In this document: positions 1 through 54,282 of the stretch, piece after piece
Numbering within the stretch: position 1 is the stretch's first letter
Layout: each line of letters opens with the position of its first letter
DNA from: Gammaproteobacteria bacterium TMED112
Lineage (GTDB): Bacteria > Pseudomonadota > Gammaproteobacteria > Magnimaribacterales > TMED112
Direction: 5' to 3'
Assembly: GCA_002170245.2 (NCBI GenBank)
Contig: NHFN02000016.1
Span: 1 to 54,282 of the forward strand
Length of the DNA: 54,282 nt
The notes under the pieces: model-generated
Told to the model about the DNA's origin: nothing
What the model saw: only the letters and a program-made list of their open reading frames with translations
Databases searched by the model: none
Position numbers and translations under genes: made by a program

Positions 1-2
1 TC

Positions 3-119
3 ACATTAGCAGAAGATCTTGAAGTACTAGGAGCTTCTTTGAAAAATGGTCTTTTGACTATAGATATGGAAAGAGTGGTTCCTGATCACAAAAAACCTCG
101 GGTTATTGAGGTAAAATAA
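3..119 (+). CDS. Hsp20/alpha-crystallin family small heat shock protein, C-terminal fragment (5' truncated by window)
   Basis: Frame 3 reads [38 protein letters not shown], matching the IbpA-type C-terminus (A.L.NGLLTI...P....PR.I.V). Absent from the ORF track because it is partial. Confidence 0.8.
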
Positions 120-124
120 AGTTT

Positions 125-145
125 GGGCGGCTCTGCCGCCCTTTT
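125..145 (+). terminator. Rho-independent terminator after hsp20 gene
   Basis: GGGCGGC-TCT-GCCGCCC: perfect 7-bp GC stem, 3-nt loop, followed by TTTT; just downstream of the hsp20 stop. Confidence 0.88.
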
Positions 146-150
146 CTATC

Positions 151-2097
151 ATGAAATATTTAAGTTTAGTTTTAATAATTTTTGTTTTTTCTGTAGAAGC
201 AAGATCTTCAAATACCGATCACGCTGAAATTTCTATAATTGGCAACAATAATATTATCTCTGAACCTGGGGTGGTACAGCTCGGGTATAAATTTAATTTT
301 ACGCCTGGCTGGCATACATACTGGATAAATCCTGGTGACTCTGGTGGACCACCTATTTTTGAATTTACTTCACCCGCTGGCTGGGAAATCAAAGAGAATA
401 TTTGGCCTGGCCCGCAGAGGATAATTTATCCTCCTCTCATGACATTTGGTTATGTTGATGAAGTAATCTTTCCATTTGAATTAGATTTAAAAGACTTAAA
501 TGACCAAACCACTGAAATTACCACAAAATTTTTGGTCTGCGATGATATTTGTGTGCCTGAAGAGGCAACTCTGCTACTTAGTCTGAAAAATGGAATATTA
601 AATATTGATGAGAAGCCAGAAGAATTAAAGAAATGGTTGAACAGAGTGCCAATCCGTGCACCACCTGAAATGATTCTAAGCTCTAATCAGAATACCTTCA
701 CTCTAGAATACGCAGAGCTTGATTCAAATTCTTATTTCTTTCCTTTTAATGATTCAGTTATGGATTATTCTAATGAACAAATTTTTTCGAATAATAAATT
801 AACTTTTGAAGTTCTTGATGATCTTAGTAAAGGCCTGAATGGTGTAGTCAATATAGGACAAAACTTTTACGAAGTAGCAAAAATACCATCAACTATTTCT
901 GCTGAAATGAATACAGGGATCTCATTATTAACTGCAATTTTTTTTGCTTTTATAGGTGGTTTAATCTTGAATCTTATGCCTTGCGTACTTCCAGTCATAG
1001 CATTGAAAGGCTTATCACTCGTTAAAAGCTCAGCTGAATCTAATTCATCGGTAACTATGAATGCAAGTTCTTATGTAATAGGTGTAATTGCAACTTTCAT
1101 GACGATTGCAGCAATACTTGTTTCTCTAAAAAATGCAGGAGAAATGATTGGTTGGGGCTATCAACTACAAAGTCCATTCATCGTTACTATTTTATCTACC
1201 TTAATCTTTGGTATCGGGGTTTATCTGGTAACAGATTCAAGTATTGGAGGAAGTTTAGGAAGGTTAGAAAAACATACCGATGGTTCTGGGCCATTTAATT
1301 CATTTCTAACAGGGGCCTTAGCTGTAATTGTTGCATCACCTTGCACAGCACCTTTTATGGGAGCTGCTCTTGGTTTTGCTCTCATCCAACCTGATATTTT
1401 TTCTTACTTAGTATTTTTGTTTTTAGCTTTGGGATTTGCATTACCATATTTTTTAATCGCAGTTTTTCCATCCTTAGTAAATTTCTTACCAAAACCTGGC
1501 AAGTGGATGGAATCGTTAAAACAATTCTTTGGCTTTATGATGTTTGCCGCCGCGATATGGTTGCTTTGGGTCCTTGCCAATCAAGTTGATGCAAATTCAA
1601 TCTTGTTCGTTCTTATTGGTTGGTTTTCATTAGCTTTTGCTTCTTGGCTTGTTATCACAAAAATTAAATTTGCTGCTTATATTTCTGGAATAATTGCACT
1701 GATTTGGGGTGCTCAATTAACCGAATGGGATTTTAAAAATGTTGAGGTAAAGGATGACAGTGAATCAATTGCTTGGTCCATTGAAAAAGAAAAAGAACTG
1801 CGCTTGAACGAACAATCTTACTTCATTAATTTTACAGCTGCATGGTGTATTACTTGCAAAGTAAACGAGGCAGTTGCTTTTAGTGATGATGTGTTTAATA
1901 AATTTGATGAAGAAAATATTACATATCTTAAAGCTGACTGGACCAACAGAAACTCTGAAATTGCAGGAGAAATTGAAAAATATAATCGATCAGGTATTCC
2001 TTTATACTTATATTGGGATAAAACACTTGACGAACCTATGGTTCTTAATGAAATATTAACTGAGAATTATTTAATGGAGGTAATTGATGAAAATTAA
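151..2097 (+). CDS. DsbD/ScsB-like thiol:disulfide interchange protein
   Basis: Signal peptide, N-terminal domain with CDDIC, membrane domain with NLMPCVLPV and SPCTAPFMGAALG, C-terminal thioredoxin motif AAWCITCKVNE. Confidence 0.85.
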   Translation: MKYLSLVLIIFVFSVEARSSNTDHAEISIIGNNNIISEPGVVQLGYKFNFTPGWHTYWINPGDSGGPPIFEFTSPAGWEIKENIWPGPQRIIYPPLMTFGYVDEVIFPFELDLKDLNDQTTEITTKFLVCDDICVPEEATLLLSLKNGILNIDEKPEELKKWLNRVPIRAPPEMILSSNQNTFTLEYAELDSNSYFFPFNDSVMDYSNEQIFSNNKLTFEVLDDLSKGLNGVVNIGQNFYEVAKIPSTISAEMNTGISLLTAIFFAFIGGLILNLMPCVLPVIALKGLSLVKSSAESNSSVTMNASSYVIGVIATFMTIAAILVSLKNAGEMIGWGYQLQSPFIVTILSTLIFGIGVYLVTDSSIGGSLGRLEKHTDGSGPFNSFLTGALAVIVASPCTAPFMGAALGFALIQPDIFSYLVFLFLALGFALPYFLIAVFPSLVNFLPKPGKWMESLKQFFGFMMFAAAIWLLWVLANQVDANSILFVLIGWFSLAFASWLVITKIKFAAYISGIIALIWGAQLTEWDFKNVEVKDDSESIAWSIEKEKELRLNEQSYFINFTAAWCITCKVNEAVAFSDDVFNKFDEENITYLKADWTNRNSEIAGEIEKYNRSGIPLYLYWDKTLDEPMVLNEILTENYLMEVIDEN

Positions 2098-2686
2098 GAT
2101 ATTAAGTTTAATGTTGTTGAGTCTAATTGGCGCAGCTTCAGTGAAAAATGGTGATGAGGCACCATTATTTAATTTGTTAAATCAAGATGATCAAACAGTA
2201 TCACTCGATGAATTCAAAGGTAAAAAGGTGGTCTTAGAATGGACTAATCATGATTGTCCATTTGTGAAAAGACATTATGACACTGGCAATATGCAAAATT
2301 TACAGAAAGAAATGAGTAATCAAGATATTGTTTGGCTATCCATTGTTTCTTCTGCTAAAGGCAAACAAGGTTATATAACTAATGATCAAGCTAAGGAACT
2401 CACAAAGAAAAGAAGTGCTTACCCTTCTCATGTTTTATTAGACGCTGAGGGATCTGTTGGAAGAATGTTTAGTGCTAAAACGACTCCTCATATGTTTGTA
2501 ATTGATGAGTTAGGCAAAGTTAGATATCAGGGTGCTATTGATAATTTGGGTAATACTGGAGCACTTTTTTCTACTGATTTAAGTAAAGCAAAAAATTACG
2601 TTAGAAATGCAGTAAGTCAAATGCTTTCTGGTGAAGAAGTAAAAGAAAATAAAACCAGACCTTATGGTTGTTCCGTTAAATATTAA
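2084..2686 (+). CDS. Thioredoxin-fold redoxin (AhpC/TSA-like), probably exported
   Basis: Hydrophobic N-terminus, redoxin pattern GDEAPLFNLLNQDDQTVSLDEFKGKKVVLEWTNHDCPFVKRHY; 14-nt overlap with upstream dsbD-like gene. Confidence 0.8.
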   Translation: MMKIKILSLMLLSLIGAASVKNGDEAPLFNLLNQDDQTVSLDEFKGKKVVLEWTNHDCPFVKRHYDTGNMQNLQKEMSNQDIVWLSIVSSAKGKQGYITNDQAKELTKKRSAYPSHVLLDAEGSVGRMFSAKTTPHMFVIDELGKVRYQGAIDNLGNTGALFSTDLSKAKNYVRNAVSQMLSGEEVKENKTRPYGCSVKY

Positions 2687-3213
2687 AAGATGTAATCGAT
2701 CCAGGCTTCATCTGGAAAATCTTTTTTATTGAGTTTGTGCCCATTAAGCAAATGGGCAAAACTTGGCTTTTTTGGTTCATTTATAGGTTTTATAATCTTT
2801 GAACCCTTTGCGGTATTGCAGGTTTTGCAACTAGTGACAATATTTTCCCAATTCGTTTGACCTCCCTTACATCTTGGAATCATATGATCCAAAGTAAGTT
2901 GTTTTAAATCAAAAATATTCTCGCAATATTGGCACCTATACATATCTCTCAAGAAAACATTGGACCTAGAAAATTTTACGTAGTTTTGAAACTTGTGAAA
3001 CCTTCTCAACATTATTATGCTCGGCACTTCAACTTCCATAGAAGGTGATCTAACAGACCATTTTTCATGATTTTTTATGACAATCACGTTTTTAGTGAAT
3101 AACAATCTTATAGCTGTTTTCCAGTCAATTGTTGATAAGGGAAAGTAACTTACTGGTTTCCCATTTCCATTTAAAAGCAGACAATCGTTTGACATTTTTT
3201 TGTTTAAATTCAT
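2683..3213 (-). CDS. HNH endonuclease family protein
   Basis: CQYCENIFDLKQLTLDHMIPRCKGGQTNWENIVTSCKTCNTAKGSK: HNH core with two CxxC zinc-binding pairs. Confidence 0.88.
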   Translation of the reverse strand: MNLNKKMSNDCLLLNGNGKPVSYFPLSTIDWKTAIRLLFTKNVIVIKNHEKWSVRSPSMEVEVPSIIMLRRFHKFQNYVKFSRSNVFLRDMYRCQYCENIFDLKQLTLDHMIPRCKGGQTNWENIVTSCKTCNTAKGSKIIKPINEPKKPSFAHLLNGHKLNKKDFPDEAWIDYIF

Positions 3214-3282
3214 ATTAAATTATATTTTGTATCTATCAACTCAAGCTGTATTATTAGGGTAAGGTTTTTTTGAGGGGGATTT

Positions 3283-3987
3283 ATGTCAGAACCGTTTATT
3301 CTTTTTGGTGAGCAACATACTCAAGCTCTAACTTACAGTTTTTCGATAATTGCTGTGCTTTGTGTAATAGGGAATTTTCTTAGTAGCAAAGTACAAGATG
3401 TTTTTACCAAATTAATTGGTATATCGCTTTTAGTTTTTGAAGCAACAAAACCATTCATATACATTTATGGCTTTGATAAGCCTTGGGAAACCTATTTGCC
3501 ATTACATATGTGTAACTTCAGTGCTGTTTTAATTGGTTTATTCCTTCTACAAAAAAAGAAAAATCAGATGTTTTTTGAATTACCATTCTACTGGGGTATA
3601 GGTGGAGCGACTATGGCACTACTAACTCCAGATTTAACAGAAGCTTGGCCTGACATAGAATTCTTCATGTTCTTTTATGGGCATGGCCAAATAATTTTGG
3701 GTATATTCTTTGCCCTAGCTGTTCTTAAATATAGACCGTACTTGCAAAACTTTTGGAAAATGGCAGTCATTACAATACTGTTATTATTGCCAATATTAAT
3801 TGTTAATTTAGTTATTGGTGGTGAAGCGAATTATTGGTATTTAATGAATACTCCTGAAGGAGAATCTTTAATGGATTTAATGCCAGCTCCTCCTTATCAC
3901 ATGTTAGGTGTAGTACCTCTAGCTTTAGTTGTATTCTTTATAACTTACGTACCTTTCTTAATTTGGGATAAAACTAAGAAGGCATGA
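3283..3987 (+). CDS. TIGR02206/YwaF-type integral membrane protein (copy 1)
   Basis: Multiple hydrophobic helices; motifs LPLHMCNFS, YWGIGGATMALLTPD, YGH, ANYWYL..P.G...M..MP..PYH; shares these with 5647..6339. Confidence 0.75.
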   Translation: MSEPFILFGEQHTQALTYSFSIIAVLCVIGNFLSSKVQDVFTKLIGISLLVFEATKPFIYIYGFDKPWETYLPLHMCNFSAVLIGLFLLQKKKNQMFFELPFYWGIGGATMALLTPDLTEAWPDIEFFMFFYGHGQIILGIFFALAVLKYRPYLQNFWKMAVITILLLLPILIVNLVIGGEANYWYLMNTPEGESLMDLMPAPPYHMLGVVPLALVVFFITYVPFLIWDKTKKA

Positions 3988-5657
3988 GTGAATTTGACTA
4001 CATCATTGTAGGTGGTGGATCTGCAGGCTGTGTTCTTGCCAATCGATTAACTGAGAACCCAAATGTTTCTGTTTGTCTACTAGAAACAGGGCCTCCAGAT
4101 AAAACTCCTCTTATTCATGTACCTGCCATGTTTGCATTCCTTCCTGAGACTGAATACTCATACAGATACGAAACAGTACCACAAAAAGGATTTAATGAAG
4201 TTACAGTTACTGAAGGAGCAGCAAATGCGGTTGATTCATTGGGTGGCTCTCATCCAATACCTCAAAGTTACCAAGAAAAAAGAAAAGGCTTTCAACCAAG
4301 AGGAAGAACGCTAGGAGGATCTAGTTCTGTAAATGGCATGGTTTATATCAGAGGTCACAAATGGGATTACGATCATTGGGCTGCTCTAGGAAATGATGGT
4401 TGGTCGTATGAAGATATTTTGCCCTACTTTGTTAAGTCAGAACATAATGAAGCATTGGATGATCAATACCATGGTCAAGATGGCCCACTAAATGTTGCTC
4501 AACTCAGGCATGACAATCCATTCACTAGGTATTTTGTTGAGGCAGGAAGCAAACACTATAAAGCCAATGATGACTTTAATGGAGCCGATCAAGAGGGTGT
4601 GGGCACATACCAAGTTACTCAAAAAAACGGAAAAAGACACAGTGCTGCGGTGGCCTATTTAAATCCGGCAAAAAAGAGAAAAAATTTAACGATTTTGACA
4701 GATACTGTGGTCAATAAAATAAACTTCAAAAATTTAACAGCTGTATCAGTAGAATGTACAACTAAAAATAAACCAAATGAATTACATGCAAAAAAAGAAA
4801 TATTGTTATGCGGTGGTGCGTATGGCTCTCCAACCATATTGCAAAGATCAGGTATTGGCAATGAAAGTTTCCTGCAATCACATAATATTGAATGTCTGTT
4901 AGACCTGAAAGGAGTTGGTGAGAATTTGCAAGATCATATCGATTATATTACTTCTCATAGAGTTGATAGTTGGGAATTATTCGCTAAACCTTTCAAGTCT
5001 TTGAAATTTACTATGAGAGCGCCCTTTGAGTTGATCAAGTTTGTTTTAGCAAGCAAGGGAATGTGGACTTCTAACCTTGCTGAAGGGGGAGCATTTATCA
5101 AAAGCGATGAAAATTTAGAAGTGCCAGATTTACAGCTACATTTTACCGTTGGCATGGTTGAAGATCATGGCCGTACAGAAATGTGGGGCAATGGATTTAG
5201 TTGTCATGTTTGCCTGTTAAGACCTAAGTCTGTTGGGACAGTAAAAATTGCTTCAAAAAACCCTGATGATGATCCTCTTATAGACCCAAACTATCTTTCG
5301 AACGATGAAGATATGAAAGTTATGATTAAGGGATATCGTAAAATGATGGAAATTATGAACACTGAACCACTTGCACAGTTTGATAATGTGAGAAATCCAA
5401 TAAATATTGATGACGATAAAGCTATCGAATCGGCAATCAGAGCTAGGTCAGATACTATTTACCACCCAGTGGGAACGTGCAAAATGGGAAATGATGGCAT
5501 GGCTGTTGTCGATAGTAATCTTAAAGTTAGAGGAGTTAAAAATCTAAGAGTAGTTGATGCTTCAATAATGCCGACTCTAATAGGTGGCAATACAAATGCT
5601 CCTGCTATTATGATTGCAGAAAAGGCAGCAGATTTAATAAAACAAGATGCAACCTGA
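3984..5657 (+). CDS. GMC family oxidoreductase (choline/alcohol dehydrogenase-like flavoprotein)
   Basis: DYIIVGGGSAGCVLANRL FAD-binding motif, PRGRTLGGSSSVNGMVYIRG, C-terminal HPVGTCKMG and VVDASIMPTLIGGNTNAPAIMIAEKAAD. Confidence 0.93.
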   Translation: MSEFDYIIVGGGSAGCVLANRLTENPNVSVCLLETGPPDKTPLIHVPAMFAFLPETEYSYRYETVPQKGFNEVTVTEGAANAVDSLGGSHPIPQSYQEKRKGFQPRGRTLGGSSSVNGMVYIRGHKWDYDHWAALGNDGWSYEDILPYFVKSEHNEALDDQYHGQDGPLNVAQLRHDNPFTRYFVEAGSKHYKANDDFNGADQEGVGTYQVTQKNGKRHSAAVAYLNPAKKRKNLTILTDTVVNKINFKNLTAVSVECTTKNKPNELHAKKEILLCGGAYGSPTILQRSGIGNESFLQSHNIECLLDLKGVGENLQDHIDYITSHRVDSWELFAKPFKSLKFTMRAPFELIKFVLASKGMWTSNLAEGGAFIKSDENLEVPDLQLHFTVGMVEDHGRTEMWGNGFSCHVCLLRPKSVGTVKIASKNPDDDPLIDPNYLSNDEDMKVMIKGYRKMMEIMNTEPLAQFDNVRNPINIDDDKAIESAIRARSDTIYHPVGTCKMGNDGMAVVDSNLKVRGVKNLRVVDASIMPTLIGGNTNAPAIMIAEKAADLIKQDAT

Positions 5658-6339
5658 ACCATTTAACCTTTTAGACCCATCGCATATTATTTTTGCAGCA
5701 ATTTGTATAGCTCTGGTAATTTATCTTCCACGAATTTTTATTGGTAGCAGCGAAAAGACTATAAGAAATGTAAAATACTTCTTGGCCTTTCTCATGATTT
5801 CGCATGAAATTATCGATCCATTTTTTAAAGTTGCATATTTTGATGAATTGGTAAAAGATTCACTACCACTGCATATGTGTGCGTTTTCTACATGGTGCAT
5901 ATCAATATATTTGCTGGGAGGCCACAGGAATTTCTTTTTATTTGCATATTTCTGGGGAATAGCTGGGGCCGGTATGTCTGTTCTTACACCAGATACACTT
6001 ACGGGTTTTCCAACATTCGACTATCTAAACCATATGTATGGCCACACTCTCATTTTATTGGGAGTATCTTCAGTACTAATATTGACTGAGGAGAGACCAT
6101 ATTTAAAAGACTATTTCACCGTTATGTTATTCAGTAGCTTCATATTCTTGCCAGTCATGTATGGTGTAAATTTCTTATTAGATACAAATTATTGGTACAT
6201 TTTAGAGAAGCCTGATGGCGACAATATAATGAATTTTATGCCTGAGGCACCAATGCATATAGTTGCTCTAATACCTGTAGCTTGGCTACTAACATATTTG
6301 CTCTATGTTCCTTATCAGTTAAAAGATAGGAATGCCTGA
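5647..6339 (+). CDS. TIGR02206/YwaF-type integral membrane protein (copy 2)
   Basis: Same conserved blocks as 3283..3987: LPLHMCAFS, YFWGIAGAGMSVLTPD, YGHTLILLG, NYWYILEKPDG..MNFMPEAPMH. Confidence 0.75.
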   Translation: MQPEPFNLLDPSHIIFAAICIALVIYLPRIFIGSSEKTIRNVKYFLAFLMISHEIIDPFFKVAYFDELVKDSLPLHMCAFSTWCISIYLLGGHRNFFLFAYFWGIAGAGMSVLTPDTLTGFPTFDYLNHMYGHTLILLGVSSVLILTEERPYLKDYFTVMLFSSFIFLPVMYGVNFLLDTNYWYILEKPDGDNIMNFMPEAPMHIVALIPVAWLLTYLLYVPYQLKDRNA

Positions 6340-7030
6340 AAAATTAAAATACTTACATTTTGAATCAGTTGATTCAACTAATGACATCTGCATGCATGAA
6401 TGTAAAAAAAATAGATGCCCTACTGTTGTTACAGCTGATTCGCAAAAGAAAGGTCGTGGAAGAAATCAAAAAAAATGGTCTAGCCCTGATGGGAACCTCT
6501 CATATTCATTTGGGTTCATAAGCAAAAATATTGATCCAAGCATCAGTGTTAAAACTGGCCTTATTGTTGCTAGAGCTATAAAAAAAGTTTTAGATATTGA
6601 AATTTTACTTAAATGGCCAAACGATCTTATTTTCAATAATAAAAAAATTGGTGGAGTATTGGTAGAGTCTGAAAACATTCATTCAAGTTTTTGTACTGTT
6701 ATAGGTGTAGGTATAAATTTTAATGTTGTGCCTGAAGAGTCTCATTGGGGAAATATAAACATTGGCGTAAACCAGCAACAGAAAAGAAAAAATTTAGTTC
6801 AAGAAATGAGTAATAATCTTAATGAATTATGTGAGATAAGAAACATTGGATGGCAAAAAGATTGGCTTGCTAGGTGCGTTCATTTGAATAAAGAGGTAAC
6901 TTTGCTCGATGAAGAAAAATCATTTATTTTTTTGGGCATAGATGATGAAGGGAAAATGCTATTAAAAGATAGATCAAATTCAACCAAGCACTACAGCGAT
7001 AGCTCTATATCAGTTAAGGGCTTGTACTAA
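6332..7030 (+). CDS. birA: Biotin--[acetyl-CoA-carboxylase] ligase, catalytic-domain-only
   Basis: STNDIC, ADSQKKGRGRNQKKWSSPDGNLSYSF, LKWPNDLIFNNKKIGGVLVES, VIGVGINFN; no N-terminal HTH region. Confidence 0.9.
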   Translation: MPEKLKYLHFESVDSTNDICMHECKKNRCPTVVTADSQKKGRGRNQKKWSSPDGNLSYSFGFISKNIDPSISVKTGLIVARAIKKVLDIEILLKWPNDLIFNNKKIGGVLVESENIHSSFCTVIGVGINFNVVPEESHWGNINIGVNQQQKRKNLVQEMSNNLNELCEIRNIGWQKDWLARCVHLNKEVTLLDEEKSFIFLGIDDEGKMLLKDRSNSTKHYSDSSISVKGLY

Positions 7031-7082
7031 AATTAATCTAATCGATAACCCATAATGGTACAATTTTAAAACTAATTCTTTT

Positions 7083-7685
7083 ATGAAAATTTATAGCTGT
7101 GAAAACTCAAGGTCTTTACGTCCTCTATGGACAGCAGAAGAAATGGGTCTTGATTATAAGCTTGAGTTGTTGCCTTTTCCTCCCAGAGTTTTTCAAAAAG
7201 ACTATCTGGATATCAACATACTAGGGACTGTTCCATACTTAACTGATGGAAAAGTGAAGTTAACTGAATCAGTAGCCATGTGTCAGTACATGGTAAAAAA
7301 ATATGGTCCGACTGATTTAGAGGTTGCCCCAAATGAAGAAGATTATCCAAATTATTTAAATTGGTTATTTCATGCTGATGCCACTTTAACCTTCCCACAA
7401 ACTGTTGTTTTAAGATATAAATTTCAGGAACCAGGGGTAGCAGATGGTGCAATTGAAGGATACAGCAGATGGTTTGTATCCAGATTGAAATTACTAGAAA
7501 GCTCTTTGGAGGGGAAAGAATATCTTTGCTCAAATAGATTCACGATTGCAGATATTTGCGTTAGTTATGCTATTCATCTAGCCAACAACTTGGAGATACA
7601 TCAAGCATTAAAACCAAATATTAAAAGATGGTCTGATAAACTTTTTGAAAGAGAGGCTTTTAAAAAAGCATTAACTATAAAATAA
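7083..7685 (+). CDS. Glutathione S-transferase family protein
   Basis: N-terminal thioredoxin fold (SLRPLWTAEEMGLDYKLELLPF ... GTVPYLTDGKVKLTESVAMCQYM) and C-terminal FTIADICVSYAI. Confidence 0.85.
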   Translation: MKIYSCENSRSLRPLWTAEEMGLDYKLELLPFPPRVFQKDYLDINILGTVPYLTDGKVKLTESVAMCQYMVKKYGPTDLEVAPNEEDYPNYLNWLFHADATLTFPQTVVLRYKFQEPGVADGAIEGYSRWFVSRLKLLESSLEGKEYLCSNRFTIADICVSYAIHLANNLEIHQALKPNIKRWSDKLFEREAFKKALTIK

Positions 7686-7734
7686 GTTCATAATATCTAG
7701 GGGGTAGATTATTAACTTAAGTAATAAAAGTTTT

Positions 7735-8973
7735 TTGATATTTGTCACTTTACTGAATGTGATAAATTTTGTTGATCGACAATTTATATCGAGTTTTGCG
7801 CCATTTTTAAAATCTGATCTAGGTCTTTCAGATACTGAAATTGGCTTACTAACTGGAATAGTTTTCATATTTTTTTATACAGTAGCTGGACTTTTTGTTG
7901 GAACGCTTGCAGATAGGTACAACAGAACAAAGATCATTGGTGTTGGTGTTATTTTGTGGAGTGCTTTTACTGCAATTTCTGGATTTGCTAAAAACTTTTT
8001 TTCTTTGGCAGCACCAAGGCTTTTTATTGGTGTAGGCGAGTCAACCATCACACCAACTACTATGTCAATTTTATCCGATAGGTATGAACAGAAAAGGCTA
8101 GGTTTTGCAGCAGGTTTTTATTATTTAGGTGTACCAGTAGGTGTTGGAATAAGCCTGCTTATTGCAGGCTACGTCGAACCAATTATTGGATGGAGGGGAT
8201 GTTTTTATTTATTAGGAGTAATTGGGCTTTTACTTGGCTTCCTGATGCTTTATGTAAAAGACTCACCTAGAAAAAATATTTCAAGCAAGCCTGAGTCAAA
8301 ATCTTTCTTTAAAATAATCACAATACTTCACAGAACTCTTTCTAATTCTAAGTCACTTGTCTTAACCATAATGGCAGGCACTCTTTATCATGTTGTGCTT
8401 GGTGCAGCTCAATTTGAGGTAATTTGGGCAGTTGCAGATAAAGGTTTTAATCCAAATTATTTTGGACAAATAAATGGATGGATATTTGTAGTATTTGGAG
8501 TGCTAGGCAGTCTTTTTGGAGGCATTGCAAGCGATTGGGCACTAAAAAAATATAGCTTGCCAAGAACTTGGTTTCTTTTAATTTTAACATTGCTCCTCAT
8601 GCCTTTAGCTTTTACAAGATACCTTGAGATAGATAGCATTCTATTTTGGATTGGTATATGTTCCTCAGCATTTAGTCTTGGTTGTTTTTATGGTCCTATA
8701 TTTGCAGTTATTCAAGAACTTGTTCCCTCAACAATCAAAGGCACAATAGTGGCTTTCAATCTGCTTTGTTTAAATTTATTAGGGATTGCATTTGGATCAA
8801 TTATGTTTGGCATAATGGCAGACTATGCAGTAAATCAAGGTTATGAAGATCCATATACAAGTTTACTCGTTGGTTTTAGTTCAATCTATTTAGTGTTGGG
8901 CCCACCACTCTACTATTTTGCTGGAAAATATTACCAATCTGATAAAAAAAAGCTCAACGAAATTTTTGATTAA
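7735..8973 (+). CDS. MFS transporter
   Basis: About 12 hydrophobic segments, NFVDRQ at TM1, GTLADRYNRTKIIGVGVILWS signature. No ATG near the start: TTG 7735 in the track, or an upstream ATT at 7711 (see findings). Confidence 0.87.
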   Translation: MIFVTLLNVINFVDRQFISSFAPFLKSDLGLSDTEIGLLTGIVFIFFYTVAGLFVGTLADRYNRTKIIGVGVILWSAFTAISGFAKNFFSLAAPRLFIGVGESTITPTTMSILSDRYEQKRLGFAAGFYYLGVPVGVGISLLIAGYVEPIIGWRGCFYLLGVIGLLLGFLMLYVKDSPRKNISSKPESKSFFKIITILHRTLSNSKSLVLTIMAGTLYHVVLGAAQFEVIWAVADKGFNPNYFGQINGWIFVVFGVLGSLFGGIASDWALKKYSLPRTWFLLILTLLLMPLAFTRYLEIDSILFWIGICSSAFSLGCFYGPIFAVIQELVPSTIKGTIVAFNLLCLNLLGIAFGSIMFGIMADYAVNQGYEDPYTSLLVGFSSIYLVLGPPLYYFAGKYYQSDKKKLNEIFD

Positions 8974-11120
8974 AGTTCATTAAAAAGAAAATCTTTCAAA
9001 ACAGGTGCATGAGCTTTTATATCGTCTGGTGTTCCAAACGTATGTCCAAGTTTTGACATTGTAAAAGCTTGATATGGTACATTTGCATCTTCTAAAGCCT
9101 CTTTCATAAGATCCAAGTGAATAATTGGTGAGATTTGATCTTGTAGACCATGCCACATCATTATTCTAGAGTTCATTTTTCCTGCATTAAATACCGGAGA
9201 AAAATCAGTTAATTGTGCCATATCATTTCCCCAATGCTTTTCAGCAATTTCTTCATAATTATCTTGATATGTATAGATACTTCCATCAGTACCGTCTCTA
9301 AGTATTTTCATGTCATAAACACCCATGCCGCCAGCTACACATTCATATAATTCATCATACTTATAAGCCATTGCCAATGCAGCATACCCACCATAGCTTG
9401 CTCCAAAAGCACATGTGTCGTCTCTTGAAAGTCCAAGCTCTTTTTGAGTGGCCTTGGTTGCAGCTGCTATATCGTCAAGAAGTGTGCCTCCCCATTGTCT
9501 ATATGCGTCTTCCATGAAATTTTTTCCGTATCCACCTGAACCCCTATAATTCACTTTTAACACTGCAGCTCCTTGACTAGCAAGATATTGCTCTATTGGA
9601 TCAAATGCATCAAAATCTCTAATCCCGTAAGGTCCACCATGAATGTAAACTATTAATCTTTTTAACTCGCCTTTAGGTTTTGTTAAATACCCATAAATCG
9701 TTTCATCATCGAATGTTGTGAAAGATCTCGTTTCATTTTTATGTAATTTTTCTTTTGGAACATTTGAAGCAGTACCTACAAACCTTAACTGCCCTTTTGA
9801 TAAATCAAGCATAAAGACTTCAGAAATTGATGAAGAATCACTTATTTGCAATAGTGCCTTTTCGTTTGAATCAGTCCAATTTCCAAAACCTACAGTTTTG
9901 TCAGGAAAACTAGCCGCTAATTGCTGTAGAAGCTGTGCATCTCTATTTTTTTGATCAAAAACTATTATTTCTTTTTTTCCATTACATTCCATTCCGTAAG
10001 CATATGGAACAGGGTCATTTAAAGAGCTCATAGATGATAAAACAGAGTGACAATCTATTGGATTTAACTGAGAGATCTTTTTATTTTTGAGGTTTAATAC
10101 ACTTACACCATGCTGACCAACCCCGCTTGTATCAGCCAACCATAAGTTTCCATCTTTTACTCCTATGGGCGAATAGTTTTCGAGATCTATATCTATTTTA
10201 GTAGTTTTTTTATCTGCATAATGAGCGTAAACACCGTCTAAATCACTTGAAAATGTTAGTGCAGGTTTTTTATCTTTATCGAGAATATAAATATAAGGCG
10301 TATTGCAAAAGCTATTTATTTTATATCCAACTTTAAACTGACAGGGTTGTTCTGACACATATACATCTGTTCCGTTAGGTTTTACTCCTCTTTTATCAAA
10401 TCTGATTTTTCTTAAATGTGCATACCTAAAGCCTCTTTTGTTTATTGGCACAGACATCAGTACATGTTCATCATCATACCTCGATATAAAAGTTGCAACT
10501 TTATATCTATCTGCAAAAGTTGAGCTTCCTTTAGTTGGTGCTTCTTCAAGCGGATATAAAAAGTTTCGAAATTCTTTTGTTTTAATATTAAATAACTTAA
10601 AAATACCGAAACTTTGAAAAATTTCCCCTTGTATGAAATCGTATCTCTTACCACAAACTTCAACTAGAATTAATGAATTAGATACCCAGTTAAAATCACA
10701 AAGATATAAGGCTTTTACACCTAGATCAGAATCTGGTTTATTCTCCATTGCTGCTTTTGCTACAGTTGCTTTTTCGATACCTGATGAAAAGTAGATTTCA
10801 GTATCTGCGACTAACAAGCCTTCAGTAAAATCATCACTCTTACTTTGAAAAGCCAAATGTTTACCATCAGGAGAAAGGGCTACGTTAGTAAAAAAAGCAT
10901 TCTTAACGTAAAGCTCGAGTTCCGGTTCGCTGCCCTCTACATAATTGAATGCACTTTGATCAATGCCTACAATATCTTGAACCCAACCATACTCATCTGT
11001 ACTTTCAGTTGCTTTATAAACAAGTTGGTCTTGCTGTTTATAATTATTTTCTAAAGCATGAGAAATAAATGGTAAAAATATTACAACGTAAAATGATAAT
11101 GGTAGAAAGAATTTATACAT
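8970..11120 (-). CDS. S9 family (prolyl oligopeptidase-like) serine peptidase, exported
   Basis: Signal peptide, propeller-like N-terminal half, C-terminal alpha/beta hydrolase: YIHGGPYGIRD, NYRGSGGYGKNF, CAFGASYGGYAAL, GLQDQISP, GHTF. Confidence 0.9.
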   Translation of the reverse strand: MYKFFLPLSFYVVIFLPFISHALENNYKQQDQLVYKATESTDEYGWVQDIVGIDQSAFNYVEGSEPELELYVKNAFFTNVALSPDGKHLAFQSKSDDFTEGLLVADTEIYFSSGIEKATVAKAAMENKPDSDLGVKALYLCDFNWVSNSLILVEVCGKRYDFIQGEIFQSFGIFKLFNIKTKEFRNFLYPLEEAPTKGSSTFADRYKVATFISRYDDEHVLMSVPINKRGFRYAHLRKIRFDKRGVKPNGTDVYVSEQPCQFKVGYKINSFCNTPYIYILDKDKKPALTFSSDLDGVYAHYADKKTTKIDIDLENYSPIGVKDGNLWLADTSGVGQHGVSVLNLKNKKISQLNPIDCHSVLSSMSSLNDPVPYAYGMECNGKKEIIVFDQKNRDAQLLQQLAASFPDKTVGFGNWTDSNEKALLQISDSSSISEVFMLDLSKGQLRFVGTASNVPKEKLHKNETRSFTTFDDETIYGYLTKPKGELKRLIVYIHGGPYGIRDFDAFDPIEQYLASQGAAVLKVNYRGSGGYGKNFMEDAYRQWGGTLLDDIAAATKATQKELGLSRDDTCAFGASYGGYAALAMAYKYDELYECVAGGMGVYDMKILRDGTDGSIYTYQDNYEEIAEKHWGNDMAQLTDFSPVFNAGKMNSRIMMWHGLQDQISPIIHLDLMKEALEDANVPYQAFTMSKLGHTFGTPDDIKAHAPVLKDFLFNEL

Positions 11121-11234
11121 TTAAAATATTATAAAGGAAAAAAAATAAAATTTTAATTTAACTTTGATTTCAATGAAAAAATTAGTTGACATAGCACTTT
11201 GGAAAGAATTTTTTTTCGTTAAAGATGATAATTA

Positions 11235-11303
11235 GTGTTCAAATATATAAATAATAATGTTCAAATATAATGAAGTGTTCAAATAATAAAAATAGTGTTC
11301 AAA
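11235..11303 (+). repeat. Four short direct repeats, core (A/T)RTGTTCAAA-like, roughly 20-bp periodicity
   Basis: TGTTCAAA cores begin at 11236, 11258, 11276 and 11296 (spacings 22, 18, 20) in the divergent intergenic region. Confidence 0.7.
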
Positions 11304-11351
11304 ATTAATTTTTATATTTTTTTATGTTCTTAAGGTTGTTAGAATATTCAT

Positions 11352-12200
11352 ATGAGTAACTTTTTAGTGCGGATATTGACATTAATATTCATGAGTTTTT
11401 CTATCTATGGTTCCAGCTTAGATAAATTTACTTTTCAAAACTGGAGTAAACCTAATTTAGACGTTTTTTATCATTTGCCTGATGTTATTGATGAGAATAC
11501 TAAAATTTTATTCATAGTACATGGAAACTCACGAAATGCTGACGATTATTTAAAGGTATGGATAAAACTTAGTGAAGGAAAAAATGTTGCGCTATTTGCT
11601 CCGCATTTTAAGAGAAATTCATTTATTAGTTTTAATACACTACAAATGTCTACTTCAAACGGAGTAATAAGAGCCAATTCTGATTTATATCTTAATAATT
11701 CAATAGATACTTTGTTCGAATTTATAAAATCTAAATTTAATCTAAAATCCAAACGTTATGATATTTATGGGCATTCTGCAGGAGCCCAATTTGTTCATAG
11801 ATACCTTCTTATGTCTAAAGATCCTCAAGTTAATATAGCTGTCGCAGCTAATGCAGGCTGGTATACCTTTTTAAATGGTGCAGATTTCCCTTATGGGGTT
11901 AAAAATACACCGATTTCTCTTAGCGATAATAATGTAAAAAAATTTTTAAGTATGGACCTGCATATACTTATAGGATCAAATGATATTGATGTTAATTCTT
12001 CTATTAACAAATCGAATGGGGCTCAGAATCAAGGTCTTAATAGGTTCCAAAGAGCTAAAAACTTTTTTGAATATACAGAGTCAATAGTCGAGCAAAATAA
12101 CCTTGAATTTAATTGGCAGTATCAGGTTGTTTCTGGAGCACCGCATAGCAATAAGGTTATGTCTAGAGCTGCTGTATTAATATTACTTGGTTCTAGTTAA
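11352..12200 (+). CDS. Alpha/beta-hydrolase-fold exported protein
   Basis: Signal peptide; FIVHGNSRNADDYLKVW, YDIYGHSAGAQFVHRYL (GxSxG), HILIGSNDIDV, GAPHSN. Confidence 0.72.
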   Translation: MSNFLVRILTLIFMSFSIYGSSLDKFTFQNWSKPNLDVFYHLPDVIDENTKILFIVHGNSRNADDYLKVWIKLSEGKNVALFAPHFKRNSFISFNTLQMSTSNGVIRANSDLYLNNSIDTLFEFIKSKFNLKSKRYDIYGHSAGAQFVHRYLLMSKDPQVNIAVAANAGWYTFLNGADFPYGVKNTPISLSDNNVKKFLSMDLHILIGSNDIDVNSSINKSNGAQNQGLNRFQRAKNFFEYTESIVEQNNLEFNWQYQVVSGAPHSNKVMSRAAVLILLGSS

Positions 12201-12624
12201 CTTTTGCTAAGTAATTGGTTAATCTCTCAGCATTTACTGCAATCGTTATTTTACCTACATTGGCCATAATCTCATCTTTATTTACTGGTTCTCCTGCTTG
12301 TATAACACCAACCATCCCAAGGATTATATGAGGAGTGCATTGATAGACGTAGACACCCTCTTTATCAATCACAACACTGACGTTCTCATTTAAAATACCT
12401 TTCCAGCCTGTGGCTCCATTGGGAATTAAACCTTCAACTGATTCTGTATTGTGTGATACATCAATTGCAACAAAGTTTACTTTGTCACCTACATCAACTT
12501 TGAGAAATCCTGGCTCAAATACCATTCCACCGTCAGCACCAAAATTGAGCATTTTTACCTCGTGCTCTGCACAAAATGAAAGTGCTGAAAATGTCAAAAG
12601 TGTTATAAATAATAAGTTTTTCAT
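12193..12624 (-). CDS. Pseudoazurin-like type 1 blue copper protein
   Basis: Signal peptide; GADGGMVFEPGFLKVDVGDKVNFVAIDVSHNTES and YQCTPHIILGMVG supply the His, Cys, His, Met copper ligand spacing of pseudoazurin. Confidence 0.87.
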   Translation of the reverse strand: MKNLLFITLLTFSALSFCAEHEVKMLNFGADGGMVFEPGFLKVDVGDKVNFVAIDVSHNTESVEGLIPNGATGWKGILNENVSVVIDKEGVYVYQCTPHIILGMVGVIQAGEPVNKDEIMANVGKITIAVNAERLTNYLAKVN

Positions 12625-12677
12625 AAATATAATGATTATTTATGGAGTAATATAATAGATATTTATATTATGTCAAA

Positions 12678-12754
12678 TGGTAGACCCGATTGGACTTGAA
12701 CCAACGACCTCTGCCATGTCAAGGCAGCGCTCTAGCCAACTGAGCTACGGGTCT
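12678..12754 (-). tRNA. tRNA-Val (anticodon GAC), CCA encoded
   Basis: Reverse complement AGACCCGTAGCTCAGTTGGCTAGAGCGCTGCCTTGACATGGCAGAGGTCGTTGGTTCAAGTCCAATCGGGTCTACCA folds as a cloverleaf; anticodon loop TTGACAT. Confidence 0.96.
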
Positions 12755-12760
12755 AAGTAG

Positions 12761-15250
12761 TCACTCTTCTTCTAAAAGATTAAAAACCTTTCCATCAAGG
12801 AAGTTAGAAACCTTCCAGTTTAAATACTGATAATGTGCTTTTATTCCAGGGTCTCTAGATGTGCCTTTTGTGAATTTTTGTATATCTACTAGAGAAGTGA
12901 AAACAGAAGCTTTTGCAATATCATCGTATGTACTGTCTTCAGCAAATACACTGATTAAACCATCCACATAAACAGATTGAAGATTTCTTTTAAATGTATC
13001 AGGCATTTCACCTTTAACAAAAATTCCATCAAATAAATCTCCTAGAACCTCAGATGGCATATAGGCATTACCATATTGAGCTGAATCAACGAGTCTAGTC
13101 ATAACATTTGGGTGTAATAACGATGCTAATACTCTACCTTGCATACCAAGCACCATATCATGTAATTGGGGATCTTCATTACCACTACTTGAATAGCCAG
13201 TAGCTCTTTTTTCTCTCTGTAAATTTTTGAGAATCTTCGGATCAAAAGTCCAAACGCCATTGGCTAAGAATTTTGTTGTAATTAAATTCATTGCTGCTTT
13301 CTGCTTTTCATAAGGCACAGGTTCATAAGCGTTTGTATTATCCTGCCCATTGACAAGTTTGGTCACATAAACGCCACCAACCTGGCCAGCAACAATATCC
13401 ATAAACCTTCCTTTATCACTGACTAAACTATAAAAGGAATTGGTGAAATCGTTTTTGGTTTCGCCTTCATCTGCATAAATTTCAGGTAGTTCGGCTATTT
13501 TCTTATCAAGTGTGATAAACCTATCCGCTGTATATGTCACTACGTCATTAGACATGTCACCTCTTCTTGTTCTAGGATCTATGTTCCTCCCTGGCGTACC
13601 CATAGCATCACCATCTGTGCCATATGTATATGCAGGCAACACTGATAGAGCTAAAAGCTCTGCCCTCTCCTCATCTGTTAGGTTCGGTTTGTAAGCAAAT
13701 TCAACAGCCCATCTGTCGTACTCGCCAGGTTCTGTTGGGAAGTAATTTCCTTGCTCCAATCCTGGTGGTGCAATATTAATTGGATCGTAATCCATAATTG
13801 ATGAAATTGTGGTATTTCCAGTTATGTTTTTGTCATGAACTTCCCTAGGACCATATAAATAACTGGCACTGAAGTTGTGACGTAATCCAATGGTATGACC
13901 AACTTCGTGCATTGTAAGACTAATCATCCACTGTTCAAGAGGATCATTTTCAGGTGTCCAGCCCCAAAGCTTTCTGTAGTTATAACCTCTTTTTATGGCA
14001 TTGAATTCTTGCACTATATCTGCGGCAATCAATTCCCCAGTTCTTGGATTACCAATACTTGGCCCGTAGCCTGAAAACCCTGGCTCAGGAGAAGATGACC
14101 ATCGAACCACATTATATTGGATATCACCTGCATCCCATTCTGAATCGTCAGGCTGGATTTTAGCGACTACAGCATTCTTAAAACCTGCTCTTTCATAAGC
14201 TAGGTTCCAGGCCTCTATGCCCTTAACTATCATTGGTTTTATTTCTTCAGGTGTTGCTTTATCAACCCAGAAGACAATAGGTTCTACCGGTTCTGATAAT
14301 TCAGCTGTTGGTTCCTTTTTAATTAATCTCCATTTGTTGATTAAATCTCTTTGTGGATAATTATCATAAGTAGACATATCTGTTACTCTTTGAGAAAAAT
14401 ATCCAACTCTTTGGTCAGCCACTCTTGGCTCAAATTGATCATCTGGCATTTCTACAAATAGGTGTCTAGCAGTAATTGAGGTATATCTTGCATCTGAGAC
14501 TGCATAAACGGCTCTTCTTTGATTTGGATTGTTATTTTCAAAAGCAAAATTCACTTCCACAGCAGTATTTTTTGGATAATTCCTAACTTGCTCAACAAAA
14601 GTTTTATCAGAATCTAATCTGCCTAAATTTAATGCAACAAAATTTCTGTATTCTGGTGGAAGATTTGGAGATACATTATTTAAAGTTTCCTCCATAAATA
14701 AATCATCAGCTTCAATAATAATTCTTCCGTCTTGTTCAGCAACAATATCAAAATTCATTAAAAAAGCTTCTAGTATGTTAGTTAAATCTGATTTACCAAT
14801 ATTGTTTACTGTTTCGTTTGAGAAGTAAGTATTTTTCTTATATAAGCCGAGGCCTGTTTTGAACTTCCTAAATTCTAATACTGCTCCCTGTCCAATTGCT
14901 CCGCCTCTTACGCCTGCTGCTTGTGGTGCGTTAAGCACATATGCGAAGTAAATAAATTCAGAGTCAAGTTGTCCACTTTTTAGCTCAATGTAAAATTCAG
15001 CATCACTTCGCTCAATCTCACCTTCTCTTTGATGAATAGTTAGAAAACCTTCGTGAGTTTTAAAATTTCCGTCCGATAAGAAACTATCTATTGTCACAGA
15101 ATCTTCATCTGTATCTCGAAGCTCATCAAGAAACTCGTCTAATACCTCAGCAGGCATTTCTTTTAACATTTCACCTGTCAGCTCATCTGGGATATCTGGA
15201 TATGCATTTAAGAAAGAAGTTATAAAAAGTAGCTGTAATAATTTGTTCAT
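12761..15250 (-). CDS. Large exported zinc-dependent metalloprotease (DUF5117/DUF4953-like)
   Basis: Signal peptide; HEVGHTIGLRHNFSAS zinc-binding motif; SSIMDYDPINIAPPG; DIQYNVVRW. Confidence 0.85.
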   Translation of the reverse strand: MNKLLQLLFITSFLNAYPDIPDELTGEMLKEMPAEVLDEFLDELRDTDEDSVTIDSFLSDGNFKTHEGFLTIHQREGEIERSDAEFYIELKSGQLDSEFIYFAYVLNAPQAAGVRGGAIGQGAVLEFRKFKTGLGLYKKNTYFSNETVNNIGKSDLTNILEAFLMNFDIVAEQDGRIIIEADDLFMEETLNNVSPNLPPEYRNFVALNLGRLDSDKTFVEQVRNYPKNTAVEVNFAFENNNPNQRRAVYAVSDARYTSITARHLFVEMPDDQFEPRVADQRVGYFSQRVTDMSTYDNYPQRDLINKWRLIKKEPTAELSEPVEPIVFWVDKATPEEIKPMIVKGIEAWNLAYERAGFKNAVVAKIQPDDSEWDAGDIQYNVVRWSSSPEPGFSGYGPSIGNPRTGELIAADIVQEFNAIKRGYNYRKLWGWTPENDPLEQWMISLTMHEVGHTIGLRHNFSASYLYGPREVHDKNITGNTTISSIMDYDPINIAPPGLEQGNYFPTEPGEYDRWAVEFAYKPNLTDEERAELLALSVLPAYTYGTDGDAMGTPGRNIDPRTRRGDMSNDVVTYTADRFITLDKKIAELPEIYADEGETKNDFTNSFYSLVSDKGRFMDIVAGQVGGVYVTKLVNGQDNTNAYEPVPYEKQKAAMNLITTKFLANGVWTFDPKILKNLQREKRATGYSSSGNEDPQLHDMVLGMQGRVLASLLHPNVMTRLVDSAQYGNAYMPSEVLGDLFDGIFVKGEMPDTFKRNLQSVYVDGLISVFAEDSTYDDIAKASVFTSLVDIQKFTKGTSRDPGIKAHYQYLNWKVSNFLDGKVFNLLEEE

Positions 15251-15333
15251 GTTTTCACCTTGTTTAAACCTATACTAGTACCATATATGTTGCGTAAAGC
15301 ACTAAAATCAATGGGCATTTAGACTAGCACAAA

Positions 15334-16437
15334 ATGGTATATTTAGACAAAAAAATCTTATTACTCATAAATCTATTTCTTGGGTTTTTTGCCTGTGCGG
15401 ATATCTCTAAATTAAAGATTGCTGAAGGCTTTGAAATTCAAGAATTTGTCAATGAAATAGATGATGCAAGACAAATGGTTGAAGGCGAAAAATATATATT
15501 TGTGGGTACAAAAAGGGCTGGTAATTTGTATGCTATAGATAAAAATAATTCAAATAAATTTTCAGTCATACTTTCAGGGTTAGATATGCCTACTGGCGTT
15601 GCCATTAAGGATGGCGATTTGTACATAGCAGAAACAGATACCATTCATATAGTAAAAGATGTTGAAAAAAAACTTGCCCACAACGAACAAATTACCACTG
15701 AAATTTTTTTTTCTGATCTACCAAGGAAAACTATGTGGAATACTGTCAAAAAATCTTGGCACGGGTGGAAATGGATAGATTTTGGACCCGATGGTGCACT
15801 TTACATCTCTGAGGGAGTTCCATGTAATGTGTGTGATGAAGATGATCCAAGATATGGAACAATATTGAAGCTATTGGATAATAACTTAAGCATATATGCT
15901 GATGGTGTTCGTAATAGCGTTGGGTTTGATTGGCATCCTGAGACAAAAGAAATGTACTTTACTGACAATGGGAGAGATTGGATGGGAGACGATATACCAC
16001 CTTGTGAACTTAACAGGGTGGTAAATGCTGGAGATCATTTTGGTTTTCCATTTATCCACGGCAAAAACATAGCTGATAGTGGGTATGAAGCACCAGAAGA
16101 TTTTGTATTTTCAAAACCTGTTTGGGAATTTCAAGCACATACTGCTCCATTAGGGATCAAATTTTATGATGGGGCAACCTTTCCAGAGTACTATAAAAAT
16201 GGTGCCTTCGTAGCTCAACATGGCTCCTGGAACCGTTCTGAAAAAGTTGGTTATCAGATATTATTCATGAAAATGGAGAAAGGTATTGTTATATCAGCAG
16301 ATGTTTTCATTGATGGATGGATGTCGGATGAAACTTCTTGGGGTAGACCGGTCACGCCGCTGATTCTCAAGGATGGAAGTATGCTGATATCTGATGATCA
16401 AGCTGATTCTATCATTCGAATAACCTATAAGGGTTAA
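15334..16437 (+). CDS. Exported sugar (glucose/sorbosone) dehydrogenase-type beta-propeller protein
   Basis: LKIAEGFEIQEFVNEIDDARQM, WKWIDFGPDGALYISEGVPCNVCDEDDPRYGTILKL, GVRNSVGFDWHPETKEMYFTDNGRDWMGDDIPPCELNRV, AQHGSWNRS. Confidence 0.88.
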   Translation: MVYLDKKILLLINLFLGFFACADISKLKIAEGFEIQEFVNEIDDARQMVEGEKYIFVGTKRAGNLYAIDKNNSNKFSVILSGLDMPTGVAIKDGDLYIAETDTIHIVKDVEKKLAHNEQITTEIFFSDLPRKTMWNTVKKSWHGWKWIDFGPDGALYISEGVPCNVCDEDDPRYGTILKLLDNNLSIYADGVRNSVGFDWHPETKEMYFTDNGRDWMGDDIPPCELNRVVNAGDHFGFPFIHGKNIADSGYEAPEDFVFSKPVWEFQAHTAPLGIKFYDGATFPEYYKNGAFVAQHGSWNRSEKVGYQILFMKMEKGIVISADVFIDGWMSDETSWGRPVTPLILKDGSMLISDDQADSIIRITYKG

Positions 16438-17489
16438 TCAATTAAATCGATAAGTATTTCTTCACTTCCTGCAGGAAGAGATACCAAAGTACCATCTTCT
16501 GATACGTGATAATTAGTAAAAATTTCGTCAACGCCTCGTAAAAACATTTGTTCGCTTGTTTGATTTCTGGGTGCAGGAATTAAGTGATAAAAAACCAATA
16601 AATCTACTTCTGATTTTTTGGCTATTTCGGCCACCTCTATTGTGTCTGCATGGTAATTTTTAATATCAAATAAAACTTTGGAAATAACATTATTCTCCAA
16701 TTCATCTGAAACTTTTATCATTCTATCAATTAAAGGTTTAGCTAATGCATCATGGAATAATACGTCAACTCCTTTTGAATACTCAACAACCACATCTAAT
16801 GCAATAGTGTCACCACTAATTACTATTGATCTATCTTTGAATTCAACTTTAAATCCATACGATGGGTCAACAGGAAAATGATCTACCTTGAAAGCTGTCA
16901 CCTTTGTATCTTCATTTTGAAAAATTACTTCACTGTCACCATCAAATTCAGTAACAACATATCCATAGGCTTCAATTGGTAATAATTCTGGACCATGATG
17001 CTCACTTCTATAATAAGCGTCAAGTTCGTAAGCTGAGGTAAAGCCTTGAATAGTTGATTTAGTCCCAATTGGTCCAAGCACAGTCAATGGTTCTTTTCTA
17101 CCTCCCAACCAAGTTTGGAACTGAACCTCTGGCACATCACTTATATGATCAGAGTGTAAATGGCTCAATATAACTGCTTCCAAATCAGAATAGTCTACTT
17201 GCCAATTTTGCAGATTAGCAGCACTGCCCTCACCTAAATCAAAGATAAATTTTGAGGACCCAGCTTGTACAAGTAAACATGTTTCAGCACGATTCGGGCT
17301 TGGTAAAGGGGCCCTAGATCCACAAACTGCAACCGACAATGCATCACTCATGAAAATCTCATCAGCTTTAAATAATTCTTTGACTGTATTTTCAAATAAC
17401 CTATTTTGAACGGTATGATTTTGCAGAAGCAAATAACCAACAAATAACAAAGTAAAAATAACTAGTGAAGTGTATTTTAGTATTTTCAT
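16434..17489 (-). CDS. MBL-fold metallohydrolase, membrane-anchored or exported
   Basis: N-terminal hydrophobic segment; VILSHLHSDHISDVP, SIVISGDT, LFHDA motifs of RNase Z/arylsulfatase-like MBL proteins. Confidence 0.87.
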   Translation of the reverse strand: MKILKYTSLVIFTLLFVGYLLLQNHTVQNRLFENTVKELFKADEIFMSDALSVAVCGSRAPLPSPNRAETCLLVQAGSSKFIFDLGEGSAANLQNWQVDYSDLEAVILSHLHSDHISDVPEVQFQTWLGGRKEPLTVLGPIGTKSTIQGFTSAYELDAYYRSEHHGPELLPIEAYGYVVTEFDGDSEVIFQNEDTKVTAFKVDHFPVDPSYGFKVEFKDRSIVISGDTIALDVVVEYSKGVDVLFHDALAKPLIDRMIKVSDELENNVISKVLFDIKNYHADTIEVAEIAKKSEVDLLVFYHLIPAPRNQTSEQMFLRGVDEIFTNYHVSEDGTLVSLPAGSEEILIDLID

Positions 17490-17887
17490 AAAATTTCAAT
17501 ATTAAGCTGACCCTCTAAGGCTGCTTCTCTATGAACGCTGCTTTTTAAATAGTCTGAGCTAGTTATCATTTTCAGCATAGATGCCCTATTGGGATATTCT
17601 GCAATAGCAACAAGATCCCAGAGTTCATCAATTTCACCGATCATTAGTCTTGAAACTGGACCACTAAATATTACTTTTGCTCCAACTTTTTTTAAATGTT
17701 CTTGCGTCTCTTGACCATAAAGCATGTATGCTTCAAGACCTGTCAGTTTAGTTTCTCGACCATCGGCGTATTCAGCATGTTTTTTTAATTTAATCAGATT
17801 GAGCATCTTAATCGGTCCAAGTTCAGGATTATCGTCAAAACCTTGTAATTGCTCATGACTTGGAAGAACTTTATTTTCAAATTTCAT
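17486..17887 (-). CDS. DUF1330-like protein
   Basis: PIKMLNLIKLK, YGQETQEHLKKVGAKVIFSGPVSRLMIGEIDELWDLVAIAEYPNRASMLKMITSSDY. Confidence 0.75.
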   Translation of the reverse strand: MKFENKVLPSHEQLQGFDDNPELGPIKMLNLIKLKKHAEYADGRETKLTGLEAYMLYGQETQEHLKKVGAKVIFSGPVSRLMIGEIDELWDLVAIAEYPNRASMLKMITSSDYLKSSVHREAALEGQLNIEIL

Positions 17888-19101
17888 TAATTTTCTTGCA
17901 TCAATTTTGCTAATTCTAGTCTAGCTACGCTCCTTCTATGGACTTCATCAGGTCCATCTGCAAGTCTAAGAGTTCTCATGTGTGCGTACATGCTTGCAAG
18001 TGGAAAATCTTGGCTCACTCCAGCACCTCCGTGCATTTGAATAGCTCTGTCAATTACATTGCATGCCATAATTGGTGCAACTACTTTAATTTGTGCTATT
18101 TCACTCGCTGCAACTTTATTTCCGTATTTATCCATTTTTTGTGCAGCATCTAGAGTTAAAAGTCTAGCCTGATTAATTTCCATTCTTGAATCAGCTATTA
18201 CGTCAAAGTTACCTCCTAATCGAGCTAATTCTCTACCAAAAGCTTTCCTCTCCATGGAACGTTTACACATTAATTCAAAAGCAACTTCAGATGCTCCAAT
18301 AGCTCTCATACAATGATGGATTCTTCCAGGACCTAACCTTCCTTGTGCTATTTCAAAACCTCTGCCCTCACCTAAAATTACATTTTCATACGGGACTTTA
18401 ACATTATCGAATTTCATATGAGCATGACCATGGGGAGCATCATCGTAACCAAAAACATGCATCATTCTTTTTACTTCTACACCAGGCGTATCCATAGGAA
18501 TTAGAATCATTGAATGTCTCTGATGCCTCTCACTTTCAGGATTTGTGACACACATAAAGATAATAATCTTACAGCGTGGGTCTCCCGCTCCGGATGTCCA
18601 CCATTTTTCACCATTAATAATCCATTGCCCATCAACTAATTCCGCTGTTGCTTCCATGTTTGTTGCATCTGATGATGCAACTTGTGGTTCTGTCATACCA
18701 AATGCAGAACGAATCTCTCCATTCAATAAAGGTTTAAGCCATTCATCTTGCTGTTCTTTAGAACCATAACGAACAAGTACTTCCATATTTCCTGTATCTG
18801 GTGCACTACAATTCATAGCCTCTGATGCAAAATGTGTCCTACCCATAGCTTCTGCAAGGTGTGCATATTCATAATTAGAGAGGCCAGCGCCGTAATCACT
18901 ATCAGGTAAAAACAAATTCCATAAACCTCTGTTTCGAGCTTCTTTCTTTAGAGCTTCAACTTCTGGATATGGTTCCCATCTTCTTTCAACTGAAATATCT
19001 TGTTTGAGAATTTCCATTTCAACAGGTTCAACAACTTCCTTAATAAAGCTTTTTACTTTTGGTAAATAAAAATCAATCTTTTCTGTGCTATCAAATTTCA
19101 T
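17887..19101 (-). CDS. Acyl-CoA dehydrogenase family protein
   Basis: [99 protein letters not shown]. Confidence 0.93.
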
Positions 19102-19116
19102 AATAGAGGCTTCTAA

Positions 19117-19131
19117 AATACTATAAGTATT
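19117..19131. promoter_or_regulatory. Perfect inverted repeat AATACT-ATA-AGTATT; candidate LysR operator
   Basis: 6-bp arms with 3-nt spacer in the intergenic region between divergent acyl-CoA dehydrogenase and LysR genes. Confidence 0.45.
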
Positions 19132-19165
19132 ATTTATAATAGTGTTCTATAATTATAATCCATTT

Positions 19166-20077
19166 ATGAAATTAAATAATCTTGATTTAAATCTTCTTGT
19201 TGTTTTCAACGCAATCTATACAGAAGGAAGCCTGACAAAGGCAGGTGAAATTGTTGGCATAACTCAACCTGCAGTTAGCAGTGCATTATCAAAGCTGAGA
19301 GATTATTTTGATGATCAATTGTTTATTCGTGTTGGGCAAGGCGTTCAGCCAACAGCTAAAACAGAAAATATCATTATTCATGTTCGAGAAGCCCTATCAA
19401 TTCTACAAAAAAGCTTAGAAACTCCAGATGCATTTGACCCAGTGGAGTCAAGCAGAACATTCAAACTTTCATTAAACGATATTAGTGAGGGAAGAGTCTT
19501 ACCAATTCTTATGGATAAAGTTCACAAGCAAGCCCCCAAGGTTAGCCTTAGTAGCTACTATACTCGAAGAGAAGATCTGCAACATGCATTAGCTGCAAAT
19601 GAAATATGCTTTGCAGTTGATCCATTCCCTCCATCTGATTCAGAAATCAAGAAAGAGTTAATTTTTGAAGATGAATTCGTATGCGGCTTTCGAAAAGATC
19701 ATGATCTATCTAAAGTAAAAAATCTCTCAATTGAGCAATATCTCGATTTAGATCACATCCATATATCAGGAAGAAAAAGAGGAGGTGCGCTAGTTGATAA
19801 TGCTCTTGCTAAGTTGCAATTAGACAGAAAGGTGATTTTAAGAGCACAGCATTATCTAATAACACCTGAAATCCTTAACAGTACTGATATGGTTTTAACG
19901 TGTACGAAATCCTTCGCAAACAAGCATGATCTAACATATAAAACTTTACCTTTTGAAGTTGCTCCATCACAATTTTTCTTAGCATGGCATACTACAAATG
20001 ATAAAGATCCTGGATGTATGTGGCTGAGAGAGTTAATAAAGGATTCCTTTACTGAAGCAAAGTCAAGATGGCATTAA
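19166..20077 (+). CDS. LysR family transcriptional regulator
   Basis: LDLNLLVVFNAIYTEGSLTKAGEIVGITQPAVSSALSKLRDYFDDQLFIRVGQGVQPTAKT. Start taken at ATG 19166 rather than GTG 19142. Confidence 0.92.
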   Translation: MKLNNLDLNLLVVFNAIYTEGSLTKAGEIVGITQPAVSSALSKLRDYFDDQLFIRVGQGVQPTAKTENIIIHVREALSILQKSLETPDAFDPVESSRTFKLSLNDISEGRVLPILMDKVHKQAPKVSLSSYYTRREDLQHALAANEICFAVDPFPPSDSEIKKELIFEDEFVCGFRKDHDLSKVKNLSIEQYLDLDHIHISGRKRGGALVDNALAKLQLDRKVILRAQHYLITPEILNSTDMVLTCTKSFANKHDLTYKTLPFEVAPSQFFLAWHTTNDKDPGCMWLRELIKDSFTEAKSRWH

Positions 20078-20124
20078 ATGGCCATTCTAAAAATACTGAA
20101 TAAAAGTTAAAATACTCAAACAAA

Positions 20125-23100
20125 ATGAGTACAGAATTCTATTTCAAAGACCTACAACAATTAAAATATCGAGATGAAACAAGTCTTGTTTCCAGTCTCA
20201 TACAGAGTAATGACTGGATAAATGAAAGAGTAATTTCACAAAACGCTGAAGAAATAGTAAAAAAATGTAGGCAAGACAGAAATAAGACAAGATTGGATAA
20301 TTTTTTTCTTGAATATGGTTTGAGTAATCAAGAAGGTGTCGCTTTGATGTGTCTGGCGGAGTCGCTTCTTAGAATACCAGACAATGCTACGTGTGATGAA
20401 ATCATTGAAGAAAAAATAGGTGGAAAAAAATGGCTCTCTCACTTTAATAGCTCTCCATCTCTATTCGTAAATGCAACAACATTTGGTCTATTTTTAGCTG
20501 AACAGGTGGTTGATTTAGATAAAAATATAAGCGCTAATCCAATTAGTTGGTTCCAAGGGTTAACTTCAAGACTAGGTGATCCAGTTCTTAGAGAAGCTAT
20601 AAAAAAAGGCATGGAAATATTAAGTGAAGAATTTGTATCAGGCATAGATATTGACGACGCATTAAATAAATTTGATCATCCTAAAATTCCATGCTCATTT
20701 GATATGTTAGGAGAAGCTGCAAGGACAAAATCAGACGTGGATTTCTTCTTTAGTGCATATGAAGATGCAATTAGAAAAGTTGGTGAAAAGAATGCATTGC
20801 TTTCAAAATCTTTTCATGAAATCTCAATAAAACTTTCTGCAATTCATCCAAGATATGAAGCTACTAAAAAAGAAAGAGTAATGGGCGAACTTTTAGAGAG
20901 AGTTTACCAGCTATGCGTTCAGTCAGCTGCACATAATATTGCTTTAACTATTGATGCTGAGGAACAAGATAGGTTGGAGTTAAGCCTGCATTTAATTGAA
21001 AATCTTGCTAAGCGTAAAGATTTAAGAGATTGGGGCGGTCTAGGCTTAGCAATCCAGGCTTATGGTAAAAGAGCTCCAGTAGTAGTCAAATTTATAGACG
21101 AGCTCGGAGCAAATAGAAACGGCATGATGATGAGATTAGTTAAGGGAGCTTATTGGGACCAAGAAGTGAAAATACATCAAGTTAAGGGTGCTGCAGATTT
21201 GCCAGTATTCACTTCGAAATCTTTCACAGACTTGAATTACCTCTCAACTGCAAAAATAATTTCTAAAACAAAAAATTTGCGGCCATATTTTGCTACGCAT
21301 AATGCACATACCATTGCTGGAATTATGCATCTCTATCAAGGCAGAGAGGATCAATTTGAATTTCAGAGAATATTTGGGATGGGTGATCTCACCTATAGAA
21401 ACGCTAAAAAAGTTTATTCAGATTTTCCATTAACAAGAGTGTACGCACCAGTTGGATCAAAAAAAGAATTACTACCCTACCTGGTTAGAAGGCTCTTAGA
21501 GAATGGGGCTAACAGTTCTTTCGTAAATAAATACCTATCCAAAGATATCCCAGTAAAAGAAGTTGTAAAAAATCCAATAGAGATCGCCAACAAAAACCTT
21601 TCAGGCAAAAATTTCTTAAAACAGGTTCCAAGACCCAACAAAATTTTCTCTGACAGAGAAAATTCGCAAGGTTTTGATTTTGGAGACTTAATAAGTATTG
21701 AAAATTTAACAAAAAATATAGCTGCTAATCATAAAAATGATTTTTATGCTTGCTCAATAATTAATGGTGAAGAGGTAATTGATAAATATGAAGATAAGTT
21801 TTCTCCTTTTAATCAATCCAAAATGATTGGAAGAGTTTCTTACCTTTCAAAGGATAATCTCAGCAAAATAAATCTAAAAAATTGTGATGAATGGAGGAAT
21901 TCATCAGTTGAAAATAGAATAGAGGTTTTGAAAAAAGCTGCTCAATTATTTCAAGAAAATTCAGACTTATTTTATAAACTATTAATTAATGAAGCAGGTA
22001 AAAGTTTAAAAGATTGTGATGCTGAAATAAGAGAATCAATAGATTTCATTAATTATTACTGTTTGCAAGCATCTAAAATTTTTAAACCAGAAGAACTGGA
22101 AAGCCCCTCTGGGGAAAGAAACTTTTTATCGATAGCTCCGAAGGGTAATTTCCTATGTATAAGCCCTTGGAATTTCCCTATGGCAATATTTATTGGACAA
22201 ATTGCTGCTGCTTTAGTAACAGGAAATAAAGTTTTAGCAAAACCTGCAGAAGATACGTCTTTGATTGCATTTCAAATAGTGAAAACTTTTTATAAAGCTG
22301 GTGTGCCTGAATCAGTATTGCAATTAATTATTGGTGGAAAGGATGTTGGGAATGAATTAACAAAATTAAGTGACTTGAATGGCGTGGCATTTACTGGATC
22401 AACTTCTGCTGCCAAGTCTATAAACCTAAATCTAGCCAAATCTGAAGGACCAATTAAAACTCTTATTGCGGAGACTGGGGGACAAAATGCCATGTTTGTA
22501 GATTCATCTGCACTAAAAGAGCAAGTCATAGATGATGTAATAAGGTCGGCCTTCTACAGTTCAGGTCAAAGATGCAGTGCGTTGAGAGTCATTTTTGTTC
22601 AAGAAGATGTTGCTCAAGAGTACTGGAATTATTTAAAGGAGGCTATGCAAGAAATCCAAATTGGAGATCCACAAAAACCATGTACAGATATTGGACCAAT
22701 TATTAACAAAACTTCGTTATCAAAGTTACAGGATCACGTTGCTAAATTAAAAAAACTTGGTAAAGAGTTTATTGAAACTGAAGGAAGTTTAGATAATCAT
22801 TCATTTTTAATGAATCCAATAGCTTTCAAGATTGATTCTATTAAAGAAATTGATGGAGAAAAATTTGGTCCAATTTTGCATTTTATAAGTTACCAGCCTT
22901 CAGAACTTGATAAATTAATTGAGGAAATTAATGCGACAGGTTTCGGGTTAACAATGGGTGTACATTCAAGGATTCTTGATAAAGCAAAACAAATTTTTGC
23001 CAAAGCGAATGTAGGAAACTTTTACCTTAACAGGGATATTGTTGGTGCAGTTGTTGGTGTTCAGCCATTTGGTGGTCAAGGTTTGAGTGGAACAGGACCT

Positions 23101-23211
23101 AAAGCTGGTGGACCAAACTATCTTCAGAGCTTTGTTACCGAAAAGACTTTCACTGACAATGTTATGGCAACAGGTGGTAATATAGACTTATTAACTAAAA
23201 ATAATGAGTAA
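20125..23211 (+). CDS. putA: Bifunctional proline dehydrogenase / L-glutamate gamma-semialdehyde dehydrogenase
   Basis: PRODH block (MMMRLVKGAYWDQEVK, FATHNAHTIAGI, RVYAPVGSKKELLPYLVRRLLENGANSSFV) then ALDH block (SPWNFPMAIFIGQIAAALVTGN, FTGSTSAAKSIN, AETGGQNAMFVDSSA, SGQRCSALRV). No N-terminal ribbon-helix-helix domain evident. Confidence 0.96.
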   Translation: MSTEFYFKDLQQLKYRDETSLVSSLIQSNDWINERVISQNAEEIVKKCRQDRNKTRLDNFFLEYGLSNQEGVALMCLAESLLRIPDNATCDEIIEEKIGGKKWLSHFNSSPSLFVNATTFGLFLAEQVVDLDKNISANPISWFQGLTSRLGDPVLREAIKKGMEILSEEFVSGIDIDDALNKFDHPKIPCSFDMLGEAARTKSDVDFFFSAYEDAIRKVGEKNALLSKSFHEISIKLSAIHPRYEATKKERVMGELLERVYQLCVQSAAHNIALTIDAEEQDRLELSLHLIENLAKRKDLRDWGGLGLAIQAYGKRAPVVVKFIDELGANRNGMMMRLVKGAYWDQEVKIHQVKGAADLPVFTSKSFTDLNYLSTAKIISKTKNLRPYFATHNAHTIAGIMHLYQGREDQFEFQRIFGMGDLTYRNAKKVYSDFPLTRVYAPVGSKKELLPYLVRRLLENGANSSFVNKYLSKDIPVKEVVKNPIEIANKNLSGKNFLKQVPRPNKIFSDRENSQGFDFGDLISIENLTKNIAANHKNDFYACSIINGEEVIDKYEDKFSPFNQSKMIGRVSYLSKDNLSKINLKNCDEWRNSSVENRIEVLKKAAQLFQENSDLFYKLLINEAGKSLKDCDAEIRESIDFINYYCLQASKIFKPEELESPSGERNFLSIAPKGNFLCISPWNFPMAIFIGQIAAALVTGNKVLAKPAEDTSLIAFQIVKTFYKAGVPESVLQLIIGGKDVGNELTKLSDLNGVAFTGSTSAAKSINLNLAKSEGPIKTLIAETGGQNAMFVDSSALKEQVIDDVIRSAFYSSGQRCSALRVIFVQEDVAQEYWNYLKEAMQEIQIGDPQKPCTDIGPIINKTSLSKLQDHVAKLKKLGKEFIETEGSLDNHSFLMNPIAFKIDSIKEIDGEKFGPILHFISYQPSELDKLIEEINATGFGLTMGVHSRILDKAKQIFAKANVGNFYLNRDIVGAVVGVQPFGGQGLSGTGPKAGGPNYLQSFVTEKTFTDNVMATGGNIDLLTKNNE

Positions 23212-23597
23212 TGCTTAATAAAATTTTTTTACTGTTCACTGCACTAATGTATGGCTGGCTAGGTGGTTGGGCTCTATTTGATCCAGCCTCATATGTTGAT
23301 GATGTTGGTTTGAGCATAACTTCAAATCTTGGTTCTGCCGAAATTAGATCTGTCTATGGAGGCATTAATTTTTTAGTTGGTCTTTCCGCATTTTATGCAT
23401 TATTAAAACCACAGCATGAAGAAATATTTTTTCAAATATTACTTTTTTTAATTACAGGGATTCTTCTAGGCAGAATTATTACTCTAATTTACGGCGAATT
23501 TACATCTGCATTCTTGGTCGGTTTTACTGCTTTTGAAGTTGTTTATTTCCTATTTTTGGTCGTCACTTTAAAAAGAATGAAAAGGAAAATTTTTTAA
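23211..23597 (+). CDS. Small integral membrane protein, DUF4345-like
   Basis: 128 aa, about four hydrophobic segments; pattern GWALFDPASYVDDVGLS...EIRSVYGGINFLVGL; starts at the putA stop. Confidence 0.65.
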   Translation: MLNKIFLLFTALMYGWLGGWALFDPASYVDDVGLSITSNLGSAEIRSVYGGINFLVGLSAFYALLKPQHEEIFFQILLFLITGILLGRIITLIYGEFTSAFLVGFTAFEVVYFLFLVVTLKRMKRKIF

Positions 23598-23854
23598 TGC
23601 CTGATGGGATTGTTTATGGCCTTATTGATAATGGCGTACTAGCTTTTGCTACTGTTCTAGGCATAGACATTGACAAATATTTTAAAGGTTCTGGTGTCAA
23701 TGGAGCTTTATATGGTGCTTTGATAGGCAACTCTTTATCGGATTTTCTAGGTGCAATAGTAGATTTCCCTCTAATGCTTGCTTTAAATATCACCTTTGGG
23801 TGTTTACTTGTTATCCCAATAGTCTGGTTTATCCTTCTCTTTAAGAAGAGCTAG
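23597..23854 (+). CDS. Small hypothetical membrane protein
   Basis: 85 aa, hydrophobic, directly abuts the upstream ORF. Confidence 0.6.
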   Translation: MPDGIVYGLIDNGVLAFATVLGIDIDKYFKGSGVNGALYGALIGNSLSDFLGAIVDFPLMLALNITFGCLLVIPIVWFILLFKKS

Positions 23855-24263
23855 ATCTTATTGATACTAACAATGATCTTAAATGATTTAAGTCATAACC
23901 TGCTTCAGCTGCCATTTTGATAGTTTCGTCGACGTTTTCTTTAAACACATTTGCACAGGCCCAAAGATTTATGCATCTAGTGCCTGTTCTGCAATAAGCT
24001 AAAGTTTTATGATTTTTATCAAGAATTTTTTTTGTTTCAAATATTAATTCAGATTGCAGGTCACCAGGAATCATAGGTAAATTTATAAATGTTAAACCCA
24101 TTGACTCACAACGCTTCTGAATTAGTTCAAAATCAGTCTGAGTTTCTTCTTCGCCATTTGGTCTGTTACAAACTATTAGACTAAACCCCTCTTTATCAAA
24201 AAGATCTATGTCTTCTTCACTTATTTGTGATGAAACATAATAATTGTCTGATACTTTTTTCAT
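23841..24263 (-). CDS. TIGR01244/DUF442-type phosphatase/sulfurtransferase-like protein
   Basis: YYVSSQISEEDI, VCNRPNGEEETQTDFELI, FINLPMIPGDLQ, TLAYCRTGTRCINLWA. Confidence 0.8.
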   Translation of the reverse strand: MKKVSDNYYVSSQISEEDIDLFDKEGFSLIVCNRPNGEEETQTDFELIQKRCESMGLTFINLPMIPGDLQSELIFETKKILDKNHKTLAYCRTGTRCINLWACANVFKENVDETIKMAAEAGYDLNHLRSLLVSIRSSSS

Positions 24264-27200
24264 TCTGCCCTATTTTCTTTTTGAGCTTTATGTTTTTTTA
24301 CTGATATATTTGTTTTGCCTTGAAATCTAAAAAAGCGATTAAATTTAATTGGGCTTTTATTACTATTAAAGTTAATTCTAGTCTTAAAACTCTCATAGGA
24401 TTTTGCTCTTACAGGCCCATAGCCTTTGACTTCTTTTGAAGCCTCAATTAATTCCGATAATTTTTTACTCTTAGTACCAGTAATAAGATTATCTATTTCA
24501 ACAAGTTTATTTCTAAAAATTTCTTTGTGTTCTTTATCTTGTCTTCTGTCTTGCGTTAAACCTAGTGGGTCAAAAAAAGTACCTCTTAAAAACTTCATCG
24601 ACTTAAGAATTTTAAAAATTGGCATTGCTATATACCCCGGTATGGCAATCTTTATTGGTCTTTGTGTTCTTTTATCTTTAATAAATGAGATTATTGGCGG
24701 AGATAAATAATACTTGAGATTATTCCAAGAATTAAAGGTGTTGTCCAAGATTTTTGTGGTACTTTCAAGGTGCATTCTAGCAACTTCATACTCATCCTTA
24801 ATTGCATAAACCCTATAGAGTTCTTTAATTGCCTCTTTTGCAATATTCTCAGTTTCAGCTTCCTGAGACAGTATCAGATCAATGAGGTTTTTATCTTTCT
24901 TAAAATCTTCGAGCACCCTTTCATCGTAAACTTTTATGCGCTCCACCCTATCTTCGAAAAGTTCGATTGAATTTAACTCCTTTACTTCATTTTCAGATAA
25001 AAATGAAAAAATTTCATGACTTGGATTAATTGTATATAGCCTACCTAAATTGAAGTTATATAGATTTCTTTCTACGCCAATACCATTGAGCTCAATTGCT
25101 TTAAAAATATTTTCAGCCTTCAAAGGAATCAAACCATTTTGATAAGCACTACCTAACATCAACATATTCGTACCTATAGCATCGCCAGATAATTTTTCAG
25201 AAATACTAATCGCTGGAATATTTGAGATAATTTTTTTGGTGGTACTTTCAAGCATGTGAAAAATATCGTTGTTTTTGAAATCTATATCTCTTTGGGTTAT
25301 GAAATCAGCTACCGGTATGGTGTTGCTATTTAAAACCGTGATTGTTTTTTCTTTGGAAATTACCTCTTGAATTTCAGGCTTCGTACCCACCACTCCATCA
25401 CAGGCCAGCAAAACATTAGCAGAACCTGGTGAAATTTTTTGACTATAAGGCTTATTATTTGTTTCAAATATTTTTATATGTGACCAGACTGCTCCACCTT
25501 TCTGCGCTAGACCTGTCATATCTAGAACTGATGAATCTTTGCCTTCATAATGTGCTGCATATGCCAGAATGGCCGATATAGTCAACACTCCAGTGCCGCC
25601 TATTCCGGTCAACATAATATTATTAATGTCCTGATTAGTTTTTTGTTGTGGCTCTGGCAATTCTCCAAGATCTTTTAATTCAGCATTGTTTTGGATCTCT
25701 GCATCCACTGTAATAAAAGATGGGCAAAATCCTTTAATGCATGAGTAGTCTTTGTTGCAATTGGATTGATTAATCTTTCTTTTTCTTCCTAATTCGGTTT
25801 CTAAAGGTTCTATAGAGACACAATTTGATTGAACAGAACAATCGCCACAACCTTCACAAACATCTTTATTTATGAGTACTCTTTTTTTTGGATCTTCCAT
25901 CAAGCCTCTTTTTCTTCTTCTCCTCTTTTCAGCAGCACAAGTCTGATCAAAGATTAAAACACTTACTCCCTCATATTCACTCAACTCTTCTTGTTCAGTA
26001 ATGATTAAATCTCTATGCAGGCTTTTGACTTCATCGTTCACTAGATGATTGTATCTTTTAGGGTCTTCGGACAAGATTGAGACTTTTTTTACTCCCTCCG
26101 CGAGAACTTGTTTTACTATTCCTTCAACATCCCAGTTAGAACCAATCTCTTGCCCACCAGTCATTGCGACCGCATCGTTGTAAAGAATTTTGTAGGTTAT
26201 GTTCACATTTGCATCGAGCGATGCCCTTATAGCTAAAATGCCAGAATGTTTATATGTACCGTCACCTAAGTTTGCAAATACATGTTTTTCATGAGAAAAA
26301 GGTGCTATTCCAATCCATGGCGTTCCTTCTCCACCCATTTGAGTAAAAAATTCTGTACTTTCGATCGAATCAACGGCCATGTAATGACACCCTATTCCAC
26401 CTAATGCTCTTTTGCCTTCCGGGACCTTTAAAGACGAATTATGAGGACACCCTGAACAAAAAAATGGTTTTCTAATTATTGGTGCTTGTAAATTACTTTG
26501 TTCTTCAGTCCGTTTTCTAAACCATTCAAGATTATTAAGTAATTCAGAGTCACCTGATATTTTATGAACTATTGTTGAAATTGCTTCAACAATAGTTTGT
26601 AAGGGCAAGTCATTTTCAGCTGGCAATAACCAATTTCCAAATTCATCTTGTTTGCCTATTACCGTCGGTCTGACGCTTTCCTTCCAATTATATAATTGCC
26701 ATTTCACTTGATGCTCTATAAGTTCTCTTTTCTCCTCAACCACCAAAACAGTATCCAAACCCTCACAAAACTCTCTAACTCCATGTGGTTCTAGTGGCCA
26801 TGGCATACCAACTTTATAAATACAAATACCAAGTTCTTTTGCCTTATTCTCGTCAATGTCTAACCACCTTAATGCCTCTCTAACATCGTTGTAGGATTTT
26901 CCAGCAGTTATTATTCCCATTTTAGAATTACCGCTTTTCCACATAGATACATCTATATTATTTGCTCTTACAAATTCTTGTGCTGCAAATCCTTTTGCTC
27001 TTTGCAATCTATAATCTTGTTCTCTTGGTGTATCAGAATAAAGTATGTTTCTGGGAAGATCTTTATATTCTCCTAGGAAGCTTTCATCTGGAATGATTAT
27101 TGGGAATTTTTCTAACGCTGTATCGTACCTTTTCCCTGAATCAGCAACATCAGAAACGATTTTAAAACCTGTCCAACAACCACTAAATCTACTCATAGCT

Positions 27201-27757
27201 ATTCCTAGGAGTCCAAACCTAACAATTTCATCAACACCTGAAGGATAAAGATAAGGCATAAATGCACTCATAAAGTTATGATCAGATTGATGAGGTAACG
27301 TTGACGACTTTGCAGCATGATCATCACCAGCAATGGCTAATACACCTCCGTATTTTGATGAGCCTGCAGCATTAGCATGTTTAAATACATCCATTGTTCT
27401 ATCCATACCTGGACCTTTTCCGTACCATATTCCAAATACGCCATCCTTTTTTCCTCTTTGTTTAAATTCGCCCTGTTGCGCACCCCAAACTGCAGTAGCT
27501 CCCAGTTCTTCATTTAAACCAGGCTGATGGAAGATATTTTTCTCATCTAAATATTTTTGAGCTTTACTAAGTTCTAGATCGTAACCACCTAGTGGCGAGC
27601 CTTTGTAACCAGAGATGAATCCTCCAGTATTAAGATTATTTTGGGCATCGAGGTCTTTTTGAATTATAGGAAGCCTAACAAGTGCTTGTATGCCAGTGAG
27701 GAAGATTTTACCTTCCCTTTTTTCATACTTATCGCTTAAAGAAATTTTCTTTTGCAA
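24260..27757 (-). CDS. Indolepyruvate ferredoxin oxidoreductase, fused alpha/beta-type single polypeptide
   Basis: GGFISGYKGSPLGGYDLEL, GVFGIWYGKGPGMDRTMDVFKHANAAGSS, CSGCPHN, ferredoxin-like CEGCGDCSVQSNC, gamma-like LTGIGGTGVLTISAILAYAAHYEG. Confidence 0.93.
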   Translation of the reverse strand: MQKKISLSDKYEKREGKIFLTGIQALVRLPIIQKDLDAQNNLNTGGFISGYKGSPLGGYDLELSKAQKYLDEKNIFHQPGLNEELGATAVWGAQQGEFKQRGKKDGVFGIWYGKGPGMDRTMDVFKHANAAGSSKYGGVLAIAGDDHAAKSSTLPHQSDHNFMSAFMPYLYPSGVDEIVRFGLLGIAMSRFSGCWTGFKIVSDVADSGKRYDTALEKFPIIIPDESFLGEYKDLPRNILYSDTPREQDYRLQRAKGFAAQEFVRANNIDVSMWKSGNSKMGIITAGKSYNDVREALRWLDIDENKAKELGICIYKVGMPWPLEPHGVREFCEGLDTVLVVEEKRELIEHQVKWQLYNWKESVRPTVIGKQDEFGNWLLPAENDLPLQTIVEAISTIVHKISGDSELLNNLEWFRKRTEEQSNLQAPIIRKPFFCSGCPHNSSLKVPEGKRALGGIGCHYMAVDSIESTEFFTQMGGEGTPWIGIAPFSHEKHVFANLGDGTYKHSGILAIRASLDANVNITYKILYNDAVAMTGGQEIGSNWDVEGIVKQVLAEGVKKVSILSEDPKRYNHLVNDEVKSLHRDLIITEQEELSEYEGVSVLIFDQTCAAEKRRRRKRGLMEDPKKRVLINKDVCEGCGDCSVQSNCVSIEPLETELGRKRKINQSNCNKDYSCIKGFCPSFITVDAEIQNNAELKDLGELPEPQQKTNQDINNIMLTGIGGTGVLTISAILAYAAHYEGKDSSVLDMTGLAQKGGAVWSHIKIFETNNKPYSQKISPGSANVLLACDGVVGTKPEIQEVISKEKTITVLNSNTIPVADFITQRDIDFKNNDIFHMLESTTKKIISNIPAISISEKLSGDAIGTNMLMLGSAYQNGLIPLKAENIFKAIELNGIGVERNLYNFNLGRLYTINPSHEIFSFLSENEVKELNSIELFEDRVERIKVYDERVLEDFKKDKNLIDLILSQEAETENIAKEAIKELYRVYAIKDEYEVARMHLESTTKILDNTFNSWNNLKYYLSPPIISFIKDKRTQRPIKIAIPGYIAMPIFKILKSMKFLRGTFFDPLGLTQDRRQDKEHKEIFRNKLVEIDNLITGTKSKKLSELIEASKEVKGYGPVRAKSYESFKTRINFNSNKSPIKFNRFFRFQGKTNISVKKHKAQKENRAE

Positions 27758-27859
27758 CTTAAGCCCCTATGGATAACCATATTCTAGTCATTGTTAATTA
27801 TAAACTTTCTATCTAAAGTTCGCTGTTTTTATATTTTGAGATTGAGGCTTTAGATTAAT

Positions 27860-28276
27860 TTATAAATCGCCTTCTTTTCTGATTTCGCTTCTCTGAACTG
27901 CGAACTTTTCTCCATACCGTGCTTCAAGTTTTTGTTGGTTTTCACTAATTACTTCAAAAGGATCCAGTTTGAGGGCTGCACATGCTGTAATCCAATACCA
28001 CATAATGTCCCCAAGCTCTCTTTTCATATGGAAAATATTGTCCTCTGAAGGCGGCTTACCTTGAAGAAACATTTTTTTTACTATTTCAACAAATTCACCT
28101 GACTCACTACCTAAACCTAAAGCAGCAGTTAAAAGTCTGGCAGACTCAATTGGAGATTTTTCGTCTATATTTTTCAAGCTCGTTTTGAGAGCCTCAAGAT
28201 CAAGGCTTGGTTCACTTGTGACTTTAGTAACAAAGTCACTGTAAGTTGAAAAAAATTCTTTGACTTCCTTACTCAT
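27860..28276 (-). CDS. MazG-like nucleotide pyrophosphohydrolase
   Basis: GSESGEFVEIVKKMFLQGKPPSEDNIFHMKRELGDIMWYWITACAALKLDPFEV: MazG-type ExxE...ExxD pattern. Confidence 0.82.
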   Translation of the reverse strand: MSKEVKEFFSTYSDFVTKVTSEPSLDLEALKTSLKNIDEKSPIESARLLTAALGLGSESGEFVEIVKKMFLQGKPPSEDNIFHMKRELGDIMWYWITACAALKLDPFEVISENQQKLEARYGEKFAVQRSEIRKEGDL

Positions 28277-28278
28277 AA

Positions 28279-29001
28279 TTAAAATTTTTCCATGTAGGGA
28301 CGTAAATCAATTTCATGTGTCCATACTGATTTTTCTTGTAAATGTAGATTGTAATATGTTTCAGCAATTTGATCAGGCTTTAAAATACCATCCACTTCCT
28401 TAAGTTTGTACGTTTCTGGAAAATTTTCTTCAATCCATGGATGGTCTATGGCTCCATCAATAATTGTATGAACAACGTGAATTCCTTGTGGTCCTAGCTC
28501 TCTTGCAAGAGACTGAGCGAGAGCTCTTAAACCAAATTTAGCAGATGAAAAAGCACTAAAGCCAGTACTACCTCTCACTGAAGCTGTAGCACCTGTGAAA
28601 ATGATAGTGCCTTTATTTATCATATGTTTAGCTGATTCTCGACCAACTAAAAAACCTGCAAAGGTTGCCATTTCCCAAACTTTTTTAAACACTCTGGCAG
28701 TTGTATCTTTGATTGGGAAATAGACATTTGCGCCGATATTGAAAATTACACAGTCAATATGACCGTATTCACTTGCCTTTGAAAATAAATTTATAACTTG
28801 CTCTTCATCCCGAGCATCGGTTGGAATAGCTGTCGCAGTGCCGCTACTTGTTTCGATTTCATTGCAAAGCTCATCTAATGCTGATGCATTTCGTTCCCTT
28901 CTTGCAACGAAGACATGATGACCTTCTTTAGCAAATTTCCTAGCCAGGCTAGAGCCCAATCCTGGTCCAGCTCCAATAATTATTACTGATCCTTTTTTCA
29001 A
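28279..29001 (-). CDS. SDR family oxidoreductase
   Basis: IIIGAGPGLGSSLARKFAKEG, FNIGANVYFPI, FTGATASVRGSTGFSAFSSAKFGLRALAQSLARELGPQGIHV. Confidence 0.9.
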   Translation of the reverse strand: MKKGSVIIIGAGPGLGSSLARKFAKEGHHVFVARRERNASALDELCNEIETSSGTATAIPTDARDEEQVINLFSKASEYGHIDCVIFNIGANVYFPIKDTTARVFKKVWEMATFAGFLVGRESAKHMINKGTIIFTGATASVRGSTGFSAFSSAKFGLRALAQSLARELGPQGIHVVHTIIDGAIDHPWIEENFPETYKLKEVDGILKPDQIAETYYNLHLQEKSVWTHEIDLRPYMEKF

Positions 29002-29057
29002 AATATTCTTCTATTTATAATTTAATCTTAAGATAATATTAAATTACTTACACAAAT

Positions 29058-29651
29058 ATGGTTACCATTAAATTTATATTTGATATTGCTAGTCCCAATG
29101 GATATCTCTGTCATAAAGTAATACCTGAGTATGAGAAAAAATACTCGGTTAAATTTGCTTATGAAATTTGCTTATTGGGTGGTATTCATAAGTTATCAAA
29201 TAACCAACCCCCTATGATCTCTAATGTCGATATTCCTAATAAATTCAATTATTTTGATGTAGAGATAAAACGATTTGTCGAGTTATATAAGTTAACAAAA
29301 TTTTGTTTCAATCCCCATTTTCCAGTTAATACTCTAACCATGCAGAGAGCAGCTCTAGTTGCCCAGGAAGATGGTTTTTTAATTGAATATATAGACTCTA
29401 TCGCTGAAGGTATGTGGGAAGATAAAAAAAATATGGGAGATACAGAAATTCTGATTAATCATTTAAATAAATCTGGGTTCAGTGGTGAAAAAATTCTTGA
29501 AAGAACATCAGATCCAGAAGTTAAGCAAAAACTAATACAAAATACTGAAGATGCCGTAAGTGCTGGTGCATTTGGAGTCCCAACTTTCTTTCTTAACAAC
29601 CAAATTTTTTGGGGCAAGGAAGCTTTGAGAGAAATGCCTGACTATTTCTAA
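29058..29651 (+). CDS. DsbA-fold 2-hydroxychromene-2-carboxylate isomerase-like protein
   Basis: IKFIFDIASPNGYLCHKVIPEYEKKY, GAFGVPTFFLNNQIFWGKEALREM. Confidence 0.83.
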   Translation: MVTIKFIFDIASPNGYLCHKVIPEYEKKYSVKFAYEICLLGGIHKLSNNQPPMISNVDIPNKFNYFDVEIKRFVELYKLTKFCFNPHFPVNTLTMQRAALVAQEDGFLIEYIDSIAEGMWEDKKNMGDTEILINHLNKSGFSGEKILERTSDPEVKQKLIQNTEDAVSAGAFGVPTFFLNNQIFWGKEALREMPDYF

Positions 29652-30535
29652 ACTAAGTTAATTATTTCTTCAGCAATTAATTTAGGTTGGTTTTCTTGCG
29701 AAAAATGTCCAGCTTCAATCCACCTGTGGTTCAAACCTTTGGCTCCTGGAATTTTTTCAATGATATATTTGTCTTGATCTCTAAAAGACATATCGTATTC
29801 ACCAAAAATTGCTAGAGTTGGTTTCGTGAAAGTTTTCAAAACTTCCCAAGCTTCAATATTTTCTTTCACTTGGTCATGACCGTTAGTAATTGGTACAAGC
29901 AGTGGGAATGCTCTTGCACCTGCTTTATAAGTTTCGTCCGGGAAAGGCGCATTATAGGCAGCTATTTCCTCTTCATCTAGCTTCTTCATACTGCCTTGAT
30001 AGACAATCTTTCCACAATTAAAATCTTCAACTGTTTGACTGTAATCTAACCATTGATTGAAGCCTTCGGTTGCTCCAATTCCTACTGGCAATCCTGAATT
30101 GGAGACAATAAGTCCACTGAATTTATCTGACTGGGCAGTTAGCATTCTTAATCCTATTAAACCTCCCCAATCTTGAGCAAATAAAATTATATTATCCAAC
30201 TGTAAGTGATCAAATAATTGAGAGGTCCAATCTATGTGGTTTGCATAAGTGTATGCTTCTTTATCTTTATATTTATCTGATTTTCCAAACCCAATTAAAT
30301 CAGGTGCTATTACCCTCTTCCCAGCTTCAACTAGGTGCGGAATAATTTTTCGATATAAATAACACCATGATGGCTCCCCATGCAGCAAAAGCACTACATC
30401 TTTAGATAATGGATTTTCATCTAAATAATGCATTCTTAGATGATCTTCACCGTGGCAAACTTCAAAATAATTTGGTTCAAAATCAAAATCCTTTAAACCA
30501 TCAAATCTCTCTTCAGGTGTTCTAAGTATTGTCAT
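29648..30535 (-). CDS. Haloalkane dehalogenase-like alpha/beta hydrolase
   Basis: LLLHGEPSWCYLYRKIIPHLVEAGKRVIAPDLIGFGKSDK, nucleophile region LFAQDWGGLIGLRM, FGEYDMSFRD, EAGHFSQENQP. Confidence 0.85.
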   Translation of the reverse strand: MTILRTPEERFDGLKDFDFEPNYFEVCHGEDHLRMHYLDENPLSKDVVLLLHGEPSWCYLYRKIIPHLVEAGKRVIAPDLIGFGKSDKYKDKEAYTYANHIDWTSQLFDHLQLDNIILFAQDWGGLIGLRMLTAQSDKFSGLIVSNSGLPVGIGATEGFNQWLDYSQTVEDFNCGKIVYQGSMKKLDEEEIAAYNAPFPDETYKAGARAFPLLVPITNGHDQVKENIEAWEVLKTFTKPTLAIFGEYDMSFRDQDKYIIEKIPGAKGLNHRWIEAGHFSQENQPKLIAEEIINLV

Positions 30536-31173
30536 ACATCTAGTCTAGTGTATATATTGATACCATTGCTGCTGTCACTAGATTTTTTGGCCATTAATTC
30601 GGCGATATCTTCTGCTGCAACATTTTTAAATTTCTTAAGTGGTCCAAAAAGAAACTGTCCAGAAAAATTTGTTACATCCTCAAAAAGCTTAACATCATGC
30701 CCTTGAGGCTTGTCTCTCTCTCCAAGCAAATGACTAGGTTGAAATATATTCAATTTTTTAAAATTTAAATTCTTTAATTTTTGCTCCATTAGGCCTTTGG
30801 TTTTTAAGTAATAGTTTAAAGATTTAGCATGTGCTCCCACCGAAGAGATAACTGATATATTTTCAATACCACTTAATTTTGCTTGATCCGCTAGATTACA
30901 AACGTAGTCATAATCCACCTTATAAAATAATTTTTTCACAGATTGTCGCATAATTACTAGATCTAGTAATTCCACAGGAAATCCAAGACAAATAAATAAG
31001 TGATCAGCTTTAGGCAGCTCATAATTTTTATCGTAATCTAAGATAAGTTGCTCTACATTTTTTGGAAACTGATAATTTCTTCGAGCGAGTGCTATTACAT
31101 CATTATTTGCCGAAAGAATATTAATTAGATTTTTTCCAATTAAACCTGTTGAACCAGCTACAAGATACTTCAT
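30532..31173 (-). CDS. NAD(P)-binding Rossmann-fold protein (NmrA/HTATIP2-like)
   Basis: MKYLVAGSTGLIGKNLINIL, VISSVGAHAKSLNYYLKTKGLMEQKL, IFQPSHLLGERD. Confidence 0.82.
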   Translation of the reverse strand: MKYLVAGSTGLIGKNLINILSANNDVIALARRNYQFPKNVEQLILDYDKNYELPKADHLFICLGFPVELLDLVIMRQSVKKLFYKVDYDYVCNLADQAKLSGIENISVISSVGAHAKSLNYYLKTKGLMEQKLKNLNFKKLNIFQPSHLLGERDKPQGHDVKLFEDVTNFSGQFLFGPLKKFKNVAAEDIAELMAKKSSDSSNGINIYTRLDV

Positions 31174-31213
31174 ATATTTATATATATGAGAGAAACTACT
31201 TTAATTCAATTAA

Positions 31214-31474
31214 ATGCATAATTTTAATCAAGAAGAAATATCAAGAATCATTGAAATGGCATGGGAGGACAGAACTCCGTTTGAAGCCATCAAACAAGAA
31301 TTTGATTTAGATCAAGCTGGCGTTAAGAAACTAATGCAAAAAGAATTGAATTCAGGATCCTTTTTGGTGTGGAAGAAAAGAGTGCGTGGCCGAAAAACAA
31401 AACACACATCTTTAAGAAGCTTTAAAGTTGGCCGGCATCAATCCTATGATAATAATAAGATCAAAAATAAATAG
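31214..31474 (+). CDS. DUF2805/TIGR03643-like small protein
   Basis: EISRIIEMAWEDRTPFEAIKQEFDLDQAGVKKLMQKELNSGSFLVWKKRVRGRKTKH. Confidence 0.8.
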   Translation: MHNFNQEEISRIIEMAWEDRTPFEAIKQEFDLDQAGVKKLMQKELNSGSFLVWKKRVRGRKTKHTSLRSFKVGRHQSYDNNKIKNK

Positions 31475-31481
31475 ATTGGAT

Positions 31482-31847
31482 CTAACCTCTCTTTGCAGCA
31501 AACAACAAAATACTCATCACAACAACTTCGACCAATATTTTATCGGTTGAGAGAGCAGCACCATGAGCAAGGTATGCAATTATTCTTGAAAGAGCTGCAA
31601 AACCTACTAAAGCTGCAGGTGCATATAACCAATAGGTTTTTTTGGTGTAAGCACCAAGCAAAGAAAAAATACCAACAACTAAAAAGAAGCTAGCTAAGTC
31701 GCCAATTTGTGTACTTAGACCGTGACCAGTTAATAATGGCATTCCTAGAGTTGAGGCGATATCTTCTGGGCTAGTGAGCCACATGAGTCCGTTAAATACA
31801 AAAAGAAGACCTATTGCGTATGTAAGTATGTTCAAAAATCTATCCAT
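31482..31847 (-). CDS. Small integral membrane protein (DUF4345-like or similar)
   Basis: 121 aa, about four hydrophobic segments; FNGLMWLTSPEDIASTLGMPLLTGHGLSTQIGDLASFFLVVG. Confidence 0.6.
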   Translation of the reverse strand: MDRFLNILTYAIGLLFVFNGLMWLTSPEDIASTLGMPLLTGHGLSTQIGDLASFFLVVGIFSLLGAYTKKTYWLYAPAALVGFAALSRIIAYLAHGAALSTDKILVEVVVMSILLFAAKRG

Positions 31848-31910
31848 AGTCTTATCCTCTTAAATATTTAAATTACAGTCAAATTCATTGATATAATCAG
31901 TTCACCTTAT

Positions 31911-32897
31911 ATGAAACAAAAGATTAAAACATTTGAAATATTATCTATGTTTTCAATTATCTTTTTAATTGGTTGTGGCGGAGGAAGTAGCGGAACTTCC
32001 GGAGAAATTACAACTCCGATAATTACTCCACCACCGGTGAACAACGCTCCTAGCTGCTCTACAACAGACTATCCCAATTTAAAATACTGTACCGTAAAGC
32101 ATCTTGATCTTGATAGAGAGTTCTATATTTATATACCTAACGATTTAAATTCATCTAATACTTATGCACCTTTACTATTTAATCTTCATGGGTATAGAAG
32201 ACAAGCTCTGGATTTCTTGGGTTATTCCGGCTTTCAGCCCTTAGCAGATCAAGAAAATTTTCTTGTGATCTATCCACAAGGTTCTATCTTGCCAAGTACA
32301 GGTCAGCCACATTGGAATGACAGTGGTTGGACGAGTGAAAGTCCAGCTAATGACATCGAATTTATCTCTAGCCTGATTGATTGGGCTTATAGTGAATATC
32401 TGATTAACCTGGGCAGAGTCTATGCAACTGGCAAATCAAATGGTGGCAAAATGAGCTACCATTTAGCCTGTAATTTAGGTTACAGAATTGCTGGTGTTGC
32501 CTCTGTAGGTGGCTCCATGACACCAAGTACTTATGAGACTTGTAGTCCCAATCAACCTACTGCCATAGTTCATATTCATGGCATAGATGATACGGTTGTC
32601 CCCATTGAGGGGAATGGACGCTCTACACCCCTTACGAACATGATAGATTATTGGAAAATCTATAACGCCTGTGATCAAGAAACTATTTTTGTTCTTCCTG
32701 ATCTCAATGATGATGGTTATGGAGGCTCACTCTATAGGTATCATGGCTGTTTGAATAATGTTGATGTTCAGCTTTTCCTAATGGATCAAATAGCCCATGA
32801 TTGGCCAACAGATCTAAACGATTACGATATTATTGCTGCTGATGAAATCTGGAATTTTCTAAAAGAGTTTGATATCAATGGCAGAATTGCTCATTAG
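31911..32897 (+). CDS. Lipoprotein, PHB depolymerase/feruloyl esterase-family hydrolase
   Basis: Lipobox LIGCGG; YAPLLFNLHGYRRQALDFLGYSGFQPLADQENFLVIYPQG, YATGKSNGGKMSYHLAC, HIHGIDDTVVP, HDWP. Confidence 0.87.
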   Translation: MKQKIKTFEILSMFSIIFLIGCGGGSSGTSGEITTPIITPPPVNNAPSCSTTDYPNLKYCTVKHLDLDREFYIYIPNDLNSSNTYAPLLFNLHGYRRQALDFLGYSGFQPLADQENFLVIYPQGSILPSTGQPHWNDSGWTSESPANDIEFISSLIDWAYSEYLINLGRVYATGKSNGGKMSYHLACNLGYRIAGVASVGGSMTPSTYETCSPNQPTAIVHIHGIDDTVVPIEGNGRSTPLTNMIDYWKIYNACDQETIFVLPDLNDDGYGGSLYRYHGCLNNVDVQLFLMDQIAHDWPTDLNDYDIIAADEIWNFLKEFDINGRIAH

Positions 32898-32914
32898 TAC
32901 AAAATTTTCGTAAC

Positions 32915-33052
32915 TTATTTAGATTCTAAATTCTCAAGCTTCTTTTCAATTTCATCCAGCTTGGCAAGGATTTGGTGAAAAAAATTCCTGGCTTCTGTTG
33001 GACACTTCTCAAAAAAATGCTCACTTAATTTCATTAAGTCTTCGTCTTTCAT
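32915..33052 (-). CDS. Small hypothetical ORF, 45 aa, coiled-coil-like
   Basis: Reverse complement translates MKDEDLMKLSEHFFEKCPTEARNFFHQILAKLDEIEKKLENLESK*; in an otherwise empty gap between esterase and tRNA-Leu; not in ORF track. No strong Shine-Dalgarno seen. Confidence 0.5.
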   Translation of the reverse strand: MKDEDLMKLSEHFFEKCPTEARNFFHQILAKLDEIEKKLENLESK

Positions 33053-33071
33053 AATTTTATTTTAACAAAAT

Positions 33072-33156
33072 TGGTAGGGATGGAGGGAGTCGAACCCCCA
33101 CGCCTTACGGCACTGGAACCTAAATCCAGCGTGTCTGCCAGTTCCACCACATCCCC
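33072..33156 (-). tRNA. tRNA-Leu (anticodon TAG), CCA encoded
   Basis: Reverse complement GGGGATGTGGTGGAACTGGCAGACACGCTGGATTTAGGTTCCAGTGCCGTAAGGCGTGGGGGTTCGACTCCCTCCATCCCTACCA; class II variable arm; anticodon loop TTTAGGT. Confidence 0.95.
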
Positions 33157-33171
33157 GGTAGATTGCTTATT

Positions 33172-33384
33172 CTATATGACAAAGGCAAGGATTAAACCTA
33201 AAACGGCAAAAATTACCCACATTATTGTTTCATTTTGATTGCCCTTTTTAAACGCCATATAGCCTAAAACCCAAAAAAGAATTGGTGAAAGCAGTAGAAA
33301 AGCTTTACCAACTAATATAGCTACTGGTATTAAACAAATAACTAAAAAAACCTTAAAAAAAGTTTCATTAAGGAGACTGTTCAT
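33172..33384 (-). CDS. Small integral membrane protein
   Basis: 70 aa, two to three hydrophobic segments; overlaps the upstream coiled-coil gene by 17 nt. Confidence 0.6.
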   Translation of the reverse strand: MNSLLNETFFKVFLVICLIPVAILVGKAFLLLSPILFWVLGYMAFKKGNQNETIMWVIFAVLGLILAFVI

Positions 33385-34051
33385 TACCCTCCTCCTTTAT
33401 AACTTTGAGTTCGTTTTCAATTGCCTGTAAATCTCTGGTTAGACTATTTAACCTATTTAAGACATCAGCAACTTTTTGATTATTTTGAATCCTATAGGAA
33501 TCCACAGCATCAATAGACGATTGATTCATTTCTATTGCCTGTTTTTGTTTATTTAACTCGTTGGAGAGCAGAGTAATTTTTAATTGCAAATCTTCCGCTA
33601 ACTGTATCTTTTGATTAATAGAGGATAGCTGATCTTCTAATCCTGTTGAAACAGCTTTTAGATTTTGTAAATTTTTTTCATTCTTTGAAGATTTAGTTTC
33701 TTGTTTTTTAAAGTTATCAAGATACCCTTTTCTGTGACCCCAAAGTTTTCTAACCTCTTTATCTAAAAAAGCTACTTGATCTGTCATAGTCTCCATATTT
33801 TGTTCAGAATCCTCATTGGTGATGGATAGCTTGCCTTCTATGATTTCAATTTTCTCCCCAACAGCTGCCAGAGCTTCAATATTGGAATTTTTTTGCTCCT
33901 CGATATAAAAATACATTCCCAATAGACTTGCAATCACAAGAACAATTAGTAGAGCACTAAACATAAATTGTCCGTCCCCTTTCGATTTTCTTCTTGGCGG
34001 TATCCTTGTAGGCTGACTCATAAGTAGTATTCTAAAGCAAAAATTACTCAT
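33368..34051 (-). CDS. Single-TM protein with long coiled coil
   Basis: Basic N-terminus, one TM helix (FMFSALLIVLVIASLLGMYFYI), then heptad-rich region. Start could be 34051 or 34018. Confidence 0.68.
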   Translation of the reverse strand: MSNFCFRILLMSQPTRIPPRRKSKGDGQFMFSALLIVLVIASLLGMYFYIEEQKNSNIEALAAVGEKIEIIEGKLSITNEDSEQNMETMTDQVAFLDKEVRKLWGHRKGYLDNFKKQETKSSKNEKNLQNLKAVSTGLEDQLSSINQKIQLAEDLQLKITLLSNELNKQKQAIEMNQSSIDAVDSYRIQNNQKVADVLNRLNSLTRDLQAIENELKVIKEEGNEQSP

Positions 34052-34079
34052 GTGAATAAACTTAGATTAGACTGTTGCT

Positions 34080-34661
34080 ATGAACTACAACAATAAAAGT
34101 GAAATACTCAAAAGAGCAAATTTCTTACTTAAAGATGGTGTTAAAAATAGAGAATCTTTATTCCATACACCAATTATTAGTTCTTTCTCACATCAACATA
34201 TCTCTTCAAGGGTAATGGTGCTTCGTGCGCACAATGCTACCCAAAGAACAATGCGGTTTCACTCTGATTTTCGCTCTGATAAAGTTAAAGAATTGCTTGA
34301 TGACCCAAGAACATCAATTATTGGGTATGATCCAACTCTAAAAACTCAAATTAGGTTAGTTGGAAAATCTAAAGTACATCACAATAATAAAAGTAGCCTT
34401 AAAGCTTGGGATGAGTCTCAAGCAATTTCAAAAAAATGCTACTCGGTAAAAGATGGGTCAAGTCATAAAGCTGAAAAACCTGAAATCTATGACTTTCATA
34501 TGAAAGATATAAAGATTGAGGATGGATACGCAAATTTTTGTACCATTGAATTTAGCTATCACACTCTAGAGTTTCTTTATCTGCAACGGCAAGGCCACAG
34601 AAGATGTAAATTTAATTGGAATTCTAAAGGGAAGCTTTCGAGTGAATGGCTAGTACCCTAG
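34080..34661 (+). CDS. Pyridoxamine 5'-phosphate oxidase-like flavin-binding protein
   Basis: SSRVMVLRAHNATQRTMRFHSDFRSDKVKELLDDPRTSIIGYDPTLKTQIRLVGKSKVHH...FCTIEFSYHTLEFLYLQRQGHRRCKF. Confidence 0.82.
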   Translation: MNYNNKSEILKRANFLLKDGVKNRESLFHTPIISSFSHQHISSRVMVLRAHNATQRTMRFHSDFRSDKVKELLDDPRTSIIGYDPTLKTQIRLVGKSKVHHNNKSSLKAWDESQAISKKCYSVKDGSSHKAEKPEIYDFHMKDIKIEDGYANFCTIEFSYHTLEFLYLQRQGHRRCKFNWNSKGKLSSEWLVP

Positions 34662-35167
34662 CCCACTAATTCTGATAAGAAGCTTTGCACGTATTTAGAT
34701 ATTTGCTCTTGATCTAATTTCAATTCTTTATCAACGTACTGGGTTGATCTTAGACCGGTCCACAAAGGTTCTCCATTTTCAGCGTCATAAATTGTTAACC
34801 TCAGCATAGATCTATCAGTTTGATATCCATAATCATCATAGAATGGATCGTAATAATAATAAGGACTTCTTCTCATACTTCTTCGCTTATTTTTTTGATC
34901 AATGGATAGCGAAATCACTGCTTTAAAATCTGGGCTGTCTAAATTTTCTGTAAGCCCAAGATTTTGAAGTTGTTCACTGAGTTCTTTCTTTAATCCAGCG
35001 TTAGTAAAGGGGCTCACTTTAACGTTTTCAGATTTATCTGATATCACTACTATGTAGCTATTGAAGTCTTGCAAATTAAAAGTGCTTACCTTTTCTACAC
35101 TAACAGGGTTGGAACTACATCCAATCATCACTATTAATACTAGAAGTGTTAAAATTTTTTTAAACAT
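34658..35167 (-). CDS. DUF4136-like lipoprotein
   Basis: Lipobox MIGCSS; DSPDFKAVISLSIDQK...RSMLRLTIYDAENGEPLWTG. Confidence 0.75.
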   Translation of the reverse strand: MFKKILTLLVLIVMIGCSSNPVSVEKVSTFNLQDFNSYIVVISDKSENVKVSPFTNAGLKKELSEQLQNLGLTENLDSPDFKAVISLSIDQKNKRRSMRRSPYYYYDPFYDDYGYQTDRSMLRLTIYDAENGEPLWTGLRSTQYVDKELKLDQEQISKYVQSFLSELVG

Positions 35168-35220
35168 ACTTTATTTATGATCTAATTTATATATATTAGT
35201 TCAATTGATTTTTTTCAACC

Positions 35221-38099
35221 ATGAATAGCTACAAACTTTTAGATAAAAAAAATAATCCATCCTTAGGCTTTCAAGCAGAGAGATATATGCTTGACGAATA
35301 TAACTCTGAACATATTCATCTTAAAAATGATTCAAAAGAGCTTGTTTTTATGGTGATGTTCAGAACAATTCCTGAAGATTCAACAGGTGTAGCACATATA
35401 CTTGAACATACTACTTTATGTGGTTCAGATAAATTCAAAGTTCGAGATCCTTTCTTCATGATGTTAAGAAGATCAATGAGTACATTCATGAATGCTTTTA
35501 CTGCTAGCGATTGGACTGCATATCCATTTGCAACTCAAAGCAAAAAAGATTTCTTTAACCTGCTTGATGTTTATTTAGATGCAGCTTATTTTCCATTGTT
35601 AGAAGAAGCAGATTTTATGCAGGAAGGCCATAGACTTGAGTTTTCGAAATTTGATAAAAGTAGCTCAGATTTAGAATATAAAGGGGTTGTATTTAATGAA
35701 ATGAAGGGCTCAATGAGCAATATAACTAATACAACATGGCAAGCCTTAACAAAAAACTTATTTCCAGACCTTACATATAGGCATAATAGCGGTGGAGAAC
35801 CAAAAGATATTACTAACCTCACTCACAAGTATCTGAAAGATTTCCACAAGAAATTTTATCATCCATCGAATGCTACTTATTTTACTTGGGGAGATATAGA
35901 TGCCAAAGAGATTCAATCTTTCATAGATAAGAAATTATCTCAAAAATTTAAAAAAGTTGATGATAAAAATATTGAAGTAGTTAAACAACAAAAACCGTTC
36001 TCAAAACCCGTACAAGCAGTAGAGTCTTTTAATCCGGTTTCTCAAGAACAGTCTGGACATCAAAATTATGCTGCATGGGTCCTGGGTGAAAGTTTTGATA
36101 TTGATCAATTATTAGAAGCCCACCTAATATCACTTTTGATTATGGATAACTCGTCTTCTCCTCTTTATGGAGCTTTGGAGTCTAATGATATAAGCAAATC
36201 ACCTGCTCAAATTCTTGGTCTAGAGGATAGTATGAGACATCTTGTTTTTATATGTGGTGTTGAGGGAAGTGAAGCCAAAAGTCAGCCTAAATTTGAAAAA
36301 TTACTAAATAAGACTTTTAAAGAAATTGTAAGTAAAGGTTTTTCTGATGAACAAATATCATCTGCTTTGTATCAATTAGAATTAAGCAGAAGAGAAATCT
36401 CAGCAGCATCTTTGCCATATGGTTTACAGATTCTGTTATCCATGGCCCCAGGATCTCTATATAAAGCTGATCCATTAGAACTCTCTAATGTAGATGAAGC
36501 GCTAAAGAAACTGAAAGAAAAAGTAAAAGAAAAGGGTTATTTAACTAACCTTATTGATAAATTCTTTATATCGAATAGTCATAAAGTAAGCCTTGAAATG
36601 ACACCAGATACAGATCTCATAAACAAAAAAGAGACAGAATTAAAGAAAATACTAAACAACATAGAATCCTCTATGAGCAGTAAGGAGAAACTTGATTTGG
36701 TCAAACAATCTAAGAGTTTAGCGGACAGGCAAAATGCTATTCCAAATAAAGATGTTCTACCGAAACTAGAATTAAATGATGTACCTAAAAATATTGATTT
36801 TCCAAAAACGAAAAAATTAACAACTTTTGGTTATTCACCAATTTTCTACCAACAACCTACAAATGGTTTAACCTACAACCTTGTTTCCAAAGAATTGGTA
36901 GTTGAATCTCAAGATGAACTAGATAGTTTAATGTTTCTTTCAGCTCTACTGGGCAAAGTTTCTGCAGGAGATAAAGACCATATTCAGTTACAACAAGAAA
37001 TTTCTAGAATATCAGGTGGTATATCAGCTTCTAATCATTTTTTCTATGATAAAACTGAGGAGCTTAAGGGCAAAATGACCCTATCTGCAAAATTTCTCCC
37101 TGAAAATACAGTTGATACGACAAATCTTATTTTTGAGATTTTTAATAAAACAAATTTTGATCTCCATGAAAGAATTAAAGAATTAATGTTTCAAAATTTT
37201 ATGGGTTTTCAACAATCCATTGTTGAAAATGGTCACAGATTTGCAATGTTAGGTGCTAGCTCATCGCATAATCAGCTCTCTTACCTTCAAGAATCTATGG
37301 GCGGACTGAGTGCAATATCTAAATTTGCTCCTTTTGTAACAAATCAGGACGATTTAATGAAAAAAGAGATCGGAAAAGTTGAGAGTATGTTCAAAAAACT
37401 AGAATCGATGAAGAGTGAATTGCTTTTTGTTTCAAATGAAAAACTTACTAAAGATCAAATTAATCAAATCAGAGAAATTGACTTCAAAAAAGATGGAAGT
37501 TCCAAGGTAAATGTTAACTTTACTAAAACGTTTAATAAAATTGCTTTTCCAATAAATACTCAAGTTAATTTTTCAGCTATGTCACTTGATGCTCCAATTT
37601 ATGATGTAAAAGAATCACCAAAATTTATTCTTCTTTCAAGTCTAATGAGGAATGAATTTCTCCATAAAAGAGTTAGGGAGCAAGGCGGTGCATATGGAGG
37701 TGGTGCTTCATATGATCCGTTCTCAGGCACATTTAAGTTTTTCTCTTATCGTGATCCTAGGTTTATTGAAACAATAGAAGATTTTCAAAGCGCTATAAGC
37801 TGGGCAGCGTTAGGGAGCTTCGATGAAAATATGATTTTAGAAAGTCAGTTGTCAGTTTTATCTGATATTGATAAGCCTGCCTCACCAGCTGGTGAAGCAT
37901 TTAAAGATTATAGATTATCGAGTGAAGACAAAACACAGAAGATGCGGGAGGATTACAGGAAAAATATCTTTGCTGTTTCAAAAGAGGATTTAGTTGAAGC
38001 AGCTAATTCTTTGAAATTAAAACCCTACAGCGTCTTTTCAATAATTAATCCAAACCTTGAAAAAACAGCTCAAGCAAACGATTTCTTAATAAAAAGAAT

Positions 38100-38103
<4 letters not shown>
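35221..38103 (+). CDS. M16C (presequence protease-type) zinc metalloprotease
   Basis: Inverted zinc motif HILEHTTLCGSDKF, VFNEMKGS, C-terminal RVREQGGAYGGGASYDPFSGTFKFFSYRDP; 960 aa. Confidence 0.92.
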
Positions 38104-41296
<3,193 letters not shown>

Positions 41297-41300
<4 letters not shown>

Positions 41301-43507
41301 GATTGTGCTAGCTCCATTGCTTGCTCAACATCTACAGACACAACTTTCGATACCCCCATATCTCTCATTGTTACTCCAAGTAAATGAGTGCTTTTTTCCA
41401 TTGAAATTTTATTATGTGTAACAAATATAAATTGTACTTTTTCTGACATTTCATTAACTAAATTTATAAATCTTGCGGTATTTTCATCATCTAATGGAGC
41501 GTCAACCTCATCTAATAAACAAAATGGCGCTGGATTTATTGAGAATAATGAGAATACAAGAGCCAAAGCTGTTAAGGCTTTCTCTCCACCTGAAAGTTGA
41601 GAAAGTTTTGTATTCTTTTTGCCTGGCAATCTAGCCATGAGCAATAAACCTGAATCCTCAGATTTATCTAAAAGATCTAATTTACAAAAACCACCACCAA
41701 ATAGCTTAGGAAACATATCCTCAAGATGTTTGTTGACTGCATTTAAACAGTCATGAAAGGACTTATTAGACTCTCGATCTATTTTTTTAATTGCCTCATC
41801 TAACTTATTTAATGAAATCTCTAATTCTTCAATCTGACCACTTAAAACTTCCTGCCTTTTAACTTCAGCTTCAAGTGTTTCTGGTGCTGCAAAGTTAATA
41901 GGTCCTAAATTCATTATCCTTTTTTGAAGTTTTTCTAAATCTATAATAATTTCTTCTCTCTCTCCCTCTATGTCTTTTATATCTCCATAAGTTGCAAGTT
42001 TCTCCTGTTTTTCTTTTACATCTATTTCAATACTTCTTTTATTGAGCTCCTTCTCATTTCGCTGATAAAGTATCCGCTCTTTCTCTGTTTCAAGTTTTGT
42101 AATTTCTGCTTCAAATTCCCTTAATTCTTCATTTGCTTTATCTTGATTTGCTTTTAATTCCATAACTTTAAGTTCTTGATTTTTTCTTAACTCAATAAAA
42201 CTGGTTAATTCAGATTTTTCTTGATTCAAATCTTTTTTTAGAATGTCTATCTCAGAAATAATTTGCTTATTTCTTTCAACAAATTGTAATTTTAAAGAAT
42301 CAATCTTTTCTGAAGCATCGTCACTTTGGCCTTGGCCTATTTTGAAACCTTTTTTCCAGAAATTTTTAAAACCTCCTATTAATGTTTGTTTGTCGCTTGA
42401 TGTTAATTCGGCCTCAATTTCTGAAAATAATTTTTGAGCTTCTACTTTTATATTCTCTAATGTTTCAGAATTTAATTCATTCGTATCTTTATCATTTCCT
42501 TGTAATTCTTTAGAAAGTTCTTCCAGGTTTGCAATATTTTTTTTCTCTTCAGTCTTTAGGTCGTCAATTCTTGAATTTACTGTTCTTTCTTTTTCTTCGA
42601 TTAGAGATATCTTAGCTCCAGCTTCAAAGAAATTCCTTTGTTCTTCCTCGAGCTCTTTTAGGCCCTCCATCAACTTAGTTTTTGCTACATCTCTTTTGGC
42701 AATAAAATTCAATCTATCACCATCTATCTTTTCTAAATCCTTATCTATAGAATCATTTTCTTTTTGTGATTCATTCATTGAAACAAGAAGCGCTTTAAGT
42801 TCATCATTTACAACAAATTTTTGAAATTCCTGTTCTTTAGTCCTGAGTTTCTTGTACCTTGAAGTAAGATTAGCTTCTGCTTTTAATCTTCTGATCGATC
42901 TTTTTACCTCATCTTCTAAATCTTTTAATCTTGAAATATTCTCTGAGGTTCTTCGTATTCTAGATTCTGTTTCTCTTTTTCGTTCTTTATATTTTGATAT
43001 CCCAGCAGCTTCTTCAACATAACTTCTCAATTCTTCGGGTTTTGCTCCTACTAAACTAGAAATTATTCCTTGCTCAATAATTGCGTAACTATTGCCACCC
43101 AATCCAGTCCCCAAAAATAAATCTTGAACATCCCTTCTTCTAGCGACAGCATTATTTATAAAATAGGTAGATTGTCCATCACGTCCCATTTCTCTTTTAA
43201 CACTCACCTCATCAAATTTAAGGTATTCTCCACCAAGAAAATTCTCTGAATTGTCAAAAGATAGTTCAGCTGAGCAATGACTTACGGGTTTTCTTGAGTC
43301 AGAACCATTGAATATTACGTCTTGCAAACTTTCACTTCTTAGACTTTTTGCTGACAACTCTCCTTTCACCCATTTTATAGCATCTATAATATTCGATTTT
43401 CCACAGCCATTTGGACCGACAATACCACACATGATTCCTGGAAAATCAATTTCAATTGGGTCTACAAAACTTTTAAACCCTGCTAATTTTAAGCTTTTAA
43501 GTCTCAT
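41297..43507 (-). CDS. smc: Chromosome segregation protein SMC, unusually short (736 aa), hinge not recognisable
   Basis: Walker A GPNGCGKSN, GTGLGGNSYAIIEQGIISSLV, signature LSGGEKALTALAL, Walker B FCLLDEVDAPLDD, H-loop VTHNK; coiled-coil arms with a short low-complexity middle. Confidence 0.92.
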
Positions 43508-43890
43508 TTGGATCTTTTAATAGTATATGTGGTAACTAACAAGATGGATATAAGTAAAACAATTAAAGGAATAAGAAATAAAGTTTTATTTTCGTTAATA
43601 TCTGTCTTTAAAATTACATAATTTCCATAACGTTCTTCCATAAATTTAAAAATTTCATCATTCGAGTAACCTTCTTTAATTAAACTGGCTATTTCTTGTT
43701 TTAAATCTTTCGATATTGGCGCGTTCGAACTATTGATATTGCCATATGAACATTTGGGACATCTAATATTTTCTGCAAGATAATCGAGCCGTTTTAGTTG
43801 TTGAGGGTTTAAGTTTTCATAAAGATTTTCTGCATAAATGGGCAATGTAAAAAAAATGAAAATATTAAAAATACGGAGCAAATTTTTCAT
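43504..43890 (-). CDS. ccmH: Cytochrome c-type biogenesis protein CcmH (CcmL-type, short)
   Basis: Signal peptide, IRCPKC heme-handling motif, NSSNAPISKDLKQEIASLIKEGYSNDEIFKFMEERYGNYV, C-terminal TM. Confidence 0.92.
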   Translation of the reverse strand: MKNLLRIFNIFIFFTLPIYAENLYENLNPQQLKRLDYLAENIRCPKCSYGNINSSNAPISKDLKQEIASLIKEGYSNDEIFKFMEERYGNYVILKTDINENKTLFLIPLIVLLISILLVTTYTIKRSK

Positions 43891-44380
43891 TCCAAACCTC
43901 TAAATTAACTTCACCTATTCTGTGACTTATAATTTCACCATCAATCACTAAAAATGTCTCTGGAGCCCCTGTAACACCAAGTTTCAAAGAAATATCTCCA
44001 GATAAATCAAAAATTGAAAACTCATATGGGTCACCATTTTTCTGTAAGTAGCTTGTAGCATTGAAATTTTGATCTTTGTAGTTGATTCCTATGAGTTTGA
44101 CGTTCTTTGACTCAGTTATTGATTTCAGAAAAGGGTGTTCAACTAAACAGGTTATACACCAGCTCGCCCATACGTTTAAGAGAACTTTGCCTTTTGTAAG
44201 TGATTTGAGTGGTATTGGGTTTCCATCTAAATCATAAATTTGTTCTGAAATAATTAGTTTTTTACCCTCTTGGGTTTTGATGGTTTGTGGTTCGTCAGTT
44301 TGGACAAGAGAAAGACTGAAAATTGATAGCATCATTACCAAAAGAGCTAGAATTAAAACTAAAAAATATCTAGTAACCAT
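43865..44380 (-). CDS. ccmG: Thiol:disulfide interchange protein CcmG/DsbE
   Basis: LLNVWASWCITCLVEHPFL, GVTGAPETFLVIDGEI. Confidence 0.92.
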   Translation of the reverse strand: MVTRYFLVLILALLVMMLSIFSLSLVQTDEPQTIKTQEGKKLIISEQIYDLDGNPIPLKSLTKGKVLLNVWASWCITCLVEHPFLKSITESKNVKLIGINYKDQNFNATSYLQKNGDPYEFSIFDLSGDISLKLGVTGAPETFLVIDGEIISHRIGEVNLEVWNEKFAPYF

Positions 44381-46250
44381 GTCTTCTTATTGTCCCATAA
44401 AGCATGGATAAGAGTAATAAGATTGATGAAATCCAAATCAACATTATTCCGTAATTTATGGAATACCTGATCGACCACGACCCATCTTGAAATCGATCAC
44501 CTAGTACAATGTGATAATCCTTTCTTATAGTTGAAACAATTCCTGTTTCTGAAGTTATTACACCACCAATTTTATAAACTCTTTTTTCAGATTTTAAATT
44601 TCTTTGTGTTTTGCCAGAATGAATTGAAAAATTTGCAACAACAGTGTCAAAGTTCATTTCCCCTTCAATATCAACGGAATCCAACTTGATGACTGTATTG
44701 GAAAATTCAACTTCTTCACCTGGTTTTAACCTAACGTCTAAACTCTCTGAAAATTGATGATTTGCTATTACAGCAAATGTTAAAAGAACTACAGACAAGT
44801 GTCCCATGACCTTGTGAGCAATATTAATTTGTTTTTTAGTAGCTAATTCAACTAATGCTTTGAGAAGCAGAATCGATAACACCAAAGCTACAAAGTACAA
44901 GCCTACGCTGATTGCACTTATTTTCAAAAAATCAATAATTATTATGACTAAAGCAACCGAAAGAACTCCGAGAAAGAAAGATCTTCTATTACTTTTCAGT
45001 AAAATTGGAAATTGCTCAACTGAAAATAATGTAATCAAGATTAAAACTAATGGAGTGATTAAACTAGAAAAGTAATTAGGCCCAATACTTAATTTCTGAC
45101 CATAAAATACTTCTGTAACAATTGGATATAATGTTCCCAAGAAAACAATCAATAAGATTGCTAACAGAACAACATTATTTAAAACTAAGAGGTATTGTTT
45201 AGATAGTAATTTTGGCCAATCACTTTGTAAAAATACACTTTTTGAAAAAAATAAAACAAGTGAGGCAAATGCAAAGATACCAAATAAACTCAGAAGAAAT
45301 ACTCCTCTAGAAGGATCTGAAGCAAATGAGTGGACGCTATTTAATATCCCCGACCTAACTACAAAAGATGCAAGAATTGTGAGCAGGAAAGTACTTATAC
45401 CTAAAAACACCATCCAAGAGAGTAAGATTTTATTTTTACTAAAAATTAATGAGTGAGTGAAGGCTGTTCCTGCAAGCCAAGGCAGTAAAACTACATTTTC
45501 AACTGGGTCCCAAAACCAGTACCCTCCCCAACCCAGCTCATAATATGCCCAAATTGAGCCAAGCAAAATTGCAAAAGTTAATGTAAACCAGGATACTCCT
45601 GCCCAAAGCTTAAGGCTCTGGAATAATTTCTTACCAAAACCAATAAACATGCCAGCTATCACTAAACTGAAAGTCACAGCATAAAAAACATACCCGGCAA
45701 AAAGAACTGGTGGATGTATTACCAACAAAGGGTCCTGTAACAATGGATTTAAATCTGTGCCATTATTCGGTAAAACGTCAAAGGTTAAAAATGGATTTGA
45801 GGTAAAAATTTGGAAAATCAAATAAAAAAATAAAATAAAAGCAAGGGTTGCATTTGATATCGGCATCCAATCCTGTCCCCAGAAAAAAGTGTTATTGATG
45901 AACATGCTACCAGATAAAAATAAAACCATTAGAAGAAATGAGCCCTCGTGAGCAGACCAAAAAGCAGAGATTTTATAAAAAGTTGGGAGCAATGTGCTGG
46001 AATTTTCAAAAACGTAGATAAAGGAAAAGTTGTCTTCTAAAAATTGTAGCAATAAGTAGCCACAGCAAATTATTAAAGTTGCAAAATTTGCAAGAACTAA
46101 GCTATTACCAAATTTTGAATGCTTTTTGGTTAATGAGGAAACAAAAATCAGCGCACTTAATAATGCTGAAAAAGATAGGAGAATATTACCGAAAAAATCA
46201 GGCTGTATGTTAATTTTGCACCTCAATTTTGACAGGCATATAATTTTCAT
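44370..46250 (-). CDS. ccmF: Heme lyase subunit CcmF
   Basis: WWD-type motif WGGYWFWDPVENVVLLPWLAGTAFTHS; HEGSFLL; many TM helices. Start uncertain (see findings). Confidence 0.95.
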   Translation of the reverse strand: MKIICLSKLRCKINIQPDFFGNILLSFSALLSALIFVSSLTKKHSKFGNSLVLANFATLIICCGYLLLQFLEDNFSFIYVFENSSTLLPTFYKISAFWSAHEGSFLLMVLFLSGSMFINNTFFWGQDWMPISNATLAFILFFYLIFQIFTSNPFLTFDVLPNNGTDLNPLLQDPLLVIHPPVLFAGYVFYAVTFSLVIAGMFIGFGKKLFQSLKLWAGVSWFTLTFAILLGSIWAYYELGWGGYWFWDPVENVVLLPWLAGTAFTHSLIFSKNKILLSWMVFLGISTFLLTILASFVVRSGILNSVHSFASDPSRGVFLLSLFGIFAFASLVLFFSKSVFLQSDWPKLLSKQYLLVLNNVVLLAILLIVFLGTLYPIVTEVFYGQKLSIGPNYFSSLITPLVLILITLFSVEQFPILLKSNRRSFFLGVLSVALVIIIIDFLKISAISVGLYFVALVLSILLLKALVELATKKQINIAHKVMGHLSVVLLTFAVIANHQFSESLDVRLKPGEEVEFSNTVIKLDSVDIEGEMNFDTVVANFSIHSGKTQRNLKSEKRVYKIGGVITSETGIVSTIRKDYHIVLGDRFQDGSWSIRYSINYGIMLIWISSILLLLSMLYGTIRRHGY

Positions 46251-46626
46251 CGTGCTTAGCTAAGATTTCTGTCGCAATAAATTGATTCTGCTCAGCACTA
46301 AGTGAACCAGTTGCAACCACACCACTATTCTCCTTAAAAAGGTTTGGTAAAACGCCCTCGTAAATTACTAACATTTCGGATTTAAAATCAGTCACAATAA
46401 AACTTATCTCTAGGCCTCCAAGTTTTTTCAAACTACCCGCTTTGACCATCCCACCTAATTTAAAATCATCAAGTTGATTAAAATCGGTTGCTTTTACATC
46501 ACTTGGTGTAAGGTATAGATCAATATTTTTTTCCAGCGCCCGCAAAATAAAAAATGCAATTAAACCTACAGACAGTAAAAAGAAAACTATGAGATAAATT
46601 TTATTTAATCTATTTTTTCTAATCAT
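46210..46626 (-). CDS. ccmE: Cytochrome c maturation heme chaperone CcmE
   Basis: N-terminal TM, FKLGGMVKAGS, ILAKHDENYMP heme-attachment His context. Confidence 0.93.
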   Translation of the reverse strand: MIRKNRLNKIYLIVFFLLSVGLIAFFILRALEKNIDLYLTPSDVKATDFNQLDDFKLGGMVKAGSLKKLGGLEISFIVTDFKSEMLVIYEGVLPNLFKENSGVVATGSLSAEQNQFIATEILAKHDENYMPVKIEVQN

Positions 46627-46747
46627 CTAAATCTTCCTGACAATTCTTAAGTTTAGCCATAAAGCGTATATATGAACTAAGACACAAAATTAAAATCAGT
46701 GAAATAGATATTAAGAAGGTAAATAATACTGTTTCTATACTATCCAT
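46619..46747 (-). CDS. ccmD: CcmD-like small TM protein (42 aa)
   Basis: Translates MDSIETVLFTFLISISLILILCLSSYIRFMAKLKNCQEDLDD*; lies between ccmC and ccmE, overlapping each by 8 nt. Not in ORF track. Confidence 0.8.
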   Translation of the reverse strand: MDSIETVLFTFLISISLILILCLSSYIRFMAKLKNCQEDLDD

Positions 46748-47471
46748 TAATTATTTCCCTCATCGCAGTTGTTTTGCCCGTTCTTGCTAGTATTTCAAAT
46801 TGAATATTTCTTGCAAAAATACTAAATGATATTAACAACAAAGAACCAAGCATTAATGGTAAACCTATGAGCATTTCTGTATCTATAGCACTGCCAGAGG
46901 TAGTGATACTCGCATTTTGGTGCAATGTGTTCCACCAATCAACTGAAAACTTAATAATTGGAATATTTACAGCACCAATAATTGAAACTATGCTTAGAAT
47001 TTGATCAGTAGTTTGTTTTGAGCTAAAAGAAGATCTCAGGGCTATCAGCCCTATGTACTGAATCAAAAGTATAAAAGTTGAAGTTATTCTAGCGTCCCAA
47101 ACCCAGTATGTGCCCCAAGTTGGTTTGCCCCATATTGAACCTGAAATCAGGACAATAGCGGTAAATACAAGACCAATACTTATAGCAGAATTAAGAAATA
47201 TAGCAGAGATTTTGGTTCTCCAAACGAGATAAATGAAACCATTTACTGCTAAAAATAAATAAATAAGTTCGGATAAAATAGCTGAAGGAACATGTATAAA
47301 TAATATTCTATAAATTTCTTGTTGCTCTACATCAGCAGGCAAACTATAAATCACAAAATAACTTGATAGTAAAAAAATTATCATGCCTATTATAAAAGCT
47401 GGCATAGCAGTAAGGCTGCAGAATTTATACACCTTGGATGGAATAAAGTATTTTGCTACGTATTTATACAT
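46740..47471 (-). CDS. ccmC: Heme exporter/transfer protein CcmC
   Basis: FIHVPSAILSELIYL, GKPTWGTYWVWDARITSTFILL, FSVDWWNTLHQ. Confidence 0.94.
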   Translation of the reverse strand: MYKYVAKYFIPSKVYKFCSLTAMPAFIIGMIIFLLSSYFVIYSLPADVEQQEIYRILFIHVPSAILSELIYLFLAVNGFIYLVWRTKISAIFLNSAISIGLVFTAIVLISGSIWGKPTWGTYWVWDARITSTFILLIQYIGLIALRSSFSSKQTTDQILSIVSIIGAVNIPIIKFSVDWWNTLHQNASITTSGSAIDTEMLIGLPLMLGSLLLISFSIFARNIQFEILARTGKTTAMREIING

Positions 47472-48086
47472 CTATTTACTTTGTACTTTTAGTATTTGTA
47501 TCACTGCAAAATTGATGAAAGTTGCAGAAAAAATAAAATATGCCATTAAAAAATTTAGATTTGGTTCTAGAGCTATTTTTACGAAGATCTCTTCGACTAG
47601 GATAATAAATGGTATTAAAAGTGGAATTATCAATAATGCATTTAAGGAATTATTACGCTTCATTGAAACAGCACTGCCTAAATTAAAGAAAAAATGTAAC
47701 GTGCTTAACATCAAAAGATAAGAGACTATTAGTTCAAAGATGTTTTCTCCCTCAAATCCATTAATCAAATAAGCAAAGAAAGTAATTGGTATGAAGATAA
47801 GGAAGAGATTCACAGAAAATTTAGCGAATAAGTAAGATGATAGGCTTTCGCCTTCGCATATTTTTTGCTCAAGGTAACCAGAAGTATAGTCATCTTTAAA
47901 TGAACTCTCCGATATAATAAAAACCGTTATAAATGCTGCAATAAAAGAACTTACATATGAAAGCTGCTCATCAAAATTTAGAATTATGAAGATTAAAAAA
48001 ATAATCCCAAAAATAGATAAAGGCAGATAAATATTTTTAGGGATTAATAAAAATAGCCCAAACTCTCTTTTTAAATCTTTATACAT
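47472..48086 (-). CDS. ccmB: Heme exporter protein CcmB
   Basis: Six-TM-like protein between ccmA and ccmC; DDYTSGYLEQKICEGESLSSYLFAKF matches CcmB pattern. Confidence 0.85.
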   Translation of the reverse strand: MYKDLKREFGLFLLIPKNIYLPLSIFGIIFLIFIILNFDEQLSYVSSFIAAFITVFIISESSFKDDYTSGYLEQKICEGESLSSYLFAKFSVNLFLIFIPITFFAYLINGFEGENIFELIVSYLLMLSTLHFFFNLGSAVSMKRNNSLNALLIIPLLIPFIILVEEIFVKIALEPNLNFLMAYFIFSATFINFAVIQILKVQSK

Positions 48087-48645
48087 TCTTCTCCAAATAA
48101 ATTTTTACGCTTTCATCTAATTCTTCTTGATGGTTTGCCATGATGATGCAATTACCCTTTTTTACATGTTCATTAAAGACTTTTATTAGATTTTTTATTG
48201 ATTCTTTATCTAGACCTGCAAATGGTTCATCTAATATCCAAATGTTCTTCTCCGAAGATATTATTCTCACTAAAGCTGATTTCCTCTTCTCACCAAATGA
48301 TAGATTGAAGAATTTTTGATTTTTAAGTTTTGATAATCCAAATTTTTTGAATAGGCTATCGTTTAGAGGTGCTCCGATAATATTAAAATTATCTCTTAAA
48401 GATATTTCTTCTACAAACCCGTTTTTGTGGCCTAAGTACGCAATATTTAATTCTAAATTTTCATCATAATAAATATTATCTATTTTGTTCAAACCACTTA
48501 AAATTTTTAGCAGAGATGATTTTCCAGAACCATTGCCACCTCTAATTTCATAGATTGCTTTCGATGAAATTTCAAAATCTAAATTCGAAAAAATAGTACG
48601 AGAATCTATCTCGTAACTAAGGTTTGAGGTTTTATAAAGAATCAT
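48079..48645 (-). CDS. ccmA: Heme exporter ATP-binding protein CcmA
   Basis: Walker A GGNGSGKSSLLKIL, signature LSFGEKRKSALVRI, Walker B IWILDEPFAGLD; first gene of the ccm array. Confidence 0.9.
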   Translation of the reverse strand: MILYKTSNLSYEIDSRTIFSNLDFEISSKAIYEIRGGNGSGKSSLLKILSGLNKIDNIYYDENLELNIAYLGHKNGFVEEISLRDNFNIIGAPLNDSLFKKFGLSKLKNQKFFNLSFGEKRKSALVRIISSEKNIWILDEPFAGLDKESIKNLIKVFNEHVKKGNCIIMANHQEELDESVKIYLEKNV

Positions 48646-48742
48646 TAAAAATTGGTTTCAGAACATACATTGAAATAATCACAAATGCATACAGTTCATA
48701 TGGTATTATTTTATCAGCAGAAATCTATCAAAAGGAGTTTAA

Positions 48743-49936
48743 ATGAGACTGGTTATTATATTTTTAATTTCATTATCTATATCTGCAGAGAACTATTTTC
48801 CTAATAACGAATGGAAAACTGCAAAACCTGATCAAGTTGGACTAGATCAAGAAAAAATAGATAAATTGTTTGAAATGACTTTTAACGACGATGCTTCTAT
48901 GAGTGCTGTCTTAATTAAAGATGGCTATATTATTCAAGAACAATATGCAGAAGGTTTTAATGAAAGCTCTTTTGGTACATCCTGGTCCACTGCGAAAAGT
49001 TTTTATGCGGCATTGGTTGGAATATCACTTGATAGAGGAGAAATTAAGAGTCTAGATGAACCTGTTGCTAATTATGTCGACTCTTTTAAAATGCCTGAAA
49101 AAGAAAAAATTACAATTCGACAAATATTAAACATGACAAGTGGATTGGAGTTTCCAAGTCATGAGCATGAAATGATGTTTCTTGAAGCTGATCATCTTAA
49201 ATACGCTGAAAAAGTAGGCGTAGAAAACCCACCAGGTGAAATATTCCAATACAACAACGTTAATTCTATGATGATTGGTGAAATACTTAAGGGCGCAACA
49301 GGCAAAACTGCTAAAGAGTTATTGGAAGAAAGAATTTTTAGTCAAATTGGTTTAGAAAATTATACGGCCTGGGAAGATAGTGCTGGAAATACAATGACAT
49401 ACTGTTGTTTAGATATGTCAGCCAGAGATTTTGCCAAATTTGGGTTACTTTTCAATAGAGATGGAAAATGGGATGGCAAGCAAATTATTTCTGAGGATTA
49501 TGTTGACGAATCACTTCAACTTTATTGGGGCAAAACACCAAGTATGGGTTGGAGTCATAGCGATACTAGAGGCTACAGCCTTCAATGGTGGATTTCTAAG
49601 TACGACGACGACGCAAAAATTTATAATACCAGTGGCAAGTATGGTCAGTTCGTATTCATAGACAAAGATAGAGACATAGTTTTTGCTAGAATTACTAAAT
49701 ATTACCCTACAGAAGGTGATGTTCAAGATTGGGGAGCTCTAGGCTACCTACGTTTCCTTGGTAGTATTAATAGAGCGCTTATAGTTTCAAGATTTCTTAT
49801 GTCAATTGGCTTAATTGACTTTGATGATGGAAGTGTAAAAACTCCATATACAAATTCTGATGGAGAATCAAAAGAGTTTTACCAAAATTATGTTGAAATT
49901 GTGAACTCAATTGCAGATCTAGAAAAAGATGCTTAG
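48743..49936 (+). CDS. Serine hydrolase (class C beta-lactamase/penicillin-binding-like), exported, copy 1
   Basis: SxxK as STAK in TSWSTAKSFYAALVG, LNMTSGLEF, YNNVNS (YxN). Confidence 0.87.
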   Translation: MRLVIIFLISLSISAENYFPNNEWKTAKPDQVGLDQEKIDKLFEMTFNDDASMSAVLIKDGYIIQEQYAEGFNESSFGTSWSTAKSFYAALVGISLDRGEIKSLDEPVANYVDSFKMPEKEKITIRQILNMTSGLEFPSHEHEMMFLEADHLKYAEKVGVENPPGEIFQYNNVNSMMIGEILKGATGKTAKELLEERIFSQIGLENYTAWEDSAGNTMTYCCLDMSARDFAKFGLLFNRDGKWDGKQIISEDYVDESLQLYWGKTPSMGWSHSDTRGYSLQWWISKYDDDAKIYNTSGKYGQFVFIDKDRDIVFARITKYYPTEGDVQDWGALGYLRFLGSINRALIVSRFLMSIGLIDFDDGSVKTPYTNSDGESKEFYQNYVEIVNSIADLEKDA

Positions 49937-51095
49937 ATTCTTATTAATTTTATCAATATCTTTAAATGTTTATTCTGTTGATAAACTCAATGAAAATGTT
50001 CTTAATGAACTGAGCAATATGATAATGAGTGACTCAGCCACTCAAGCACTAATTGTTTCTCATAATGGCAATATTGTTCTGGAACAGTATGGAGAGGGAT
50101 ATTTGGAAACAGACTTTGTTACATCACAATCAATTGCCAAAGCTTTCTATGCTGTTTTATTTGGAGTTGCAATTGAGAAGGGTTTACTTAAGAATCTTGA
50201 TCAACCAATCAGTGATTATTTGCCTGAGTGGAAGAATGATAAAAGAGGAGAAATTACAATACGGAATCTTCTAGAGATGAAATCAGGCTTGTATAGAAGT
50301 GAGTCTTGGAATGAGGAAATGTTTCTTTCAAGTAATAATTTGAATTTTGCACTAAACGTTGAGCTTGTAAATGAGCCAGGTAAAGTTTTTGAATATAACA
50401 ATGTAAATACAGCGTTACTTGGTCCCGTAATTGAACAAATTTTTGATGATTCTCCGCATGAAGTTTTAAAAAAAGAAATTTTAGCGCCGCTGGAAATTAC
50501 GGAATATGGGTTATGGAAAGATCATTCACTTAATGACATTACTTTCCATGGTATCGATTTAACACCATTAGACTTTGTAAAATTTGGCCAACTATATGCT
50601 CAAAAAGGACTGTGGGAAGGACAACAGTTAATTAATAAGACATTTATGGAACAGTCAATGCAACCTATTTCAGAGGGACCAGGTGAATTATATGGCATGC
50701 ATACTTCAATTCGAAAAATGTCAGAAGAAAGGAGGCTACTGGTAAAAGAGGGGTTTAATGGGCAATATCTTTTTGTCATCCCAGAAGAAAATTTAGTTGC
50801 AGTTAAATTCACCAAATACTTACACAACAGAGAAAACGGTTACGTCATTAGTCTTGGGCCAATGGATTATTTGCTTTGGCTTCCTTTTTCCTGGCTAAAA
50901 GCAATTGGTGAAGCTTTCGCAGGTGATGGGGAAAGCGATCCCGAACTTAATGATGGAAGTATTAATATGCCTGCAACAATGTCTGTCAAAGATAAGTTTA
51001 ATTGTCCCAATACAACGACTGACAAATGCCCGCCTGTTCAAAGAATGCAAGACTTAGTTTTTGGTTTAACAGATCTTAATTCCAATCAAGAATAA
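49929..51095 (+). CDS. Serine hydrolase (class C beta-lactamase/penicillin-binding-like), exported, copy 2
   Basis: SIAK in TSQSIAKAFYAVLFG, LEMKSGLYR, YNNVNT; 8-nt overlap with copy 1. Confidence 0.87.
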   Translation: MLRFLLILSISLNVYSVDKLNENVLNELSNMIMSDSATQALIVSHNGNIVLEQYGEGYLETDFVTSQSIAKAFYAVLFGVAIEKGLLKNLDQPISDYLPEWKNDKRGEITIRNLLEMKSGLYRSESWNEEMFLSSNNLNFALNVELVNEPGKVFEYNNVNTALLGPVIEQIFDDSPHEVLKKEILAPLEITEYGLWKDHSLNDITFHGIDLTPLDFVKFGQLYAQKGLWEGQQLINKTFMEQSMQPISEGPGELYGMHTSIRKMSEERRLLVKEGFNGQYLFVIPEENLVAVKFTKYLHNRENGYVISLGPMDYLLWLPFSWLKAIGEAFAGDGESDPELNDGSINMPATMSVKDKFNCPNTTTDKCPPVQRMQDLVFGLTDLNSNQE

Positions 51096-52101
51096 CTTTT
51101 CCTGCTTTACCTGAATTAAGTAAATCAAATGCCTCAGAGAAATCTGAATAATGAAATTTATGAGTGATGATATTTGATATATCTAAACCTGAATCTATCA
51201 AAGCCATACCCTTATACCATGTTTCAAAAATTTCCCTTCCGTAGATAGCTTTAAGATTTAATGCTTTAAAAATTGCTTTTGATAGGTCAAATTGAATTTT
51301 GTCAGAAGGCAAACCTAATAAAGAGATATTGCCGCCCATAATCATAGCCCCCATCATTTGATCGATAGCTTGTTCTGAACCAGACATTTCCAAACCAACA
51401 TCAAAACCCTCTTTCAGTCCCATTTCAAACATTTTTACCTGTAAATCCTCTTTAAGAGGGTTCAAGGTTTCAACATCACAAACTTTTTTTGCAAGCTTTA
51501 ATCTATTATCGTTGATGTCTGTAAGTAAGACATTTCGTGCTCCAACATGCTTTGCAATTGCTGCAGACATTATTCCAATTGGCCCAGCTCCTGTAATAAG
51601 AACATCTTCACCAACCAAATCAAAAGATAATGTTGCATGCACTGCATTTCCAAATGGATCAAGAATTGCACCAATTTCATCAGTAATACTTTCAGGTAAC
51701 TTGATAACATTTTTTGCTGGCACTGCAATAAATTCTGCAAAGGCACCATCCCGGTCAACACCAATGTTTACTGTATCTGGATCTAGATGAAGTTTGCCTG
51801 CTTTTGCATTTCTACTTTTTAAGCCTGTGATATGGGATTCAGCAGAAACCCTGTCACCAATATGAAAATTGCTTACATTTGAACCAAGCTCATGGACTTG
51901 CCCCATAAATTCGTGACCAATAGTCATAGGTGTCTTTATCGTATTACTGGCCCATTTATCCCAATTCCAAATATGTAAATCAGTACCACAGATCGCAGTT
52001 TTTTGAACTTTAATAAGAATGTCATTGGAACCAAAGTGTGGAACTTTAATATCATCCAGTTTAAGTCCAACTGCACTTTCTGTTTTAATCAAAGCCTTCA
52101 T
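51076..52101 (-). CDS. tdh: L-threonine 3-dehydrogenase
   Basis: [65 protein letters not shown]; adjacent to kbl. Confidence 0.95.
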
Positions 52102-53291
52102 ATCACGCCCAGAGATTTTCCTATCTTTTTGAATATTTCTAAGGCTTTGTCTAATTGTTCTTGATTATGTTCACTTGTAATTTGTAACCTTATTCTTGCT
52201 TCTCCTTTCGGTACAACAGGATAAAAAAAACCAACTGCATATAAACCATGCTCTAAAAGCTCTTTTGACATCTTTTGAGCTACAGCAGCATCACCTAACA
52301 TTACAGGTGTTATAGGATGCTCGTCGCCTTTCAGGGTAAAACCTAAATCTTTCATTTTTTCGCGGAAATATTTAGTATTTTTGATGATTCGTTCTCTTCT
52401 CTCAGGTTCATTCTCAACTATATCTATTGCTACTAATGAAGCTTTTACAATTGAAGGCGCCAAAGCATTTGAGAAAAGGTAAGGTCTTGATCTTTGCTTA
52501 AGCAACTTAATGACATTTTCTTTTGCACAAATAAAACCACCAGACGCACCGCCTAATGCTTTGCCTAATGTTCCTGTTAATATGTCGATCTTGCCCTCTA
52601 CTCCGAAGTATTCTGCTGTACCTCTCCCCTTTTCTCCTACAAAACCAGTTGCATGACAATCATCAACCATTACAAGAGCATCATAGCGTTCGGCTAATTG
52701 ACAAATCTCATCCAGTTTGGCAAAGGTTCCATCCATTGAGAATACTCCATCTGTTGCAATTACCTTATGTCTGGCATTATTTTTAACTGCTACCTTTAAA
52801 CAGTTTTCTAAACTTTTCATATCACTATGATCGTATCTATATCTTTGAGCTTTACATAACCTAATGCCATCTATAATTGAAGCATGATTGAGTGCATCAC
52901 TGATAATGGCATCATCTTTGGTGAATAATGGCTCAAATAAACCCCCATTTGCATCAAAACAAGCTACGTAAAGGATAGAGTCTTCAAAACCCAAGAAAGA
53001 ACTCAGTTTTTTTTCTAATTGCCTGTGCAGATTATTGGTGCCACATATAAATCTAACTGACGCCATACCAAAGCCATCATCAACCACTGAGTTTGAAGCA
53101 GCTTTTTTAATTTGATCGTTATTTGCAAGGCCTAAATAATCGTTAGCACAAAAGTTTAAAACCTCTTTGCCCGTACTCAGTTTAATTGCTGTCTGTTGTG
53201 GTGTTGAAATTAACCTTTCATCTTTAAAAAGATTGTCAGCCACTATCTCGGACACCTCGTTATTTATAAAGTTGTAAAAACTTTTACTCAC
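52098..53291 (-). CDS. kbl: Glycine C-acetyltransferase (2-amino-3-ketobutyrate CoA ligase)
   Basis: [89 protein letters not shown]. Confidence 0.95.
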
Positions 53292-53323
53292 AATATGATT
53301 ATAATAGAATCCATTATTATCTT

Positions 53324-54282
53324 ATGCATAAAAGAACAAAAATTATTGCAACAATAGGCCCATCATCTAAGTCAGAAGATATGATTTTAAAGCTCTACCA
53401 AAAGGGCATGAACGTTGTAAGAGTTAACATGTCGCATGCTTCGCTTGATGACCTAAAAGATATCTCCTCCATAGTTTCTAAATTAAATAAGAAAATTACA
53501 TCTTCCATTGGTTTAATGATTGATACTCAAGGGCCTGAGATAAGAACATCTAACTTTAAAACTGATATTACAATTAAGAAAGGTGATCACATTGTTCTGT
53601 GTGAAAAACTGAAAAATAAAAAAGCTAAAGAAATCTTAATCGATAATTTAAGTTACATTAAAGGTCTCAAGGTAGGTGGAAAGATTTCTCTTGATAACGG
53701 GTTAATTGATTTAAAAATAAAAAAAATTGCTACTGGCTGCATTCAATGTAATGCACTTGACGCTGGAGCAATTGGTGGGAAGAAGCATATTAATTTTCCA
53801 GGAGCTAAAATTAAACTTCCTACCATAACTACTAAAGATAAAAAGGATATAAAAGAAGGCATCAAATTAGGAGTTGATTTTATAGCCTTATCGTTTGCTC
53901 GAACGCACAAAGACATAAAAGAATTATCAGGTCTCATTAAAAGAGCTGAAAATAAACCAGAAATTTTTGCAAAAATTGAAGAACAACAAGGTATGGATAA
54001 TATTGAAGCTATTACAAAACATAGCGATGGATTGCTTGTTGCTCGTGGTGACTTAGGCATAGAAACTGATATTACTAACCTGCCTTATCTGCAAAGAAAG
54101 ATGGTTAGAGTAGCTCTTCAGTCAGGCAAAAAATGTATAGTTGCAACACAGTTATTGGAATCAATGATTACCAATCCTCATCCTACTCGTGCTGAGGTTT
54201 CTGATGTTGCTAATGCAGTCTATGAGGGGGCTGATGCACTAATGCTTTCCGCTGAGACTACTGTTGGGAATTTTCCACTTAG
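53324..54282 (+). CDS. pyk: Pyruvate kinase, 3' truncated by window end
   Basis: ATG 53324 opens MHKRTKIIATIGPSSKSEDMILKLYQKGMNVVRVNMSHAS...MIDTQGPEIRT...ALSFART...KIEEQQGMDNIEAI...VARGDLGIE...ATQLLESMI...PTRAEVSDVANAVYEGADALMLSAETTVG. Missing from ORF track because it runs off the end. Confidence 0.95.
   Translation, partial: MHKRTKIIATIGPSSKSEDMILKLYQKGMNVVRVNMSHASLDDLKDISSIVSKLNKKITSSIGLMIDTQGPEIRTSNFKTDITIKKGDHIVLCEKLKNKKAKEILIDNLSYIKGLKVGGKISLDNGLIDLKIKKIATGCIQCNALDAGAIGGKKHINFPGAKIKLPTITTKDKKDIKEGIKLGVDFIALSFARTHKDIKELSGLIKRAENKPEIFAKIEEQQGMDNIEAITKHSDGLLVARGDLGIETDITNLPYLQRKMVRVALQSGKKCIVATQLLESMITNPHPTRAEVSDVANAVYEGADALMLSAETTVGNFPL

Follow-up and report, generated by a model that had tools for sequence, protein, structure and literature searches.

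A short SMC protein without a detectable hinge in TMED112 and other members of the SAR86 order

The smc locus and its partner genes

The window analyzed here is a stretch of 54,282 nucleotides (contig NHFN02000016.1) from the draft genome of Gammaproteobacteria bacterium TMED112, which comprises 1.02 Mb in 20 contigs at 92% completeness. On its minus strand lies an uninterrupted smc ORF of 736 aa (41297..43507, stop codon included), with the ATG at 43507 and a stop codon that ends at 41297. The N-terminal half of the ATPase head (residues 1–169; 43001..43507), delimited by SMC_N and by an AlphaFold2 model, contains a Walker A sequence, GPNGCGKS, at residues 31–38 (43394..43417). The C-terminal half (residues 566–736; 41300..41812), delimited by Pfam and AlphaFold2, contains the ABC signature LSGGE at residues 638–642 (41582..41596) and the Walker B sequence LLDEVDAP at residues 664–671 (41495..41518). 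All three motifs of the split head are thus present and intact, as anticipated in the original prediction, which was made from the sequence alone and described an unbroken 736-aa frame with both heads. A run of invariant alignment columns, LGPINFAAPE (residues 534–543; 41879..41908), is presumably the SMC “joint” region.

Downstream of smc are zipA (40659..41300, minus strand; PF04354), which overlaps the smc stop codon, and ligA, encoding an NAD-dependent DNA ligase (38693..40669, minus strand), and upstream is a cytochrome c maturation (ccm) cluster, whose genes beyond CcmH were recognized by eye. The predicted order smc-zipA-ligA was thereby borne out by Pfam. The ZipA is short (213 aa), with a TTG start that overlaps the smc stop region, and only its C-terminal FtsZ-binding domain is recognized by Pfam.

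The 736-aa protein is the chromosomal SMC, which had been proposed as probable. It scored 715.3 bits against TIGR02168 (the NCBIfam equivalog SMC_prok_B), above the cut-off of 567.35, and at E ≤ 1 the Pfam SMC_N domain spans residues 3–720. MukB was not among its best 25 NCBIfam matches. Because it has no PF06470 hinge, the protein should be considered a variant and not a canonical member of TIGR02168.

The genes for the partner proteins, which the original prediction had proposed to look for elsewhere in the genome, are both present and intact, as complete ORFs of 265 aa (scpA) and 194 aa (scpB) with a 4-base overlap. ParB is also encoded in the TMED112 genome. Two parS-like sites (TGTTC[CT]ACGT[GA]GAACA; L234:4271-4286 and 4901-4916, on G000:C1), each one mismatch from TGTTCCACGTGGAACA, are found 630 bp apart beside recF on a contig that also carries parB; no such sites are expected by chance. 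We take TGTTCCACGTGGAACA to be the Pseudomonas-type parS. A genome-wide search with the canonical B. subtilis parS pattern gave no credible site.

The apex in place of the hinge

No SMC_hinge match was found in the 736-aa protein at E ≤ 1, nor was there any PF06470 match in the whole TMED112 genome at E ≤ 10, which rejects a separate hinge gene acting in trans. A second smc was not found in this genome. The same library detected the hinge in the relatives L060 (E 5e-10) and L107 (E 4e-8), which served as positive controls, and in 191 of 232 genomes drawn from the class Gammaproteobacteria. Some full-length SMCs, such as that of G108 (1171 aa), escape the model, and a lone non-match is therefore weak evidence of absence. 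The length of the protein is the stronger argument, since only about 62 residues lie between the arms. The absence of a recognizable hinge and of a CxxC zinc hook, both noted in the original prediction, therefore stands; CxxC was found neither in the 736-aa protein nor in the apex of any SAR86 SMC collected here.

The extent of the missing part was estimated by comparison with the full-length SMC of L060 (1169 aa). The alignment diagonals had an offset of 0 at residues 1–226 and 281–322, and an offset of 432–433 from residue 523 to the C-terminal end, indicating a net loss of about 433 residues, corresponding to the hinge and about 170 hinge-side coil residues from each arm. Judged from these diagonals, the loss is symmetric, with an apex of about 62 aa in place of the hinge and the removed coil.

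In the AlphaFold2 model (68 sequences, mean pLDDT 76, pTM 0.47), the N-terminal arm is a single helix (residues 170–334; 42506..43000, minus strand), followed by a loop, a helix at 348–365, a turn, a second helix at 370–391 and another loop, after which the C-terminal arm begins at residue 397 and runs to about 565 (41813..42319, minus strand). The predicted arms are thus about 165–170 aa each, in line with the 150–170 aa first estimated, and the C-terminal arm also follows the offset-432 diagonal from residue 523. The apex at the position of the hinge (residues 335–396; 42320..42505, minus strand) is the low-confidence stretch of the model, with a pLDDT of ≈47–66. (The range originally given for the middle of the protein, residues 335–405 at nucleotides 42293–42505, was correct; the strand, not given there, is minus.) The FKNFWKKGFKIG patch falls in the second apex helix, which is predicted to be short and amphipathic (residues 370–391; 42335..42400, minus strand) and carries a conserved FW..G[FY] pattern: 17 of 18 TMED112 sequences have the W, and all 18 have the G-[FY] after it. 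Among solved structures, the closest in fold to the model is 5xei, an SMC head with its coiled coil and joint.

Distribution, selection and origin

Seventeen congeners of TMED112 have a colinear smc whose product is 72–92% identical, which speaks against a chance frame. Matches to records named SAR86 cluster bacterium included two complete chromosomes, TMED112-A1 (CP097968.1), in which the SMC is 732 aa long and 70–72% identical, and D2474-A1-1 (CP097973.1), which likewise has a short smc. The SMCs are 732–736 aa in the TMED112 congeners, 727–732 aa in family f3, 809–810 aa in f4 and 821–827 aa in f2. None of 203 genomes of the SAR86 order had a PF06470 match above the cut-off. Three weak matches were seen among them; the two that were inspected are metallophosphatase (ApaH-like) frames, and the frame of the third is equal to these in length. 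The short, hingeless SMC is therefore an order-wide character of SAR86, which answers the question of whether it is clade-wide. The findings named beforehand as evidence against the prediction, namely a hinge match, a second smc or a full-length relative within the order, were not encountered among the genomes seen.

One f3 genus (g9) has an SMC of 995 aa (L051:458-3442, plus strand; also L052, L053, L180-L183 and L200, with SAR86E among the records), the result of two separate tandem duplications, one of 120 aa in the N-terminal arm (residues ≈209–362) and one of 143 aa in the C-terminal arm (≈495–682). Such separate lengthening of both arms is what a need to keep the two strands paired would predict.

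Outside the order, the SMC frames of other gammaproteobacteria were ≈1165–1440 aa among the matches listed, and a survey of the phylum gave only frames of ≈1140–1360 aa among the matches listed. SMCs with no detectable hinge were also found in family f128 (944 and 927 aa; L101 and L103, genomes G184 and G283) and family f38 (≈935 aa; L106/L115, genome G094), both with genomes of 1.0–1.1 Mb. Another gammaproteobacterial genome of 1.0 Mb has a pseudogene-like smc with about 30 in-frame stops (G214:C1:453174-456645; L100, L119). Contig L198, from a bin named Candidatus Fonsibacter lacus, encodes an SMC of 1169 aa that shares 56% identity with the SAR86 SMC at its N-terminus; the contig is probably gammaproteobacterial and mis-binned.

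When a tree was built from the heads, all 20 rows from SAR86 formed one group (support 99/96), with f128 and f38 placed elsewhere; in this tree, which was built without actinobacterial sequences, the SAR86 SMC groups among gammaproteobacterial SMCs. Hinge loss required three changes on the best tree, and no bootstrap tree had a single change. A common origin of the SAR86, f128 and f38 hingeless SMCs was not rejected by the AU test (p = 0.20). The hinge may thus have been lost independently in f128 and f38, which are both small-genome gammaproteobacterial families.

SAR86 smc is under strong purifying selection. Among four close congeners, dN/dS was 0.038 overall, 0.006 and 0.019 for the half-heads, 0.036 and 0.051 for the arms, and 0.13 for the apex. 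The apex is thus the fastest-evolving part, and in TMED112 the entropy is highest at residues 341–380. This is the reverse of full-length gammaproteobacterial SMCs, in which the hinge has an entropy of 1.69, compared to 1.98–2.0 in the adjoining arms. Family f3 has apex motifs of its own, LSPKEKA..LL..I and ELK.LL..I, and its AlphaFold2 model (mean pLDDT 72) has a helix at 342–360 and a short loop, with the C-terminal arm starting at 367; its apex block at 341–360 varies less than its flanks. When tip profiles were compared between SAR86 families, only f3 and f4 matched, and weakly (E 1e-3). Common descent of all apices was rejected, as only these two are weakly alike. Since the TMED112 apex evolves fastest and has no counterpart in sequence in the other SAR86 families, the FKNFWKKGFKIG patch is at most a genus-level solution.

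Possible mode of action and significance

On balance, we consider it probable that the SAR86 SMC is the motor of a working Smc-ScpAB condensin, in which the apices pair through a short helical cap. According to this proposal, the hinge and ≈170 hinge-side coil residues per side would have been lost symmetrically in the SAR86 ancestor or earlier, while the ATPase head, the joint and arms of ≈165–170 aa would have been retained and closed by a short helical apex. ParB at parS would load the Smc-ScpAB complex, ATP would engage two heads, and ScpA would bridge them. The apices of two protomers would pair via their short amphipathic helices, forming a helical bundle in place of the hinge, and the smaller ring or rod would still translocate DNA, with a smaller reach per ATP cycle because the arms are about half the usual length.

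In B. subtilis Smc, the Rad50 zinc hook can substitute for the hinge with normal growth (PMC5344682), suggesting that the fold of the apex dimerizer is not critical. The same study found that shortening the arms abolished function over a wide range, with short working arms of 253–267 aa (PMC5344682), and the ≈165–170-aa arms of SAR86, which are shorter than these, argue against the helical cap. Natural SMC arm lengths have modes at 238, 341 and 515 aa, with possible minor modes at 163 and 423 aa (Burmann et al., PMC5344682). Also against the cap is the apex itself, which is modeled with low confidence, varies more than any other part of the protein and differs between SAR86 families.

The same features favor the main rival of the helical cap, a dimer held at the heads only, in which the arms act as free levers with a plain turn at their ends, contact is made through the ATP-engaged heads and a ScpA-ScpB bridge, and there is no stable apex contact, as in a RecF- or ABC-like cycle. 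Such a protein may compact DNA by clamping and bridging it and not by loop extrusion. A short apex with no sequence common to the families, evolving faster than the rest, would fit this arrangement, as would the intact ScpAB. However, the apex is constrained beyond the needs of a bare turn, with family-specific amphipathic patterns and motifs; the f3 apex block is less variable than its flanks, and the arms of g9 were lengthened together. We therefore regard this alternative as unlikely. Less probable again is that the apex binds not itself but another protein or DNA, such as a trans-acting hinge substitute or a membrane or replisome partner. The aromatic, basic TMED112 helix FKNFWKKGFKIG and the family-specific apices might be expected of a partner interface, but there is no hinge-like gene in the genome, and no candidate partner was found.

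It is very improbable that the protein is SbcC/Rad50, RecN or another SMC-like ATPase and not an SMC. It does share with SbcC/Rad50 an SMC-like head and an antiparallel arm without the SMC hinge, which is missing from RecN as well, but it has no CxxC hook, it scored only 22–51 bits against the Rad50 models, far under their cut-offs, and 26 bits against RecN (cut-off 407.85), and it has the smc-zipA-ligA neighborhood and heads that fall within the gammaproteobacterial SMC tree. That the frame reflects a collapsed assembly, or a deletion allele or pseudogene derived from a full-length smc, can be dismissed, since, apart from the fragmentation of the draft assembly, nothing was found in favor of this, and the length is kept in the 17 congeners, complete chromosome CP097968.1 among them, CP097973.1 has a short smc as well, single-cell genomes and MAGs agree, and dN/dS is low.

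Compared to the bacterial Smc of Smc-ScpAB (TIGR02168), the SAR86 protein has the same head sequence, joint motif, gene neighborhood, ScpA and ScpB, and colinear head-side arms, but no hinge, arms of ≈165–170 instead of ≈340 aa, and a length of 736 instead of ≈1170 aa. The engineered B. subtilis Smc(zinc hook) and Mini-Smc similarly have shortened arms or a hinge swapped for an unrelated dimerizer, but these are laboratory constructs, and their short working arms (253–267 aa) are longer than those of SAR86 (PMC5344682). Hinge-less SMCs were reported from marine Actinomycetes in 2025 (Sussfeld et al., PMC12153180), and the term “unprecedented” would therefore be too strong. Those proteins, which were placed near the base of the actinobacterial SMC and were not found by the authors beside a regular SMC, also have no hinge, no CxxC and an abundance in the ocean; going by the published description, the SAR86 form would be set apart by its position inside the gammaproteobacterial SMCs and its order-wide occurrence, and SAR86 is not mentioned in that paper (PMC12153180). 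We found no report in the open-access literature that joins SAR86 with the SMC hinge. Thus, while the hingeless kind of SMC was already known, the order-wide gammaproteobacterial form, the variety of apices and the series of arm lengths appear to be new.

SMC proteins are regarded as defined in part by their hinge, and specific jobs are assigned to it and to the long arms in models of DNA loading and loop extrusion. Here, an abundant marine order has kept Smc, ScpA, ScpB and ParB, yet has dropped the hinge and half of the arms. SAR86 may represent a minimal natural condensin with half-length arms and small helical caps that arose anew or were exchanged in each family, with the losses in f128 and f38 perhaps independent, although we hold this broader view only tentatively. 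The SAR86 Smc offers a small natural test system for the essential parts of a DNA-looping machine, and the SAR86 families, with their varied arms and apices and one genus with duplicated arms, are a ready series in which arm length can be compared with the reach of the motor. If the proposal is true, the hinge fold and full-length arms would both be dispensable for chromosome organization in nature.
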